In this document: positions 1-64,000 of the stretch, in pieces
Position numbering within the stretch: the first letter of the stretch is position 1
Layout: the number at the start of each line of letters is the position of its first letter
Assembly: GCA_031315865.1 (NCBI GenBank)
Contig: JALDRJ010000002.1
Location: 2,020,001 to 2,084,000 of the forward strand
Direction of reading: 5' to 3'
Length of the DNA: 64,000 nt
DNA from: Nitrospirales bacterium
Lineage (GTDB): Bacteria; Nitrospirota; Nitrospiria; Nitrospirales; UBA8639
Position numbers and translations under genes: made by a program
Notes under the pieces: model-generated
The model's database searches: none
Seen by the model: only the letters and a program-made list of their open reading frames with translations
What the model was told of the DNA's origin: nothing

Positions 1-239
1 ATCATCCGTATCACATGGGGGACTTAGTCAATATCGAGGTCAAAGACGGAGTGGGCAAAGTGCATATGGCCACTAGCCGTATTACCCTCTCGGGCGGTCG
101 TTTGAGCGTGCTTGATGAAAACGGCAGTGCCTTCATCATTCATACAAACCCGGATCTGTACTGTGACCAAGAGGATGAGCTGAACCCAGGATGTGCGGGG
201 GGATCACGCGACGCCTGTGGAATCATCAAGCCCCAATAG
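1..239 (+). CDS. sodC: Cu/Zn superoxide dismutase, C-terminal part (cut by window edge)
   Basis: Dismutates superoxide to hydrogen peroxide and oxygen, normally in the periplasm. Only the last 78 or so residues lie in the window; the reading frame is open to base 3. The visible part has the zinc-site signature HMGD (the family's H80 and D83), the copper ligand in AFIIHTN (H120), and GGSRDACGII, which holds the conserved substrate-guiding arginine and the second disulphide cysteine. The match to the family's C-terminal half is clear although the N-terminal copper histidines and signal peptide are outside. A c-type cytochrome gene follows 42 bases later on the same strand, so the two may be co-transcribed. 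Confidence 0.85.
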   Translation, partial: HPYHMGDLVNIEVKDGVGKVHMATSRITLSGGRLSVLDENGSAFIIHTNPDLYCDQEDELNPGCAGGSRDACGIIKPQ

Positions 240-281
240 AGTTGACGACGAGAGTTACCGGTAAAGAAGAAGGAGAGGATC

Positions 282-812
282 ATGCGGCTTAAATTTCTGG
301 CAATGAGTATCATAGTCTTTTCGATGATAACCAGCATCGAATTCGCTACGGCACAACATGGTGCACAAATGATGCGTCCCCGCGTACCGGATGACAAGCT
401 TGAGGAAGCGCGGGCACTGACGAGCCCCCTTCCACAATCAGAAGAAATCGTTGCGAAGGGAAAGGTCATCTATGAGGGAAAAGGAACCTGTGTGAATTGT
501 CATGGTGAGACCGGACATGGAGACGGACCTGGCGCTGCGAATCTCAATCCTCCCCCAAGAATTTTTCGCTCGCATGGGTTCTGGATGCATCGAACAGAGG
601 GTGAGATTTTTTGGGTGATTAAACATGGATCACCCGGTACAGCAATGATTCCGTTCGGCGGGTTGCTGACAGATGAGGAAATATGGGCGGTGATACAGTA
701 TGAACGCAGTTTCGCCGCCGGACATGGACGAGGTGGAGGAATGGGGCGTCATAAGGGAAGAGGGTCAAGAGGGAGGCATGGTGGTCGGGAAAGGCATTAT
801 GGAGGACGATAA
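282..812 (+). CDS. Secreted mono-haem cytochrome c with Gly/Arg/His-rich tail
   Basis: Exported electron carrier of unknown partner. The first 24 residues form a signal peptide ending FATAQ. One haem site CVNCH is at residues 70-74, and Met122 in GTAMIPF is a plausible sixth ligand, as in class I cytochromes c (cytochrome_CBB3/C family). After the haem domain, residues 147-176 are almost only Gly, Arg and His (start GHGRGGGMGR), which is unusual for a cytochrome. The ATG follows a good ribosome site (GGAGAGGATC). It lies just downstream of the superoxide dismutase gene, which suggests a periplasmic redox role, but no specific function can be assigned. Confidence 0.8.
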   Translation: MRLKFLAMSIIVFSMITSIEFATAQHGAQMMRPRVPDDKLEEARALTSPLPQSEEIVAKGKVIYEGKGTCVNCHGETGHGDGPGAANLNPPPRIFRSHGFWMHRTEGEIFWVIKHGSPGTAMIPFGGLLTDEEIWAVIQYERSFAAGHGRGGGMGRHKGRGSRGRHGGRERHYGGR

Positions 813-946
813 GGACACATGCTTTGGGTTCTTCTGTGGGAACGCCTGCCCCATCGTAAACTCTACATGCTAATGGAGAACTATTCTTCGACGAGTGGTT
901 CAAGGAAGCTCTTCTGTGAGTGCATTGGATGAGGTATTGCCCCTTA

Positions 947-3748
947 TTATTTACCTAATAGGGGGCGGAGATACCGTCCTGTCTGTGAGTGAGGGTGTTT
1001 AGCGATCTCTTCCGGCCTCCCTTCTGCCACGATCTGGCCCCCGCGTTCTCCGCCACCCGGCCCAAGGTCGATGATCCAGTCGGAACATTTCATGATATCG
1101 AGGTGATGTTCGACCAGGACGACGGTATTTCCTGCGTCAACCAGACGATTGAGAACCAACAGGAGCTTTTTGATGTCCTCTTGATGAAGGCCAGTCGTCG
1201 GCTCATCGAGAATGTAGAGCACGCCTCGAGCGTCAGAAGACCGGGTCTTCCCCTTTAATTGTCCGGTCAGTTCTGCGGCGATTTTGAGACGTTGGGATTC
1301 TCCTCCGGATAGACTCGTGGCGGGCTGTCCGAGACGCAAGTACCCGAGCCCTAATGTGGCCAAGAGTTCCAGTGGCGGGACCAATGCAGGCGCCAATTCC
1401 CCGAATTCGGCCAGGGCCTCTTCAATCGTCAGGTTCAGGACATCATGAATCGAGTAGCCACGTACGCGAATCGCTAAGACTTCAGGCTTGAATCGCCGGC
1501 CTTCACATTCTTCGCAGGTTACGTACAGATCATCGAAAAAATACATTTCAAGCTTTTCCTGGCCCTGTCCTTCGCAGCGTGAACATCGTCCGGCTCCGGT
1601 GTTGAAGGAAAAGTGAGCAGGGGTGAGCCCTTGGGCACGGGCTTCACGGTCTTGAGCGAACAGGGTGCGGAGAAGCTGAAAGGCTTTGATGTAGGTGATG
1701 GGGTTGGAGCGAGGGGTCTTTCCGATCGGGTCTTGATTGATGAGGCGCACGGTGTGGAGATGCTCGAGGCCCGAAATGGTCTCGTACGGTCCCACAGGAG
1801 GAGTTCCGACTTTGAAGGCCCGTGCCGCGGCTGCATAGAGAATATGTTCGACCAACGTACTTTTCCCTGATCCTGACACTCCTGTGACGCAGGTCAGCAG
1901 CCCTAAGGGGAATTGGACGGTCAATTTTTGTAGATTGTGTGCCTCAGCGCCCGTGATGGTGATGGCTTGTCCGCTCTTGGCGCGGCGTACTTGAGGAACC
2001 GGAATCGAGTCTTCTCCCCGGAGATAGCGAGCCGTGATGGCACGAGAATCTTTAAGGAACGCATCAACGGAGGCTGCGCACACGACCTGTCCGCCCTGCT
2101 GTCCGGATCCGGGTCCCATTTCCACGAGGTAATCCGCTTGCTGCATAACTTGCGAATCATGTTCGACCGTGATGACGGTGTTGCCGAGTCTGGCCAACTC
2201 TCGTAATAACGAGGCCAAAGCGGCAGTATCTTTGGGATGCAGGCCGATCGTGGGTTCGTCCAAGACATACAGCGTGCCCACGAGTTTGGCTCCAAGCTGT
2301 GTGGCCAAAGAGATGCGCTGAGCTTCCCCACCGGATAAGGTGCGCATTTCACGGTTGAGTGTGAGATAGTCCAAGCCAACTTGTAAAAGGAAGGAGAGCT
2401 TAGCGTCTAAGGTCTGAAGAAGGTCCTGGGCGATCTCGCGTTCAAAAGCCGTTGGTGAAAATGTCTGTAACCAATCGTAGACTCGTTGTATCGGCCATTG
2501 CGACACATCATGAATGTGCTGTCCTTGTATTCGGACCATCAACGCCTGAGGCCTAAGACGACTGCCTTGGCAGGTTGGACAGAGGGAAGGACTCCGGTAG
2601 CGGCTCAGGAAGACCCGAACATGCATCTTGTATCGTTTGCCTTCGAGATACTCGAAAAATTGGTGAATGCCTTCCATCTTTTTGTCACCTTCCCAGACGA
2701 TCCGTTTGGCTTCCGGTGACAATTGTGCGTAGGGGGTGGAAGTCGATAGTTTCCGTTTTTTAAATCCTTTCAAGAGTTCGTCCTGCCACCAACGGTTGGA
2801 CGGTTTCGTCCACGGTTCGATGGCTCCGTCCTGAAGAGATGTTGTCTGGTCAGGGATGATTAAGGCTTCGTCGTAGCCCAAGATGTTGCCGAATCCTTTG
2901 CATTCAGGACAGGCACCCAGGACATGATTGAATGAAAAGTGGACCGGCCTGACAGCGTCGAAGGTTCGATGGCACTGTGGGCATCGTAATGACGTGCAAT
3001 ACTCCAATAGGTCTTTCCCGACGATTTGCACAGAGGCCAAGCCCTGCCCTTCCCGAAAGGCCGTCTCGAGGCTCTCGACGAGTTGAGACCGATTGTCATC
3101 CCGGAGAACCAGCCGATCGACGATGACCTGTATCGTCGCTTGCGAGAAATTTTTGGGTACATGATCTTTGTCAAGATTGTAGGTTTGCCCATTGTCGAGA
3201 AGACGAAGATACCCGCGCTTCAGTAATGATGAGATAAATTCCTGAAGATGCGTGGGCTTGGGGGCCGGAACGGGAAAAAGAATGAGTGCCCGGTCGTGAG
3301 AGAATGTTTCGAGCAGCGCGTCGGCCACGGTTCCCGGCTGGTGAGCTTTTGCTTCTTTGTGGCAGTCAGGGCAGATATGGTGACCGATTTTGGCGAACAA
3401 AAGGCGTAGATAATCGGAAATTTCACTCGCAGTTCCGACGGTCGAGCGCGACGTGCGAACAGGATTTTTCTGTTCAAGGGCAATGGCGGGACGAATATTC
3501 TGCAGTTGGTCCACGTCAGGCCGCGTGACGCGTTCCAGAAACATTCGGGTATAGGAGGAGAGCGATTCAATGTACCGCCACTGGCCTTCGGCAAAGATCG
3601 TATCAAAGGCCAGAGAGGACTTTCCCGATCCGGATACGCCGGTGATGACCGTCAGCGCATTGTGCGGAATCTGGAGCGAAACATTTTTGAGGTTATTTTG
3701 TCGCGCGCCTTCGATGACAAGATCGCGGTTGTGTTTGGTCTTTTTCAT
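947..3748 (-). CDS. uvrA: Excinuclease ABC subunit A (UvrA)
   Basis: Damage-recognition ATPase of nucleotide excision repair; it loads UvrB on lesions. The protein has 933 residues, near the usual 940. It has two ABC modules: Walker [13 protein letters not shown] near residue 40 and [11 protein letters not shown] near 620, with signatures [12 protein letters not shown] and [12 protein letters not shown]. Zinc-binding cysteine pairs are visible (CPDC, CPQC...CPEC, CPTC, and CSRC...CEEC in the second half). The first ABC module differs somewhat from textbook UvrA around the CPTCQG segment, so a second, paralogous UvrA elsewhere in the genome is possible. It is transcribed alone, with no obvious ribosome site before the ATG. 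Confidence 0.9.
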
Positions 3749-3910
3749 GACGATTGCCCAAAGTGAGCAACTCTAACAGCTTGGAGGCGGCCTCGCCACT
3801 TATGTTGAGGCAGTGACAAGCGTAAGATGGTGGACGGAGAAAAATATCAAGCGGGTAGCGAAACGCGTAGTAAGCCAGAAGCAGACGGGTACGGGGAAGA
3901 TGGAGAGGGG

Positions 3911-4288
3911 CTAACTTAATCGCCCCAGTGCATCACCAGCCCAAACGGCTCCGAGGCCGACGATGAGATGGAGGCCAATACTGAGAACGGCCCGGTGAAA
4001 TTCAGCGTCCCGTAAGAGTGAGAGGGTTTCGTACCCAAACGTGGAATACGTCGTGAATCCTCCAAGGACGCCAATGAAAAGAAACAATCGGAATTCATTC
4101 CCGAAGAGTTGTCGTGTGTCAGCCACGCCATTGAGCAGGCCGATCACGAAACATCCGATGACATTCACGACGAGCGTGCCGAATGGAAACCCGACGATGG
4201 GACTGAAGCGTTGAACGAATCCCGAAAGAAGAAAACGACCGATGGACCCAACCATTCCACCGAGCCCCACTAAAAGTATTTGAGTCAT
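3911..4288 (-). CDS. crcB: Fluoride ion channel CrcB/Fluc
   Basis: Small inner-membrane channel that lets fluoride out of the cell. The 125-residue protein has four hydrophobic segments. It also has the family signature GGFTTYSTF (residues about 75-83), which includes the central sodium-binding loop and the phenylalanine box, and the conserved GRFLLSG and NVIGCF motifs. Fluc works as an antiparallel dimer, so one gene is enough. The start is the ATG that gives the usual MxxxLLVGLGG beginning, although the upstream ribosome site is poor. I looked for a fluoride riboswitch in the preceding bases and saw none. Confidence 0.9.
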   Translation of the reverse strand: MTQILLVGLGGMVGSIGRFLLSGFVQRFSPIVGFPFGTLVVNVIGCFVIGLLNGVADTRQLFGNEFRLFLFIGVLGGFTTYSTFGYETLSLLRDAEFHRAVLSIGLHLIVGLGAVWAGDALGRLS

Positions 4289-4613
4289 AACACGGAGGAA
4301 AGGTACGAGACGATAAAGGTTCTTTTGCGCACAGTCTCCAACAACGCTTTAAGGTTCCTGTCGCGGCAATGCCAACTTTTAGATAGATATTAGCAGAAAA
4401 TCAAGGAATTCTCCTATTTTTGTATTGTCTTCAACGAGGCCCACCGTTTCAATATGAGTGAGCTGGGAGGGGATAAACGGGATGAAGGCAAATGGAGTAA
4501 CCCACTGTCATGTTTACCGGAAGATATCAGATGTCATATCGAGGCTTAAAAATTCGGTAGCGTTTCGATGAGTGTCCGAAAAGTAGACAAGCCAGCTATA
4601 GAAACGGCCCCAC
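4289..4613. other. Intergenic stretch, nothing recognised
   Basis: About 325 bases between two minus-strand genes. It must hold the promoter of crcB and any terminator of the exported STN-domain protein, but I saw no convincing -35/-10 pair, hairpin or riboswitch, and no small open frame with a ribosome site. Confidence 0.4.
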
Positions 4614-5162
4614 TCACTTCACGCCATTTTGCTCCTGCATACTCAAGATGAGCTCGCGCATTTCGGGTGGAGTATCGTTAAGCAATTCCTCATCTGTCAG
4701 GTACGTTTTTTCATCAGCAAATTCTTGTCCCGTCATATCTTCAAGATCTTGATCGGAATCATTTCTCTCCAGTTTGTTGGAAATAATCTGGACGTTAGTG
4801 TCAACAGGATGCGCCTCCGCTTCGCTCGTTCGACGTGAAACAATCATCACGGTCCGTACCGCACCTGAGGCGGGGTCCTTGCTCAGACCATAGTTCCATC
4901 CATTCAAGAGGCGATCGAGGCCTTGTTCAAGAGGCATATCAGTAAAGGCTTCAGAGATCACGGCATTGCGATAATCCAACGCATTCATAATAGCAATGTC
5001 GATACCTGCTTCCCATCCGATCTGCTCCATGACTCTCGCAAGTGAAGCATCCTCCAGGTTTACACTAAGATCATGACCACTTACTCTAACTTCAGCATGA
5101 CAATCGAACGTAAAAAGCAGCCACATCCCAACGGCTACCCAAATAGAGACTGTTTTATTCAT
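4614..5162 (-). CDS. Exported protein with secretin/TonB short N-terminal (STN)-like domain
   Basis: Function unknown. The 182-residue protein starts with a signal peptide (ends near FDCHA). Residues 25-110 resemble the STN domain found before secretins and TonB-dependent receptors: a V-L-E-x-I pattern (ASLARVMEQIGWEAGIDI), then EAFTDMPLEQGLDRLLNG and YGL. The rest is acidic and probably unstructured, with no second domain. Stand-alone proteins of this kind may act as periplasmic adaptors; this is inference. The start is set by a strong ribosome site (GAGGGAG, 7 bases before ATG). Confidence 0.6.
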   Translation of the reverse strand: MNKTVSIWVAVGMWLLFTFDCHAEVRVSGHDLSVNLEDASLARVMEQIGWEAGIDIAIMNALDYRNAVISEAFTDMPLEQGLDRLLNGWNYGLSKDPASGAVRTVMIVSRRTSEAEAHPVDTNVQIISNKLERNDSDQDLEDMTGQEFADEKTYLTDEELLNDTPPEMRELILSMQEQNGVK

Positions 5163-5232
5163 ACGTCTGCTCCCTCACGGGTTACGCTAATGTAGCGTGA
5201 AGAAGAATTGTTTGACGATCGTTATTGTGCTA

Positions 5233-5273
5233 TGCCTCCTTCCACCACGCTTGCTGTGGGGTGGAAGGAGGCA
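5233..5273 (-). terminator. Perfect 14-bp hairpin after the gene ending at 5285
   Basis: The arms tgcctccttccacc (5233-5246) and ggtggaaggaggca (5260-5273) are exact reverse complements around a 13-base loop. The hairpin lies 12 bases after the stop codon of the minus-strand exported protein, which fits a transcription terminator. No clear run of T follows on either strand, so it may be mainly an RNA-stabilising hairpin. Confidence 0.6.
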
Positions 5274-5284
5274 ATCCCGATCAC

Positions 5285-5809
5285 TTAGTTTGTTTCATAC
5301 ACGGAATAGGACACTACCGAGAACGATGGTACACCGGCAATTCTTTGGGGCAGACTACACAACACGTTGTAGATCCCCCCGCCTCCGGTATAACTAATGC
5401 TTGGGATAAACACATCACTGTTTCCACCAAAAAACTCGTCGCTATTCCCTGATTTGCTCGTGACATAACTTCCGTTCAACCCCCGAACATACGCAGTGCA
5501 AGAAATCGTGGCTGAGTTACTTTGATCTTTCACATCGACGATCACATACGTCAGTTTTCCACCTGATAACGTGTACGGAACCGGACAATATACTGTCGCA
5601 GACTGCGAGGCACTATCGTTGTACACGCCCTGTGAACTATACCGCACGTTATTAGACGCTGTGGGATTGTAGGGTTGACACATTGTTCCCGGGTACGTCG
5701 TGGTCTTTGTTTCGGCCTGAGCAGAGCCAGTACCGACCACTCCGACGAACATCATCACTCCCATCAATGAATACAGCATTGTTCTCATTGGGTTGCTACA
5801 TACTTTCAT
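5285..5809 (-). CDS. Small exported protein, function unknown
   Basis: 174 residues with a signal peptide (hydrophobic MLYSLMGVMMFVGVVG, cleavage near AQA). The mature part is rich in Ser, Thr, Tyr, Asn and Val with four cysteines in the order C-C-C-C (MCQPYNP, VYCPVPY, ISCTAYV, VLCSLPQ), likely two disulphides in a beta-sandwich. I do not recognise a named family. It has an AAGGAATTAAGG ribosome region before the ATG and a strong hairpin right after the stop, so it is probably a single-gene transcript. Confidence 0.65.
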   Translation of the reverse strand: MKVCSNPMRTMLYSLMGVMMFVGVVGTGSAQAETKTTTYPGTMCQPYNPTASNNVRYSSQGVYNDSASQSATVYCPVPYTLSGGKLTYVIVDVKDQSNSATISCTAYVRGLNGSYVTSKSGNSDEFFGGNSDVFIPSISYTGGGGIYNVLCSLPQRIAGVPSFSVVSYSVYETN

Positions 5810-6502
5810 ACCTTAATTCCTTTCTTTTACCATCAACCCATATGAGGTTGAGGCATTAGATTGTTGTTTGACTGTTTTGCTCTTTTGCGGAACCGTGTAT
5901 CACACGTTGCATGTGATAAGCACAGAATGTGCCGAACCATGAACGTCGCCAATCGGGGAAGCTCATGAAATGAAATCTCTCTTTTTATTAGAGGAAGTTG
6001 GGAGCAGAACGAAGGAGGTGATGGAGCCAGATAGGCGTATGAGCATGAAGTCAATAATGAATCTGATTCGATACATTGCGTATCGATAAAGATACTATCA
6101 GTGCAATTGCCGCGACGGCTGTGAATTATATTGCCGCCAAGTCCATCGTCAGTGGTCGATAATATGCTTATTAACGTTTAATGAAGAGAAGAAAAGGAGT
6201 GTATCGGCATGTGGCCGTTATTACACAGGTCATGGGGCCGGATGTGTCTCGGAATGGGAGTCTTTTTCGCCCTGATGATTGGGACAGGGATTTAAGAGGC
6301 AAAGCCCGCTGTTACCACTCTGCCTGGGCTCGTAGAATCAGCAACTCCCAACCATATCAATTCTCAAATTCTCAGGATCTCTCTTTAATCATATCGGGAG
6401 ACATGAATTCTTCTCTGCACAGGAATGACGGAGCACTGCTCTTGTCACACAACTTGATGAGTTCGATGATTTTTAATTAGGCGATATGCGGAGACACAAT
6501 AA
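5810..6502. other. Long intergenic region with one possible tiny ORF
   Basis: Nearly 700 bases between two minus-strand genes. Apart from the 28-codon frame at 6209-6295, listed separately, I found only AT-rich stretches and a GGAGG followed too closely by an ATG at 6021. No RNA gene or repeat recognised. Confidence 0.4.
6209..6295 (+). CDS. Possible 28-residue membrane peptide or broken exported protein
   Basis: An ATG at 6209 stands 9 bases after AAGGAG. The frame begins with a basic stretch then a hydrophobic core (MCLGMGVFFALMIGTGI), like a signal peptide or single membrane helix, and stops with TAA. If the stop is ignored the same frame continues for 30 more codons to a second stop at 6388. 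It could be a small membrane protein, or the start of a degraded exported protein. No family match can be claimed. Confidence 0.25.
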   Translation: MWPLLHRSWGRMCLGMGVFFALMIGTGI

Positions 6503-7336
6503 TCAACCTTTGGCGATGGTCTTGCGTCGAGATTTGCTCTTGGATTTTGGTGACTTAGTCTTTGATGGTTTGGCTTGAATCCATCGGTTCATGGGGTCAT
6601 CCGCCCCCAAATTCCAAAATGCGATGCCCCCAAGCAGGCCAGCCGTGTTCGGAACGAGCGTGACCTTTTCAGGCAGGGTGAGTGTCACTTTTTTGCTGTT
6701 TCCACCGCCGATATAGAGGTGGTCAAAATTCAGGACAAGGTCCAGGGTTTCTATGGCCTTCTCGAGCCGCTTGTTCCATTTTTTTTTGCCAATTTTTTTG
6801 AGTGTTTCTTCGCCCAGTTGCTCTTCATAGGTTTCGCCGTCCCGAAACGGGTGATGCCCCAACTCTAAATTTGGGACTAATTTGCCATCGACAAACAGGG
6901 CCGATCCGAATCCGGTTCCTAACGTAATGACCAACTCGATATCTTTCCCACGAATGGCGCCAAAGCCCTGGACATCGGCGTCATTGGCGGCTCTCACAGG
7001 CCTTTGTAATTTGGTCGTGAGCGCACTGACCAGATTAAACCCTTTCCACAGGGCATTGCCGAGGTTGGGGGCCGTGTAGACGATGCCATGACGAATCACG
7101 CCGGGGAAGCCCACGGAAACCCGGTCGAATTCACCTTGTCCCTTCGCCAGTTCGACGATAGTCTTGGTTACCGCTGACGGACTTGCCGGTTTGGGCGTGG
7201 GAATGCGTCCCCGCTCGGTCAGGGGGCTTCCTTTTTCATCCAGAACGATGGCTTTGATGCCTGTGCCTCCGACATCAACCGCGAGGGTTTTCATCGTTCT
7301 TCTATCGTGTTTTCGTGTCTGACGGGTAGTGGCCAT
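6503..7336 (-). CDS. ppgK: Polyphosphate glucokinase (ROK family)
   Basis: Phosphorylates glucose using polyphosphate (often ATP too), giving glucose 6-phosphate in the cytoplasm. The 277-residue protein has the ROK phosphate-binding start (LAVDVGGTGIKAIVLD), the AANDADVQGFGA and TLGTGFGSALFVDG sugar-binding motifs, and the polyphosphate glucokinase signature LELGHHPFR. The C-terminal 25 residues are a Lys/Ser/Arg-rich tail that could bind polyphosphate. The start at 7336 is chosen for its AGGAGA ribosome site; it overlaps the end of the deaminase gene by 35 bases, so the two are translationally linked. A start at 7294 is possible. Confidence 0.88.
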   Translation of the reverse strand: MATTRQTRKHDRRTMKTLAVDVGGTGIKAIVLDEKGSPLTERGRIPTPKPASPSAVTKTIVELAKGQGEFDRVSVGFPGVIRHGIVYTAPNLGNALWKGFNLVSALTTKLQRPVRAANDADVQGFGAIRGKDIELVITLGTGFGSALFVDGKLVPNLELGHHPFRDGETYEEQLGEETLKKIGKKKWNKRLEKAIETLDLVLNFDHLYIGGGNSKKVTLTLPEKVTLVPNTAGLLGGIAFWNLGADDPMNRWIQAKPSKTKSPKSKSKSRRKTIAKG

Positions 7337-7952
7337 GATCATTCTCCTGTTGAGTGCCTTGCCGACCGTTGTAAATAATACCGCCAGCCTTTGCATACTC
7401 CTCTAATATCTGAGCAGCTTGCTTGCGGCCAATATCCTGCGTGACCGAGATTCCTCGTCCTTGAAGCGTATCGATCCAGTTCACCGGTTTGTCACCTTCA
7501 TCAAATCCGATAGCCCGCGCATCTTCGTCCCGCGCCCCGCACACGACTGCGCGTATGCCGGACCAGGGTATCGCACCGAGACACATGGCACAAGGTGCGG
7601 TACTCGTGACGAGTTCGTATTGCCAACGATCATCCGCGCCGAGGTCATGATGCCCCACTGTCTGCTGCGCGAGGGTTATGGCCACGATCTCAGCGTGGGC
7701 AATCGAGGCTCGTGTGGACGTGACGAGGTTCACGCCAGCGGATATGAGAGTATGGGTTGAGCGCTCAAACACTCCTGCCGCAAACGGTCCTCCTGTCTGG
7801 TATTTCACGTTGAGTTGGGCAAGGTCAAGAATCATGTTCATCCGATCAGCCATGGTTTCATGAATCCCAGGGGATTCGCGAAGGTACGCAGGCAGCCAAG
7901 GGGGCAGTTGAAGAACATAAGAAGGAAAAGTTTCAAGCGGTTTGTGATTCAT
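7302..7952 (-). CDS. Nucleoside/guanine deaminase-type zinc enzyme
   Basis: Member of the cytidine/deoxycytidylate deaminase superfamily. The zinc site is complete: HAE in ASIAHAEIVAI (histidine plus catalytic glutamate) and PCAMC (two cysteine ligands) in TSTAPCAMCLGAIPWSG. The length of 216 residues and the GAIPWSGIRAVVCG sequence are closer to guanine deaminase/tRNA-adenosine deaminase relatives than to cytidine deaminase. The first 45 residues form an extra N-terminal segment. The substrate cannot be fixed from sequence. The gene overlaps the following ppgK. Confidence 0.75.
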   Translation of the reverse strand: MNHKPLETFPSYVLQLPPWLPAYLRESPGIHETMADRMNMILDLAQLNVKYQTGGPFAAGVFERSTHTLISAGVNLVTSTRASIAHAEIVAITLAQQTVGHHDLGADDRWQYELVTSTAPCAMCLGAIPWSGIRAVVCGARDEDARAIGFDEGDKPVNWIDTLQGRGISVTQDIGRKQAAQILEEYAKAGGIIYNGRQGTQQENDHGHYPSDTKTR

Positions 7953-8098
7953 AGGCAGAGAGACAAGTTCTGGTGAGACGTCCTACCGGCAGATCGGAGG
8001 TTTCGAGGAACAGCGTACAATACTGTAAGAACGTTGAAAAGAGCCTGGGCCGATAACGATGAGGTCACGATGAGGATAGGTGGTTACATGGAAAAAGA

Positions 8099-8134
8099 AT
8101 CGGGCTACTCATATCCATGTATGAGCAGCCCGAT
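8099..8134. repeat. Inverted repeat, 8 + 6 bp arms
   Basis: Arms atcgggct + ctcata (8099-8106, 8108-8113) pair with tatgag + agcccgat (8120-8125, 8127-8134), with one mismatch and a 6-base loop. The stem is strong, but no run of T follows on either strand, so it is more likely an operator or RNA stem than an intrinsic terminator. Confidence 0.6.
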
Positions 8135-8346
8135 TGTGGCGTTTATGACGCCGTCTATGAGGTACCTCCATATGTCTTCTACCCATTTGTGGTTAGACAC
8201 GGAGTCGTTCATTTTTTGTGATGGCCGGTTGATCGGTCTATATGAAGTGCCTTTCCATCGTGAACAACGGTATTGCCTTCACTGACCTATCCCTTATGAA
8301 AAGCGTGAAGTGGAATTCTTCCTCGTGCGATCCGGCACGATCTTTT

Positions 8347-8454
8347 TCAGAGGATAGGGACTTCAACTCGGCAAAAATGAAAACCCCGGTGCGGTAGGGA
8401 GGTGATCATGACCACAAACGGGGCTAAATGGCCAGGTGGAGTAGCGTCATCCAT
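8347..8454 (-). CDS. Possible 35-residue peptide with ideal ribosome site
   Basis: ATG at 8454 follows AAAAAAGGAGGT with 6 bases between. The frame gives MDDATPPGHLAPF and ends after 35 codons. It runs opposite to another short frame that also has an ideal ribosome site, because the region carries GGGAGGT and its complement ACCTCC. One or both may be accidental products of an RNA structure. Confidence 0.2.
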   Translation of the reverse strand: MDDATPPGHLAPFVVMITSLPHRGFHFCRVEVPIL

Positions 8455-8470
8455 GGGAGACCTCCTTTTT
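8384..8470 (+). ncRNA. Candidate structured RNA element
   Basis: CCCCG (8384-8388) can pair with CGGGG (8419-8423), and GGAGGT (8398-8403) with ACCTCC (8460-8465), an interleaved A-B-A'-B' arrangement. A run of six T (8465-8470) follows directly. GGAGGT is also the ribosome site of the short frame at 8408, so folding would hide it. I do not recognise a known riboswitch; the function is inferred only from the pairing. Confidence 0.25.
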
Positions 8471-8482
8471 TATGGCGGTTGA
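8408..8482 (+). CDS. Possible 24-residue peptide with ideal ribosome site
   Basis: ATG at 8408 follows GGGAGGTGATC. The peptide begins MTTNGAKWPGG and ends LLFYGG. It is rich in glycine and has no hydrophobic helix. It could be a leader peptide whose translation controls folding of the surrounding RNA, or an artefact of that structure. No downstream gene within 180 bases. Confidence 0.3.
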   Translation: MTTNGAKWPGGVASSMGDLLFYGG

Positions 8483-8670
8483 AAGGCCTCAAGGGATCAT
8501 CGCTTTCATGCTCTGTCCTTATGACCTTTCTTCAGCGAAACATTGCTAATGCTACGCCTATCTTTAATAGATGTCAACAAGATAAATTATCAAATCTTCG
8601 AATCGTTTTCGGCTCCATGTGATCATGCTTCATGATGAGTCCGTTCCGATGGAATCCGATGGAGTAAGGA

Positions 8671-9486
8671 ATGTTCAGTTTTCTTGAAAAAGTCGTGTTG
8701 ATTACAGGCGCTTCAGAGGGGATCGGGCGCGCATTGGCGCTAGCCCTGGCGCCTTTACGGCCTAAGCTGGTGCTGATCGCCAGGAATGAAGAACGTCTTC
8801 AAGAGGTGGCGTCCGAATGTGAACAGTGTGGGGCCGCGACATGTGTCGTACCGGCTGATATCACGGAGGAGCAGGCATGCCGCCAAGTCATCGATCGTGC
8901 CGTTGGAGCCTATGGAGGCGTGGATGTGCTCGTGAATAATGCCGGTATGGCAATGCGGTCGACGTTCGAGGAAACGTCAGATCTTTCGATCTTTGAGTAT
9001 CTCATGAAACTGAATTATTTAAGTGGCGTCTATTGTACAAAGTATGCGTTGCCATACCTGAAAGAAGCCAAAGGCCAAATTGTGGCTATTTCCAGCGTCG
9101 CCGGTCTCACCGGAGTCCCGACGCGAACGGGGTATGCGGCCAGTAAACATGCGATGATCGGGTTTTTTGAATCATTACGGATCGAATTAGCAGAGACGGG
9201 CGTGACGGTCACGATTGTCGCCCCGGATTATGTGCAATCTCAGATTCATGAACGGTCATTTGATGCTCACGGTCATCACATTGGAATCAATCCGGCAAAT
9301 CGTCATACCTATCTCACCGCTGAAGCCTGTGCCGCCATGATCGTCAAAGCCATGGAGAAACGGCAGCGTTTATTGGTGACATCCTGGAGAGGTCGTTTGG
9401 GAAGAATCGTTCGAACGATTCTTCCAACCGTCATCGATGGGATCGCGAAGAAAGCTGTGGAGGAAGAAATGGACAGAAAAAACTAG
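8671..9486 (+). CDS. Short-chain dehydrogenase/reductase (SDR)
   Basis: NAD(P)-dependent oxidoreductase of unknown substrate. The 271-residue protein has the cofactor motif TGASEGIG (residues 12-19), the structural NNAG, and the catalytic Ser in ISSVAG with YAASK (Tyr and Lys). The C-terminal part is basic and hydrophobic (RGRLGRIVRTILPTVIDG), as in the DltE-like/11-beta-hydroxysteroid dehydrogenase-like group that often works on lipids. GGAG six bases before the ATG decides the start. The gene stands alone, closed by a bidirectional terminator. Confidence 0.85.
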   Translation: MFSFLEKVVLITGASEGIGRALALALAPLRPKLVLIARNEERLQEVASECEQCGAATCVVPADITEEQACRQVIDRAVGAYGGVDVLVNNAGMAMRSTFEETSDLSIFEYLMKLNYLSGVYCTKYALPYLKEAKGQIVAISSVAGLTGVPTRTGYAASKHAMIGFFESLRIELAETGVTVTIVAPDYVQSQIHERSFDAHGHHIGINPANRHTYLTAEACAAMIVKAMEKRQRLLVTSWRGRLGRIVRTILPTVIDGIAKKAVEEEMDRKN

Positions 9487-9507
9487 AATAATGTTGAAAG
9501 AAAGGCT

Positions 9508-9550
9508 GCTTGGCTGAAATTTCTGTTGTTCTTTGAGAAATCAGCCAAGC
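9508..9550. terminator. Bidirectional intrinsic terminator
   Basis: Arms gcttggctga (9508-9517) and tcagccaagc (9541-9550), extended by aaatttc/gagaaat pairing, form a hairpin between the convergent SDR and lipoprotein genes. The plus strand continues aaaaacttttattt; on the minus strand pyrimidine-rich CCTTTCTTTC follows. Confidence 0.7.
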
Positions 9551-9586
9551 AAAAACTTTTATTTAACCTAATGATATTGTGTATTT

Positions 9587-9985
9587 CTAGCCTTGGTCGC
9601 CTAGTTTTGTGTGAGCGACACTTTCAAATTTAACTGCTGTTCCCCGTACAGTCGTACACGTAAATGAGTATACATTGAAATAAGGAATGAAGCCATACAG
9701 GCTGCTTTCTGTGCTGACGTTGATCAAGGCGTCCCCACCCGTTTTCTCCAATGCTTTGTCGACGGCGGATGATGTATCCGATTCTCCAAACGGAATAATG
9801 GCTAGGATGAAGTGACGACAAGATTGCCCTTCGGCCGGCCCAAGTTCTTTAAATGTAGTATTTGTTGTCAGCAGTGAGCTCGGGTCAGCTGTGCTCTTGG
9901 TGACAATTCCTAGATTGCCAGTAGTACTACAGCCGGAAAGTGCAAACATACAGAGAATCAGTAGGTAAATAACTTGTCTCATCAC
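9587..9985 (-). CDS. Lipoprotein, function unknown
   Basis: 132 residues. The first 19 are a lipoprotein signal (hydrophobic LLILCMFALSGC with the lipobox LSGC), so the mature protein is anchored through Cys19. The body contains AIIPFGESDTSSAVDKALEKTGGDALINVSTES followed by an aromatic segment; this resembles the TRL-like/DUF families of small lipoproteins in which a short IPFG sequence precedes a beta strand. The assignment to a named family is uncertain. The ribosome site is AAGGAGAACGTG before the ATG. Confidence 0.65.
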   Translation of the reverse strand: MMRQVIYLLILCMFALSGCSTTGNLGIVTKSTADPSSLLTTNTTFKELGPAEGQSCRHFILAIIPFGESDTSSAVDKALEKTGGDALINVSTESSLYGFIPYFNVYSFTCTTVRGTAVKFESVAHTKLGDQG

Positions 9986-10491
9986 GTTCTCCTTTTTTGT
10001 TGAATTAGCTATTTGTTCTACGAACTTCCAACATGAATAATGAAGTTCTCATCGCTTAATCATGGATGAGATGACTGTTGTACCAGAGGTGAAATTAGTG
10101 CGTTAGCAGACTTCTCATGATCGATCTGAGTCTGCGCAGATAAAAAAAACGAAGTCAAGACTTTGAGAGAGTTGATGGTTTTGGCGCAGATACTTGAAGT
10201 TATTCGTCGTCCTTGAAAAAACTTTTCCCAGAGTGTGTGAATGAGGAGAGTGTAGGCAACACTATCACCTTCTCGAATAGTCAGGGCTATTCTTTAGCGC
10301 CTGTGTGTTTTTGGGATTTCAATCGTCTTTGTTAATCAACTGGCGGTTTGATTCCAAGGGAGGATTCCAGGCCAGTCTGACAGTCCATGCACTCTTGGAA
10401 ACTATTAGAAAAACGACTTTCGCAGGAAAGACAAGGTAACGTAGAAAATGAGAAATTCTGCCCAAAGCTTATGCAAGTGAGAGATTCGTAG
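9986..10491. other. Intergenic stretch, nothing recognised
   Basis: About 500 bases, AT-rich, with a short atctg/cagat inverted repeat followed by eight A at 10123-10149. No plausible gene, RNA or repeat family seen. It must contain the lipoprotein promoter. Confidence 0.4.
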
Positions 10492-10923
10492 CTAAGGCCT
10501 TTCTGAGGTCGAGGGGGTCGGCTGGGCTTCTTGCTGAATCACGTAAAAGTCTTTTTGCGTGATGAACTGCCCATTGGCATGTAGTCGAAATTCATAACGA
10601 CCGGGTCCTGGAAGCACGACTGTGGAGATGTTCAGGCCGAAATCATGAGTCTCAAGACGGTTTTTAATTTGAATCGGTGAAATCGCGCCCTTCCCCACCG
10701 TTTGGTTTTTATCCAAGTAGACCAGCTCGATTTCAAATTGATACGCGCCTTCTGCATCGGTCAGGCAGAAATACACGCCCATTTGCGGATGTTGGCAAGG
10801 GAACGTTTTGGCCCACAGATGGGAAAATGCGCCAATGATGCTCTTCTTTCCAGTTAGGCTGTCGATAATGATCGTGTCGCACACGAGAAAAGCTTGGACG
10901 CTGGGTTTGACGATTTCCGACAT
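10492..10923 (-). CDS. DUF6941-like protein
   Basis: Function unknown. The 143-residue protein opens with PSVQAFLVCDTIIIDSLTGKKSIIGAFSHLW, typical of a small family that is predicted to form a beta-sandwich. It continues with VYFCLTDAEGAYQFEIELVYLD and ends GRYEFRLHANGQFITQKDFYV. No signal peptide, so cytoplasmic. The start at 10923 is chosen because GAGG precedes it; a longer frame upstream to 11007 lacks support. It is the last gene of the minus-strand run that begins with TolC. Confidence 0.6.
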   Translation of the reverse strand: MSEIVKPSVQAFLVCDTIIIDSLTGKKSIIGAFSHLWAKTFPCQHPQMGVYFCLTDAEGAYQFEIELVYLDKNQTVGKGAISPIQIKNRLETHDFGLNISTVVLPGPGRYEFRLHANGQFITQKDFYVIQQEAQPTPSTSERP

Positions 10924-11050
10924 AGGTGCCTCGGGTGTCAGGTTGGAGATGGTTACGTCACGAAGAAAGTCGTACCATACAATGGAGAACCTCTGTTTGT
11001 CAGTCACACCTTTGCTTTAAACGTCGAAGCCGTTCATCGCGAGGGACGAA

Positions 11051-11803
11051 TCATGTAAGGGCTGCTTTGATCAAACTGTATAAGACGATGACTTCGACTG
11101 CGTGCGCCGTGATGACGCTGTACAGATTCCTGGACTGGACCCACATCCATCCCCAGACCAGCCCGTCCCATACGGCAATCCAGTGGAGGTGTTGAAAGGT
11201 GGCGACCATAAAGGGATCAAAGGCAAAAACGAGTGCGGAAAGAAGAATGGCGAGTAGAGGAGTGAAGGGTTTCCTTTTGCCATGGATTGTCCGAGAATGC
11301 CGTTGAAGGCTTGCCAGGCTAGTTATGAGTCGTCCGAGCAGAAAACCACGAAAATTCAATTCAACAGCGATGGCGATGATGACAATGGTCCAGGGGACCA
11401 TCATCCATACGGGAGCTTGCGCATGTGGAGTATTCGTCAGGAACGTAATGTCTTTTCCCAAGAAGGGAACGAGATAGAGGATGATCCCCGTATTGGCGAG
11501 ACCTAAGGTGAGCCCCACGAGACTTCCCATCCCAATTCCCTCCACAAGTTGATTCCTGCGCAGACCGATTCGTGTTGACACATGATCGTTTACGCAGGCC
11601 CAAATCGCGAATCCCAGATAGGCCAATAATTGTGGCATGAACTGTACGAGCGTTCGTTGCTGCTGAGCGTCGGGGAGAAGGTAGAAGGCGACGGTGCCAA
11701 AAAGTGGCAGCAGCACAAGACTTGTCCCCTTTTCTGCTTGGAGCTCTTCAGTCTGATCGTGATGATCATGGGGCCAGGCGAATGGAGATGAAGAATGCCG
11801 CAT
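11051..11803 (-). CDS. CPBP-family membrane protein, incomplete active site
   Basis: Integral membrane protein with about seven hydrophobic segments, resembling the CPBP (CAAX protease and bacteriocin-processing) family. The EExxxRG motif of active members appears as VELNFRG: the first glutamate is replaced by valine, while the second glutamate and arginine remain. A later FDPF and HAVEV match the positions of the family's other motifs. It lies 24 bases after the MacB-type permease and in the same run of genes. A GTG start at 11818 is an alternative. It may be a non-proteolytic member. Confidence 0.6.
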   Translation of the reverse strand: MRHSSSPFAWPHDHHDQTEELQAEKGTSLVLLPLFGTVAFYLLPDAQQQRTLVQFMPQLLAYLGFAIWACVNDHVSTRIGLRRNQLVEGIGMGSLVGLTLGLANTGIILYLVPFLGKDITFLTNTPHAQAPVWMMVPWTIVIIAIAVELNFRGFLLGRLITSLASLQRHSRTIHGKRKPFTPLLAILLSALVFAFDPFMVATFQHLHWIAVWDGLVWGWMWVQSRNLYSVITAHAVEVIVLYSLIKAALT

Positions 11804-11827
11804 AGCCACACGCGTCACACGGTTGAA

Positions 11828-13051
11828 CTATTGGTAGCGAAGGGCTTCAGCCGGGTCTAGCTTCGAGGCTTTGATGGCGGGATAGAGTCCGAAAAACACG
11901 CCGACGATCATCGCGAATGAAAAGGCGATTACGATGGCCGACGGCCGAATCACGGCCCCCCAATCACCACCGCCCGGCATCGCTTGAGCCACGAAATCCC
12001 CGAATCCATACGCGGCGATGATGCCCATAAGGACACCGATCAGTCCGCCAACCAAGCTGATCGTGATCGATTCAATGAGGAATTGAAGCAGAATATCTTG
12101 ACGGCGGGCTCCGATGGCTTTGCGCAAGCCAATCTCTCGAGTGCGTTCGGTCACCGTGACGAGCATGATATTCATGATGCCGATGCCGCCCACGACCAGG
12201 GCCACGACGGCGATACCGCCGAGCACGATACGAAAGGTCCAGATGGTACGATCCACTGCATCGAGAAAATCGCCTTGGTTACGAACTTGTACGTCGTCCA
12301 CGCCATCGTGGCGTTGAATTAAAAACGCATGGAGTTGTTCCATGGTTTGATCCATGCGATCTCGATCCGGTACGTGAACGATCATCGAACGCAAGGCATC
12401 CGTTCCTTGAAACCGGCGCAGGGCTGTGGTGACCGGGATAAAAATCATTTCGTCATAATTCGAGCCGTAGATGATTCCCTTGGGCTGCATGACGCCGATG
12501 ACCATGAATCGCTGATCTCCGATATTGACTTCTTTCCCAATTGCGGACTCACTGCCGAACAGGCGTTCGGCGACTTCTTTTCCTAAGGTGACCACACGCT
12601 TCCATTCGGCGATGTCTGCTTGCTGTAAAAAGCGTCCTTGCTCCGCTTGAAAATTCCTTGCCATGGAAAACTCGGGAGAAGTTCCAGTGACTTCTCCGCT
12701 AAAATGGCGATCTCCTGCCTTGAGCTGCTGTTCGAGAAAGACGCGAGGGACGACGTGCAGATGCGGAAATTTGGCTTGAATCGCGATCGCATCGTCATAG
12801 TGTAATCCTGTCGAGCGTCCTTTGAATAATCGCTGTTCTTCTACGGTGAGGGATTTTTGCCAGACGAATAATAAATTCGTCCCGAGCCGTTCGATAGAGC
12901 TGACGAGCCAGAGTTGCCCGCCTTCTACGATGGCAATCATGGCTATAACGGAGGCTACGCCGATAATGACTCCGAGCATGGTGAGGGCTGAACGCAGTGC
13001 GTTGGCCGACAAATTCTTGAAGGCATCTAAGATGATTGAGCCGAGAATCAT
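11828..13051 (-). CDS. MacB/FtsX-type ABC transporter permease
   Basis: Inner-membrane permease of a tripartite efflux or lipoprotein-type transporter. The 407 residues follow the MacB permease plan: a first membrane helix (ALTMLGVIIGVASVIAMIAIVEGG), a large periplasmic domain (about 45-280), then three helices containing the signature GIGIMNIMLVTVTERTREIGLRKAIGA. Unlike true MacB, the ATPase is a separate protein encoded just upstream. Together with the adaptor and TolC genes it makes a complete export system. The substrate cannot be told. Confidence 0.85.
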   Translation of the reverse strand: MILGSIILDAFKNLSANALRSALTMLGVIIGVASVIAMIAIVEGGQLWLVSSIERLGTNLLFVWQKSLTVEEQRLFKGRSTGLHYDDAIAIQAKFPHLHVVPRVFLEQQLKAGDRHFSGEVTGTSPEFSMARNFQAEQGRFLQQADIAEWKRVVTLGKEVAERLFGSESAIGKEVNIGDQRFMVIGVMQPKGIIYGSNYDEMIFIPVTTALRRFQGTDALRSMIVHVPDRDRMDQTMEQLHAFLIQRHDGVDDVQVRNQGDFLDAVDRTIWTFRIVLGGIAVVALVVGGIGIMNIMLVTVTERTREIGLRKAIGARRQDILLQFLIESITISLVGGLIGVLMGIIAAYGFGDFVAQAMPGGGDWGAVIRPSAIVIAFSFAMIVGVFFGLYPAIKASKLDPAEALRYQ

Positions 13052-13064
13052 CGTCTTCTGTCGA

Positions 13065-13775
13065 TCACGCCATGACCTGGTTTGCCGCTCTGAGACGTTC
13101 GTCGGATGATACTTTGCCGTCCGTTAAACTGATGCGACGTTCGGCCTGTGCGGCAATGTCTCGATCGTGGGTAATCATGATAATGGTTTGACCCTGTTGA
13201 TGCAGGTCATGAAACATGGAGAGAATATCCTGCCCTGATTGGCTATCAAGATTGCCCGTTGGTTCATCGGCGAGGACGATGGCAGGCCGGTTAGCCAATG
13301 CCCTGGCGATAGCGACGCGCTGCTGTTGCCCGCCGGAGAGTTGATTCGTGAAATGGTGGGTGCGGTTCTCAAGGCCGACGCGGGTCAGCAGATCCAGAGC
13401 GCGCTGGCGTTGAGCTTCTCGTGAATGACCGGCATACAGCAGCGGGAGTTGGACATTTTCCAACGCGGTCTTTCGCGGAAGAAGATGGAAGGTCTGGAAG
13501 ATAAACCCGATCTTTTGATTTCTGATTATCGTGAGCGCATGATCCGAGAGAGAGGTGATCCGCTCTCCGTCGAGCCGGTAGTCGCCGGAGGAGGGACGGT
13601 TCAGGCAGCCGAGAATGTCGAGCAACGTCGTTTTGCCACTCCCCGATTGGCCGACAATGCAGACGAATTCTCCGCGTTCGATGGAAAAATTTACATCGGT
13701 TAAGGCGGGAACCGCGATTTCTCCGGCCTGATACACTTTGCTGATATGCTCTAACTCGATCAGCGGTGGAGCCAT
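13065..13775 (-). CDS. ABC transporter ATPase, MacB/LolD type
   Basis: Cytoplasmic ATPase that drives the adjacent permease by the mechanotransmission seen in MacB/LolCDE systems. In 236 residues it has Walker [10 protein letters not shown] (about 42-50), Q-loop FQTFHLLP, signature [15 protein letters not shown], Walker [13 protein letters not shown] and switch histidine in ITHDRD. The stop lies 13 bases before the permease start and the gene begins 3 bases after the adaptor gene, so the three are one operon. Confidence 0.9.
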
Positions 13776-13778
13776 GGG

Positions 13779-14921
13779 TTATCGTCTTGAGCGTTCGGTG
13801 CGTTTGAATGTTGGGATGACGACTTCATCGCCTTCCTCGAGTCCTTCTGCGATCACGGCTTGCGACGCTGTGCGAAATGCGACTCGAACTTTCCGTTCGG
13901 TGATCTGGCCGTTTTCCATGATGTCCACGATATCATCGCCATGTTCGGCCTTGAGAGATTCAAGAGGGACGGTCAGAACGTTATTCAGCGATTCGGTGAT
14001 GATGTCGATGTTGGCCGTCAGCATCGGGCGCAATTCAGGGCTTGGCCGATCGATGGTGATGGTCACTTCATAGGTGACGATGTTTTCTTCCTTCACGCCT
14101 TGAGTGGAAATATGCGTGACCGTACCTTCAAACTGTTCTTGTAGTAACGCATCTAGGCGAATGTTTACGCGTTGACCGACTTTGACCCGCGCGATGCCGA
14201 CTTCATTGATCTTGGCCACCACGACCATGTGATGTAAATCCGCGACACGCATGAGGACGGTTCCTCCCCCGACCGTGGCTGTTCCCGAGGTGATGATCTC
14301 GCCGGGCTGGACGAGCACTTCGAGGATCGTCCCGGATATCGGGGATTTGAGCTGAAATTCTTCGGGCCGGTTCGGTGAGAGCCGTTTGGTGAGATAACGT
14401 TGATACAGGGTTTGATTGCCGCCAAGGGCAAGCAGTAATTGACGTTCGGCTAATTCCAGCCGGACAAGAGCGCGGCGATGTTCCTGTCCCGCGAACTCCA
14501 GCTCTTTTTTTGCGATGAATCCCTTCTTGAATAGGGCCTGCGTTCGGACCAGTTCCAGCCTGGCCTTCTCGACGCTGATTCGTTCTTCTTGAATGGATGC
14601 ACGAAGTTGGGCGGCTTGCCGTGCTTCTCGTGGTTCTTGCCTGATGACGGCGAGCAACTGGCCGGCCGCCACCTGTCGCCCGGCCGTCACGGAAAGCCGG
14701 GAAATTTCCCCGGAAAATTGCGACTTGATTTCGACTGTTTGTGACGGCTGAATGGTGCCGGTTTCGGAGACATGGGTCTGGATCGAACCTCGTGTGACGG
14801 AGACAAGCTTGACCGCTTCATCCTGTGTGTTTGGCTTACCGGAAAGTGGATCAAGAAACCAGACTACCCCGCCAATGACGAGGATTGACGAGGCTAGACT
14901 CATGATCGTCCAACGCTTCAT
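13779..14921 (-). CDS. Periplasmic adaptor (HlyD/MacA family)
   Basis: Membrane-fusion protein that bridges the inner-membrane permease and the TolC channel. It has 380 residues: one N-terminal membrane helix (SLASSILVIGGVVWFL), a split lipoyl/barrel-sandwich domain (GTIQPSQTVEIKSQFSGEI ... LKSPISGTILEVLVQPGE), an alpha-helical hairpin between (about 95-165, rich in Glu, Arg and Leu) and a beta-barrel (VVAKINEVGIARVKVGQ). The order matches MacA. It is the first gene after a 190-base gap from tolC. Confidence 0.88.
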   Translation of the reverse strand: MKRWTIMSLASSILVIGGVVWFLDPLSGKPNTQDEAVKLVSVTRGSIQTHVSETGTIQPSQTVEIKSQFSGEISRLSVTAGRQVAAGQLLAVIRQEPREARQAAQLRASIQEERISVEKARLELVRTQALFKKGFIAKKELEFAGQEHRRALVRLELAERQLLLALGGNQTLYQRYLTKRLSPNRPEEFQLKSPISGTILEVLVQPGEIITSGTATVGGGTVLMRVADLHHMVVVAKINEVGIARVKVGQRVNIRLDALLQEQFEGTVTHISTQGVKEENIVTYEVTITIDRPSPELRPMLTANIDIITESLNNVLTVPLESLKAEHGDDIVDIMENGQITERKVRVAFRTASQAVIAEGLEEGDEVVIPTFKRTERSRR

Positions 14922-15110
14922 GGAGGAAATGATAGAGCGGTTTTGTGACTCTTACGTCCGATGAATTAACGGCAATGGAATAGTGATACCCTATCATAAC
15001 AGGCGGAAAAGACTTGAGGGAATGGATCGTGTGCTGAATGAAGAATGTTGTGTGGGGCATGAGGCCTACGTCGAGCTCTGTACAGAATGATACGGTAACG
15101 ATTCTGCGTT

Positions 15111-16670
15111 CTATTGGAGGACGATGTGGTAGTCTTCCAACGCTGTTGCCGTCATACGTCGAAGGTTTGACAGCGATTGATTGTAATCGATGATCGCACG
15201 TTGTTCATTCCCGCGCGCAATGGCCAAGTCTCGTTGAAACTCAAGGACGACTCGCGTGGTGCTGAGGCCTAGTTGCAGTCGTTCCTGCTCGGCATGAAGC
15301 TGTTTTTCAGCGAGTTCACGAGCGGTTCGGGTGGTTTGGATTCGCTTGAAATCGGTGCGTACGCGGCGGACGGCTTCCTTGGTGTCAATGATGACCTGGT
15401 GGCGGATGCGTTGCAACGTGGCTTTGGCTTGATTTGTTTCCAAGACTCGCCGATTGTACTGACTTTGGGCCGACCGATTTCCTAGAGGATAACTCAGGAT
15501 AAGACCGCCTCCAAAGTTATAAAAATCCCGGCTGGTGGTCCGATCCAGGGTATCTCCCGGGTTTTTCCCTAGACCGCTCAACCCGACATTTCCCTCGAAG
15601 GCAAGGCTTGGGAGCAGCTGATTCTTGGCTAAGTTTGTGTTGAGTGTTCCCGTTTCGATATTCTTTTGAGCTTGAAGTATTTCCGGGCGTTTTTGAAGCG
15701 CCAGCTCAAGCTCGTGGCGTAACGTTTGGGTGCGGGCTTTCTGCGTCGGTCTATCGGTGGCAATGACGGTGATCTCTTCCTGTAAGGTTTCTTCGGAAGG
15801 GCTGAAGAGACGATAGAGTTGATCTTCCTGGTCGTGTACGGCCTTTTGCGCGATTAAGACTTCTTCGACTCGACTCGCGACTCCTGCTTGCGCTTGCAAC
15901 ACTTCCACCTCGGCCATGACTCCAGCCGAGACCTTTGCCCGGTTTGCCGCGAACAACTCTTTGGCAGCCTTCAGCGTGGATTTGGCGACCTTCAGGTTTT
16001 GTCGCGAAAAAACCAATTCCCAATACGCGTGCTCCACGTCTTTGATCACGTTGAGGACTTGATCGACGAAAACATACTGTTCGGTCGTGGCGGCGTTCCG
16101 CGCGATATGAATTTGGGTGGTATTCACGTCGACGCCAAAATTACGAAGCAACGGTTGGCTCAAGTTTAAGGAGAGCGTATTGGTATAAGAGGGATTGAAG
16201 AGAAAGCTTGTTTGACCCGCAACGGAGTTTCTATTCGTGTCGAAGTGTAGGTCAAGGTTCCCGCCAGAGTATAATTTTTGAGTTAACCCGAGCCTCACAT
16301 TCATATTGTTTTGATCGATTTTGTCCGGCTCCGACCCCAGTGTTGTGCCGCCGAGTCCGAAGATGGGTCGATTGAGTGGTGTCACGCTTCGATCATAGTT
16401 GGTTGACAGTTCGACGGTCGGATCGAATTGCGCGAGTTCCAAGACAATGTCGGTGAGGCGGGCATCTCGTGTTTGTCGACTGATCGTGATATCAAGATTC
16501 TCTTCGAGCGCGCGGAGGACGGCCTCTTGAAGCGTCAAGGTTTCAAGTGGCTCGGGGTCTATAAGGTTTGTGAGTTGGGAAGAGGTCGTCGATGTCTGTG
16601 CAAACGTAAAAGCGGCAGAAGAAAAAACCATGAACAGACTGAGAAGGCTGTTGCAGAAAAGTTGTCGCAT
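15111..16670 (-). CDS. TolC-family outer-membrane efflux protein
   Basis: Outer-membrane channel of the efflux system. 519 residues from the ATG at 16670, chosen because GAGG precedes it and a signal peptide follows (LFCNSLLSLFMVFSSAAFTFA). It has the repeated TolC architecture: LTLQEAVLRALEENLDI near residue 47, NLSQPLLRNFG, and long amphipathic helices with VLQAQAGVASRVEEVL and a second copy near the C-terminus (ARELAEKQLHAEQERLQLGL). It probably starts the efflux operon. Confidence 0.88.
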   Translation of the reverse strand: MRQLFCNSLLSLFMVFSSAAFTFAQTSTTSSQLTNLIDPEPLETLTLQEAVLRALEENLDITISRQTRDARLTDIVLELAQFDPTVELSTNYDRSVTPLNRPIFGLGGTTLGSEPDKIDQNNMNVRLGLTQKLYSGGNLDLHFDTNRNSVAGQTSFLFNPSYTNTLSLNLSQPLLRNFGVDVNTTQIHIARNAATTEQYVFVDQVLNVIKDVEHAYWELVFSRQNLKVAKSTLKAAKELFAANRAKVSAGVMAEVEVLQAQAGVASRVEEVLIAQKAVHDQEDQLYRLFSPSEETLQEEITVIATDRPTQKARTQTLRHELELALQKRPEILQAQKNIETGTLNTNLAKNQLLPSLAFEGNVGLSGLGKNPGDTLDRTTSRDFYNFGGGLILSYPLGNRSAQSQYNRRVLETNQAKATLQRIRHQVIIDTKEAVRRVRTDFKRIQTTRTARELAEKQLHAEQERLQLGLSTTRVVLEFQRDLAIARGNEQRAIIDYNQSLSNLRRMTATALEDYHIVLQ

Positions 16671-17039
16671 GCTGATCCTCGCTGATCTATAGATCGTGGT
16701 GGCGCGACAGGCTCGTCCATGCATGAGTGTCGTCACGCTCAACATACCGAAAGCATGGAATCTTTGTATTGATTAGGTTTGGTTCAGGCTATCAAAGTCA
16801 TTGAAGGCTCTGCAAACATCGAATGAACCATTTCATCCTTCACGTTGAGACGGCGCGTGAAATAACTAGTAAAAATACTACTCTTCATCCCAGCAAGCTA
16901 TTGTCCTGATGCAGGCAGCGGACTGTCGAGAATAAGTACTTGTGGACAAGACCGGTAAATTCGTAAAATCGGGAAAGATCACCCATCGCAATGAGCGATG
17001 TATTCCATCATCCATTCGTTATTCTATAGAGGGAGTTGT
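16671..17039. other. Divergent promoter region
   Basis: About 370 bases between the divergent tolC and exported-protein genes. AT-rich segments near 16860-16890 (with actagt and taaaaatacta) could hold promoters, but I cannot assign a -35/-10 pair with confidence. No RNA gene seen. Confidence 0.35.
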
Positions 17040-17873
17040 ATGAGCGTGTTGGATAAGATGCATACAAGGTGTTTGGCAACTGACGGATGTTTTCTGTCCG
17101 TATCAATAAAGCGGCGGATCCTTGGATTCCATACTATTGGATTGGCCACCGTTTTTATTTTTCTCTCTGTCGTGACCGGTGTGTGGGCGAATGCGAATGA
17201 TGAGCCGCAAGAGCTTCCCAAACCCCAAATACGTACGACCCCTCCGCTGTATAAAGAATGGCGCTTTGATAAAGATGCGTTGGGTGCCCATCCTGTGGGA
17301 TTCCAGAGTGGGGCGGTCAATGGACAGGCTGATGGACAATGGGTCGTTACCGAGGAGGCGACGGCTCCGACCAAATCTCAGGCAGTGCTTCAGCAGGCCG
17401 ATTGTTCAGACGACTCGTGTTATTCCATTTTACTTGGCGATGAGACCGATGTGGCTTATGTTGATGTGTCAGTCCGGCTCAAGCTTCCCACGAGCGATAC
17501 GATGGGAAAGGCGGGTATTGTCCTTGGCGCGAAAGATGAGAAAAATTTTTATGCGGCTGTGGTGACCCCGGACACGAAAACCATCGAAGCGTTCATCGTT
17601 CGCGATGGAAAAGCCACGTCATTCGGCAAGGCGCAAATCAAGCATGCGAAACAAGATTGGCATCATCTGCGAGTACAGCGAAGTCCGATGATGAGTCACG
17701 ACCTCTTCAACGTGTATTTTGATCAGCATATGTTGTTGTCGCTCTCAGACTCGACATTCAAGGAAGGAAAGGTTGGATTGATTACCTGGGGAAAAGGCGA
17801 CTATAGCTTCGATAATCTTCGAGCTATTGAATACGTGACGAATCTTCCCCTCTCCCGGCCACCGGCCTATTAG
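17040..17873 (+). CDS. Exported protein with concanavalin-like (LamG/DUF1080-type) domain
   Basis: 277 residues. After a basic start comes a long hydrophobic segment (IGLATVFIFLSVVTGVWA) that acts as signal or anchor. The mature part (EWRFDKDALGAHPVGF, then VDVSVRLKLPTSDTMGKAGIVLGAKDEKNFYAAVV, and WHHLRVQRSP...FNVYFDQHMLLSLSD...GKVGLITWGKGDYSFDNLRA) follows the jelly-roll pattern of sugar-binding concanavalin-like domains. No catalytic residues can be named. The start is set by GGGAGTTGT before ATG at 17040. Confidence 0.6.
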   Translation: MSVLDKMHTRCLATDGCFLSVSIKRRILGFHTIGLATVFIFLSVVTGVWANANDEPQELPKPQIRTTPPLYKEWRFDKDALGAHPVGFQSGAVNGQADGQWVVTEEATAPTKSQAVLQQADCSDDSCYSILLGDETDVAYVDVSVRLKLPTSDTMGKAGIVLGAKDEKNFYAAVVTPDTKTIEAFIVRDGKATSFGKAQIKHAKQDWHHLRVQRSPMMSHDLFNVYFDQHMLLSLSDSTFKEGKVGLITWGKGDYSFDNLRAIEYVTNLPLSRPPAY

Positions 17874-17968
17874 TCTTTTCCTGAAAGCTCTATGCTCGAG
17901 TCAGGCACAGGATAGAGGATGAACCACATGGCATCATCCTTTATCCCAACCTTGTGTTGAGGGAATGA

Positions 17969-18643
17969 TCAGGGTGATACACTTTCCCTGGCCTGAAGCG
18001 CGTAGATGTATCCAGTTTTCCCACCGCCCGAGCGTTTTCTCAGTGCCTCGTTCAACGGACAGGGTTGCACAGACATGGCGAAATGTTCCTGGAAGTGAAC
18101 CTCGATCGTATTCAAACCAAGTCGATTGGGATCGCAAAAAAAGGCCTTTCCGTCAGATTTGAGGGTGGAGCGGAGGACGTTCGATATTCCTGGCAAGTTT
18201 TTGGTGTCATAAAATACTTCGCTACCCATGACGATGTCGTACTTCCGAGGCATGGAGATTGAAGAAGACCAATCTAACGTGTGTGTATCAAACTGTCGAA
18301 TCTGATTTATCCTGCATGTTTCTTTCACGCCTTCTAAAACGACCGGGACCATGTCGGAAAACGTGGTGAAGGCCCCCAACTGAGCAGCCACGACTCCCGC
18401 AAGGCCAACTCCGCAGCCGATTTCCAGGACGTGTTTTCCCGTCAAGTTTCCTGGAAAGTGCTCGTGAATGAGATATTCAGCCAGGGCGAGCTCGGATGGC
18501 CAGAGGCGGTCCCAATAGGCCCAGCCCAGAGATTCATCGTCACGTTGCTCCAATGGTGTTTCGTCGCCGATGTCTCGTTTGGTCTTAACGACGACCTGGA
18601 TATCTCCAAGGCGAGGCAATGAAAAGGTTCTGATGCGACTCAA
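17969..18643 (-). CDS. SAM-dependent methyltransferase
   Basis: Class I methyltransferase of 224 residues, most like the METTL/methyltransferase-16 group that methylates protein lysines or arginines. Motif I is VLEIGCGVGLAGVVAAQLGA (about 70-90), post I FSDMVPVVLEGVKETC, and motif IV YDIVMGSEVFYD. An N-terminal WAYWDRLWPSELALAEYL element is typical of this group. FFCDPNRLG replaces the usual late motif. The substrate is unknown. It is followed in the same direction of reading by no close partner; upstream lies a small hypothetical gene 9 bases away, so the two probably share a transcript. Confidence 0.8.
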   Translation of the reverse strand: MSRIRTFSLPRLGDIQVVVKTKRDIGDETPLEQRDDESLGWAYWDRLWPSELALAEYLIHEHFPGNLTGKHVLEIGCGVGLAGVVAAQLGAFTTFSDMVPVVLEGVKETCRINQIRQFDTHTLDWSSSISMPRKYDIVMGSEVFYDTKNLPGISNVLRSTLKSDGKAFFCDPNRLGLNTIEVHFQEHFAMSVQPCPLNEALRKRSGGGKTGYIYALQARESVSP

Positions 18644-18652
18644 TGAACAGGC

Positions 18653-18982
18653 CTAATTATCCGGAAGCTTACTTAATTCGGCGTGGACAAAAGATAAAAT
18701 CTTCTCGCAATCCTCGATCATGCCATCGGTGACATTCATGCCGAGGGCGATCTCTTCTTCATCCAACGTGTCGACCAGGCCCTGGTTTTGTAGGAAATTC
18801 ACGTCCCAGAATAGCAGGCCGATGTTTTCCTTTTTCCCATCTATTGTGACAACGGCATTGATATTGTCGCCATGTTCTGTCGGCGTATTCACAAATGTGG
18901 GTTTGACTCCGGCGCTAGAGGCTCGTTGAAGAAATTCCATGAACGTCTTGATACGGTTTAAGCTCGTAATATCTTTTTCCAT
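18653..18982 (-). CDS. Conserved small protein, function unknown
   Basis: 109 residues from the ATG at 18982, which has GAGAGG seven bases upstream. No signal peptide. The sequence is mixed alpha/beta and acidic at the end (DTLDEEEIALGMNVTDGMIEDCEKILSFVHAELS). I recognise no domain. Its stop lies 9 bases before the methyltransferase gene, so it might be the substrate or partner of that enzyme, which is only a guess. Confidence 0.55.
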   Translation of the reverse strand: MEKDITSLNRIKTFMEFLQRASSAGVKPTFVNTPTEHGDNINAVVTIDGKKENIGLLFWDVNFLQNQGLVDTLDEEEIALGMNVTDGMIEDCEKILSFVHAELSKLPDN

Positions 18983-19241
18983 GTATTGGCCTCTCAAGGT
19001 ACTAACATAATGCCTATTGTGCTTGTGAAGCGAGACGTTTCAGTTTCGATATTCCACCATCCAGCCAAGTCACTCATACCCGCAAGCTGTACGTGCAAGT
19101 GTATTGGAAACGACTTAATGAACACCAGCCATAGAATGCTCTTCATTGTATGAACAGATTTTCGCTTGAGCTCATGAGCTCGATTGAGAACTTTTTATAA
19201 CAGAACTCCTCAACAGGGACTGCTGTCTTAGAAGGCAAGTC

Positions 19242-19270
19242 TTGTGGACTTCGAGAAGTTAACATATAAT
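19242..19270 (+). promoter_or_regulatory. vapBC promoter
   Basis: TTGTGG at 19242-19247 and a perfect TATAAT at 19265-19270 are separated by 17 bases, the ideal spacing for the housekeeping sigma factor. The first codon of the antitoxin is 29 bases past the -10 box. Confidence 0.65.
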
Positions 19271-19272
19271 AC

Positions 19273-19286
19273 TAATGTATACATTA
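19273..19286. promoter_or_regulatory. Palindromic operator for the VapB-type antitoxin
   Basis: TAATGTATACATTA is a perfect 14-base palindrome placed just after the -10 box, over the expected transcription start. Ribbon-helix-helix antitoxins bind such palindromes and repress their own operon, so this is the likely autoregulatory site. Confidence 0.6.
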
Positions 19287-19299
19287 CAGGGCCATTTCA

Positions 19300-19542
19300 A
19301 TGATTCGAACACAAATTTATTTAACTGAACGTGAGAAGGATCAGTTAGAAGCCATAGCCAGTACTCGAGGGGTGAGGCAGAGTGAGCTCATTCGAGAGGC
19401 TGTTGATGAGTTGATCGAGAAGTATGCGCCTTCCCAGCGATTGGAGCGTATCAGGAAAGTACGCGGTCTATGGAAAAAAAGAAAAGATCTTCCATCGTTG
19501 CATGACCTTCGCAAGGGGTGGAACCGTAGGACTCCAAATTGA
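19300..19542 (+). CDS. vapB: Antitoxin, ribbon-helix-helix (CopG/VapB type)
   Basis: 80 residues. The N-terminal half (MIRTQIYLTEREKDQLEAIASTRG then SELIREAVDELI) is a ribbon-helix-helix DNA-binding fold: one beta strand and two helices. The basic C-terminal tail would wrap the toxin. It neutralises the toxin encoded next and represses the operon. Its TGA stop overlaps the TTG start of the toxin gene (TTGA), so translation is coupled. Confidence 0.85.
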   Translation: MIRTQIYLTEREKDQLEAIASTRGVRQSELIREAVDELIEKYAPSQRLERIRKVRGLWKKRKDLPSLHDLRKGWNRRTPN

Positions 19543-19925
19543 CGCAGCGTATTCTTGTCGATACTGATGTCCTCATCGACTATTTTCGGGGTATAGACGT
19601 TGCGTGTGATTGTATTGAAGCGCATCTCGACCTCGTCTCCCTATCCGTCATTTCTGTTGCTGAAATCCGTGCTGGCATTCGAGGTAAAGGTGAGGGGGAC
19701 GCACTCGAACAGTTCCTCTCAGTTATTCCAATATTTGATGTGACTCGAGTCATTGCTGAGAAGGCAGGGGACTGGGTGAATCAATTTGGTAAGTCTCATG
19801 CCGTCGAAATCCCTGATGCGTTAATTGCGGCGACCGCCACTGTACACGACCTTCAACTGAAAACGCTTAACATCAAGCACTACCCCATGTTTAAAGGCCT
19901 CGTTCCAGCTTATAAAAAGAGGTAG
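19539..19925 (+). CDS. vapC: Toxin, PIN-domain ribonuclease (VapC family)
   Basis: 128 residues with the PIN fold. The four acidic residues that hold magnesium are visible: Asp in ILVDTDVLIDYFRG, Glu in SVAEIRAG, and Asp in EIPDALIAATA, with a late Asn/Asp strand KTLNIKHYP. The enzyme cuts tRNA or rRNA when antitoxin is degraded. The start codon is TTG at 19539, overlapping the antitoxin stop; no other start fits. An ordinary chromosomal type II module. Confidence 0.85.
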   Translation: MTQRILVDTDVLIDYFRGIDVACDCIEAHLDLVSLSVISVAEIRAGIRGKGEGDALEQFLSVIPIFDVTRVIAEKAGDWVNQFGKSHAVEIPDALIAATATVHDLQLKTLNIKHYPMFKGLVPAYKKR

Positions 19926-20004
19926 GTCTTTCCAGTTGCTGGCAGTTCTGTCAAAGAGTGTAGGAAGGGGCTAGGCGGCGGTCTGTGTTTTGAATGGTTT
20001 ACGA

Positions 20005-21231
20005 TCATTTGCTTCCAGTTATTTTGGCTATTTCGCTGGCGCATTTTCTCATTTCTTCATCCTTGGTCAAAATGTCTGGGCAGATGCGGAGAAGATTGTC
20101 GCGCGCGTCGATGACGATGCTGTGCGCTTTGAGTTGTTCGGCGATTCTCCTGGCCTCAGGATGAGTGACTGTCAAAAACGCGCCACGTCTTTCTGGCATT
20201 CCAAGCACATGTATTCCTCGTTCCAATAGTAACTCGGTGAGTCTGGCCTGTTGTCCGAGTGAATATTCGCGAAGCCGATCGACTCCGATGCCTTGCGTAA
20301 ATGCCAGCCCAGCTTTGGCCTGATAATAGGGTAGGATTGGTGGCGTCGATTCCAGAAACGCATTGCCTCCTGATGCGAGGGCAGGGGAGTCGGGTCTCAG
20401 AAAGTCAAAGGGCGTTGGTTGTGCGAACCACCCTGTGTCCAATGTGGATAGCGTACCATCCAGATGTTTCGGGTGGATAGACAGCCAACAGGCTCCCGGC
20501 CCGCCTCGTAAATATTTATAGCACCCTCCAATCGCAAAATCCGCTCCTAACGCTTGGATGTTGATCGGTATGACTCCTACCGCGTGATAGAGGTCCAAGA
20601 GTACCCGGGAGCCTTGGGCCTGTGCTTCTTGAATGATCGCAGGCAAGTTCGTGAGATACTGGCCGGTGGAAAATAGCACCATCGAGACGATCAATAAGCT
20701 GCCCGGATGTTTTTTGACCACCCCGAGTATGTCGTCTTCATGGAAGATGCCTCGTTGATCGGAAGGAATCCAGTGTATGGCGATGCGATTTCGTTTAGCG
20801 TAAGTCTTGAGTATATGGTCAACGGAATTAAACTCTGCCGTGGTCGTTACGACGGAAGTTTTTTCGTCGTAGCAATTCAGTACTGCCCGCAATCCCTGCC
20901 CGGCGCTGGTTTTGGGAATGATACAGTCTTCCGACGGCGCGTGAATCAAATTGGCGATCTGCCTGCGAAACGTCTGGATTTCGGCTAGCCAGACATCCCA
21001 GGCCCCTTCCATGTCCGCATACCAGTATTCTATGGCCTGTTGTACGTCGGCGAGTGTTTGATCCGGGGGACGACCCAGCGAGTGATTGGCGAGATAGATT
21101 TCCGGTCGTCTCAGGACTTTTGAGAATAACGGATGAAGGTGAGCACGTAGGGATTGTTCATCTAACGGTCCAGGCCCAAGAGCCGTAAGCGCATCGTGAA
21201 GCCTTTTATTTTCCGATTTCTGTCCGGACAT
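20005..21231 (-). CDS. kynU: Kynureninase
   Basis: PLP enzyme that splits kynurenine to anthranilate and alanine (and 3-hydroxykynurenine likewise). 408 residues, fold type I aminotransferase class V. The PLP lysine lies in [12 protein letters not shown]; other family residues are [19 protein letters not shown] (the Asp/His pair that holds the ring) and [10 protein letters not shown]. Its ATG overlaps the end of the tryptophan dioxygenase gene by 26 bases, so it is probably made by coupled translation. The formamidase of the pathway is not beside it. Confidence 0.88.
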
Positions 21232-22063
21232 CGAGTAACTCAGGGAAAAAAGAAAAGTCGAGCGCTTGCTTGAGAAACTTGACGCCGGATGAACCGCCGG
21301 TGCCTCGTTTGTATCCGATCACGCGTTCGACGGTCTTGAGATGACGAAATCGCCACAGTTGAAAGTTTTCCTCCACATCCACTAATTTTTCGCACATCTC
21401 ATAGGCATCCCATTGGGCGTTGGGATTGTCGTAGATCTGCTTGAATACGGGGACGAGTGCAGGAGTCCGGACGTGCGGAAGCGACCAGTCTCGCTCTAAG
21501 CAGGATCGAGGAATATCGTATCCCTGGCGACCGAGTGAGCATAAGAACTCATCGTAGAGGCTTGGGGCATGAAGCGTCTTTAATAAAAGCTGGTACAGTT
21601 TGTCATCGTGGCGGAAGACTTCGATGACATCAGCGTCCTTGTTTCCGAGGATAAATTCAATCGACCGGTATTGAATCGATTGAAACCCTGAGGCGTTTCC
21701 CAGAGAATTTCGGAACGCGGCATATTCATTAGGCGTGAGGGTTTCGAGTACCGCCCATTGCTCAAAAAGTTGCCGTTGGATTTGTTTGACGCGTGCGAGG
21801 ATTTTAAAGCATGGGTTGAAACGATTGTGTTGGATATGGATCAATGCCGCTTGCAATTCGTGCAGAATCAATTTCATCCAGAGCTCGGATGTTTGATGTT
21901 GGATGATAAAGAGCATTTCGTCGTGATGCGGTGGGTCGCTGAGCGTCTGTTGCGCGGTCAGTAATTGATCGAGGTGCAGGTAGCCAGCGTAGGTAAGACG
22001 ATCCCGGAAATCGAGCTGGATTTCTTTTTCAAGTTGACGTTTGTTGGAAGAATGTTCGGACAT
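21206..22063 (-). CDS. kynA: Tryptophan 2,3-dioxygenase
   Basis: Haem enzyme that opens the indole ring of tryptophan to N-formylkynurenine. 285 residues from the ATG at 22063. The substrate-binding segment [24 protein letters not shown] holds the conserved distal His, and [26 protein letters not shown] holds the proximal haem histidine with the GTGGSSG loop. It forms an overlapping pair with kynureninase. Together they yield anthranilate, if a formamidase or spontaneous hydrolysis supplies kynurenine. Confidence 0.9.
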
Positions 22064-22141
22064 TGGGAAGATCCATGGATGGTATTGTGGAACTACCTCC
22101 ACATGGTGAAGATACAATATCCCAATTTTTTCATGAATAGT

Positions 22142-22720
22142 CTATGGGCGGTCTAGGCTGGCCGAAGATATCTCCGTATGCGCCTTACCCTGCAAAAGAT
22201 CCAACAGATGTTCTGGCTTCAGTGCTTCCATGACCAAATACCGGTTCACGGGCGTGACGAAGCCTTGTTGAACTTGATTGTCCATGAACGACAGGAGATC
22301 ATCATAAAATCCTTCGATATTCAAGAGACCACATGGCTTTGAGTGAATGTTCAATTGCGCCCAGGTGACCATTTCACAAATTTCCTCAAGCGTGCCGAAT
22401 CCTCCTGGCAGAGCGATAAACCCGTCAGAGAGTTGTTCCATGAGGGCCTTTCGTTCATGCATGGTTTGAACGATACGAAGGTCAGCCAATTCTCTGAAAG
22501 CGAGTTCCTTTTCGGCCAAAGCTTTAGGAATGATCCCAATGACTTCTCCTCCACCCTTCAGGACCGTTTCGGCCATGATGCCCATGAGTCCGATATTGCC
22601 TCCCCCATAAACGAGGCCGATCCCTCGTTTCAAGAACTGTTCCCCCAATTCTCGAGTGACTCGTTCATAGATGGGGAGGCTGCCTTTCGTTGACCCGCAA
22701 AATACACAAAGACGTTTCAT
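22142..22720 (-). CDS. LOG-family nucleoside 5'-monophosphate phosphoribohydrolase
   Basis: 192 residues with the LOG (Lonely guy) fold. The signature PGGFGTLEE is present (ALPGGFGTLEEICEMVTW), with YGGGNIGLMG earlier and the ERK motif in MHERKALM. The family removes ribose phosphate from cytokinin ribotides or from purine and pyrimidine monophosphates. In mycobacteria, a LOG homologue is a known substrate of the proteasome; here the gene lies just downstream of the proteasome operon, on the same strand, 151 bases after the M23 gene. That link is only suggestive. Confidence 0.8.
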   Translation of the reverse strand: MKRLCVFCGSTKGSLPIYERVTRELGEQFLKRGIGLVYGGGNIGLMGIMAETVLKGGGEVIGIIPKALAEKELAFRELADLRIVQTMHERKALMEQLSDGFIALPGGFGTLEEICEMVTWAQLNIHSKPCGLLNIEGFYDDLLSFMDNQVQQGFVTPVNRYLVMEALKPEHLLDLLQGKAHTEISSASLDRP

Positions 22721-22871
22721 GATTGAGTAATGAGTCCTGTCATGAGAATGATAAGTCTTCTGGAGAGCAGCCGGTCAGAGCGTGAGCCGTTCTACCTTAC
22801 GCAGGTTGCAGTTTAACCCCACGTGGAGATGGGCGTCATTGTCTGAGAAGAATTCGCACGAATCCCGGTCG

Positions 22872-23795
22872 TTACGGTTCGCTTGGCAGATTAATCAGCG
22901 AGTAAGGATTGACGCGGGAACCATTCAAACGAACGCCCCAATGTAAATGCGGTCCAGTCGCGCGGCCGGTCGCTCCCACTTTTCCGATGATATCCCCCTT
23001 TTTGACGAGCTGTCCTTCTTTGACTGAAATGGCTGAGAGATGGAAATACATCGAATAAAGGCCAACTCCATGATCGAGGATGACTCCTTTCCCTGTAAAA
23101 AAGTGGTCGTGGGTCAATCGAACGGTGCCGGTATTCATCGCATGAACCGGTGTCCCGCGAGGAGCGGCAATGTCTTCTCCGCTATGCGGGTTTTTGGATT
23201 GTCCGTTAATCACGCGCTGACTGCCAAATCGGCCAGAAACACGTCCTTTCACAGGGGCCATGAATGGACCGTCCCAATAAGGATGTGGACTGACTGATTC
23301 AAAAGCCGCCATCATTTCTTGTCGTTCTGCTTTCACCCGTTTCAGTGTTTTCGAGTCGATGTCGACTTTCTGCTTCGGCAACTTCAAATGTTGTACGGAA
23401 TACTCTTCTTTGAGAACGAGCACCGAATAACTTCGATGCTCTGTTCCGGCCGAAGATGTAATCGTGATATCCAGCTCATGAAGGTTTGGCGAATCTTGCA
23501 TGTCAATGCCGAGTAAGCCTGCATATGTCTCGGGAGACAAGGGGAAAAAGGGTATGTCACGTTTGAGGAATGTTCCCGTGACCTTCGCCGGGTCGAGGTT
23601 GCCGACAGGGACAGTCACCCAGATGACTTCGCCCTGTTTGGCACTAAGCTGCCCATCGGTGCCTGGCGGTTGTTGTTGAGCGCCAGGAATCAGTTGGAGG
23701 GGGAAAATACTGGCAACGATGACGGTTATGACGAGGAGGATTTTGCCTGCACGTGTCGACTGTGAACGGGACTGGCCGACGAAATAGATGCTCAT
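22872..23795 (-). CDS. Exported M23 (LytM-type) peptidase
   Basis: 307 residues. An N-terminal hydrophobic helix (ILLVITVIVASIFPLQLI) exports or anchors it in the periplasm. The C-terminal M23 domain is complete: HSGEDI gives the HxxxD zinc pair and HLHWGV gives HxH. The family cuts peptidoglycan cross-bridges. The middle part resembles the domain found in front of other M23 peptidases. Its ATG overlaps the pafA stop (ATGA), so translation is coupled to the proteasome ligase, an odd pairing of a cytoplasmic and a periplasmic protein. Confidence 0.82.
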   Translation of the reverse strand: MSIYFVGQSRSQSTRAGKILLVITVIVASIFPLQLIPGAQQQPPGTDGQLSAKQGEVIWVTVPVGNLDPAKVTGTFLKRDIPFFPLSPETYAGLLGIDMQDSPNLHELDITITSSAGTEHRSYSVLVLKEEYSVQHLKLPKQKVDIDSKTLKRVKAERQEMMAAFESVSPHPYWDGPFMAPVKGRVSGRFGSQRVINGQSKNPHSGEDIAAPRGTPVHAMNTGTVRLTHDHFFTGKGVILDHGVGLYSMYFHLSAISVKEGQLVKKGDIIGKVGATGRATGPHLHWGVRLNGSRVNPYSLINLPSEP

Positions 23796-25165
23796 GCTTT
23801 GAATCGAGTATGAGGAATTTGTGCGAGGAGTTCCTCGACTCGTCGATTCGATGCACAAAAGGGGTCCATGCACAGAATTGTTTCTTCCCAGTAACCGTTG
23901 AGTTTTAGGTAAGTCCAGTCCACCGTGTACGAGCGGTTTTTGGCTCTGGCGAATCGAATGAAATCTCCCCGTATCTTTGCACGAGTGGTCTGAGGCGGGA
24001 TGCTTTTCGCCCGTTCTATCGCTTCTTCTGAGACGACTTTTCGGATATTGTCCCGGCCAACTAACAGATAATACAGGCCACGTTGTTGGTTGACATCATG
24101 GTACTGCAGGTCCATCATGGCCAGGCGGGGGTCGTCCCACCTACAGCCTTTTTTCTCGATAAACGATTCCATCAACCATTTTTTTGTCACCCAATCGAGT
24201 TCTCGAACGAGGAGCATTGGCGACTCTTCAAGCCGGTTCAAGATTCGTTCCCATTCATTCAGGACATCGTGCAGCACTTTATCGTGTGGTTGAGTCTCAA
24301 GATATTCACTTGCGCGTTCCCAGTACATTCTCTGAATTTCCAGAGCGGTCAATTCTCGACCATCTTCGAGTTTCACGCGTCGTTTGAGGGTCGGGTCTTT
24401 TGAGATGTCACGAATGGCTTTCACGGGCTCATCTAATTCGATGTTGGGAATCATAAACTTGTTTTCAATCATCGAGAGAACGAGGTCGGTCGTTCCGACT
24501 TTCAAGTACGTCGCGAACTCCGACATATTCGAGTCCCCGAGGATGATATGGAGCCGGCGGTATTTTTCTGCATCAGCATGGGGCTCATCACGCGTATTAA
24601 TGATGCTTCGGGAAGAAGTGGTCGACGAGGACGTCTTTTCATGGATATGTTGGGAACGCTGGGAGATAAAGTATTGAGGCCTTCCCGATACTTTGAGGAT
24701 TTTCCCCGCGCCAGAAAAGATTTGTCGGGTGACGAAGAATGGGATTAATTGTTCGGCGACTTTCCAAAAGTCCACATCGCGTCGCATGAGAAAATTTTCG
24801 TGACAGCCATAGGTATTGCCGAGCGAGTCGGTATTGTTCTTGAAAATGAAAATGTTGCCGGAAAGACCTTCTTCCCGGAGGCGTTCTTCGGCGATAGGTA
24901 GGCAGGCTTCAAGGACGCGTTCGCCAGCCTTGTCATGCATGACGAGATCAAACAGGTCGTCACATTCAGGGGTCGAATATTCTGGATGACAACCAGTGTC
25001 TTGGTAAAATCGAGCTCCGTTCGCTAGAAAAGCATTGGATGGCCAACTATTGGGAATCAACCCTTCAAAGATGTATCCGAGAATTTTTTCGATAGGCAAG
25101 TAGACGCGACCGTTCGGGGAAAAGGTGAGTCCGTATTCGCATTCAAGGCCAAATATGCGTTTCAT
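23792..25165 (-). CDS. pafA: Pup ligase-type protein PafA
   Basis: Carboxylate-amine ligase (glutamine-synthetase-like fold) that in actinobacteria joins the modifier Pup to lysines of target proteins. 457 residues from the ATG at 25165 (MKRIFGLECEYG); a TTG start at 25231 would add unrelated residues. Active-site features: GLECEYGLTF (metal-binding glutamates), YQDTGCHPEYSTPECDD (catalytic Asp region), NTRDEPHAD and RRLHIILGDSN. It lacks the Dop loop that the other copy carries after the first strand, so this is the ligase. It follows prcA after a 258-base gap. Confidence 0.85.
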   Translation of the reverse strand: MKRIFGLECEYGLTFSPNGRVYLPIEKILGYIFEGLIPNSWPSNAFLANGARFYQDTGCHPEYSTPECDDLFDLVMHDKAGERVLEACLPIAEERLREEGLSGNIFIFKNNTDSLGNTYGCHENFLMRRDVDFWKVAEQLIPFFVTRQIFSGAGKILKVSGRPQYFISQRSQHIHEKTSSSTTSSRSIINTRDEPHADAEKYRRLHIILGDSNMSEFATYLKVGTTDLVLSMIENKFMIPNIELDEPVKAIRDISKDPTLKRRVKLEDGRELTALEIQRMYWERASEYLETQPHDKVLHDVLNEWERILNRLEESPMLLVRELDWVTKKWLMESFIEKKGCRWDDPRLAMMDLQYHDVNQQRGLYYLLVGRDNIRKVVSEEAIERAKSIPPQTTRAKIRGDFIRFARAKNRSYTVDWTYLKLNGYWEETILCMDPFCASNRRVEELLAQIPHTRFKA

Positions 25166-25423
25166 CGTGAAATAACAGTCCTTGAGAGGGCACGTACATT
25201 TCAGCATACACCCCATTGGTCCAATCTTCAATCATTATCGACCTAACGACTGAGGATGAGGCGTGGCCGTTCTTCAAGCATTCCTGAGAGGCGTGTTGAA
25301 TAATGACGAGAACGAAGCTGGCGGGCTTTTTTCAACAGACTTCTGAGTAACCGTTTGGGAGGCGCACGTATTCGGATAGGATCTGCCAGGAAAGAATGAA
25401 CTGGAAGTCTGTAGGGAGAAGAG

Positions 25424-26107
25424 CTAAGAAAGTAGGGATTTGACTTCTACGGAAGAAATGCGTCTAAATTTTCGACCAGTCCGTGTTCGATCCAGAACGG
25501 CGACTTCCAGGCCTTCATCGGCAATCGCTTGTTCGGTCATTTGTTCAAACGCTTTTTTACAAAGGGCGAGAGCGTCCGATAACGAGGGCGGTTCTGTCGG
25601 GCTTTCGTTTCGGAGGTATGACAGTAAGGCTTCAGCCCGTCCTCCGATGGCCGTCATGCGTTGTTCATCCACGATGCTTCCATCAAAAGCAATACGGTAC
25701 AGCTCATCTTGGCCCGCTTCTTCTCCGACTTGCGCGAGCAGCAATTCCACTTCGAAGGGCTTCAATTCCTGGCTGAAAATGGTGCCAAGCGTTTGGGAAT
25801 ACCCGTTGGCTAGTGAACGAGCCGTGACATCTTCCCGGCTATACATCAACCCCTTTAAGTCAGCATGCTGAATGCCGGCTTTTCGAAGATTCTCGAATTC
25901 ACTATATTTTCCGGCTCCGGAAAAGGCGATATTGTCGTACACTTCAGAAATTTTGAACAAGGATGCGCTGGGGTTGTCAGCGATCAACACCAGGCCTTGC
26001 TCAAACTCCATGGCGATGATCGAGCGGCCTTTGGCGATGCCCTTTTTGGCATACTCAGCCTTGTCTTGCATCATTTGTTCTGGAGAGACGTAGTACGGGA
26101 GCGCCAT
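25424..26107 (-). CDS. prcA: Proteasome alpha subunit
   Basis: Forms the outer, non-catalytic heptameric rings of the 20S proteasome and gates the chamber. 227 residues; it starts with YYVSPEQMMQDKAEYAKKGIAKG, the alpha-type N-terminal gate segment (YVSPEQ...RAEYARKGIARG in mycobacteria), followed by the beta-sandwich core and ending in basic RTRTGRKFRRI. There is no N-terminal threonine. It begins 3 bases after the prcB stop, so the two are translated together. Confidence 0.93.
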   Translation of the reverse strand: MALPYYVSPEQMMQDKAEYAKKGIAKGRSIIAMEFEQGLVLIADNPSASLFKISEVYDNIAFSGAGKYSEFENLRKAGIQHADLKGLMYSREDVTARSLANGYSQTLGTIFSQELKPFEVELLLAQVGEEAGQDELYRIAFDGSIVDEQRMTAIGGRAEALLSYLRNESPTEPPSLSDALALCKKAFEQMTEQAIADEGLEVAVLDRTRTGRKFRRISSVEVKSLLS

Positions 26108-26110
26108 GAA

Positions 26111-26959
26111 TTAGCTTTCCTGTCTCCGAGTTTGTACGAGCTCTTCCCACAGCGTGGCGAGCGTGCTCTCTTCGATGTCCTGTACGCCTTGCCCGCTCAC
26201 GACTTTCATAGATGGGTAGATGCGTCGGATTGGGTCCGGCCCTCCGGTTCCTACATCCTCTTCTGCCGCGTTGGCTAACGCTCGAAGCGCGATTCGCACG
26301 GCAGCCTGTTCCGTGAGATCTTTCTGATACCGTTCCTTCAGGAGGAGCCGGGCATCCTTTCCACCGGACCCGATGGAATGAAATTCAGTTTCTTCGTATC
26401 GTCCACCGGTAATGTCGTACTTGAAAATTCGCCCCTGCGCTCGTTTCGCGTCATATCCGACAAACAGAGGAATGACGACGAGCCCCTGCATGACCAACGG
26501 TAGGTTCGCTTTGACCATTTGTCCTAAACGGTTAGCCTTTCCTTCGCAGGAGAGCTGCACACCGTCGAGTTTTTCATAATGCTCGAGTTCAATACTGAAC
26601 AGCTTAGCCATTTCTAGGCAGGGTCCAGCGGCGCCGGCGATGGCCATCGCGGAAAAGTCATCGGTCTTATACACTTTCTCCATACGGTTTTCAGCTATCT
26701 GAAATCCTTCCGTGGCCCGTCGATCGCCGGCGATCAAAACGCCATCAGCATATTTGAAGGCCAGGACGGTCGTGCCATGCGCCACGGGTTGTGGAAAGGG
26801 AGATGACTGATAGTCATGGGGACCCCGTTGTTGCAGGATGGGCTGCCCCCCCCATCTGGCCATGGGCGTTAACTCGGGCCGATGGGTTGAAAGAAACTGA
26901 AAAAAGCTTGAACAATGATCAGGTGAACCGGGCGGGAGGTCAAATCCAGAAGATTGCAT
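26111..26959 (-). CDS. prcB: Proteasome beta subunit (catalytic)
   Basis: Catalytic subunit of the 20S proteasome. 282 residues from the ATG at 26959, chosen for its AAGGA ribosome site; the open frame further upstream runs into dop. The first 62 residues are a propeptide ending PVAHG; self-cleavage exposes Thr1 of TTVLAFKYADGVLIAGDRRAT. Counting from Thr1, the key residues Asp17 (GDRRA) and Lys33 (RMEKV) are both in place, so the enzyme should be active. The gene begins 25 bases after dop; in actinobacteria the modifier gene pup lies at this spot but here there is no room for it. Confidence 0.93.
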   Translation of the reverse strand: MQSSGFDLPPGSPDHCSSFFQFLSTHRPELTPMARWGGQPILQQRGPHDYQSSPFPQPVAHGTTVLAFKYADGVLIAGDRRATEGFQIAENRMEKVYKTDDFSAMAIAGAAGPCLEMAKLFSIELEHYEKLDGVQLSCEGKANRLGQMVKANLPLVMQGLVVIPLFVGYDAKRAQGRIFKYDITGGRYEETEFHSIGSGGKDARLLLKERYQKDLTEQAAVRIALRALANAAEEDVGTGGPDPIRRIYPSMKVVSGQGVQDIEESTLATLWEELVQTRRQES

Positions 26960-26984
26960 GAGTGTCCTTAGAAAAGATTCCGGT

Positions 26985-28460
26985 TTATTTAGAAAGTTTT
27001 TCGAGCAGTTGATCGATCGTCTGGACACCGTCAAGAAGCTCGTTGGTGAGGGACTGGGTCCCTCGGTAGGGGTCCGTGAGCGGAATTCTTTTTATCTGAT
27101 CATGCCCTTGGTCTAAGAGGACCGAAGTCCAGCTCATTCCGTACACGTTCTCTGGAAATCGCTTGAGGCAGGTTCCTCGAAAGTAGGCCCTCGTGTTACA
27201 AGGCGGAGAAACCGTCGCCTGTTCGATATCATGATCTTGAAGCAGCCGCACGATGCGGTTTGCGCGTTCAAGGGTGTAGTACAAACCTCTCTCCGGGCGC
27301 ATGTCGTGGTATTGCAGGTCGAGAAGTCTGGCGCGTGGATCGTTCCATCCACATCCTTTTCGATCGATGTATGTCTGAATCATCCGGTGTTTGGCGACCC
27401 AATCCAACTCTTTATGAAGTTGAGTCGGATCTTCTTCAAGCTTCTTGAGGATTGTGTCCCAAAGGACCAAGACTTCCTTTGTGGCGGGTGAAAGATCCCG
27501 CGTATTGTAGAAATCATGAGCGGCTTGAAGGTAGCTTTGTTGTATTTCGATCGACGTGGTGGTCCGCTTGTTGGCAAGCCGTAGACTGGCGTTGAGGTTC
27601 AGATCTCGCGAAACGGTCTTGATATCTTGTACCGGGTTCTCAAGGCTCAGCTTCGGGAATTCCCATCCCGCGTCCAGCATTTCCATGATGATGGCCGTTG
27701 TGCCAATTTTGAGGTATGTCGGAATTTCAGCCATGTTGGCATCACCGACAATCACATGTAACCGCCGATATTTGTCGAGTTCGGTATGTGGTTCGTCCCG
27801 AGTATTGATGATGGGACGTTTCACCATCGTGTTGAGGTCCATCAGGCATTCAAAAAAATCAGAACGTTGCGCGATTTGATAGTCGATGGGGTTCGTGTGG
27901 TTTTCTGCGCCGACTTTTCCCGAACCCGCATAGATTTGACGGGTTACGAAGAATGGAATGAGTGTTTGCGCGATCTTGTCAAAGGGAACTGATCGTGACA
28001 GCAGGTAGTTCTCGTGGTAGCCGTAGCTATTGCCTTTCCCATCGGAATTATTTTTATAGACGAAGACTTTTTCCCCGTCGAGCGAGGTGTTGAGCGACTC
28101 TAAACAGGCCTGAATGATGCGTTCGCCTGCTCGTTCATAGGCTAGCAGCTCAAGTGGTTGACTGCATTCCGGGGTGGAATATTCCGGGTGGGCCCCGTCG
28201 ACATAAAGCCGTCCCCCATTCAAGAGGAGTTTGTTTAACTGACGATTATAGTGGGGATTGGGACGTTCAGGCTCTCCTTCGACGACGAAGCCTCGTGAAT
28301 CAAGAAAAGGATTTTCATATTCGTAGTCCCAGATACCCCGTGGTGCTGCGAGAGATGGGAAGTGGCCAATGAGCCGAATGGAATCCGTGACCGGGTCAGC
28401 ATGACCGGAGCCCTTGGCAAGAATGCCAAATTCTGTTTCCGTACCTAGAATGCGGTACAA
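26985..28460 (-). CDS. dop: Depupylase/deamidase Dop-type protein
   Basis: Relative of PafA that removes Pup from proteins and, in actinobacteria, converts its C-terminal Gln to Glu. 491 residues. The start codon is TTG at 28460 just after GGAGG. ILGTETEFGI supplies metal-binding glutamates. A loop of about 40 residues follows (SIRLIGHFPSLAAPRG...), the mark of Dop against PafA. Then comes YVDGAHPEYSTPECSQ with the catalytic Asp, and NTRDEPHTELDKYRRLHVIVGDANM. Placed between the ATPase and beta-subunit genes as in actinobacteria. Confidence 0.88.
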   Translation of the reverse strand: MYRILGTETEFGILAKGSGHADPVTDSIRLIGHFPSLAAPRGIWDYEYENPFLDSRGFVVEGEPERPNPHYNRQLNKLLLNGGRLYVDGAHPEYSTPECSQPLELLAYERAGERIIQACLESLNTSLDGEKVFVYKNNSDGKGNSYGYHENYLLSRSVPFDKIAQTLIPFFVTRQIYAGSGKVGAENHTNPIDYQIAQRSDFFECLMDLNTMVKRPIINTRDEPHTELDKYRRLHVIVGDANMAEIPTYLKIGTTAIIMEMLDAGWEFPKLSLENPVQDIKTVSRDLNLNASLRLANKRTTTSIEIQQSYLQAAHDFYNTRDLSPATKEVLVLWDTILKKLEEDPTQLHKELDWVAKHRMIQTYIDRKGCGWNDPRARLLDLQYHDMRPERGLYYTLERANRIVRLLQDHDIEQATVSPPCNTRAYFRGTCLKRFPENVYGMSWTSVLLDQGHDQIKRIPLTDPYRGTQSLTNELLDGVQTIDQLLEKLSK

Positions 28461-28508
28461 GGACCCTCCATGTCAGCCTCAAGCGATGGGCAAAGTGAAC
28501 GTGACATG

Positions 28509-30188
28509 TCAGAAGTAGTGTCCGACGCTGACCGTTTCTATTTCTCGGGATTCCGACGGTTCTTCCGTTAACGTACGCACGTGAATGATCTTTTCTCCCT
28601 TTTTCCCCGCGATTCTCGCCCAATCGTCAGGGTTCGTGGTGTTGGGGAGATCTTCCTGTTCTTTGAACTCTTCTCGAATAGCTTGCCGTAAATCATCTGA
28701 CGCAATGCCTTTTTCCCCAGTGGTGATGGCTCGTTTGATCGCCATCTTTTTGGCACGAGCGACCACACCTTCGATGAGCGCGCCGCTGGCAAAATCCTTA
28801 AAGTAAAACGTTTCTTTTTCCCCGTTGGCGTAGGTCACTTCCAAGAACCGATTTTCTTCCGAACGGGCATACAGCGACTCTGTCGCGATCTCGATGAGAT
28901 GGGCGACGAGCTGCTTGGGGTCACCTTGCTGTTGATCGAGTTCAGCTTTGGAAAAAGGAAGGTCCGGCGTCAGGTATTTTCCGAGGATTTCTTTCGCCCC
29001 CTGTTTGTCCGGACGGGGGATTTTCACTTTGACATCCAGGCGTCCGGGCCGTAAGACGGCAGGGTCTATCAAGTCTTGTCGATTGCTCGCTCCGATCACG
29101 ATCACATCACGTAAGCTTTCGACTCCATCGATTTCAGCGAGAAATTGCGGGACGATGGTGGATTCTATGTCAGATGAGATGCCGGTGCCACGCGTGCGGA
29201 ACAATGCATCCATTTCGTCGAAGAACACGATGACCGGATAGCCGTTCGAAGCTTTTTCTTTTGCTTTCGCGAAGACCTCTCGTATTTGCCGTTCGGACTC
29301 ACCCACGTATTTGTTCAGCAACTCCGGCCCTTTGATATGGAGAAAGTAACTGCGAACTTCCCGTCCAGTTAAATGTTTTAATTTTTGCGCTATGGAATTC
29401 GCGACAGCCTTGGCAATAAGCGTCTTGCCGCATCCAGGCGGACCATAGAGTAAAATGCCTTTCGGAGCGGAGAGCCGATGTTCGGCGTACAGGTCCGGGT
29501 ATAAAAACGGTAGTTCTACTGCATCTTTGACTTGTGTCAGTTCGTTCTCAAGCCCTCCGATTTGCTCATAATTGGCATCAGGTACTTCTTCTAACACAAC
29601 TTCTTCCATCTCGGATTTCGGGAGTTTTTCCGTGATGTAACCCGATCGCGTTTCGAACAGGAGCAGGTCGCCGACACTCAAAGTTTCGGATTGCAGCGGT
29701 TGAGCAACTTCTACGACGCGTTCTTCATCGTGTCGTAATTTGACTAATGCTCGATGGTCATCAAGACGGAGCTTTAACTGCGCGACCTCACCTTGGGGAT
29801 TAAAATCTCGTATTTCGATGATATTCATGGCCTCATTCAGGATCACCTCTTGCCCTTTGCGAAACTCCTGTTTAGGCAATGACGGATGAACGCTGACACG
29901 CATTTTTCTTCCCGAAACCGTGACATTCGCCGTGTCATCTTGGTTCAGGTCACAGAAAATGGCAAAGGTCGAGGGAGGTGCAGTCAGCTTTTCAACTTCT
30001 TTTCGGAGAGCTTCAATCTGAACTTTGGCTTCTTGCAGGCTGGAAACGAGACGGTCGTTCTGTTGTTGCGACCGGCGGAGTTGATGGCGCGAGTCATAAA
30101 GTTGATGGATTTCAGACTCCATCACCTGCAACTCACTTCGAAGTTTTTCTAATTCACTGTCCTGATCATCCTGTTTTCTCATTCCCAT
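28509..30188 (-). CDS. arc: Proteasome-activating AAA ATPase (ARC/Mpa)
   Basis: Hexameric unfoldase that feeds proteins into the 20S core. 559 residues: an N-terminal coiled coil (about 8-65), tandem OB folds (about 70-215), then one AAA module with Walker A GPPGCGKT, Walker B VIVFFDEMDALF and SRH NRQDLIDPAVLRPGRLD. The last residues GHYF form the hydrophobic-Tyr-X tail that docks into the alpha ring, like GQYL in mycobacterial Mpa. The first gene of the proteasome operon; the start at 30188 has AGGTGG in front. Confidence 0.93.
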   Translation of the reverse strand: MGMRKQDDQDSELEKLRSELQVMESEIHQLYDSRHQLRRSQQQNDRLVSSLQEAKVQIEALRKEVEKLTAPPSTFAIFCDLNQDDTANVTVSGRKMRVSVHPSLPKQEFRKGQEVILNEAMNIIEIRDFNPQGEVAQLKLRLDDHRALVKLRHDEERVVEVAQPLQSETLSVGDLLLFETRSGYITEKLPKSEMEEVVLEEVPDANYEQIGGLENELTQVKDAVELPFLYPDLYAEHRLSAPKGILLYGPPGCGKTLIAKAVANSIAQKLKHLTGREVRSYFLHIKGPELLNKYVGESERQIREVFAKAKEKASNGYPVIVFFDEMDALFRTRGTGISSDIESTIVPQFLAEIDGVESLRDVIVIGASNRQDLIDPAVLRPGRLDVKVKIPRPDKQGAKEILGKYLTPDLPFSKAELDQQQGDPKQLVAHLIEIATESLYARSEENRFLEVTYANGEKETFYFKDFASGALIEGVVARAKKMAIKRAITTGEKGIASDDLRQAIREEFKEQEDLPNTTNPDDWARIAGKKGEKIIHVRTLTEEPSESREIETVSVGHYF

Positions 30189-30334
30189 CGTCGTTCCACC
30201 TGTTGTTGGTTGTGGACGTTTCCGGCAGGACTTATGGGAGAAAGCTCTGATCTATTACGATAGTCGTCATCCCTACCAAAATACGCAGTATTCTCAAGGT
30301 TTCTCAAGCCATAGGTATTGTCAGAAGTACCGTC

Positions 30335-30364
30335 ATCTTATCACTCGATTTTCAAAAGGGTCAA
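30335..30364 (-). promoter_or_regulatory. Probable promoter of the proteasome operon
   Basis: Read on the minus strand, TTGACC (30364-30359) is followed after 18 bases by TAAGAT (30340-30335). The leader to the ARC start codon would be about 140 bases. The -35 box is near perfect, the -10 box moderate. Confidence 0.45.
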
Positions 30365-30412
30365 CACAGACAAGGGTGAGGACGTGGAGAGAACGTGGCC
30401 GAAGGTCTTGAC

Positions 30413-31045
30413 TTATGAGGCGTCTAGTGCATTTATGAAATTCTTGGTTGCGGCGGAAACCTGTACTGCTTCCAGGATGGCGGATATCACCGCGACACCA
30501 TACGCTCCGGCATCCTTGACTTCCTGAACTCGTTCCAGCGTGATGCCCCCGATGGCGTAAATGGGGAGAGTTGATCGTTGGCAAACAGTTTTGAGCGTCT
30601 TGATCCCCAGAGGTGGGCCGTACGGTCTTTTTGAAGGCGTATCATAAATGGGACCAAGAACGAGAAAATCGGCTCCTTCGCCTTCTGCCACGCAGACATC
30701 TTCTTGAGAATGCGTGGATTTCCCAATGAGTGTGGAGATGCCAAGGAATTTCCGTACTTGTGGAATAGGCAGGCTATGGGCCGGTAAATGCACGCCATCA
30801 GCTCCGATACATCTTGCGATATCGGCTCTGTCATTCACGAGTAGAAGGGCATCGTGACGATGAGCTTCAGACGCAAGCTCGCTGGCTAGACTCAGTAGTT
30901 GACGAGTATCAAGGTCTTTTTCGCGAAACTGTATGAACTTTGTTCCGGCTCTCAGTGTCTCGTTGATGATGGAAGGAAGGGGGCGCCGTCGAGTTTGACG
31001 GCGATTCGTGACGACATATAAACGAGGAAGCGTTTTTTTTGTCAT
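30413..31045 (-). CDS. thiE: Thiamine-phosphate synthase
   Basis: Joins the thiazole and pyrimidine phosphates to thiamine monophosphate. 210 residues, TIM barrel. Visible family motifs: QFREKDLDTRQLL (pyrophosphate binding, QxREK), LLVNDRADIA, GADGVHLPAHSL, and late GPIYDTPSKRPYGPPLG with YAIGGIT. The last gene of the thiS-thiG-thiE run. There is no thiamine riboswitch in front of the run that I can see. Confidence 0.92.
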   Translation of the reverse strand: MTKKTLPRLYVVTNRRQTRRRPLPSIINETLRAGTKFIQFREKDLDTRQLLSLASELASEAHRHDALLLVNDRADIARCIGADGVHLPAHSLPIPQVRKFLGISTLIGKSTHSQEDVCVAEGEGADFLVLGPIYDTPSKRPYGPPLGIKTLKTVCQRSTLPIYAIGGITLERVQEVKDAGAYGVAVISAILEAVQVSAATKNFINALDAS

Positions 31046-31097
31046 TCAGGAGAGGTTGGAACAGCAGCAGCGTATTTCTTGAACATGTCCAGTCCTT

Positions 31098-31871
31098 TTA
31101 CAGCATTCCCTCTATCGGACTGCTAGCGGTCGCATACAGTTTTCGAGGTATCCTTCCGGCTCTGTAGGCGAGCCGTCCTGCGTCAATCCCCAGTTTCATC
31201 GCCTCAGCCATCATGATCGGATCTTTGGCCCCGGCGATGGCCGTATTCATCAGAACCGCATCTGCTCCGTACTCCATGGCGAGAGCGGCATCAGACGCCG
31301 TGCCTACGCCTGCATCGACGACAATGGGAACTTTGATCGTTTCAAGGATGATCTTCAGGTTATAAGGATTCCGAATGCCAAGTCCGGACCCGATCGGGGC
31401 TGCTAACGGCATGACGGCCGGACAGCCGACATCAACCAATTTTTGAGCCACAATGGGGTCATCGTTGGTATAGGGTAAGACGATAAATCCTTCCTTCACG
31501 AGAATCTTGGCCGCTTCGACTAACCCAGCCGTGTCAGGAAAGAGTGTCCGTTCGTCACCGATGACCTCAAGTTTGATCAGGTCAGACACCCCGGCTGCAC
31601 GTGCCAGCCGTGCATAGCGAAGCGCATCGTCAACGGTGTAGCACCCCGCCGTGTTGGGAAGAATGGTGTATTCTTTCGGATTGAGGTAGTCGAGCAGGTT
31701 CTCTGATTGACGATCCGTAATATTCACCCGTCGAACGGCAACCGTCACGACATCGGCGCCAGCCGCATCGATGGCTTTTTTCGTTTCTTCGAAGTCTTTA
31801 TATTTCCCCGTTCCTACCCAAAGACGTGATTTGAACTCGCGTCCGGCAATAGTTAAACGATCGTCAATCAT
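31098..31871 (-). CDS. thiG: Thiazole synthase
   Basis: Makes the thiazole ring of thiamine from deoxyxylulose phosphate, dehydroglycine and the sulphur carried by ThiS. 257 residues from [13 protein letters not shown]; the catalytic lysine lies in [15 protein letters not shown] region of the barrel and the phosphate site in [34 protein letters not shown], which is highly conserved. Begins 73 bases after thiS. Confidence 0.93.
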
Positions 31872-31944
31872 GGTCAGCTCTCTCGTTCTCAATTAAAAAG
31901 GTTGTTGCAGGTCTATCAAATGGCGTGTGTGTCGCCGATCAGCG

Positions 31945-32148
31945 TCAGGTCCCTCCGCCAATAAAGCTTAAGATCTCCACAGTATCCCCCTGGTGCAAAA
32001 CTGAGGTGGGAAAATCCTGTCGATCGAGTATTTTCAAGTTCAACTCGATGGCGACCTGTTCCGGGCAGATGTCTAGTTGATGAAGAAGATCTGATACCGT
32101 GAGACCTTCCTGGAGAGTTTGGTTGTTCCCGTTTACTTGAATATCCAT
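31945..32148 (-). CDS. thiS: Sulphur carrier protein ThiS with one extra C-terminal residue
   Basis: Ubiquitin-like protein of 67 residues that carries sulphur as a C-terminal thiocarboxylate for thiazole synthesis. The beta-grasp pattern is clear: MDIQVNGNNQTLQEGLTVSDLL, VAIELNLKILDR, GDTVEILSFIGGGT. The usual end is GG or GGG with a free carboxylate; here a threonine follows the glycines, so either the Thr is removed or the protein is used differently. Start chosen at the internal ATG that gives the normal length; no ThiF lies nearby. Confidence 0.85.
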   Translation of the reverse strand: MDIQVNGNNQTLQEGLTVSDLLHQLDICPEQVAIELNLKILDRQDFPTSVLHQGDTVEILSFIGGGT

Positions 32149-32408
32149 GAGAACGTGATCACTGTACACTCATGGGACGAGAATTGTCTCTGTGCCTTCA
32201 CGCCTGATTTCATCCTAAGGCAGTATTGAAATGCTTGTCAATAAAAGGGGGACGGTTGTTTGTGACATCCAATCATGTCGTAAGGACGCATGGCGACAAG
32301 AACGCGATCATGAATGAAATTGGTGGTAGCTCTAGCGGATGGTTCTGCGTACAATGTGAAATCCTCAAATTTTCCCCTTGTTAAGATCCTATCAACCGGT
32401 GGGAATTT

Positions 32409-32873
32409 ATGACGAATCATAATCAAGATTTAGCAGGGCTGTTTCATGCGATGGCCGGTCTCCTCTCGAGGCGTGCGGCAAATCCGTATCGCGTACGTGC
32501 TTACCGAAAAGCGGCAGAGGCATTGCTGGCTTTGGAAGATGATATTAACATGATCGCTCAGCGTGGAGAATTACAATCGATTTCCGGGGTAGGAAAAGAC
32601 CTTGCGTCCAAGATTCAAGAGTACGTGTCGACTGGACACATACAGGCCTATGAGGAGTTGAAAACTCCCCTGCCAGATGCAGTCAAGGCTTGGATGAACT
32701 TGCCCGGATTTTCAGAACATCTCGTCCATGATTTATATTTTCGTTTAGGGATACACACGTTGGAAGACTTGGAACGATTGGTTCGCTCTCATATGTTACG
32801 GACGATCCCAGGAATGATGGAGCGGACGGAAGAGGTTTTGGCAGCCATTCACCGTCGGCTTCCTGAAAAATAA
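32409..32873 (+). CDS. Free-standing PolX-type helix-hairpin-helix domain protein
   Basis: 154 residues that match the first domain of DNA polymerase X: LAGLFHAMAGLLSRRAANPYRVRAYRKAAEALLAL, then SGVGKDLASKIQEYV, a helix-hairpin-helix that binds DNA backbone, and a second less clear hairpin near IPGMMERTEEVL. The nucleotidyltransferase and PHP domains of PolX are absent, and the stop is clean, so this is a separate small DNA-binding protein rather than a fragment of an adjacent polymerase gene. Role unknown; DNA repair or nucleoid binding would fit. Confidence 0.75.
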   Translation: MTNHNQDLAGLFHAMAGLLSRRAANPYRVRAYRKAAEALLALEDDINMIAQRGELQSISGVGKDLASKIQEYVSTGHIQAYEELKTPLPDAVKAWMNLPGFSEHLVHDLYFRLGIHTLEDLERLVRSHMLRTIPGMMERTEEVLAAIHRRLPEK

Positions 32874-33051
32874 GATCGCGTAGGTCGGTTTGGATTGACT
32901 GCCTGATTGGCCTTTGTTAGCGTTTAGAAGGTGACTCGTTGGCTCGCTCATCCCTGGAACGGCATGCTTCAGCGGTCACGAACGAAACAGATGATCGTGT
33001 CCTTGGGGCATGGTGAATATGAATCTTTAAAGAAAAAGGTCGAGAGTGGAT

Positions 33052-33288
33052 ATGCCCATTGCTGCGTTTATACTGATCGACGTGACAGGAAACCACACCA
33101 AAAGTGCGTACAAAACGATCATGAGAATTCAAGGCGTGAAATCGTTGGCAGCCGTGACGGGGCCTCACGATCTCGTCGCGCAAATTGAAGCCGCTACGAT
33201 CGAGGAACTCAATGATATCGTTCTTTCACGTATACGTAGTATTGACGGAGTCTTGAAAACGAGCACTGCAATCGTACTGAATCTTTGA
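33052..33288 (+). CDS. Free-standing Lrp/AsnC effector-binding (RAM) domain
   Basis: 78 residues with the alpha-beta sandwich of the Lrp/AsnC ligand domain (IAAFILIDVTGNHTKSAYKTIMRIQGVKSLAAVTGPHDLVAQIEAATIEELNDIVLSRIRSIDGVLKTSTAIV). No helix-turn-helix precedes it. Such stand-alone domains form oligomers and may sense amino acids or work with a partner regulator. The ATG at 33052 is preceded by a weak purine-rich site; a GTG at 33046 is possible. Confidence 0.8.
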   Translation: MPIAAFILIDVTGNHTKSAYKTIMRIQGVKSLAAVTGPHDLVAQIEAATIEELNDIVLSRIRSIDGVLKTSTAIVLNL

Positions 33289-33303
33289 TGCTTTATTAGA
33301 GTC

Positions 33304-34617
33304 TTAGGCTGCCGGCCGTAATTGTTTAAAGACCTTCCAGGTTTTCAAGAGTTCCAATGCTTTTTGAAGCTGTACGTCGTCAGGCGGTACTCCCGTGTCC
33401 TCGTCTTTCTTCTTATCATCGCCGCCTTCACTGGCTTGAGTGTTTTCCAGTTCTGATAGTTGAGGAAGCGAAACGGCTTCTTCATCAGTTTCCTTTTTTG
33501 TTTTCGCATGTGCGGTGGTTTTGGGATCCACCACGATATCAGGTTTGACGCCAATTTTATGAATCGACTCGCCTTTCGGGGTGTAATATTTCGCCGTCGT
33601 TAAGCGAAGCCCCGACCCATCCGAGAGCGGAAGAATCGTTTGCACGGACCCTTTCCCAAAGCTTGTCATGCCCAGGATGACGGCTTTACCCCAGTCTTGC
33701 ATGGCTGCGGCCACGATTTCTGATGCACTCGCCGAACCTTGGTTAATTAAGACGATCATGGGGTATTGATATTTCTCTCCATTGTCGCGTGCCCGATACT
33801 CATCTTCCCGTCCATTGCGTCCTTTAATCGATACAATTAATTTTCCGGACTTCAAGAATTGTTCGGCGACTCCAACGGCTGCTGTGAGCAGGCCGCCTGG
33901 GTTATTTCGTAAATCTAAGATCAATCCTTGAATGTTCTGTTCTTTTAGCTTTTCTAATTCGTTCGCTAAGTCCTCCGGTGTTTGTTCCTGAAATTGCGTA
34001 ATCCGAATATACCCGGTATTTCCGCCAATGACCTTACTGCGGACACTCTGAATTTTGATAGTATCACGCGTAATGTCGAATACTAGGGGTTGTTTTTCGC
34101 CCTCTCGAAAAACCGTCAAATTGACGGATGTCCCTTTCGGTCCCCGCATTTTTTGGACGGCCTCCATCAGTGTCAGATCCTTCGTTGGCGTATCGCCAAC
34201 TTTGACGATAATGTCTCCGGCTTTGATCCCGGCCGCGAAGGCGGGTGTGTCTTCGATCGGGGCAATCACGGTTAACCGATTGTCCTTGATGCCAATCTGA
34301 ATGCCCAGTCCTCCAAATTCCCCCTTCGTTTCCACCTGCATTTCCTTGTACATGTCTAATGTCATATAAGAGGAATGTGGATCTAGTCCCGCCAGCATGC
34401 CACGTACGGCCCCATGAACCAGGTCCTCCATTTTGGTCTCTTCGACATAGTGTTTTTTGACTTGAGAGAGGACTTCCGCGAAGATTTGCAATTCTTCATA
34501 ATTCTCGCTCGCATATCCAGTCCGATCCCATCCTTTTCCGATCAAGACTCCCACGAGCAGAATAATGACCACCGTCAGACCAGAGACCCAGACAGTTGAG
34601 TGGCGTTCTTGTTTCAT
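33304..34617 (-). CDS. ctpA: Carboxy-terminal processing peptidase (S41)
   Basis: Periplasmic serine protease that trims proteins from their C-terminus and controls cell-wall hydrolases. 437 residues: N-terminal membrane helix (VVIILLVGVLIGKGW), a PDZ domain (about 95-185, GGLGIQIGIKDNRLTVIAPIEDTPAFAAGIKAGD), and the S41 domain with catalytic Ser in GSASASEIVAAAM and Lys in SFGKGSVQT. An acidic/basic low-complexity tail (EGGDDKKKDEDTG) follows. It sits after envC, as in many bacteria where Ctp controls the EnvC-type activator. Confidence 0.9.
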   Translation of the reverse strand: MKQERHSTVWVSGLTVVIILLVGVLIGKGWDRTGYASENYEELQIFAEVLSQVKKHYVEETKMEDLVHGAVRGMLAGLDPHSSYMTLDMYKEMQVETKGEFGGLGIQIGIKDNRLTVIAPIEDTPAFAAGIKAGDIIVKVGDTPTKDLTLMEAVQKMRGPKGTSVNLTVFREGEKQPLVFDITRDTIKIQSVRSKVIGGNTGYIRITQFQEQTPEDLANELEKLKEQNIQGLILDLRNNPGGLLTAAVGVAEQFLKSGKLIVSIKGRNGREDEYRARDNGEKYQYPMIVLINQGSASASEIVAAAMQDWGKAVILGMTSFGKGSVQTILPLSDGSGLRLTTAKYYTPKGESIHKIGVKPDIVVDPKTTAHAKTKKETDEEAVSLPQLSELENTQASEGGDDKKKDEDTGVPPDDVQLQKALELLKTWKVFKQLRPAA

Positions 34618-34644
34618 ACAAAAGTTCCTTTGACTACTCCATGG

Positions 34645-35841
34645 TTATGGACGTTTAACGAGCCAGCGAAGCGGATCCACCGGTTTGGTGCCTTTTCGTA
34701 ACTCAAAGTAGAGGGTGTTGTTGTCGGTGAGACCGGTTTCTCCAGTTTTTCCGATGACTTGCCCTTGGGAAACCTTCTGGCCTTCTTTCACGAGTAATGT
34801 TGACGCATGAGCATAGAGAGAGAAAAACCCATTGGTATGGTCGACGATCACGACTAATCCGTATCCTTTTAACCAATCGGCATAGACGACAGTACCTTGA
34901 GAAACGGTTTTGATCGCTGTGGCATGGTTGGTTCGGATCTCGATGCCTTTTTTATTGACATATGTATCAAAGGTTGGGTGCTTTTGGCGACCAAAAAACG
35001 AAACGACCGTTCCTTGTGTTGGCCAGAGTAATGAGCCTTCGTTATGGGCTTTACTCTTTTTTGTTTTCGCCTGTGCTTGTGATAGCTTAAAGCGTTGATC
35101 GAGTTCTTTCAACAATGCATCGACTTGTTTGGCGGAACGCTGTAACCCTTCGACGGTACGTTCATAGAGTTTTTGTTCTTTCGATAAACTCGTGAGGACT
35201 ACATGCTTGTCCTTCTTGACCCCCTTCATATCATTGATCGTTTGTTGCGTCTGTTGTTTGAAACTCAGCAGTTCTTCACGAGCTTTCGCTCGTTGTGTCT
35301 TGAGGTTTTCCAATTCCTCCAACTGTCGTCGGTAGTCGGTCAGGAGTTGGTATTCTTGCTTGGATATCGTGGAAAGATAGGCTAACCGTCGCTCAAAATT
35401 GGCGAAGGTGTCGGCTTCGAACAAGGCTTTGAGATATCCCCCCCTTCCTTCCATGTACAGCAGCCGTAGTCGATTGGAAATACCTTTCCGATGTTGGGAG
35501 ACTTCTGATTCAATGTTCGATAATTGTTTCTGGACTTGAGAGAGCTCCCGATCTTTTCCTTTGAGATCCTTGTCGATACGCCGGTACTCTTGTTGTTTTT
35601 TGACTAATGCCTTATCCAGTTTTTCAATTTTCTTCAAGACTGATTCAGATTGTTTTTCAGCTTTCTTGGCCTTCTGCTTGGTTTTGTTGATTTCTTCATT
35701 GAGTTTTTTAAGGCGAAGGCGTTCCTGTTCCAATTCTTGGGAAATAGCCGTCTTCGGTTGAGAGGCTGCCCAGATCGGGAGTGGACATGCCATGCTCGTG
35801 CTGAGAAGAATGATCGACCAGAATCGAGGAGTCTGTCTCAT
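34645..35841 (-). CDS. envC: EnvC-type murein hydrolase activator
   Basis: Periplasmic activator that links FtsEX to amidases at the septum. 398 residues: signal peptide (SIILLSTSMACPLPIWA), long coiled coil (about 30-270, heptads rich in Lys, Glu, Gln and Leu), then a LytM domain that has lost its zinc ligands (NHATAIKT where active members have HxxxD, and YFELR in place of HFEIR), just as in EnvC. Its ATG overlaps the ftsX stop (ATGA), so the pair is translationally coupled. Confidence 0.9.
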   Translation of the reverse strand: MRQTPRFWSIILLSTSMACPLPIWAASQPKTAISQELEQERLRLKKLNEEINKTKQKAKKAEKQSESVLKKIEKLDKALVKKQQEYRRIDKDLKGKDRELSQVQKQLSNIESEVSQHRKGISNRLRLLYMEGRGGYLKALFEADTFANFERRLAYLSTISKQEYQLLTDYRRQLEELENLKTQRAKAREELLSFKQQTQQTINDMKGVKKDKHVVLTSLSKEQKLYERTVEGLQRSAKQVDALLKELDQRFKLSQAQAKTKKSKAHNEGSLLWPTQGTVVSFFGRQKHPTFDTYVNKKGIEIRTNHATAIKTVSQGTVVYADWLKGYGLVVIVDHTNGFFSLYAHASTLLVKEGQKVSQGQVIGKTGETGLTDNNTLYFELRKGTKPVDPLRWLVKRP

Positions 35842-36737
35842 GTTCGAATTTTTGCCCATCCGTAAACCGACAACGCACTCCCAATACAGCCCAGGATCAA
35901 TCCCGCTAACACTAACATACACGATAATTGGATAGGGAAGAAGCTAATGGCCGTCTCTAATCCTCCTACCCAGCCTAAATCGCTGATTTTATCTTTGACG
36001 ATTTCAAATCCCCCGCGAAGAAGGCCTAATGAGAGCAGTCCACCCAACGTGCCGAGTACCGCGCCTTCAATCAGGTACGGAATAGAAATGAACGCTCCGG
36101 TGGCGCCTATCAAGCGTAAAATTTCTATTTCTTCACGCCGTGCCCAAAAGGCTAAGCGGACGGTGTTCGAAATGATCGTCAATGAAGCTATTGAAAGAAT
36201 CAGTCCCACTCCCAGCGCCCCAATCTCAAGGTAACTGGTGAAGAGCGTTAATCGTTCCACCCAATCCCGGCTGTACCGGACATGCTCCACGCCTGACAGC
36301 ACCTTGACTCTTGAAGCAACCGCCGAGACGAGGTCTGAGACATGCGGGCTGGGTGTGAGGTGCGCGACGAATGAGGCCGGTAAGGGATTATCTCCAATAC
36401 CCTCAAGTAGGTAAGATTCACTGGGGAATTGCTCATGAAAGTCTTTAAGGGCTTGGTCTTTGGAGATAAACGCCAGGGTTTCGATGTTCGATTCCTGCTT
36501 GAGCATGGTTTCGAGGGTTGATCGTTCCTTGGACGAAATCTCATCCTTGAGGTAGATAATGATTTGAACCTGGTCTTGAAGAGTCCCGGCGATGGTCCGC
36601 ACATTGTGGTACAACAACACAAACACACCGAAGCTGGCGATCGTAAACGCGGTCGTCATAATCCCGATAACCGTGCTCGTTCGGTTGGCACGGAGGCCCC
36701 GGATGGCCTCGCGGAGGAGATAGAGCACGCGTTTCAT
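35838..36737 (-). CDS. ftsX: Cell division protein FtsX
   Basis: Inner-membrane partner of FtsE; relays ATP hydrolysis to periplasmic EnvC. 299 residues with four membrane helices: one near residues 25-45, a periplasmic domain of about 115 residues (QIIIYLKDEISSKERSTLETML...), then three helices (SYLEIGALGVGLILSIASLTIISNTVRLAFWARREEIEILRLIGATGAFI...). The order FtsE-FtsX-EnvC-Ctp forms one operon with ATGA overlaps at both ends of this gene. Confidence 0.93.
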   Translation of the reverse strand: MKRVLYLLREAIRGLRANRTSTVIGIMTTAFTIASFGVFVLLYHNVRTIAGTLQDQVQIIIYLKDEISSKERSTLETMLKQESNIETLAFISKDQALKDFHEQFPSESYLLEGIGDNPLPASFVAHLTPSPHVSDLVSAVASRVKVLSGVEHVRYSRDWVERLTLFTSYLEIGALGVGLILSIASLTIISNTVRLAFWARREEIEILRLIGATGAFISIPYLIEGAVLGTLGGLLSLGLLRGGFEIVKDKISDLGWVGGLETAISFFPIQLSCMLVLAGLILGCIGSALSVYGWAKIRT

Positions 36738-37402
36738 ACCATCACTCCTCGGTCAGTGATAAGCCGACCACAGTCGAGCTTGATCATGCGGCCATTCATT
36801 TGATCGACGACCTGACGGTTGTGGGTCGCGAGCATGACCGTCGTTCCTCGCGCGTTGATCGCTTTAAACAGCTCTGCGATTTCATACGTGAGTTGAGGAT
36901 CCAAATTACCTGTCGGCTCATCGGCGAGTAAAATGATGGGGCTATTCACGATTGCCCGGGCAATGCAGACCCGTTGTTGCTCCCCAGCGGACAAGACCGA
37001 GGTCTGTGCTGCTCGTTTATGGTCCATACCGACCGCCTGGAGCGATTCAGCGACTTTCCGGCGTGCGTCAAACGACGAGAGGCCGCGAATAATCAATGGC
37101 AGTTCCACATTTTCATACACCGTTTTATGGGGAAGCAGCTTAAAGTCTTGAAGGACAAATCCCATTGTGCGACGGAGATATGGAATGTCTCCTGGCCGCA
37201 GCCGCGCAATATTTCGGTTTTGCACGAGAATTTGTCCATCATCCGGATGTTCAGCGCCAAAAATAAGCTTCAACAAGGTGGTCTTACCGGCGCCACTGGG
37301 TCCGGTGATCAGGACACATTCACCTTTATCAACCCGCAGGGAGAGATCGGAGAGGGCAATGCATCCTTCATAATATTTGGTGACGTGAAAAAGTTGAATC
37401 AT
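36734..37402 (-). CDS. ftsE: Cell division ATP-binding protein FtsE
   Basis: ABC-type ATPase of the FtsEX complex. 222 residues: Walker A GPSGAGKTTLLKL, Q-loop FVLQDFKLLP, signature LSAGEQQRVCIARAI, Walker [15 protein letters not shown], and switch histidine in LATHNRQVV. The gene opens the division operon; its TGA overlaps the ATG of ftsX. Confidence 0.94.
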   Translation of the reverse strand: MIQLFHVTKYYEGCIALSDLSLRVDKGECVLITGPSGAGKTTLLKLIFGAEHPDDGQILVQNRNIARLRPGDIPYLRRTMGFVLQDFKLLPHKTVYENVELPLIIRGLSSFDARRKVAESLQAVGMDHKRAAQTSVLSAGEQQRVCIARAIVNSPIILLADEPTGNLDPQLTYEIAELFKAINARGTTVMLATHNRQVVDQMNGRMIKLDCGRLITDRGVMV

Positions 37403-37514
37403 CCGGCGTCTGTAAGGTCATAATGTGAAGAACAGACGAAGATCGGAAGGTGGAAGTTCTTCATGGAAAGTATGAGCGGTTTAAGGGAAGGCTTCATCTA
37501 TTATTTGATCGCAG

Positions 37515-37540
37515 CAGGTGTCCCAGTGAGAGGATACCTG
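37515..37540 (-). terminator. Hairpin between yraN and ftsE
   Basis: caggtgtcc (37515-37523) can pair with ggatacctg (37532-37540), with one G-T pair and an 8-base loop. It lies just after the end of the ffh-to-yraN run and before ftsE, and probably separates the two operons. On the minus strand only a weak T-containing stretch follows. Confidence 0.4.
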
Positions 37541-37567
37541 CGACCGTCTTTTCCTCATTATAACAGC

Positions 37568-37954
37568 TCACCATCTGATGTCTTCCCCAGGAATCTCAAA
37601 GGCATCTTCAATGTGTATCAATTCAAGAGGCTGTCCAAGATCTCCATGGCATAACACGACATCAAAACGACAAGCACGTTGACTGATCTGGCGTTGAGCC
37701 AGGTACTGGGCTGCCAATTTAATGAGCCGCAGTTTTTTTGAAGACGTGAGGGTATAGGGCGCGCCGCCATGACTTTTTGATCTTCGTGCCTTCACTTCCA
37801 CAAAGACCAGCGTCTGGCGATCCTGGACGATGAGGTCAAGCTCTCCTCCGGCAAGCCGCATATTGCGGTGAAGGATACGATATCCTTTTTTTCGAAGATA
37901 TGCAGTCGCAAGGGATTCTGCGGCTTTTCCAAAGATGTGACTCTTTGGTTTCAT
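37568..37954 (-). CDS. yraN: YraN/UPF0102 family nuclease-fold protein
   Basis: 128 residues with a restriction-endonuclease-like fold of unknown target. The core GELDLIVQDRQTLVFVEVKAR matches the family's D-E-x-K active-site signature. The family is found beside rnhB in many bacteria. Its start overlaps the rnhB stop (ATGA). It is the last gene of the ffh operon. Confidence 0.88.
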   Translation of the reverse strand: MKPKSHIFGKAAESLATAYLRKKGYRILHRNMRLAGGELDLIVQDRQTLVFVEVKARRSKSHGGAPYTLTSSKKLRLIKLAAQYLAQRQISQRACRFDVVLCHGDLGQPLELIHIEDAFEIPGEDIRW

Positions 37955-38577
37955 GCGGGTTCTGAGACGAGAGACCGACAGGCTTGGACCGGACGAAAGC
38001 TCTGTCGGTGCCCTTGGCACGGCCCATGTTCGGCAAGAAGCCGAAGGTGTTGCGGTGTGGGATAGCCCTTATGAATGTGGAACTGATACTGTGGGAATCG
38101 CTGATGATAGTCATGCATCACACGGTCTCTCGTGACTTTGGCCAGAACAGACGCGGCGGCGATCGATAACGAAAGCCCATCGCCTTTGATGATTGATCGT
38201 TGAGGAATCGAGGTGTAGGGGACATGAATGGCGTCAGTCAAGAGGTAGTCTGGGGTAATAGACAGTGCCGTCAAAGCTCGGAACAACGCCAATCGTGTGG
38301 CCTCAAGGATATTCAGACGGTCAATTTCTTGCTCAGAAGCGATTCCGATAGACCAAGAGATCGCTCGATGCGTCAACTGTCCGTAGAGAGACTCTCGATC
38401 GGATTCATGCAGGACTTTTGAATCGTTCAAGCCTTCGAGCCGAAATCGCCTGGGCAATAGAACTGCGGAGGCTACGACAGGACCGGCCAGTGGGCCACGT
38501 CCTGCTTCGTCGAGGCCGGCAATGGATCGATGGCCGCACGAATGCGCAGCGTCTTCAAAAAAATGATCGGGCTGCAT
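37951..38577 (-). CDS. rnhB: Ribonuclease HII
   Basis: Cuts the RNA strand of RNA-DNA hybrids, in particular single ribonucleotides in DNA. 208 residues. The catalytic motif GLDEAGRGPLAGPV and the second Asp in LLTDAIHVP are present; SIAAASVLAKVTRDRVM is the conserved substrate-binding part. Overlaps yraN by four bases; 44 bases after rplS. Confidence 0.93.
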   Translation of the reverse strand: MQPDHFFEDAAHSCGHRSIAGLDEAGRGPLAGPVVASAVLLPRRFRLEGLNDSKVLHESDRESLYGQLTHRAISWSIGIASEQEIDRLNILEATRLALFRALTALSITPDYLLTDAIHVPYTSIPQRSIIKGDGLSLSIAAASVLAKVTRDRVMHDYHQRFPQYQFHIHKGYPTPQHLRLLAEHGPCQGHRQSFRPVQACRSLVSEPA

Positions 38578-38621
38578 GAGCCCCCGCGAAGGACATGTGT
38601 TGAGAACTGGTTACATATTGG

Positions 38622-39074
38622 TCAGGCATCTTGCGAATCAGTCTCGGAGGGCGTCTCCTCCTTGAGAACAGACTCAGCCGTTGCCGTGGTCTTACTTATC
38701 TTCGCGTATTCACGCTCAGCAACTTTTGCGGCTTTTCCTTTTTTCGTTCGAAGGTAGTAGAGTTTTGCGCGTCGTACTTTACCCTTTCGCACCACTTCAA
38801 TGCCTGCGATGCTGGGTGAGTGAATGGGGAATATTCGTTCAACCCCTACGCCAAAGGAGATTTTCCTCACAGTAAACCGTTCACTGGCGCTTTTGCCTTT
38901 CCTTGCGATGACGACGCCTTCAAACGCTTGGATCCGTTCTTTTTCCTCTTCAGTCTTTTTCCCGGAGGTCTTTGTTTCGATCACTTTGACTTTGACTCGC
39001 ACGGTATCCCCGATTTCAAAAAAGGGCACAGTGCTTTGGGCTAATGATTGCTCTAACCGCTCTAACCGATTCAT
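38622..39074 (-). CDS. rplS: 50S ribosomal protein L19
   Basis: Large-subunit protein at the 30S-50S interface. 150 residues; the core of about 115 ([62 protein letters not shown]) is standard, and the last 30 residues are an added acidic tail ([22 protein letters not shown] in part), longer than the usual protein. Confidence 0.95.
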
Positions 39075-39126
39075 GTCTTCGCTCCTTCTTGACTCTGACT
39101 TCTTACGGACATATCAGACTCTTTGA

Positions 39127-39888
39127 TTAAGATGTGTAAGTGTCGGTGATGCTTGGCTTTTCGGCGACTATCTCATCGAGTAATCGCTGATCCTCCTCGA
39201 TGAACGATTGTTGGTTGAGTAAGTCAGGACGTTTCACAAGAGTATTTCGCAACGCTTCCTTGCGGCGCCAACGTCTCACGGCTTCATGGTTTCCGGATGA
39301 GAGCACTTCTGGAATGGCCAAGCCGCGAATTTCATGGGGTCTGGTGTAATGCGGGTAATCTAACAAAGATTCAGTAAAAGAGTCATGTATGGCAGAATCA
39401 GGGTCTCCCAGCACACCCGGGATGAGGCGAACGGAAGCATCGATCATCACCATGGCCGCCAATTCACCACCGGTTAAGACATAATCACCGATCGAAATCT
39501 CCTCGGCCGATAATTTCGTCCGCACCCGTTCATCAATACCTTCGTAGTGTCCACAGATAAAGACAACCCGCTGAGATTCACGACTGAACCGTTCTGCGTG
39601 ACGCTGGGTGAACGGAATACCTTGCGGTGACGGAAGAATGACGCGAAGGTGTTGGGATGTGCATTGAATCGCATCGATCACCCGAAAAATGGGTTCCGCT
39701 TTCATGACCATGCCCTCCCCACCACCGTAGGGGGTATCATCTGCGTTGTAATGCGGTCCATCCGCATAATCGCGAATATTATGGATGGTCAGTGTAAGCA
39801 GTCCCTTATCCTGGGCACGCTTGACGATGCTTTCGGATGTCACGGCGCGGATGCTATCAGGAAATAGGGTCAGGACGTCACACTGCAT
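39127..39888 (-). CDS. trmD: tRNA (guanine37-N1)-methyltransferase
   Basis: Methylates G37 of tRNAs next to the anticodon to prevent frameshifting. 253 residues of the knotted SPOUT fold: VLTLFPDSIRA, DYADGPHYNADDTPYGGGEGMVMK, CGHYEGIDERV, SIGDYVLTGGELAAMVMIDA. Its start overlaps the end of rimM by 11 bases, the normal order. Confidence 0.95.
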   Translation of the reverse strand: MQCDVLTLFPDSIRAVTSESIVKRAQDKGLLTLTIHNIRDYADGPHYNADDTPYGGGEGMVMKAEPIFRVIDAIQCTSQHLRVILPSPQGIPFTQRHAERFSRESQRVVFICGHYEGIDERVRTKLSAEEISIGDYVLTGGELAAMVMIDASVRLIPGVLGDPDSAIHDSFTESLLDYPHYTRPHEIRGLAIPEVLSSGNHEAVRRWRRKEALRNTLVKRPDLLNQQSFIEEDQRLLDEIVAEKPSITDTYTS

Positions 39889-40417
39889 AAGAGATATCCC
39901 ATTGTTCCATCGGGGCGACGAGAATTCTACGTTGCTCTAAATTGACCCGTTTGACGATGTGTTTGGTGGCGGGTATCAGGAATTCCCGCCCATCTGATTG
40001 TTGCACGACCAACACCGAATGTTGAGGAAGATCTAAGATTTCTTTCACTTGCCCTAACATTCGTTGACATTCATCCAGGACGGCTAAATCAATCAGTTCA
40101 TAATGATAATATTCGTTGGCCTTGGAAGATCGAGCGTGATCGTGAGACACCTGAATGAGTGCCCCTCGAAATTTGGCCGCTTCTTCTGGCGAGGTGATGG
40201 CTTTGAATTTGATGAGATAGGTCTTTCCAGACGGTCGGGCTTGGGTCACCGACGTCGTGATTACTTCCCCACCGAGTGTGAGCAGCATGACAATTGGAAG
40301 ATCTGCAAAGCGGTTAGGGATGTCTGAGAGTGATTCCACCCGGACCTCGCCGTTCACGCCGAATGGCCTGAGAACACGTCCAATCGTGACCGAGTCGGTC
40401 TTGGCAGAAATAGGCAT
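39878..40417 (-). CDS. rimM: 16S rRNA processing protein RimM
   Basis: Assembly factor for the 30S head. 179 residues: N-terminal RimM barrel (TIGRVLRPFGVNGEVRVESLSD) and PRC-barrel (YYHYELIDLAVLDECQRMLGQVKEILDLPQHSVLVVQ...FLIPATKHIVKRVNLEQRRILV). Between rpsP and trmD as in most bacteria. Confidence 0.93.
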   Translation of the reverse strand: MPISAKTDSVTIGRVLRPFGVNGEVRVESLSDIPNRFADLPIVMLLTLGGEVITTSVTQARPSGKTYLIKFKAITSPEEAAKFRGALIQVSHDHARSSKANEYYHYELIDLAVLDECQRMLGQVKEILDLPQHSVLVVQQSDGREFLIPATKHIVKRVNLEQRRILVAPMEQWDISYAV

Positions 40418-40495
40418 GGATCAAACTACTGGCCTAGATGTGGAAGAAACCTTGGCAAACCATTTACCGTGAATTGTGTGACGGGCCCAGAATCA

Positions 40496-40780
40496 CTATG
40501 AGGTCTGAGTCGCGTTTTTCTTAGATTCAGCTAGGGCTTTCATGACTCCCGTTTTACGTAAAAGCGCGCGAACCGGGTCAGATGGCTGTGCGCCTTTTTT
40601 TAACCAGTCCAGAACCCGATCCTCTTTGAATGTCGCCTTCTCAGATTCCTTCAAAGGATTATAGGTTCCCACCACTTCCAAAAACCGACCATCTCGTCGC
40701 ATGCGGGAATCAGCCGCAACAACCCGATAAATAGGGTGTTTATGCCGTCCGACGCGCGTTAACCGTAAATGAACTGCCAC
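40496..40780 (-). CDS. rpsP: 30S ribosomal protein S16
   Basis: 94 residues. The start codon is GTG at 40780, 8 bases after AAGGAG, giving the normal N-terminus [25 protein letters not shown]. The following [14 protein letters not shown] and [19 protein letters not shown] are standard. Lies 110 bases after ffh. Confidence 0.95.
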
Positions 40781-40889
40781 TGGGTACACTCCTTGTTAAA
40801 TGAACAATAGCTACTCTATCACATGAACGATTCTCGTAAATTCTCTAATTCGTGCGCCAAGCCTTGACGATTTCCTCGACGGGCTTTTC

Positions 40890-42275
40890 TCAGTTCTGCA
40901 GGATTCTTACGAGCTTCTTGCGTTTCTTGCCTTTTCCGAATTTCCCCATACCCATCCGTCCGCCCGCGAGGGTTTTCATCATTCTGCGAGCTTCCAAGAA
41001 TTGTTTGATGAGACGATTGACTTCCTGAACCGTAGTGCCACTGCCCCGGGAAATTCGTTTTTTCCGGTTACCGTTGATGATGGTATGGTCGCGACGCTCT
41101 TTGGGGGTCATGGAGTCGATAATCGCGACGACGCGTTTAATTTCCTTTTCAGGCAGTCCTCCCTGGGTTTGTTCCGCCACCATGGACTTAATCTTTTGAC
41201 CACCCGGCAACATGTCGAGAATCTGATCAAACGACCCCATTTTATTGACCTGCTGGATCTGGTCGCGAAAGTCTTCCAGTGTGAGCGTGTTGCTCGTGAC
41301 CTTGCGTTGAAGCGTTTCCGCCTGCTCTTTGGAAAAATTTTCCTGAGCTTTTTCGATCAAGGTGAGGACATCGCCCATGCCCAATATTCTGGATGCCATC
41401 CGGTCGGGATAAAATGGCTCCAACGCATCAAGTTTTTCACCGACTCCCAGGAACTTGATCGGTTTCCCCGTCGCGGATCGGATGGAGAGGACCGCGCCAC
41501 CACGTGCATCACCCTCGACTTTTGTCAGGATGACGCCATTCAAGCCAATCACTTGGTCAAATCGTTCGGCGACGGCGACGGCTTCCTGTCCGGTCATGGA
41601 ATCAGCGACCAGGAGTGTCTCCTGAGGAGCGACCGCCTGTTTGATATCCACGAGCTCCTGCATCAGTTCATCATCGATATGCAGTCGGCCGCCAGTATCT
41701 AAAATGACGACTTCGTACCCATGTTCTTTGGCTCGAGCGACACCATCCCGACAAGTCTGGACGGCGTTGGCATCAGGCCGGCCTTCCTGATCTCCACGAT
41801 GGACCTGGATTTCAAGGTCTTGCCCTAATGAAGCCAATTGTTCTCCGGCTGCGGGACGGCGGGGATCGGCAGCGACAAGAAGCACTCGTTTGCCTTGCGT
41901 CTTAAAATGGTTCGCCAGCTTCCCGGTTGAGGTGGTCTTCCCTGAGCCCTGGAGTCCGACCATCATAATAATGGTTGGCGGGGTGGATGAAAGATGCAGT
42001 TCTGCTTGGTCTTTGCCCAGTAGGTCCCGTAGCTCTTCCCATACGATCTTGACCACCTGTTGAGCAGGGTCGAGACCCTTGAAGACTTCCTGACCTACGG
42101 CTTTCTCTCTAATGTTCTCGATGAACTGTTTAACGATTTTGAAGTTGACATCGGCTTCCAGGAGGGCGAGGCGAACCTCTTTCAGCGCATCGGTGATATT
42201 CTGTTCAGAGAGAACAGCTTGGCCACGCAACTGTTTGAAAACGCTATCGATTTTTTCAGTTAAGGAACCAAACAT
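40890..42275 (-). CDS. ffh: Signal recognition particle protein Ffh
   Basis: GTPase that binds signal peptides and 4.5S RNA and delivers ribosomes to the membrane. 461 residues: N domain (1-85), G domain with GLQGSGKTTSTGKLA, DTGGRLHIDDELM and TKVEGDARGG, and a C-terminal M domain with the RNA-binding SRGSGTTVQEVNRLIKQF and a Met/Gly/Lys-rich end. It leads the operon that continues to yraN. Confidence 0.95.
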   Translation of the reverse strand: MFGSLTEKIDSVFKQLRGQAVLSEQNITDALKEVRLALLEADVNFKIVKQFIENIREKAVGQEVFKGLDPAQQVVKIVWEELRDLLGKDQAELHLSSTPPTIIMMVGLQGSGKTTSTGKLANHFKTQGKRVLLVAADPRRPAAGEQLASLGQDLEIQVHRGDQEGRPDANAVQTCRDGVARAKEHGYEVVILDTGGRLHIDDELMQELVDIKQAVAPQETLLVADSMTGQEAVAVAERFDQVIGLNGVILTKVEGDARGGAVLSIRSATGKPIKFLGVGEKLDALEPFYPDRMASRILGMGDVLTLIEKAQENFSKEQAETLQRKVTSNTLTLEDFRDQIQQVNKMGSFDQILDMLPGGQKIKSMVAEQTQGGLPEKEIKRVVAIIDSMTPKERRDHTIINGNRKKRISRGSGTTVQEVNRLIKQFLEARRMMKTLAGGRMGMGKFGKGKKRKKLVRILQN

Positions 42276-42596
42276 AACATTACGATCCTATCCACTCATT
42301 TTTTTCAACACAAACGAGATAGTCTAGTAAAGACAATAGGGGGAGTCAAGTAAACCATTTCAAGATATAATGCCTAGGTATTTCATCGTGGCCTGTTCAG
42401 AACTTCCTCGCGACTTGTCTCTTACATTCTTCATCCAAAATTGACCGCTGAATGGGATATGAACATGTCCCGATTTGTGTAAAGCCAAAACGGACGTGTC
42501 ATTGTTACAATCATGCCAACATCTTTACTTGGTAGGTAGGTCAAGCGTAGCGCACAATCTCAAGTCACCACGAAGGTTCGTGATGAAGGAAATGTG
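42276..42596. other. Divergent intergenic region, ffh and response regulator
   Basis: About 320 bases. A dyad gggatat-gaac-atgtccc at 42454-42471 could bind a regulator, and aagatataatgcc near 42363 resembles a -10 box. No gene or RNA seen; no 4.5S RNA here. Confidence 0.4.
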
Positions 42597-44018
42597 ATGA
42601 AGGCGAAGGTTCTTGTCGTAGACGACGATGAAGATGCGAATATCTTACTGCAACAGCGGTTAGAACTGTTGGGGTACGATTCAATTTCCGTCTTTGATGG
42701 CGCACGGGCTCTTGAAAAGATTCAAGAGGAATCACCGGAGGTTGTGTTACTGGACCTGGAATTGCCTACCTACTCTGGGATCGATGTTCTTCGACGGCTC
42801 CGCGATCGTGTCAAGCTGCCGGGCGCCTCGCCTTTGGGCTCCTCGGCTGGCTACCAGCTGGTTCCCCCTTTCATCATCGTGATGACGGCACATGGATCGA
42901 TCGACAATGCGGTAGAAGCCATGAAATGCGGGGCCTATGATTTTTTGACGAAACCATTTGACTTTGATCACCTGGAGTTAGTGATGCAACGGGTCCTCGA
43001 ACGAGAAGCGTTGAGCAAAGAGGTGAAATACCTTCGTCAGGAAATCAATCACCGCTATGCCAATATCGTGGGGAAGAGTCAGAAAATGACCGCTGTGTTG
43101 AGAATGGCGGAACAAGTCGCACGGTCACGAGAAACGGTCTTGTTGTTAGGGGAGACGGGTACTGGTAAAGATATCCTGGCTCGCACGATCCACCGTTGGA
43201 GCGTACAGAGCCATGGCCCATTTATGGCGGTGAATTGTTCCGCGTTTCCGGAGACCCTGTTGGAGAATGAGTTGTTTGGTCACGAAAAAGGGGCGTTTAC
43301 CGGGGCGAATGAAATGAAAGCAGGGAAGATTGAGGCGGCCGATGGCGGCACCGTCTTTCTGGACGAAATTGGAGACATGCCGATCCATCTTCAAGGTCGT
43401 CTCTTGCGATTGCTACAAGACCACGAGTTTCATCGGGTTGGCGGGACGAAGTCCATCAAGGTCAATGTCCGGTTTATTGCCGCAACCAACAAAGATTTGC
43501 AACAAGGGATCGCCCATGGAACATTTCGTGAAGATCTGTTTTTCCGCCTGAATATACTTCCGATTACGCTCCCGCCACTGCGAGAGCGGATGGAGGACAT
43601 CCCGGACCTCGCTCAATATTTTGTGGTACGACATTGCCGGCACACGAGACAACCGAGCAAAACGCTCACGTCCTGCGCCCTTGAGGCCATGATGCATTAC
43701 CATTGGCCCGGCAATATTCGGGAACTGGAAAGTGTGCTCGCACGGGCCGTGATCTTGAGTGCTGATGAAAACATTACCGAAGAAAACTTGCGGTTGGAGA
43801 ATAAGGCTCATCAAGTGAAAGAACTCCGGACCGTTCAGGATGGGAACATTCCTCCGCTGAAAGAGTCCCTTGATCGGCACAGTCGGTTTTTACTCATTCA
43901 AGCGCTGACCAAAACGGGTTGGAATCAAAGTAAGGCTGCTGAAATCTTACACATCCATCGATCGTACCTCGTCCGACTCATCAAGCGACTTGGAATTTCA
44001 TCCGCTGGTCCGTCGTAA
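42597..44018 (+). CDS. Sigma-54-dependent response regulator (NtrC family)
   Basis: 473 residues. Receiver domain (1-135) with DDDED acidic pocket, phospho-Asp in VVLLDLELPT and Lys in FLTKPFD; an extra stretch of roughly 16 residues (VKLPGASPLGSSAGYQLVPP) sits between helix 3 and strand 4. The AAA domain has GETGTGKD, the sigma-54 contact GAFTGA (HEKGAFTGANE), GGTVFLDEIGDMP and FFRLNILPI. A Fis-type helix-turn-helix ends the protein (GWNQSKAAEILHIHRSYLVRLIKRLG). The ATG at 42597 follows AAGGA. No kinase is adjacent; the large hybrid kinase at 58 kb is a distant candidate. Confidence 0.92.
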   Translation: MKAKVLVVDDDEDANILLQQRLELLGYDSISVFDGARALEKIQEESPEVVLLDLELPTYSGIDVLRRLRDRVKLPGASPLGSSAGYQLVPPFIIVMTAHGSIDNAVEAMKCGAYDFLTKPFDFDHLELVMQRVLEREALSKEVKYLRQEINHRYANIVGKSQKMTAVLRMAEQVARSRETVLLLGETGTGKDILARTIHRWSVQSHGPFMAVNCSAFPETLLENELFGHEKGAFTGANEMKAGKIEAADGGTVFLDEIGDMPIHLQGRLLRLLQDHEFHRVGGTKSIKVNVRFIAATNKDLQQGIAHGTFREDLFFRLNILPITLPPLRERMEDIPDLAQYFVVRHCRHTRQPSKTLTSCALEAMMHYHWPGNIRELESVLARAVILSADENITEENLRLENKAHQVKELRTVQDGNIPPLKESLDRHSRFLLIQALTKTGWNQSKAAEILHIHRSYLVRLIKRLGISSAGPS

Positions 44019-44279
44019 CCTCCTTGGCTTCCTCGCAATTCACCGATCGAATTCGCAGTTCGTTTAAAGATCGAAAGTGGAGTAATGCTCGATTGTTTCC
44101 TGCCGGCAGAATAAAAGTTGCTGTCTCAATTTAGGTCATGCTTTCAATGTTTAACGTGTGATGATTTAGGACAACCGCTCCCTTGCCCTTCCTTTTCACT
44201 CAACTCGTTTTGTGAAAATCCTTATTAGAATCCACTAGTTCTCCTCCACTTCCGACTTGGTGTTTTACGCCATAGGCGA

Positions 44280-44295
44280 CGGCATTCATGTTGCT
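44280..44295 (+). promoter_or_regulatory. Sigma-54 type (-24/-12) promoter
   Basis: CGGCATTCATGTTGCT agrees with the consensus TGGCAC-N5-TTGCA: the invariant GG (44281-44282) and GC (44293-44294) are exactly 10 bases apart, and 8 of the 10 consensus bases outside the spacer match. Transcription would start near 44306, about 300 bases before the speD-like gene. A gene for a sigma-54 activator ends 260 bases upstream. Confidence 0.55.
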
Positions 44296-44414
44296 ATTTC
44301 CTAGTGACAAGGGAATTCACGAAAGCCAATTTCAATCACAATAGCGAACCAACTTCCACCCGATTCAAGGCAACTTACACAGCGTAAAACACGACTTCAC
44401 ACATTCGGAGGTTA

Positions 44415-44435
44415 ATGGGAATGGCCATAGCATAA
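44415..44435 (+). CDS. Possible 6-codon leader frame
   Basis: ATG at 44415 follows GGAGG with 3 bases between; a second in-frame ATG (44421) has better spacing. It reads MGMAIA and stops. Too short to be judged; mentioned because two further tiny frames follow it before the speD-like gene. Confidence 0.15.
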   Translation: MGMAIA

Positions 44436-44446
44436 GAGGTGACGAT

Positions 44447-44503
44447 GTGAGGCCTGGTTTCTTGGAACCATTTGTATGCATTGATGAACCATACTTTTCG
44501 TGA
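44447..44503 (+). CDS. Possible 18-residue leader peptide
   Basis: GTG at 44447 follows GAGGTGACGAT, a good ribosome site. The peptide MRPGFLEPFVCIDEPYFS ends in TGATG, which overlaps the start of the next short frame. It might be part of a translational control leader. Confidence 0.2.
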   Translation: MRPGFLEPFVCIDEPYFS

Positions 44504-44592
44504 TGACGACAGACGGTCTGAACTTCATGCTCATCTCAAAATTATCCAAGAGGCACAGGATGGATGTCGGTCTTTGGAGTAATTTGGTTTAG
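44503..44592 (+). CDS. Possible 29-residue leader peptide
   Basis: ATG at 44503 overlaps the preceding stop (TGATG). The peptide starts MTTDGLNFMLISKLSKRHR and its TAG stop lies 17 bases before the speD-like start, next to that gene's ribosome site, so its translation could affect speD expression. Confidence 0.22.
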   Translation: MTTDGLNFMLISKLSKRHRMDVGLWSNLV

Positions 44593-44609
44593 GAAAGGAA
44601 CTCGATCAC

Positions 44610-45005
44610 ATGGACATGTGTACGTTTGGAGAACATCTCACGATTGACGGATATGGCGGTGAGTTCATGTTTTTAAATGACCGGGATCTCGTGGAGCATT
44701 GCCTTCGCGAACTACCTCTCTTGCTCTACATGCACCCCTTGATGCCTCCTGCCGTACAGTGGGCTCAGCCCGATGATCTCAACGATCCAGGCGGATGGAG
44801 TGGGTATGTGTTGATCGCGGACAGTCATATCAGTCTTCATACGTTCCCTCATCGCCGGTTTTTGAACGCGAGCATCTATACCTGTCGGAATGGAACGAAC
44901 ATGGATCGGGTCATTCATTACTTCACAGAAAAATTCTGCCTGACGGATACGGAAACCCGATTCACCAAGCGTGGAGCCAAGTCTCCGGTTCGCAATGGTG
45001 TATGA
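44610..45005 (+). CDS. speD: SpeD-like pyruvoyl decarboxylase (AdoMet decarboxylase family)
   Basis: 131-residue short-form member of the S-adenosylmethionine decarboxylase family, which cuts itself to make a pyruvoyl cofactor. Motifs: FGEHLTIDGYGG at the start, DSHISLHTFP with the self-cleavage serine, and SIYTCRNG with the catalytic cysteine. Two differences from ordinary SpeD are seen: Asp instead of Glu before the Ser-His, and His-Arg-Arg after the HTFP where a Glu is usual. No spermidine synthase is adjacent. It could decarboxylate AdoMet or, like some diverged SpeD proteins, ornithine or arginine. Confidence 0.78.
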   Translation: MDMCTFGEHLTIDGYGGEFMFLNDRDLVEHCLRELPLLLYMHPLMPPAVQWAQPDDLNDPGGWSGYVLIADSHISLHTFPHRRFLNASIYTCRNGTNMDRVIHYFTEKFCLTDTETRFTKRGAKSPVRNGV

Positions 45006-45112
45006 ACATGAAGAGCATAGATGTGAGCGGGAGTGTTGAAGGGAAGATACGGGTGAACCATTTAAGCGTTCATCTAGACATACATCTCAAAAGGAACATC
45101 ACTCACAATTGA
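45002..45112 (+). CDS. Possible 36-residue protein overlapping the speD-like stop
   Basis: ATG at 45002 overlaps the TGA of the speD-like gene (ATGA) and the frame reads MNMKSIDVSGSVEGKIRV to a stop after 36 codons. There is no signal peptide and no ribosome site of its own, so it would depend on coupled translation. Low support. Confidence 0.25.
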   Translation: MNMKSIDVSGSVEGKIRVNHLSVHLDIHLKRNITHN

Positions 45113-45188
45113 AGTCATGATTCTGATGCGTGTTTTTCTGTCCCATGCATCATGAAGCGACATTGTGGACAGAGGAAGGAGATCTATC

Positions 45189-45656
45189 ATGGGTATTTCA
45201 ATTCAACAACAATCTCAGACAAAAATTTTGAGGCCTTCTTTTCTAGATGAATCAGCGCGAAGGTGGAGAATGATAGGCCTTTTGGGTCTTTCGCTGTGTG
45301 CCACGCTGGCTTTATCTGGCCAAGCGAGCGCTGGAGTGGGATGCGATCTGAATGTGCGCGTGAATAATCACACGAAGAATTCGATCACCGTGTATGGGGC
45401 TGCTCACAGCGGGGCGAGTAAAACCGGCTTGAATATTTGGGCTCCCCTTCAAGGAATGGTTGATACCGTTTTAGACCCGAAAGATTCGGGATCGGCATCA
45501 CATACCAAACAGGCTGTTGAATTGCAGCTGCCTTGTTGGACTGGAAAGGTTGACTTTCGAATTCGATATCTCGACGGGTCTCATGCCAAATGGATGCGTC
45601 GCGATGCCGTCAAGATCAAAAATGGCCAAACCGTCCAGATTAACATCAAGAATTAA
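45189..45656 (+). CDS. Exported protein, paralogue of the next gene
   Basis: 155 residues with a signal peptide (MIGLLGLSLCATLALSGQASAG). The mature part begins GVGCDLNVRVNNHTKNSITVYG and ends NIKN; two cysteines (GCDL and LPCW) may form one disulphide. The pattern GCxL...N...KSITV, a tryptophan, a late cysteine and a basic-aromatic segment are shared with the following gene, so they are paralogues. No known family recognised. The ATG has AAGGAG in front. Confidence 0.68.
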   Translation: MGISIQQQSQTKILRPSFLDESARRWRMIGLLGLSLCATLALSGQASAGVGCDLNVRVNNHTKNSITVYGAAHSGASKTGLNIWAPLQGMVDTVLDPKDSGSASHTKQAVELQLPCWTGKVDFRIRYLDGSHAKWMRRDAVKIKNGQTVQINIKN

Positions 45657-45721
45657 ACAGCTTGATGGAATTCACCATGGAGAGAGTTTCACTCATGCGA
45701 AATATGCAAGGAGGATACGTC

Positions 45722-46144
45722 ATGAATACGTGCAATCGATTTCGGACGCGAGAACGTCGTCGTTGGTTCACATGGAATGCAGGGAAGGCCTTGCAGCTTT
45801 CCGGTCTCTGTGCATCCGTAATGATTGGGAGCATGGTAGCGGGAGGACACGCCTTGGCGGGTTGTGGTCTGACTCTTCAATTCGACAATGATTTGAGCAA
45901 ATCCATCACGGTACTGAACATTGAGTCCAAGACGTCGACGGGTAAGTGGAAGTCAGTGTATGGCGAGGACTTCACGGTGAAGTCTGGCAAGAAGGTCTCG
46001 AAGGCGATCGAGACGAATGCGTCTTGCATGATGCCGCATCATTTACGGGTGAAATACGAACAGGGGAAGAGCACGCTGTATAAAACCAAAGGGCCCTTAG
46101 GGACGGCGGTCGACAAGAAGTACACGTTTGAGTTTGATGACTAA
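45722..46144 (+). CDS. Exported protein, paralogue of the preceding gene
   Basis: 140 residues. The ATG at 45722 follows AAGGAGGATACGTC; an upstream open frame is not needed. After a basic start with RRRW there is a signal peptide ending AGGHALA, then GCGLTLQFDNDLSKSITVLN, much like GCDLNVRVNNHTKNSITV of the previous protein, and a second cysteine in NASCMMPHH. Both may be small beta-sandwich proteins with a disulphide, made in the oxidising periplasm or outside. Function unknown. Confidence 0.68.
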   Translation: MNTCNRFRTRERRRWFTWNAGKALQLSGLCASVMIGSMVAGGHALAGCGLTLQFDNDLSKSITVLNIESKTSTGKWKSVYGEDFTVKSGKKVSKAIETNASCMMPHHLRVKYEQGKSTLYKTKGPLGTAVDKKYTFEFDD

Positions 46145-46271
46145 CCATCACCAGGCGTTGATGCCATGGTGAGTGTGGGGTGGAAGCCCTCATGAACGTG
46201 TCATCCGATACTTTCCCTTGTCCAATTCGGATGACACAACATTACCGGACAGGGGATACAGGGAGGTAACC

Positions 46272-46931
46272 ATGAGTATACTTCATCACAGACCATCAAC
46301 TATTTTCAGTCGAAACATCAGTGTTCTGGGGCTGGCCGCTTGTCTGCTCAGCGCGTCCGTCGTGCAGGCTGGGACGAAATGCTATGACTTTAGCCAGCCT
46401 CCCGTCGGTACGGAATACCACATAGGCGATACGCTTAACCTCAGACACTCAGTCATTAATGTACGACCATTAGTGAACCGGGATGGGCCAGCGAGCAATG
46501 ACTCGGCGGTCGCGGAGATCCATGCGGGTAATCTTCCTCAGGGAGGGGCTCCTTCATTGCGAATGAGTTCCATCGTGGCGCAAGTGATTCCCAATAAGCT
46601 GGTGAAGACGATGACACTGAAGTTTGCTCAAAACCTTGGGAGCGATCCTTCGAAGCGCATCGTCAATATTGGCGTTAACGGGCAGAGCCTCTCATTGAAT
46701 GGGTCTCTTGACCGGGCCGATGGCAAGGTGTTGGGTAAGGCTGATAAGGGAGGAAAGGTTCGTATATCCGTTCAAGCGACACCTGATGGTGGCGATAGTT
46801 ATTGGGTTCGCGGGACGGTCACTTTAACCTCAGCTTCACCGCTTCCCTTGCCTCAGAAAGGCATCAAGCAGTTTTCGTTCGGGGCCTCCACCCAATTGTT
46901 TATCGATGATGTGTGTATGACGGAGAAATAG
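46272..46931 (+). CDS. Exported protein, function unknown
   Basis: 219 residues. A signal peptide (NISVLGLAACLLSASVVQAG) precedes a mature part with cysteines only near the ends (TKCYDFSQ and DDVCMTEK), suggesting one long-range disulphide. The body is rich in Ser, Gly, Val, Asp and Lys with alternating beta-strand pattern (LVKTMTLKFAQNLG, VRISVQATPDGG, SYWVRGTVTLTSA, TQLFIDDVC), like a jelly roll. ATG at 46272 follows GGGAGGTAACC. Closed by a double hairpin. Confidence 0.65.
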   Translation: MSILHHRPSTIFSRNISVLGLAACLLSASVVQAGTKCYDFSQPPVGTEYHIGDTLNLRHSVINVRPLVNRDGPASNDSAVAEIHAGNLPQGGAPSLRMSSIVAQVIPNKLVKTMTLKFAQNLGSDPSKRIVNIGVNGQSLSLNGSLDRADGKVLGKADKGGKVRISVQATPDGGDSYWVRGTVTLTSASPLPLPQKGIKQFSFGASTQLFIDDVCMTEK

Positions 46932-46947
46932 ATTCCTGTTCGGCGGA

Positions 46948-47000
46948 GTCCACGTTTCGCTCGGGCGCGAAACGTGGACGGTGTCGTCGGTCGACGACAC
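46948..47000 (+). terminator. Two tandem hairpins ending the exported-protein cluster
   Basis: First: gtccacgtttcgc (46948-46960) pairs perfectly with gcgaaacgtggac (46967-46979), a 13-bp stem with 6-base loop. Second: gtgtcgtcg (46981-46989) and cgacgacac (46992-47000) follow at once and are followed by attttc. A strong double stop after the stop codon at 46931. Confidence 0.75.
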
Positions 47001-47171
47001 ATTTTCCCGTGCCATGCTCAAACAAGATATGGAAATGCGCTTGTTGCCTTTTTCACTGAGCTTTCTCGTTCGTGTATTTTTCTACGGCACCATTTCCGGA
47101 TATGATACAGTCCCTTCCTCTCTCGAATGATCTATACGGTTCGAGTCAGTCTCTGAAAAAGGAGCGTTTGT

Positions 47172-48023
47172 ATGATGACTCGTGTATTGCATTACATTGT
47201 TGCGGCGCTGCTGTGTATTCCCTCCGCGGGTATTTCTGTTGTTAAAGCCCAGTCTCCGGAATCGTTTCTGGCAGAGGGTTCCTCGAGGTCCAGCCTGATC
47301 GCAGCCGTGAGATCCGTGCTTCGGGAACATCCCGAACTGATCCTTGACGCCTTAGAGAAAGATCCGGTGGCGTTGGCTGATCTTGTTGAGCGGGCTTCAA
47401 TCGCCAAAACTTTTCAGGTCGAACAGGAGAGACGGCTGGATGAGCTCAAACACCCGAAGATTCCCGCCGTTGACCTGAACCGCCCGATCCGTGGAAACCC
47501 GGAGGCTTCGATCACGATCGTAGAGTATAGCGACTTCGAATGTCCCTTCTGCCGCTCGGCATCCTCCACCGTGAAACAAGTCCTGGAACAATACGGAGAT
47601 GAGGTTCGATTCGTGTATAAACACAACGCATTGAACTTTCATCCCATGGCTGAGCCTGCCGCACGATACTTTGAGGCCATTGCCTTGCAAGACACAGATG
47701 AGGCTTGGCGTTTTCATGATCTTGTCTTCGATCAACAGGACCTGCTCGCAGATGGGGAGGCGGTCTTGAAAGCCATCCTGGCGACATTACAGGTTAATCA
47801 GGAACAGGTAGTCCGAGACCTGAACGGAGACATGGTTGAACAACGTCTGAGCCTTGACCGAGACGAAGTGGCTCGTTTTGGTTTTGATGGAACGCCGGCT
47901 TTCCTGATCAATGGCGTGTCATTGATGGGAAGTCAACCGATGGAAGATTTCGAAGACATCATCCGGATGTTTATCGATGACAGCCAAGGCGTAGAACATG
48001 TTGAGGTCGAACATGAAAAGTAG
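47172..48023 (+). CDS. Exported DsbA-family thiol oxidoreductase
   Basis: 283 residues. Signal peptide (VAALLCIPSAGISVVKA), a helical stretch of about 75 residues (SLIAAVRSVLREHPELILDALEKDPVAL...), then a DsbA-type thioredoxin domain with active site CPFC (Cys124 and Cys127 in SDFECPFCRSA) and the cis-Pro loop FDGTPAFLING. It would form or shuffle disulphides in exported proteins. It sits between genes for exported proteins with cysteine pairs and a cysteine-rich protein, which fits such a role. AAGGAG precedes the ATG. Confidence 0.87.
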   Translation: MMTRVLHYIVAALLCIPSAGISVVKAQSPESFLAEGSSRSSLIAAVRSVLREHPELILDALEKDPVALADLVERASIAKTFQVEQERRLDELKHPKIPAVDLNRPIRGNPEASITIVEYSDFECPFCRSASSTVKQVLEQYGDEVRFVYKHNALNFHPMAEPAARYFEAIALQDTDEAWRFHDLVFDQQDLLADGEAVLKAILATLQVNQEQVVRDLNGDMVEQRLSLDRDEVARFGFDGTPAFLINGVSLMGSQPMEDFEDIIRMFIDDSQGVEHVEVEHEK

Positions 48024-48110
48024 GGGTAACGTGGCCCTAGCTTCAGTCTCTCGTGAATATCAGACATGGCCGCTCGCAGTGAAACGATAAACCCAGAAAT
48101 GGAGTTGAAG

Positions 48111-49070
48111 ATGGAATTGAGAACATGGTTGACGATATCTATGGTCCTATTATGTGTTCTCTCGTGGCATAGCCACGGTTTTGCCGCCGATAAAATCACC
48201 AATTGTTCTGCAAACCAAGAAGCGGCGCTGCAAAACGCGAACGAGTACATTTCCGATCATCTGAATAACTTTCTCGCGACGAAAGCAGGATTTTTGCCAA
48301 CCAAATATAAGGACAAGTTAAAGAAGAATTGGCCGAAGACGACGCTGAAGTGTTCGAACGCCGATGACTATTGCGCTAAAAAGGGGTTTGCCGCCTTTCA
48401 AAATGTGGGAAAAGTCTTGAGATATTGCACGAAAGAGTTTGATCTGACGACCGCCAGTCTTTGCCGGGTTGCTGCGCTGACCATGCATGAATTAGGACAT
48501 TCCGCTGGAATTCCCATCCATGCTCGACATAATCATGCCGATCTGTACGGTTCAGTGGCCTCGGGCGATGCCGATTTGGTGTATCGGCTAGGCAATGAAT
48601 TTCGATCGTACTGCGACAATAATCCTGGCACGAGCCCGTCCGTCACTCAAGCAAGTGGTGGTCCGATCGGAGCGACGTGTCAGAAGAATGAAGACTGCCG
48701 TTCGAAGAAATGTCAGGGAACGGGGAGCGTCCGAGAATGCGTATGCGCGAAAGATGGAGACTGCGGAAGCGCGGCCCGCTGTAAAAAACGATTGGGGAAA
48801 AATTACTGCCTTGCCAAAGGTACGGGCCCCGGGGATTTTTGTAAAAAGAACAGTGATTGTCACATCGGCGTCTGTCAGAAGAAAAGCTGTGTGTGTAAAA
48901 CGGATGATCATTGCAGGAGCTTTTATGTTGGGATTACCGATATTCGATGTGTCAATCGCGTCGGCAAGAATTTTTGCCAAGAGACAAACCAAGACCTGGG
49001 TGAGTCGTGCCAGAAGGATTCTGATTGTCGCGGTTCGTTGAAATGTAAAAAGAAGCAGTGCAGCAGTTGA
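48111..49070 (+). CDS. Exported HExxH metallopeptidase-like protein with cysteine-rich repeats
   Basis: 319 residues from the ATG at 48111 (GGAG six bases before). A signal peptide ends SHGFAA. The first half carries HELGH at residues 126-130, followed by SAGIPIHARHNH, which supplies further histidines 7-12 residues on; this resembles the metzincin pattern HExxHxxGxxH with one residue more. Four cysteines lie in this half. The second half holds three cysteine-rich repeats of the type C-x-K-(N/D)-x-D-C-(R/H) (GATCQKNEDCRSKKC, GDFCKKNSDCHIGVC, ESCQKDSDCRGSLKC), as in exported proteins of predatory or social bacteria. Probably a secreted protease of unknown target. Confidence 0.7.
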   Translation: MELRTWLTISMVLLCVLSWHSHGFAADKITNCSANQEAALQNANEYISDHLNNFLATKAGFLPTKYKDKLKKNWPKTTLKCSNADDYCAKKGFAAFQNVGKVLRYCTKEFDLTTASLCRVAALTMHELGHSAGIPIHARHNHADLYGSVASGDADLVYRLGNEFRSYCDNNPGTSPSVTQASGGPIGATCQKNEDCRSKKCQGTGSVRECVCAKDGDCGSAARCKKRLGKNYCLAKGTGPGDFCKKNSDCHIGVCQKKSCVCKTDDHCRSFYVGITDIRCVNRVGKNFCQETNQDLGESCQKDSDCRGSLKCKKKQCSS

Positions 49071-49264
49071 CCGATTCTATTCTTCTAGGAGGGCACTTCC
49101 GCTGTTAGTAAGATATTTTACTGTTCCCACTAGCGGCGGTATAGCCATTTCAGTACTACCGAAACGATACAGCAACCTCCTGTACGCTTTGGTTCTTCAA
49201 GACGTGAGAGAAACATCAACGTGTGTCAGGGTATCCAGGTGGGTATCACCTTCCGCTTGTGATG

Positions 49265-49330
49265 ACGTCGTACCGCGCGGGAGTTGTCGCATGTATCGAC
49301 TGGAACGTATGTGAATTCGTTATAATAATC
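49265..49330 (+). repeat. 66-bp direct repeat, copy 1 (carries promoter-like TATAAT)
   Basis: acgtcgtaccgcgcggg... matches the segment at 50018-50083 at 55 of 66 positions. This copy ends in TATAATAATC; the perfect -10 box at 49321-49326 is only 8 bases before the ATG of the next gene. Confidence 0.7.
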
Positions 49331-49333
49331 GTG

Positions 49334-50002
49334 ATGCGATTTTCCGGTGAGAGTTCGCAGGACGCAAGCGAGTACGTGTCTCCGGGAGTTGAGTTAGGAG
49401 CGGTCGTCCTGACGGGGCTTTTGCATGTTGTGTTTCAAGGCCCTGAGAGCAAGGGGGCATTTATCGCATTGGCCAGCGTGAGCTGGGTGAGTTATATCGG
49501 GTGGCGAGTGAGGCAGGCCCCAGGACTCTGGAGACACTGGGGATTCCGATCCGATAATCTGAAGGCGTCATTTTTCATTCCCAGTATTGCCTTTGTTTTA
49601 TCAATGGGAGGCATGGCGGTCTGGGGCTGGTTCTCCGGCCATGACTTGTGGAATGAGCACCTCATTCCATTATGCCTGTTGTATCCGATCTGGGGCGTGC
49701 TGCAGCAATTTTTGGTTCAGGCCTTGGGGGTTTTGAATATTCAGAAGCTTTTCCCCAATGTCGGAGTGCGCTCAGTGGTGCTGCTTGGAGCCTGTCTGTT
49801 CTCCCTCGTTCATTACCCACAGGGATGGTTGATGCTGGCGACTTGGGTCTTGGGCCTGGTCTTCATTCCTTGTTATCTCCGGCACCGAAATCTTTGGCCT
49901 TTGGGTTTGTACCATGGGTGGCTCGGTACCTTCTTCTATCTCTGGGTTTTAGGTCAAGATCCGTGGGATTTGGCTTTTGGGGCCTATAGCCGTTTCAAAT
50001 AA
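49334..50002 (+). CDS. CPBP-like membrane protein without the glutamate pair
   Basis: 222 residues with about six membrane helices and the overall plan of the CPBP (Abi) family of membrane proteases. The place of the EExxxR motif reads GVLQQFLVQALG, with glutamines instead of glutamates, while later SLVHYP and YHGWLG carry histidines at the family positions. Proteolysis is therefore doubtful. The start at 49334 is chosen because the TATAAT box is directly upstream, which would make the mRNA leaderless; a GTG frame to 49223 is possible. Flanked by the 66-bp direct repeat. Confidence 0.6.
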   Translation: MRFSGESSQDASEYVSPGVELGAVVLTGLLHVVFQGPESKGAFIALASVSWVSYIGWRVRQAPGLWRHWGFRSDNLKASFFIPSIAFVLSMGGMAVWGWFSGHDLWNEHLIPLCLLYPIWGVLQQFLVQALGVLNIQKLFPNVGVRSVVLLGACLFSLVHYPQGWLMLATWVLGLVFIPCYLRHRNLWPLGLYHGWLGTFFYLWVLGQDPWDLAFGAYSRFK

Positions 50003-50017
50003 TTTCCGTCTGGTTCA

Positions 50018-50083
50018 ACGTCGTACCGCGCGGGGTGTGTCGTCTGTATCGATTGGCACGTATGTGGATTCGCTATAGTGATC
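50018..50083 (+). repeat. 66-bp direct repeat, copy 2
   Basis: 55 of 66 bases agree with 49265-49330. The copy starts 16 bases after the CPBP-like gene. Its -10 position reads TATAGT. No plus-strand gene follows it; the next gene is on the minus strand. The pair may be left from a tandem duplication of promoter plus gene. Confidence 0.7.
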
Positions 50084-50218
50084 TCTTGCTGGACTTGATT
50101 AAAGCAAGTGCCTTGTGTGCCGATGAAGTCGACTCGTGACTGTGCAGGTAGGAGCTGGTTGAGGGAGAAAATCCTCGGTCGCTAGTTTATGAGTCGCTGT
50201 TGTCGCAGAACGTCGGAT

Positions 50219-51061
50219 TTAGCCGGAAGTTTTAGCTTGTGATTCTGTCTGGTTGGGAGTTTCCCGATGATTGGGATCCCTAAGGGCTTCATAGGCAGTT
50301 TTGATCTGTTCGGTACCATAGGTCCGTTCCAGGCGCCGCACGGTAAAGTGACCGCGTGCGATGTCTTGAAAATGGTTGATGAAGAGTAGGTTAATCGTCG
50401 CTCCTCCCGCCGCTCCGATGATCGGAATGGCTTGAGCAGCCGCCTTTTCGGAAACTTGGATACTGTAGCGGGTGGCGATTTGCGTGACGAGACGAACCAG
50501 GCCGGGAGCTCCGGTTTCCGCCATGCCACGTTCGGTGATGTATTTGGCAGCTTCCGTGACCGCCGCCCCGAGTGCGGTTCGAACGGCAAAGTAGCCTGTC
50601 TCGGAGCCGTCATCGTTTTGAGTCGGTCCTCCAAGTGCGAAGACCTCGAGGCAAGACAGCTTGGTCTCGACATCAAGAATGTTTTCCCCTTCGCTCCGTG
50701 CAATATCCGCGATAGACCGAAGCATGATGGTGGTCGAGATGGGCAGTTCGACCGCCAGGCCTCCCAGTCCGAATGCCCCGCCTAACGCGCCGCTGATCGA
50801 CGTGAAAACTTTGTGGGCTGTGTTCGATGCCTCTCCCGCATGCTGATAGTTCAGGGTGGCGACAGCGACGTCTAGTGCACGGGACAGGGCCCCTTTAGTA
50901 GAGGTCATCAACTTTTCGGACCAATTGTCCGGAAGAACGGCGAGGGCTTTTTCGACGGGTGTACCGATTAGATTCGTTACTTTGGCTGCAAAACTTGGAC
51001 TTTCCAAGAGCAGATATGCTCGTTCAAGCGCTTCTTGGTCTTCAACGCTAAGCGTCGTCAT
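50219..51061 (-). CDS. EcsC-family protein
   Basis: 280 residues of the EcsC family, named after a Bacillus gene next to the EcsAB exporter; the role is not known. The sequence shows helical stretches with GGAFGLGGLAVELPISTTIMLRSIADIARSEGENI (the family core), and later GAAGGATINLLFINHFQDIARGHFTVRRLERTYG. No signal peptide; a hydrophobic core might touch the membrane. AAAGGA precedes the ATG. It stands alone. Confidence 0.82.
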   Translation of the reverse strand: MTTLSVEDQEALERAYLLLESPSFAAKVTNLIGTPVEKALAVLPDNWSEKLMTSTKGALSRALDVAVATLNYQHAGEASNTAHKVFTSISGALGGAFGLGGLAVELPISTTIMLRSIADIARSEGENILDVETKLSCLEVFALGGPTQNDDGSETGYFAVRTALGAAVTEAAKYITERGMAETGAPGLVRLVTQIATRYSIQVSEKAAAQAIPIIGAAGGATINLLFINHFQDIARGHFTVRRLERTYGTEQIKTAYEALRDPNHRETPNQTESQAKTSG

Positions 51062-51211
51062 GGGTTCCTTTCTTTATCCGGCTGCATGCATGGTGAAATG
51101 TTTACTCGTATCTCCTCGATTAGAGCCCGCCTTACAACCATGTTGCGAGTGCGATTCATTTTTTCAGTGAGAAGAAGATGATGATGATGAGTATTGACGA
51201 TCACAACCGGG

Positions 51212-51907
51212 TTATTCCTTTAACTTCACGCGGAATCGTCCTTCCTGAATACTGATGTTTTCGACTCCCTTGGAGAATTGATCCCAAAATCCCCCTTCTG
51301 CACCAAAGTGTTCGACTAAATTCACGTTCTTGATCTCACCCCACCAGGATTGCGGAAGGGGAACTCCCCCCAGACTCAAGCCTTTGATGGCCACGACTGG
51401 TTTATTGTTCACATACTTAAGGACGACTCCTAAGTTGAGGTGTAATGTTTTGCCGCCGAGCAGCGGGACCTCCTGATCCATAGGCACGAGCAATTTGACG
51501 CTGACGAGATCGTCGTCTAAATCAACGGCCACATATTTGGCGGTCTCAGGGTCTTTGGCGATAAGGGCATTCAATTCTTTTTCCGACAAAGAAATTTCTC
51601 GGTTTTCGTCATGTTCCGTGTAGGCTTCAGGCTCTAACCGTGCAGGAATTGGAGTGGTCGTTTCGGGTTCGTTTTTTGAGAGAGAAGGCCTGTTTGGTCC
51701 CGTCAACTTTGACATTTTGGCCTCGAGAATGTGCTGCTCGGGTGTCGTTAATTCTGTGGGAGTGAAGGGCGCGGCATAGATGTTTTTGTTCATCCACCAG
51801 GCCGTCATTCCGATCGTCACCAGGATGACGAGTCCTATAATGCCTGTGACTTGAAGAATGCTGACTCGGGGGGGTGATGATGAATGTTGTCGCGTGACAT
51901 GGTTCAT
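51212..51907 (-). CDS. Membrane-anchored periplasmic protein, function unknown
   Basis: 231 residues. One N-terminal membrane helix (VTGIIGLVILVTIGMTAWWM) and a periplasmic part. Residues 105-231 (REISLSEKELNALIAKDP, then VKLLVPMDQEVPLLGGKTLHLNLGVVLKYVNNKPVVAIKGLSLGGVPLP) resemble lipid-binding or anchor domains of the DUF2140/YpmS sort, with a repeated beta pattern. The resemblance is weak. The start is supported by GAGGTGAGTC. Confidence 0.6.
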   Translation of the reverse strand: MNHVTRQHSSSPPRVSILQVTGIIGLVILVTIGMTAWWMNKNIYAAPFTPTELTTPEQHILEAKMSKLTGPNRPSLSKNEPETTTPIPARLEPEAYTEHDENREISLSEKELNALIAKDPETAKYVAVDLDDDLVSVKLLVPMDQEVPLLGGKTLHLNLGVVLKYVNNKPVVAIKGLSLGGVPLPQSWWGEIKNVNLVEHFGAEGGFWDQFSKGVENISIQEGRFRVKLKE

Positions 51908-52367
51908 GACTCACCTCACGAGATGGGTGAAACATATTTGCACTTTTGAGTAATAGAGAAGGCTTATTTGCAATCGGGGTACTTGAGGGGGTGTGCACTC
52001 TTTAAGCCATAAGGGCGGTTGAGTATGTTTACTTCTTTTCAGTATACCGTATTTTCATCGAGTTTGCACATGACCGGTCCATGGGCCATACAATTTTAAA
52101 AGGATCGGCCTTCGTTTCAGTCTGAAAATCGGGTTGCGGGCGGCGCGAACAGGGTGAAAAAATCCGGAGATGCATGAACGTCCCATTCATGCATGGCCAT
52201 GGCCGGCCGGTGAACAGTTCAGTCATTAACGTCATGATACCTGGCACATTCAGCCTCCAGGGCCAAAAGTTTTCGCTGGTCTCACTCAAGACAAGAGGGT
52301 ATAGTAATGGTTCTGCTGGAAACACTGTTGATCGCTATTCTTCAGTAGATCGTCGAACAGTTTAGGC
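51908..52367. other. Divergent intergenic region
   Basis: About 460 bases between the anchored protein and the DUF748 gene. Contains the dense restriction-like motif catgcatggccatggccggcc near 52190 and an open minus-strand frame that I reject. Promoters of both genes must be here. Confidence 0.35.
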
Positions 52368-55300
52368 ATGTTTGGAATGGGCATCTTCCGCAATATACGA
52401 CGGCTGATCCTGGTTCTTGTGTCATTGGTGCTGTTGTACGCTGTCTTGGGATTTGTCGTGATTCCGTGGGTGGCCGAATCCAAGCTCCCTGAACTCCTCT
52501 CCGAGCAGTTGGGCAGAACTGTGTTGGTCGAAGACATTGCCTTTAATCCCTTCACGCTTTCGTTGGATGTTCAAGGATTTGAGGTTCAAGAGTCGGATCA
52601 GAGTCCCTTGTTCGGGTTCCAAAGACTGTTCGTGAATTTCCAGATCTCGTCGCTCTTTCGGCAGGTGTATGCGTTTGAAACCATTCAACTGGTCTTGCCA
52701 TATGGGCTGATCAGGGTGCGGCCCGATGGCACGTTGAATGTCTCAGACCTTGGTCCGAAGACGTCTTCTGACCAGGCCATGCCATCACAGGAAGAAGAAG
52801 CGGAGTCACCATCGAATGGTGAAGATGGAGCGTTACCCGCCGTCGAAATAGACCGTCTGGCGATCGAGCAGGGGATGGTGGAGTTCCATGACGATTCACG
52901 ACAAACACCCTTTTCGGTCGATATCGTTCCTATAGAAATCTCCCTGAATCATTTCACCACGCGAGCCGATTCCGAGAATCCCTATGCCGTCACGGCTGAG
53001 TTTGGAGAGGGTGAGGAGCTGCAGTGGGAAGGAACGCTTGTTTTGGACCCCTTGAGTTCGTCAGGAAAGGTTTCATTAACCGGGCTACAGCTTCAGACTC
53101 CGTGGCAATACCTTCAGGATCAGTTGCGCTTTGAGATTCACGATGGGGTCTTGAACATCAGTACGAAATATGAGGTGACGTCACGAGAAGACATTGTCAA
53201 GACGACGTTGTCGGAAGGCGACATTCATATCGGCAAATTACGAATGGCGGCCAAAGGCAACACGGAGACCGTGCTCGACATCCCTTCATTGGACGTCAAC
53301 GAGGTCATGGTTGATCTGACAGATCAACGTGTGACCATCCCGTTTGTCCGTTCGAAAGATGCCAGGCTGGTGACTTGGCTGAATGATACGGGTCAGGTGA
53401 ATTACCAGGAGCTGTTTTCTCCTATCGATGCGACCGAACGTGATGCTGACTCTGATGTCACCCCGGCGGATTCCGAAGAGCCCAAGAAGAAGTCTTCTGG
53501 ATCTGACCGGCCCTGGGTCGTTGAAGTGAAAGACTTCGCGCTCCAGAATTACACCGTCGGATTCGAGGACCGCACGGTTGAGCCGCCTGTGAAGCTCGAC
53601 CTTGCAGGACTTGACCTGCAAGTGAAAAGGCTCTCCACTACGTTTGATAAGCCATTCGACCTGGCTTTGGTGCTCACCTTGAACGAAACCGGAAGGATTG
53701 AAGCGAACGGTTCGGTAGATGTCGATCCTGTCGCCGTCGATCTCATGTTAAAGCTCTCAGGATTAGCCGTGGCTCCCTTCTATCCCTACTTCTCTCAACA
53801 TGTGCAATTTGAACTGGCCGATGGCGCAGTCGATATCGACGGCAAAATGCAGTACAACAGTGCTCCGGAAAAAACTCCTCTTGTTCACTACGAAGGTGGG
53901 ATTGCGCTGAATGGCCTCATCGCGAAGGATCGTGAGCTCGCAGAAGAGTTTCTCACGCTTCAGTCATTGGCCGTTCATGATCTCAATCTCGATGTCGAGC
54001 CGACAGCGGTGTCGATTGGAGAGATTGAGCTGACACGACCGTTCATCAAAGCGACGATCGGCACGGATGGAACCATGAATCTGTCACGCGTGTTTTCGCC
54101 TCCCGGCAATCACGAATCTCCTGAGGCCTCGCCAACCGATTCGCCAGAGCCCGATGAATCCAAGCCAGCCTCGGATCCGCTCCCCGTCAAGATTGACCGC
54201 GTCCGGCTCGCCAATGCCGAGGCGCAGTTTGCCGATTGGTCGTTGGAGCCGAATGTGCTGACCGGCATTCAAGAATTGGCGGGAACGATTTCTGGACTGT
54301 CTTCGGCACAAGTCGCAAAGGCTGATGTCGATCTCAAGGGCAAAGTGGGCCAGTATGCGCCCTTTGAGGTGAAGGGGAAAATTAATCCCCTCAGTCAAGA
54401 TGCCTACACGGACCTGACCCTCAACTTTCAAAGGGTGGACCTCACGGCGGTGTCTCCTTACGCGGGAAAGTATGCGGGACATCCCATTACGAAAGGCAAG
54501 CTCTCTCTCGACCTCAAGTATAAAATTGCCGAGCATGTGTTGGAGGGGGAAAACAAAATCCTGATTGATCAACTCACGATGGGAGGGAAAACGGGAAGTC
54601 CTGACGCCACATCCCTGCCCGTTCCATTGGCTTTGGCGCTCCTCAAGGACCGTCATGGAAAGATCGATATCGACCTGCCCGTTCGTGGCAATCTGAACGA
54701 CCCTGACTTCAGCTATGGTCGGGTCGTCCTTCAGGCTTTGGTGAACATTCTGACGAAAGCCGCTACCTCGCCGTTTAATTTAATCGGAGGACTCATCATG
54801 GGAGGCGGGGGAGATGATCTTCAGTCTGTGGAGTTTGCCCTGGGTTCTGATCAATTGGAGCAGGGTGAGCAAGACAAGCTGAACTCCTTAGCACAAGCAT
54901 TGGAAGAACGGCCAGCCCTTCGTCTTGAAGTGACGGGCACAGCCGATCAGACTCAGGACCGTCAAGCACTCATTGAATCGAAATTTTCTGAACAGATTCA
55001 GGCATTGAGGGCAAGTGCCCCTTCTTCCTCAGGGGCGCCTGCTACATCAGGCAACGAGGACAAGGCCCGACCTCGTGATGAGCGTCAATTGATTCGTCTG
55101 CTCTTCGTCAAAAAATTCGGAGAAGCGGAAGCCAAAAAATTAGAAGCCCAGCCCGGAGAAGCGATTTCTCCAGGAAGCGACCGTGAGTCGCCCGATCGCG
55201 GAGCGGAAACGCAGTCTGAACCTGTCAAACGCGAACCTTGGGAGGAGATGAAACGTCGACTGTTGGATGCCATCGACATTTCCGAACGTGATATTCGGCT

Positions 55301-55451
55301 GTTGGCCCAACGCCGGGCCCGAATGATTCGTGATCATCTCATTCAGCAAGGGAAAATTCCCGAAGAACGGGTCTTCCTGATCGAAGTCACACTGGATGCC
55401 GAGGCCGAACAGGATCATGTCAAGAGTCACCTTTCCTTAACGGCAGGGTAA
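52368..55451 (+). CDS. Large DUF748 protein (AsmA-like)
   Basis: 1027 residues. An N-terminal membrane helix (LILVLVSLVLLYAVLGFVVIPWV) is followed by a long periplasmic part typical of DUF748: LPELLSEQLGRTVLVEDIAFNPFTLSLDVQGFEVQ at the start, repeated beta segments, acidic low-complexity linkers (about 130-150, 360-385, 580-605) and the typical end PFNLIGGLIMGGGGDDLQSVEFALGSDQL followed by LRLEVTGTADQTQDRQAL. AsmA-like and DUF748 proteins are thought to move phospholipids across the envelope. An extra charged stretch of about 70 residues (GNEDKARPRDERQ...GAETQSEPVKREP) sits near the C-terminus. Confidence 0.85.
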   Translation: MFGMGIFRNIRRLILVLVSLVLLYAVLGFVVIPWVAESKLPELLSEQLGRTVLVEDIAFNPFTLSLDVQGFEVQESDQSPLFGFQRLFVNFQISSLFRQVYAFETIQLVLPYGLIRVRPDGTLNVSDLGPKTSSDQAMPSQEEEAESPSNGEDGALPAVEIDRLAIEQGMVEFHDDSRQTPFSVDIVPIEISLNHFTTRADSENPYAVTAEFGEGEELQWEGTLVLDPLSSSGKVSLTGLQLQTPWQYLQDQLRFEIHDGVLNISTKYEVTSREDIVKTTLSEGDIHIGKLRMAAKGNTETVLDIPSLDVNEVMVDLTDQRVTIPFVRSKDARLVTWLNDTGQVNYQELFSPIDATERDADSDVTPADSEEPKKKSSGSDRPWVVEVKDFALQNYTVGFEDRTVEPPVKLDLAGLDLQVKRLSTTFDKPFDLALVLTLNETGRIEANGSVDVDPVAVDLMLKLSGLAVAPFYPYFSQHVQFELADGAVDIDGKMQYNSAPEKTPLVHYEGGIALNGLIAKDRELAEEFLTLQSLAVHDLNLDVEPTAVSIGEIELTRPFIKATIGTDGTMNLSRVFSPPGNHESPEASPTDSPEPDESKPASDPLPVKIDRVRLANAEAQFADWSLEPNVLTGIQELAGTISGLSSAQVAKADVDLKGKVGQYAPFEVKGKINPLSQDAYTDLTLNFQRVDLTAVSPYAGKYAGHPITKGKLSLDLKYKIAEHVLEGENKILIDQLTMGGKTGSPDATSLPVPLALALLKDRHGKIDIDLPVRGNLNDPDFSYGRVVLQALVNILTKAATSPFNLIGGLIMGGGGDDLQSVEFALGSDQLEQGEQDKLNSLAQALEERPALRLEVTGTADQTQDRQALIESKFSEQIQALRASAPSSSGAPATSGNEDKARPRDERQLIRLLFVKKFGEAEAKKLEAQPGEAISPGSDRESPDRGAETQSEPVKREPWEEMKRRLLDAIDISERDIRLLAQRRARMIRDHLIQQGKIPEERVFLIEVTLDAEAEQDHVKSHLSLTAG

Positions 55452-55529
55452 GCCGTGTGTGGCAATGAAGTGTTCGGGTAGATGCTGTTGCACATTTTCC
55501 GCTAGCACCATCGTCTTTCCCCGCGCCAT

Positions 55530-56327
55530 ATGACTGTCCTATCCTCATTCGTGAATACGCTCGTCCAAGTCTGGCTGTGTGCGGCCTTCTTGATGTTCTG
55601 GCTCTGGATCATCCAGAACTTCTACCGTAATGCCGTGGTGGCGGACATCGGCTTTTGCGTGATGTTTGGCGTGCTGAGTATCGTCTATGCTGTCGGACTT
55701 CCGGGAGATCCCGTCCGAAAGGGACTCTTGGGTATGATGGGGGCCGTGTACGGGTTTCGTTTAGCGTCGCATTTGACCCTGGATCGGTTGTATAAAAAGG
55801 CTGAAGACGCGCGGTATCAAACTCTCAGAGAAGCGATGGGGGCCTGGGCCCAGTCCGGGTTCTTCCTCTATTTTCAAGGGCAGGCTGTTGCGCTTGCGGT
55901 CTTCTCGATCCCGTTGCTGATTCTGATGGTGAACCCCTTTCCGCCGTTCAGTCTGTGGGAAGTTATCGGGATCTTCTGTTGGGTTTTCGCGATTGCGGGA
56001 GAGGCTTCAGCGGATTATCAATTACGAAGGTTCCGGATGAATCCGTCGCACGTCGGAAAAACCTGTCGCGTAGGATGGTGGTATTATTGCCGTCATCCAA
56101 ACTATTTTTTTGAGGGATGCATTTGGAGTTCCTACGTGGTGATGGCGATCGGCATTCCTTGGGGGTGGTTGACCGTGATCGGTCCATTGGGAATGATGAT
56201 CGCGCTTCTTAAAGTTAGTGGCATTCCGTACGCCGAAGCCCGGGCCATCGTGACGCGGGGAGACGATTATCGTGACTATCAACGGACGACGAATGCCTTG
56301 ATTCCCTGGTTTCCCAAATCGTCATGA
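55530..56327 (+). CDS. DUF1295 (steroid 5-alpha-reductase-like) membrane protein
   Basis: 265 residues with six or seven membrane helices. The C-terminal part GKTCRVGWWYYCRHPNYFFEGCIWSSYVVMAIG is the DUF1295 signature, with RHPNY the NADPH-binding motif shared by isoprenylcysteine methyltransferase and steroid reductase relatives. The substrate is unknown, presumably a lipid. Its last six bases overlap the end of the convergent ampG gene. Confidence 0.85.
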   Translation: MTVLSSFVNTLVQVWLCAAFLMFWLWIIQNFYRNAVVADIGFCVMFGVLSIVYAVGLPGDPVRKGLLGMMGAVYGFRLASHLTLDRLYKKAEDARYQTLREAMGAWAQSGFFLYFQGQAVALAVFSIPLLILMVNPFPPFSLWEVIGIFCWVFAIAGEASADYQLRRFRMNPSHVGKTCRVGWWYYCRHPNYFFEGCIWSSYVVMAIGIPWGWLTVIGPLGMMIALLKVSGIPYAEARAIVTRGDDYRDYQRTTNALIPWFPKSS

Positions 56328-57629
56328 AAGAGAAGTCTGACTCGTGGTGGGGGCCTGGTGGTTGACGAGTGGCGCCGAATCGCCGTGCTGGAGGCTAACG
56401 AGGCGTCTAATCAGGAAAAGTCCCGGTAGAGCGATGAGCGTGCAGAATGTATAAAACGCTTCCCACCCGATCCACTCCACCAGAACACCTGTGGTCGATC
56501 CGGCAATGACTCGAGGGATGCCCATCAGGCTGGTGAGCAGGGCATATTGGGTCGCGGTGAACCGTTTGTTGGTGATGCTGGCCATAAACGCCACATAGGC
56601 GGTTTGTCCGAGCCCGCTGGTGATCGTCTCGAAGGCAATGACGGCCGTGAGGACTGTCAGGTGGTTGCCGATGGCCGCCAGTACGATAAACCCGGCAGTC
56701 GACAGCATTTGTAGAAGGCCAAAGATCCACAATGAGCGAACGATGCCGAGCCGGTACACGACTAACCCGCCCAACAACCCTCCTCCGATTAACGCCACCA
56801 TCCCGAAGACCTTCACAACCATGGCGTATTGGGTTTTCGACACGCCCAAGTCAACCATCAAGGGAGAAAGCATTTCAGAGGCCATACTATCTCCCAATTT
56901 ATAGAGCAGGATGAAGAGCAAGATCTGGAGTGCTTGGGGTCGTGAGAAGAATTCCACAAACGGCCCCACGATCGCTTCCTGAAGAGAGGCTGGGGGGGAG
57001 CCGGCATCCGGCTCGTGGGCGAGCCAGGTGGCGAAGAGCCCGACGAGCATCGCGCATCCCATGATCAGGTAGACGTCCTGCCAGGAAAAGAACGTTACGT
57101 CGGCGAGGAACAGGGCTAAGGCGCCGGCAACTAGCATGCCGAGTCGATACCCATAAATGAACACGGACGACCCGATACCGAGCTCTTCATCCCTCAACGC
57201 TTCGCGTCGATAGGCGTCGAGAACGATATCTTGGCTGGCGCTGAAAAACGTGATCAGCGTGCACAGGAGGATGACGCTGGGAAGGTCCGTGTGAGGGTTC
57301 GTGAAGGCGATGGCGCTAATGGCGAGGAGCAGCATGATTTGAGTGATGAGCATCCATCCTCGGCGTCGGCCGAAGGCGAAAGGGATGCAGCGATCCATGA
57401 GAGGAGCCCAGAGAAATTTGAGCGTGTAAGGCAGGCCAACCAGACTGAAAAACCCAATGGTGCTGAGGTCGAGTCCTTCTTCCCGTAACCAAAACTTGAG
57501 GGTCGATCCAGTAAGAAGAAGGGGCAGGCCTGACGAAAATCCAGCCAATAACATGACCAGCATCTTTGCACTCAGCAGCAGCCTGACGAACTCACCAAGC
57601 CAATGATTTGACGGAGTTTTTTCGTTCAT
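56322..57629 (-). CDS. ampG: AmpG-type muropeptide permease (MFS)
   Basis: Imports anhydro-muropeptides released from the cell wall for recycling. 435 residues from the ATG at 57629; the frame is open upstream but shows no support. Twelve hydrophobic segments; AmpG landmarks include FSSGLPLLLTGSTLKFWLREEGLDLSTIGFFSLVGLPYTLKFLWAPLMDR and FFSASQDIVLDAYRREAL, followed by GYRLGMLVAGALALFLAD. The weak ribosome site leaves the exact start open. Confidence 0.88.
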   Translation of the reverse strand: MNEKTPSNHWLGEFVRLLLSAKMLVMLLAGFSSGLPLLLTGSTLKFWLREEGLDLSTIGFFSLVGLPYTLKFLWAPLMDRCIPFAFGRRRGWMLITQIMLLLAISAIAFTNPHTDLPSVILLCTLITFFSASQDIVLDAYRREALRDEELGIGSSVFIYGYRLGMLVAGALALFLADVTFFSWQDVYLIMGCAMLVGLFATWLAHEPDAGSPPASLQEAIVGPFVEFFSRPQALQILLFILLYKLGDSMASEMLSPLMVDLGVSKTQYAMVVKVFGMVALIGGGLLGGLVVYRLGIVRSLWIFGLLQMLSTAGFIVLAAIGNHLTVLTAVIAFETITSGLGQTAYVAFMASITNKRFTATQYALLTSLMGIPRVIAGSTTGVLVEWIGWEAFYTFCTLIALPGLFLIRRLVSLQHGDSAPLVNHQAPTTSQTSLS

Positions 57630-58105
57630 ACTCAAGAGCGTATCATAGGCCGTGGGTAGAGTCTTCTCAGGACGATCGTACGTGAAGAAAAAAGAGCGGA
57701 TGATACAGTGCGTTTGGGAAATAAGGGATGGTTCTTCGCTCTCAAGAAGCGGGAGATCCTTCGTGGGGAAAATTGCTACATTGCTTGACATTCTATTGAA
57801 AAGGTGTCAGCCTAGTTCAACTATGCGTGACGTATGGAACAGATTGATATTCGTCGAGTGTTGAGCCGAAATTGCCCGTTCTGAGGGATAGTGGGTTGTG
57901 GAGGGGCTGCATTTTTCCAATCATTCTTTTTTCATAAATTCCTTCCTCAACCGCTGTATAACGATTTTTCCAAGGAGGTATCTGTTCGCTTCGTTCTTGC
58001 TCCATTCATTGGCTGATTCATTCGCACTTGTAACGTATTTTTTCACGATTGTCTTCCGGTTCTTGGTGTCGGTAGCGTTTCATAAGCCAGTGAAATGGTT
58101 GGTCC
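57630..58105. other. Divergent intergenic region, ampG and hybrid kinase
   Basis: About 475 bases. A perfect AAGGAGGT at 57973-57980 has no usable ATG or GTG behind it. AT-rich stretches near 57910-57970. Nothing else recognised. Confidence 0.35.
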
Positions 58106-61100
58106 ATGAAGAGACAGTCTTCAACCCCATCGCTCACGAGGGCGGAATTACCCGTCCCCACCTTATCTTCTCTCGAGCAACCTCCTGACCTTTCCGCACG
58201 TCGACAGGCATTCCCCTCGATTGCCTCACAAAAAGTCCTCTTGGAACACCTGGCTTCGGCCACATCGCTGTCCCGCGCGTTGACCATTTTTTGCCAGAAG
58301 ATCGAAGAGCAGTTCCCCGAAATGACCGTTTCATTCTTTTTGCAGAAAGGGACCGTTTTGCGTCATGTCGCCGCTTCACGATTGCCTGAACCGTTTCTGC
58401 GTGAGATCGATGGTGCCGTGATCGGTCCGGAGGGCGGGGTATGCGGGGCTTCCGCGTTTGAACGGCGAACGATTCTCGTATCCGATATTGAACACGATGG
58501 GCGTTGGACGCGACACAAAGACCTGGCGTTACGGTTCGGGTTTCGTGCCTGTTGGTCCATTCCTATCTTTTCCAGCAAAGCCGAAGTGTTGGGGACGTTG
58601 ACGATGTATTTCAAAGAGATGAGGACACCGCAAGAAATACCTCATGATCTGATAGAAGTGTACGCCCAGCTGGCTGGCATGAGCATTGAACGTTTTCGTC
58701 TGGAAGAGTCCTTGGCCCACCATCCCCCTCGCTTACAACGACTGGTGGAATCCACCAATGTGATTCCCTGGGAGATTGAGTGCTCGACATGGAGGCTGAC
58801 GTACATTGGCCCGCAGGTTTGGCGCCTTCTCGACCGTCCTGCAAGCTATTGGGAAGAAGATCAGGCATGGGAACGGTGTATTCATCCGGCAGATCGAGAC
58901 AGGGTGATGGCGGAATGTCGAACGGTCATGGAGCAGCGGCGGGAATTCGAACTGGAATATCGCTTGCTGCGGGCTGATGACGCGACGTTCTGGGTCCGTC
59001 ATTTAATCAGCGTGGTGCATGATGAGGATGGCCAGCCACAGTCTCTTCAAGGGTTTTTGCTCGATATCACTCAACAGAAGGAAGCCCAGATCGCCATGCA
59101 GGGCAGTGAAGAACGGTTTCAAGCTATTCTGGACCATTCGCCGGCCTTGGTGTTCGTGAAAGATCCGGATGGACGGTATTTGTTTGTCAACCGGCAATGG
59201 GAAACCCAATTTGCGCTGTCCAGATCTGACGTGCTCGGAAAGACTATGCATGAAGTATTTCCATTCGATACAGCCGATGCTCTTCTCGCGAATGATCGCC
59301 TGGTCTACCAGAAACGAACTCCGGTGGAATTTGAGGAAGAGATACGACTCCAAGATGGAACAGCACATACCTATTTGTCCGTTAAGTTTCCCATTCCGAG
59401 TTTCCATCAACAAACGATGGCGATCTGTGGGATCGCTACGGATATTACCGACCGAAAACGAACGGAACATCTCCTCCAAACTCAGAATACCATCTTGCAG
59501 CTCCTGGCTGGTGGCGAATCGTTGAAGCGTGTTCTTGACGCGCTCTGTCTTCTAATAGAGCAGCAGCGGCCGGGGACCTATTGCACGGTTCTTCTTCTCG
59601 AAGACGATGGTCAGACGTTTCGTTTAGCCGCGGCACCGACTGTGCCTCAAGAATTTGCCCGGGGGCTTGATGGATTAACGGTCGGCGAATTCAACGGATC
59701 CTGCGGGGCTGCGGTGTTTCATGGACAACAGGTCATCGTTTCCGATGTGAGTCAGGACCCACGCTTTGAAAAATTCGGAGATTTTCCCATGAGACATGGG
59801 ATTCGTGCCTGCTGGTCTACGCCATTTTGGGGAAAAGATGAAAAAGTCTTGGGTTCATTCTGTATTTCACACCCTTCTCCGTGCATGCCAACGACATACG
59901 ATCAACAGCTGATGAGCACGGCGGCTCACCTGGCGAGTATAGCCTGTGAACGCCATGCCACGGAGCAGGCGTTAAAACATAGCGAAGCCAAACTGCGTCA
60001 GGCGCAGAAAATGGAAGCCATTGGAACCTTGGCCGGAGGAATCGCGCATGACTTTAATAATATTCTCACGGCCATCCTGGGCTTCAATGAATTATCCCGT
60101 TCGTTTCTTCCAAGCACCAGCCCTGTTCATCGATATCTTGAGGAGGTTCATGAGGCTGGGATTCGGGCTAAAGGCTTAACGAAGCAAATCCTGGCTTTTA
60201 GTCGTCAATCTGATCAAGAGTTGAAGCCGGTACATCTCCCTCAAGTCATTGAAGATGGCGTTCGGTTCTTGCGAGCGACATTACCGACGACGATTGAAAT
60301 CAAGACCACATTGAAACAGACGGTCAACCCGATCATCGCCGACCCCGTTCAAATCCATCAGGTGTTGATGAATCTCTGCACCAACTCCGCGCAGGCGATG
60401 GAGCCAAAAGGAGGTGAGCTTGAGGTCTGTCTCGATCGTTGCGTGTTGACGGAGGAAGAAAGTTGTCATATGAATGATGGCGTAACCTCCCTACGCCGCT
60501 CGTACATCAAATTGACGATTCGGGATACCGGACCAGGCATTGCTCCTGAAATCCTCGACCGGGTCTTTGATCCGTTTTTCACGACCAAAGAGTCTGGTGA
60601 TGGAGTCGGCCTTGGTCTCTCTGTCGTGCACGGGATCGTCTCGAATCACCAGGGAGAAATTAAGGTAGAAAGTACGCCTGGCTGCGGAACGACGTTTACG
60701 ATACTCTTACCTGAATTAGATGTTGCCTCATTTCAGGACCGACACCATGATCGACCGCTTAAGATTGGAACAGGTGAACGTATATTATTCGTGGAAGATG
60801 AGGAAGCGATTGCTCATCTTGGGAAAGAAATACTCAAGCAGCTGGGGTACACGGTGGTCGTAGAAACGCAAAGCGAGAGGGCGCTGGAAGTGTTTCGCGA
60901 GGAGCCGGAGGCATTTGACCTTGTGATTACCGATCAGACGATGCCCAATATGACGGGAGAAGTGTTATCACAAGAATTACTTCGCTTGCGCCCCGACATC
61001 CCGATTATTCTCTGTACAGGCTATAGTCCGGGTATGACTCCAGAAAAGTCTCGAAAATTGGGGATTCGGGCTTTTCTATGGAAACCATTGTTGTTACACG

Positions 61101-61141
61101 ACTTGAGCCATACCATTCATGAGGTACTGTCGTCTCGATAA
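58106..61141 (+). CDS. Hybrid sensor histidine kinase (GAF-PAS-PAS-GAF-HisKA-HATPase-REC)
   Basis: 1011 residues, no membrane helix, so cytoplasmic. In order: GAF (about 45-200), PAS (215-330), PAS (340-455, [32 protein letters not shown]), GAF (470-620), HisKA with the phospho-His in [12 protein letters not shown], HATPase with [15 protein letters not shown] and [12 protein letters not shown], and a receiver with phospho-Asp in [12 protein letters not shown]. The two GAF domains look alike ([10 protein letters not shown] and [10 protein letters not shown]), pointing to an internal duplication. No haem or flavin site can be named. Signals to an unknown regulator. Confidence 0.9.
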
Positions 61142-61431
61142 GTTAGTCTCATGCCGAGAGTAATGGACACAGGGCCTGGCTATAGGTGGCTTAATTTTTG
61201 CTTGTATGACCGTCATACGATAGCGTTCCGGCTTGAAAATGTCTGACTCATGGCTGATAGAGTATATCTTCAGTGAAATGCTCTCTCATTAGTACGCTGA
61301 CCTCAAGGGGGGAGACGTCGTATTGGATCGGATACAGGTTGTATCCTTATAGATAAGCATGATGATGGTGTGTCGGTCAGTCATCTGAGAGTGACTGGAT
61401 GTGATGACTTGAGGAGAATGACAAGAAAAAC
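61142..61431. other. Leader region of the 150-residue gene
   Basis: Contains two small hairpins: ggataca-ggt-tgtatcc (61330-61346) and cagtca-tctgagag-tgactg (61378-61397). A five-codon frame MTRKT (61418-61435) overlaps the next start as ATGA. Confidence 0.45.
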
Positions 61432-61884
61432 ATGACAACATCCATTTTACCAGACTATTTTTTTATCACAGCGATTCCGACTCCAACCTGGGGGCAAGTG
61501 CTGCATCGTTGCCGTTTCTCGAGCTTTCGCGACGAGCAGTTATCTTTGTACCAGTTCGAGGCCAGTACCGGGTTGACCCTTGAAGTCCGGCCATTTTATG
61601 AAGGATGGGATTTTCAGTCCCCGAAGCCGTCCGGTACGTTCTTCTCGGAACGATACCATCAACATACCTTCATGGATATTATTGACGCCGTTCGCGAAGG
61701 GACATTGGATGGCAAGGTGCTGACGTATCCGGAATTATTGTCCGGAGAGGATAGCATGGTCGTGTATTTCTGGCCTGACGAAGCCGCTATCGGGCAGGGT
61801 GAAGGAATCCATGGCGTCCAGTTGCTCCGCAACGCGTTCGATCTGTTCGAAAAGTTGCTGTCGGATTCAGTGGAGAAAAAATAA
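61432..61884 (+). CDS. Conserved protein, function unknown
   Basis: 150 residues, no signal peptide, mixed alpha/beta (DYFFITAIPTPTWGQVLHRCRFSSF, then LTLEVRPFYEGWDFQSP, FMDIIDAVREGTLDGKVLTYPELL, MVVYFWPDEAAIGQGEGIHGVQLLRNAFDLFEKLL). I recognise no domain. The ATG at 61432 has its only purine-rich site 15 bases away; it overlaps the stop of a five-codon leader frame. Confidence 0.55.
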   Translation: MTTSILPDYFFITAIPTPTWGQVLHRCRFSSFRDEQLSLYQFEASTGLTLEVRPFYEGWDFQSPKPSGTFFSERYHQHTFMDIIDAVREGTLDGKVLTYPELLSGEDSMVVYFWPDEAAIGQGEGIHGVQLLRNAFDLFEKLLSDSVEKK

Positions 61885-62080
61885 CGCATCGATGAACATG
61901 ATAAAAGGGACGTTCTATTTGTATGATCGTCAAGCATGAAATCGTTCAAAGAATTGAGACCCTCGAACATTCATATCTGACCTACGATCCACTATCCGGT
62001 TTTTCCCGCAGCAGTTGATCTGAGTAAATCTCCAGAAACTTCTTCCGAACAGACAACCTCGCAGGCTTGTTTCCCCAGGA

Positions 62081-62641
62081 TTAGTTCAATGATGGGTCGA
62101 CGGGCATGTCCATGTAGATTTTATAACTTTCGTCTAACGATTGAATGATTTCACCCCAGAGCACGGTGGGATCTTTCTCGAATACCCATGAGGGATCGGC
62201 GGGCAGTGTAAGCCATGATCCAGTTTGCATCTCATTTTCCAGTTGACCAGGAGCCCAACCGGAATACCCCATGAATGCTCGGAAGGCTTCATCCTGGGAA
62301 GGCTGTTCTAAAATTCGCTCGAGTGTCTGAATATTCCCTCCAAGATACACGCCATCGACCACATGGTGAGTGTCCGAAGGTTCATTGGGAACCCGGTAGA
62401 GGATCAATAGACTGTTCTTTTGAACGGGGCCACCGGTAAAAACGCGATGCCGCTGGCCCTCAATGATTGGAATTTGGGGTAAGACCTCGGTGATGTTGAT
62501 TTCGGTGGGACGGTTAATGACGACACCCAATGCCCCTTCTTGGCCGTGCTCGCACAACAAGATAACGGTTTGCCGAAAGTTCGGGTCACGTAAAGACGGT
62601 GTGGCGATCAGAAAAATCCCTTTGCCTAGTCGCGTGTTCAT
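62081..62641 (-). CDS. algH: YqgE/AlgH family protein (UPF0301)
   Basis: 186 residues of a widespread family with a mixed beta barrel, named from an alginate regulator; its action is not settled. Motifs: GIFLIATPSLRDPNFRQTVILLCEHGQEGALGVVINRP, FTGGPVQKNSLLILY, VYLGGN and FMGYSGWAPGQLENEMQTGSWL. It stands alone, 215 bases from the next gene. Confidence 0.92.
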   Translation of the reverse strand: MNTRLGKGIFLIATPSLRDPNFRQTVILLCEHGQEGALGVVINRPTEINITEVLPQIPIIEGQRHRVFTGGPVQKNSLLILYRVPNEPSDTHHVVDGVYLGGNIQTLERILEQPSQDEAFRAFMGYSGWAPGQLENEMQTGSWLTLPADPSWVFEKDPTVLWGEIIQSLDESYKIYMDMPVDPSLN

Positions 62642-62856
62642 GCATTCATCCTAACCTGCCTGATTTACATGTTCAAGTATCAGATAATCGAGCGGGGCTT
62701 ATTGGATTGTTTGTCTGAGTAGAATCAAGCGGATCGGGCTTGGAGTGTAACGGAGAGAAACACCGCATGGTGTATGAGCCGTGCTGATCCTTGATGCCGT
62801 CGAAAACTTTCCTGGTAAGTCACGAGGTCGCCACAAGAGTGGAAGCGGGTTTGCGG

Positions 62857-63129
62857 TTAGGTGCGGTAGTCTTTAAACTCTGCATTCGCGTCCGGTAGTT
62901 TAAAAAAGGCGCGCATTTGATTTTTGAGTGTTGCGCGCGCATTTTCGTCTCCGAGGTTGAGGCGATATTCATTGATCACCATGGTTTTGACCCCGCCTGG
63001 GCGGTTCCACTCGTCCCAGCACTCTTGGCACACGTTGTTCTTGATCTCGTCTTCCAACTTGCCCAAGAACAGATTATCGGTGATCATTTCCGCGGACTTT
63101 TCGCATTTTAAGCAGGAAATTTCAGACAT
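62857..63129 (-). CDS. YggX-like iron/oxidative-damage protein with two CxxC pairs
   Basis: 90 residues. The central part WDEWNRPGGVKTMVINEYRLNLGDENARATLKNQMRAFF matches the YggX Fe(II)-trafficking family (enterobacterial proteins have WQxKQTMLINEKKLNM). Unlike that family's single cysteine, this protein has CLKC (residues 6-9) and CQEC (34-37), which could make a zinc or iron ribbon. It protects iron-sulphur proteins from oxidation in the family; the added metal site suggests a variant. No operon partner. Confidence 0.75.
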   Translation of the reverse strand: MSEISCLKCEKSAEMITDNLFLGKLEDEIKNNVCQECWDEWNRPGGVKTMVINEYRLNLGDENARATLKNQMRAFFKLPDANAEFKDYRT

Positions 63130-63267
63130 ATGACCTTACGCTCCTTTGCCGAAGTAAAAAATGATAGAAACGAGATTCCCGTAGTGGACATGCAATCCTA
63201 TCACACCTTTTTGTCTCAGGAAAAGTAAGAGGTTGCAGTGAATTATAAACTGGAAGGAACGATAAAC

Positions 63268-64000
63268 ATGATTGTGGCTGGTATAGATATTGGGACCTTA
63301 ACCTGTCGGTTGTTGATTGCTGAAGTTCAGGCAGATGGGAGTTTTCGGGAGCTCGAAGCCGACCGTCGTTTGTTGCGGTTAGGGGAAGGTCTTGATGAAA
63401 CGGGGTCGCTTGGCCTTCCGGCGATGACAAGGGTCGTCGAGGCGTTGTCGCAGTGGCGGGGAAGAATTTCGATGCGTCGAGCCGAGGCTACGGTCGTTGT
63501 GGCGACCAGTGCGGTTCGAGACGCCAAGAATCAACGGGAATTCCTGGATAGAGTCAAGCGGGAAACAGGTTTTGAGGTCGAAGTGCTCAGCGGAACGGAA
63601 GAGGCGCGCCGCACGTTATCGGGAATGAAACATGGCCTTCTGCCTCAGGTTGACTCTCTGCTTGGTCTTGATATCGGTGGAGGGAGCACGGAGTTTATTC
63701 GAGCGTTCAACGATGAACGATTGCAGGTCGCCTCGTTGAATATTGGCGTGGTCCGGCTATCCGAGCGATGCCTGCATGCAGATCCACCGGAACCCCAAGA
63801 GCTTGCCTCTGCCGAGCGCATAATTCGTCAGGAGCTGGAATCAATCCGATCGATCGCCGTCGATGCCACGAAGGCTACGCTTGTCGGTACCGCTGGAACC
63901 ATCACGACCTTAGCCGCTATGGCGCAACGGTTATCGCATTATGAATCGGCTCGTATTCATAACTATTGGCTGTCTTTGGAGACTGTTTGCCAACTCCAGA
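63268..64000 (+). CDS. ppx: Exopolyphosphatase Ppx/GppA, N-terminal part (cut by window edge)
   Basis: Degrades polyphosphate, or pppGpp to ppGpp. 244 residues are visible: VAGIDIGTLTCRLLIAE (phosphate 1), VVATSAVRDAKNQREFL, VLSGTEEARRTLSG, and LLGLDIGGGSTEFI (phosphate 2), all typical of the Ppx/GppA actin-like fold. The ATG at 63268 has AAGGAAC before it. Which substrate it uses cannot be told from this part. A polyphosphate glucokinase is also in the window, so the organism uses polyphosphate. Confidence 0.9.
   Translation, partial: MIVAGIDIGTLTCRLLIAEVQADGSFRELEADRRLLRLGEGLDETGSLGLPAMTRVVEALSQWRGRISMRRAEATVVVATSAVRDAKNQREFLDRVKRETGFEVEVLSGTEEARRTLSGMKHGLLPQVDSLLGLDIGGGSTEFIRAFNDERLQVASLNIGVVRLSERCLHADPPEPQELASAERIIRQELESIRSIAVDATKATLVGTAGTITTLAAMAQRLSHYESARIHNYWLSLETVCQLQ

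Follow-up and report, generated by a model that had tools for sequence, protein, structure and literature searches.

A DsbA-type oxidoreductase beside a cysteine-tailed, M35-like metallopeptidase in a Nitrospirales genome: a probable foldase and client pair

Dedicated disulphide enzymes are known for a small number of single substrates. The locus described here, from a relative of nitrite-oxidisers (genome G000), raises the question of whether a DsbA-type oxidoreductase can be assigned to particular neighbours, and to which of them. Within the window (i.e., the whole stretch of DNA analysed, 64,000 nucleotides), a first-pass annotation had described three small exported proteins (P1, P2 and P3), a DsbA and an HExxH protein (HX) as successive genes on one strand, each with a strong ribosome site, and had presented them as one cluster in which an oxidoreductase devoted to secreted, disulphide-bonded products seemed plausible. 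The succession was confirmed in the ORF list, with all five ORFs on the plus strand between 45189 and 49070 (Table 1). Shine-Dalgarno sites of AAGGAG/GGGAGG type are strong before P1, P2, P3 and DsbA, and that part of the description fails for HX, which is listed from 48066 and more likely starts at 48111, with a moderate site. The five genes form two separate units, P1-P2-P3 and DsbA-HX, and the notion of a dedicated oxidoreductase survives for the HExxH/Cys-rich protein, not for P1-P3. We consider it rather probable that the window DsbA is a dedicated foldase with the Cys-rich tail as its client, P1-P3 being a unit apart.

Table 1. Features of the locus and its flanks (window coordinates).
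Feature	Position	Strand	Description
Left anchor	40890-42275	-	gene we take to be signal-recognition GTPase-like (ffh-like); adjoins response regulator in G003 too
Left anchor	42594-44018	+	sigma-54 response regulator; adjoins GTPase-like gene in G003 too
P1	45189-45656	+	exported, 155 aa; mature part with one Cys pair (C52, C116); low-confidence predicted beta-sandwich
P2	45722-46144	+	exported, 140 aa; mature part with one Cys pair (C48, C102); distant P1 paralogue
P3	46272-46931	+	exported, 219 aa; one Cys close to each end of the mature part (C37, C215); without Pfam/NCBIfam family
Double hairpin	46948-47000	+	pair of adjoining perfect stem-loops: stem of 13 bp (46948-46979) next to a 9-bp inverted repeat (46981-47000)
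DsbA	47172-48023	+	DsbA-type thioredoxin-fold oxidoreductase; signal peptide, CPFC active site, GTPAF cis-Pro motif
HX	48111-49070	+	exported M35-like metallopeptidase domain, then Dickkopf-like Cys-rich tail (~residues 190-319)
Right anchor	49223-50002	+	CAAX-protease-like (Rce1-like) membrane protein; conserved in G001, G002, G003
EcsC	50219-51061	-	beside right anchor; conserved in G001, G002, G003

HX combines an HExxH motif with 27 cysteines in 319 residues, and no other of the 65 non-overlapping ORFs of the window scored as Cys-rich. Its enzyme domain appears to resemble peptidase family M35 (e.g., deuterolysin, GfMEP, AsaP1), since M35 entries take ranks 1-4 of the VIA comparison over 128-136 residues (rmsd 3.9-4.4 Å), with Z scores of 7.4-6.4, of which even the best lies below 8, for a model of pLDDT 65.7 that falls below 50 in residues 138-152, holding the third putative ligand. 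The HExxH zinc motif of M35 is present as H126, E127 and H130, and these residues, together with H140 (HExxHx9H), are invariant in 7/7 HX proteins. In M35 (aspzincin) peptidases, the Asp of a GTxDxxYG motif is the third ligand. HX differs in that GTxDxxYG is absent; PI...H140 occurs at that spacing in 7/7 proteins, placing an invariant His ten residues past the second His of HExxH, where the third ligand is expected. Because that motif is missing and Pfam M35 gave no match up to E 10 in 5 HX members, the protein is named here M35-like rather than M35. Searching the HX sequence against the PDB returned nothing below 0.049, and plasmid searches with HX and with P1 returned no match.

The Cys-rich tail was searched for across Nitrospirota genomes without using DsbA, in three overlapping searches (8/97, 9/395 and 9/395 genomes) that yielded 15 genomes; a single contig scan with close-relative patterns gave one locus. 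A DsbA-type gene is the direct same-strand neighbour of the tailed gene in 15/15 (DsbA precedes in 13; in G072 and G249 it follows HX), so that the link to DsbA expected of relatives on the first reading holds for the Cys-rich part. The tail is constant, whereas the domains fused to it vary: M35-like (HX), beta-lactamase (PF00144, 4.8e-46), M43/M12-like and M23 (3.4e-11). Tails of relatives match Dickkopf_N (PF04706) at up to 3.9e-17, exceeding the cut-off of 25 in the L076, L077, L132 and L134 proteins and reaching 20.7 bits in the G092 relative; PF04706 has no listed match for HX itself, which stays below the cut-off, and the HX model shows a weak Foldseek match to the N-terminal domain of Dkk4. 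Unlike Dickkopf_N, these tails are bacterial, repeated and hydrolase-fused. A genus-wide PF04706 search of 79 genomes, intended to supply new test cases, found it in only six, all already known, and a literature search returned nothing on Dickkopf-like proteins together with DsbA in bacteria.

The linked DsbAs are distributed over three separate clades in a 39-row tree, for which long branches were warned of, with 5 label changes, at least 3 of them forced by starred branches, and a one-change topology appears in 0% of 200 bootstrap trees. HX itself is found with different partners, being accompanied by DsbA lineage A in G000 and G003 and by lineage B in G072, G092, G249 and G329. Since the tree supports about three lineages, the 15 genomes should not be taken as 15 independent events. 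As a control, a Cys-rich ORF was found at 1/26 unlinked DsbA loci, whose lengths are not matched to the linked ones; the same measure scored at 12/15 linked loci, the tail lying beyond the cut in the other three. G001 is a counterexample, with a window-type DsbA at the same locus and no Cys-rich neighbour. The recurrence of DsbA beside Cys-tailed enzymes is probably explained by its folding that tail.

It could be argued instead that the interval between the ffh-like and Rce1-like genes is a hotspot for accessory secreted genes, where DsbA and HX became neighbours by inheritance and do no joint work. The interval does vary among G000, G001 and G003 (of it, the G002 contig covers only the right side), and P1-P3 resemble such accessory cargo. 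Nonetheless, DsbA and tail are found paired in unrelated places, namely a sucCD-like neighbourhood in g9 and several sites in g12, and the pairing involves three DsbA lineages; we regard mere co-inheritance as unlikely. One conserved site in genus g12 carries either DsbA-A with tailed genes (G074, G310, G375, G380) or HX with DsbA-B (G072, G249), i.e., two cassettes replace each other there.

A further possibility is that all five genes act together, DsbA serving P1, P2, P3 and HX alike. All five products are exported and encoded on the same strand, and each of P1 (52/116), P2 (48/102) and P3 (37/215) has exactly two cysteines after its predicted signal peptide; moreover, in G003 a single variable region holds both DsbA-HX and P3, the latter ~11 kb downstream of DsbA. 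Against this, P1/P2/P3 recur as pairs with no neighbouring DsbA in G002, G011 and G040, where the window-type DsbA was not found (best matches E 3.7e-11 to 3e-12); for this part of the locus, the link to the DsbA gene is missing in these relatives. In the window, the double hairpin parts P3 from DsbA within a 240-nt gap. It is terminator-like, yet followed by just four U, without a proper U-tract, and its reading as a dispersed repeat was rejected because it occurs at a single place in the genome. Single-disulphide proteins also seldom require a private enzyme, which we count against joint action. On the hairpin and the gene arrangement in relatives, one operon of five genes was rejected for P1-P3, contradicting the single cluster first proposed, and we judge the cooperation of all five improbable. 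Consensus promoters and terminators were uninformative (none above shuffles), no known RNA element reached its gathering score in 44000-50500, and the fold of the 87-nt DsbA-HX gap is not unusual (z 0.57).

The three small proteins could, as first noted, be placed in no family: none of them exceeded a Pfam or NCBIfam cut-off, and no sequence match among solved structures was convincing; DUF5388 was considered for P1 (19.1 bits vs a cut-off of 26.1) and judged a chance match. The proposed paralogy of P1 and P2 proved genuine and distant (BLASTP 27%, E 3e-5, in an alignment that extends into the signal peptides; E 1.5e-6 and probability 90 in a profile-profile comparison). The P1 model, a six-stranded sandwich of pLDDT 61.6, matches many unrelated Ig-like sandwiches in Foldseek and VIA (e.g., cyclodextrin glycosyltransferase C-terminal domain, HGSNAT, CBM41), and therefore no function is drawn for it. 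The P1-P2-P3 unit would supply three small exported proteins, each with one putative disulphide staple.

The window DsbA belongs to the DsbA/Thioredoxin_4 family, with Pfam DSBA at 66.0 bits (cut-off 25.6), Thioredoxin_4 at 70.3 bits (cut-off 23.2), a CXXC and a cis-Pro; C124, C127 and T241-P242 are invariant in 9/9 proteins (alignment A5). This invariance is as expected of a catalyst, and what the presumed clients share is the Cys tail, their enzyme domains being different, so that a DsbA acting mainly as regulator or secretion partner of HX (e.g., keeping it inactive until export) is very improbable, even if its pairing with several hydrolases that possibly need restraint in the periplasm would suit such a role.

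Two characterised systems offer comparisons for the preferred foldase-client reading. In the DsbL/DsbI system, DsbL is an accessory DsbA homologue needed for folding of its native substrate, the arylsulphate sulphotransferase AssT (PMC6067686). The likeness, provided that the tailed gene encodes the substrate, is that a DsbA gene adjoins it in all tailed genomes (15/15). Whereas that system has one substrate enzyme, here a tail family is common to different enzymes and three DsbA lineages; also, no VKOR or DsbD_TM gene adjoins the window DsbA, the sole copies in G000 lying at C2:1464286 (VKOR) and C2:2099531 (DsbD_TM, ~31 kb away). By analogy, the locus may be a novel form of the known arrangement in which a DsbA serves a substrate of its own, the client being the Cys tail. 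ScsC, the trimeric disulphide isomerase of Proteus mirabilis (PMC5524982), is a thioredoxin-fold CXXC enzyme, as is the window DsbA, which has a weakly ScsC_N-like stretch before its catalytic domain. It differs in that the ScsC_N match is below the Pfam cut-off (E 0.0052, 16.9 vs 25.8 bits; the L132 DsbA has a comparably weak one) and in the lack of copper-resistance genes in the 42-52 kb stretch.

On the foldase reading, HX would be exported from the cytoplasm before folding, its cysteines still reduced, and the co-encoded DsbA would make or sort the dense tail disulphides, being re-oxidised by the VKOR of the genome if an oxidase, or kept reduced via a CcdA/DsbD-type protein if an isomerase. 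The tail could then confer protease resistance and/or attachment, while the N-terminal enzyme, a putative zinc metallopeptidase, would act outside the cytoplasm on its presumed targets. A broader proposal, which we place slightly on the doubtful side of an even balance, is that of a portable Nitrospirales exoenzyme cassette, with the Dickkopf-like tail as both a general client and an anchor for grafted hydrolases (M35-like, M43/M12-like, M23, beta-lactamase-like), and with a DsbA, of whatever lineage is available, always accompanying the tail; the two would be exchangeable as a block at one site.

This bacterial group is studied mostly for its nitrogen metabolism, and the genes point to a secreted hydrolytic arsenal. 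One Cys-rich tail family on unrelated hydrolases recurs here with DsbA genes of three lineages. Should the tail prove to be what these DsbAs act on, the supply of disulphides would become one component of an exoenzyme cassette on which selection can act, and the DsbAs carried on such cassettes could serve for predicting or producing bacterial proteins dense in Cys. In G092, a DsbA-B paralogue that was not counted as linked adjoins an exported 14-Cys protein, 43% identical to the protein just upstream of DsbA in G003.

ORF checks bore out the five plus-strand genes as the first-pass annotation had described them. The genes for the small exported proteins P1, P2 and P3, on the one hand, and those for the DsbA-type oxidoreductase and the exported HExxH protein HX, on the other, are two units, not one. 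P3 and DsbA are separated by 240 nt containing two adjacent perfect inverted repeats (13 and 9 bp), a pattern found at one place in the genome (3.78 Mb, 2 contigs); the RNA fold of the 99 nt around them exceeds all 200 shuffles in stability (z -3.11). The repeats are terminator-like, but just four U follow, and a consensus terminator scan did not call them. Across 97 relatives, P1 was found in three, P2 in three and P3 in five genomes (the window's own counted). No DsbA gene neighbours the pair of P1 and P3 in G002, the pair of P1 and P2 at a contig end in G040, or P2 with a P3 copy holding stop codons in G011; in G003, P3 shares a region with DsbA, yet lies ~11 kb downstream of it.

Locations of the genes and regions discussed
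Feature	Location	Remark
P1	window 45189-45656	+ strand
P2	window 45722-46144	+ strand
P3	window 46272-46931	+ strand
DsbA	window 47172-48023	+ strand
HX	window 48111-49070	+ strand; start likely
S-adenosylmethionine decarboxylase (PF02675)	window 44610-45005	precedes P1, same strand
Variable interval	window 44018-49223	also L080, L138-L139, L069
Second Cys-rich family, G003	L072 5108-5659	17 Cys
Second Cys-rich family, G092	L046 213-728	14 Cys
RTX calcium-binding repeat protein (PF00353, 7.6e-39), G003	L072 7766-8215	between both HX genes
LuxR-type regulator	L132 3455-4705; L074 9651-10901; L080 7836-9083	two HTH-like matches
DsbA match, G072	G072:C4:173040-173681	runs across a TAA

Proteins with the Dickkopf-like Cys-rich tail of HX were gathered without reference to DsbA, by HX sequence (8/97 relatives), HX profile (9/395 genomes of the phylum) and PF04706, Pfam Dickkopf_N (9/395), the union being 15 genomes (G000, the window's own, G003, G012, G018, G022, G032, G072, G074, G092, G249, G310, G329, G375, G380, and G408). 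In all 15, gene maps show a DsbA-type gene on the same strand directly next to the tailed gene, or to the run of such genes, counting G072, where an intervening short opposite-strand ORF was judged spurious, and leaving out as separate clusters the tail fragments G032:C153 and G380:C49, which begin at contig ends. DsbA lies ahead of the tailed genes in 13 genomes, and after HX in G072 and G249. A Cys-rich ORF was within reach at 12/15 linked DsbA loci vs 1/26 not counted as linked, over stretches of unequal length; the three linked failures arise because the stretches end ahead of the tail. The sole control hit is telling in itself, being an exported protein with 14 Cys that shares 43% identity over 169 residues with the protein just upstream of DsbA in G003; the clear exception is G001, whose window-type DsbA has no Cys-rich neighbour. 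The proposal of a single cluster with a dedicated oxidoreductase for secreted disulphide-bonded products is partly supported: the evidence favours it for DsbA and the Cys-rich HExxH protein but not for P1-P3, pairs of which occur without a neighbouring DsbA in three relatives, and the interpretation shifts to the DsbA-HX pair.

The tails are borne by M35-like (HX), PF00144 beta-lactamase-like, M43/M12-like HExxH (subthreshold) and M23 domains, and by others of no recognised type. At L132, L133 and L134, one DsbA is followed by an operon of three tailed proteins: one M43/M12-like, one M23, and one of 650-680 aa and no recognised type. A second exported Cys-rich family, with CKKxCR-type repeats, adjoins DsbA genes of two different lineages.

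HX combines an N-terminal domain with a C-terminal tail of Cys-rich repeats. In the N-terminal domain, H126, E127, H130 and H140 are invariant in 7/7 homologues (6 genomes), and H140, ten residues past the second HExxH histidine, is likely the third ligand. The AlphaFold model (three sequences) is middling (pLDDT 65.7, pTM 0.53); M35 metallopeptidases take the first four ranks among its VIA matches (Z 7.4, 7.3, 7.3, and 6.4), a likeness that is only a lead because no Z reaches 8 and the model is poor over residues 138-152. HX lacks the GTxDxxYG motif of M35 peptidases. For the tail, the closest solved structure in Foldseek is the Dkk4 N-terminal region, weakly (E 0.25); tails of relatives match Dickkopf_N strongly (5.6e-17, 3.9e-17, 3e-14, and 1.3e-14), and HX itself did not reach the cut-off in the Pfam search.

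HX would probably be exported by Sec and meet DsbA outside the cytoplasm, where DsbA would form or sort the tail disulphides. The genome has one VKOR and one DsbD_TM gene, both away from this locus, and therefore both oxidising and reducing supply; VKOR occurs in 6/10 genomes tested and in 0/4 of genus g12. The closest concept is DsbL/AssT, in which the native substrate AssT needs DsbL (PMC6067686). For ScsC, the N-terminal residues proved necessary for it to be a trimeric isomerase (PMC5524982); with its weak ScsC_N-like stretch, the window DsbA may be one too.

In a 39-row DsbA tree (INDEPENDENCE), the 15 linked rows make up three lineages: A (G000, G003, plus five from g12, with unlinked G001 inside), B (G072, G092, G249, and G329, interspersed with unlinked paralogues) and C (four genomes from g9). 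Five label changes are needed, three forced by starred branches; one change occurred in 0% of 200 bootstrap trees, and long branches were flagged. HX is partnered by lineage A DsbA in the window's genus and by lineage B DsbA in g12. One g12 site, beside a conserved 568-aa protein gene, holds either DsbA-A with tailed genes (G074, G310, G375, and G380) or HX with DsbA-B (G072, G249), together with a LuxR-type regulator gene in all but G249. Such a regulator, a candidate for controlling the cassette, adjoins it in G001 and several g12 genomes.

By eye, P1-P3 all have signal peptides; each mature protein has exactly two cysteines. P1 and P2 proved to be paralogues, as first proposed, though distant; P3 appears unrelated by eye. 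None matched a Pfam or NCBIfam family at its cut-off, in keeping with the first reading, and our low-confidence best guess, from modelling, is that they may be small secreted beta-sandwich binding proteins. They fit accessory cargo of a region, variable in the window's genus, from an ffh-like gene and sigma-54 regulator to Rce1-like/EcsC genes, which spans 5.2 kb in G000 and ~28 kb in G003, has other content in G001, and in G002, whose contig covers the right side only, holds P1, P3 and three further genes. No homologue of the S-adenosylmethionine decarboxylase gene appears in the neighbouring gene maps covered. Exported proteins fill this region in the window's genus. The G011 P3 copy (L034) contains two TAG and one TAA, and its decay, like that of the G072 DsbA gene, is possible.
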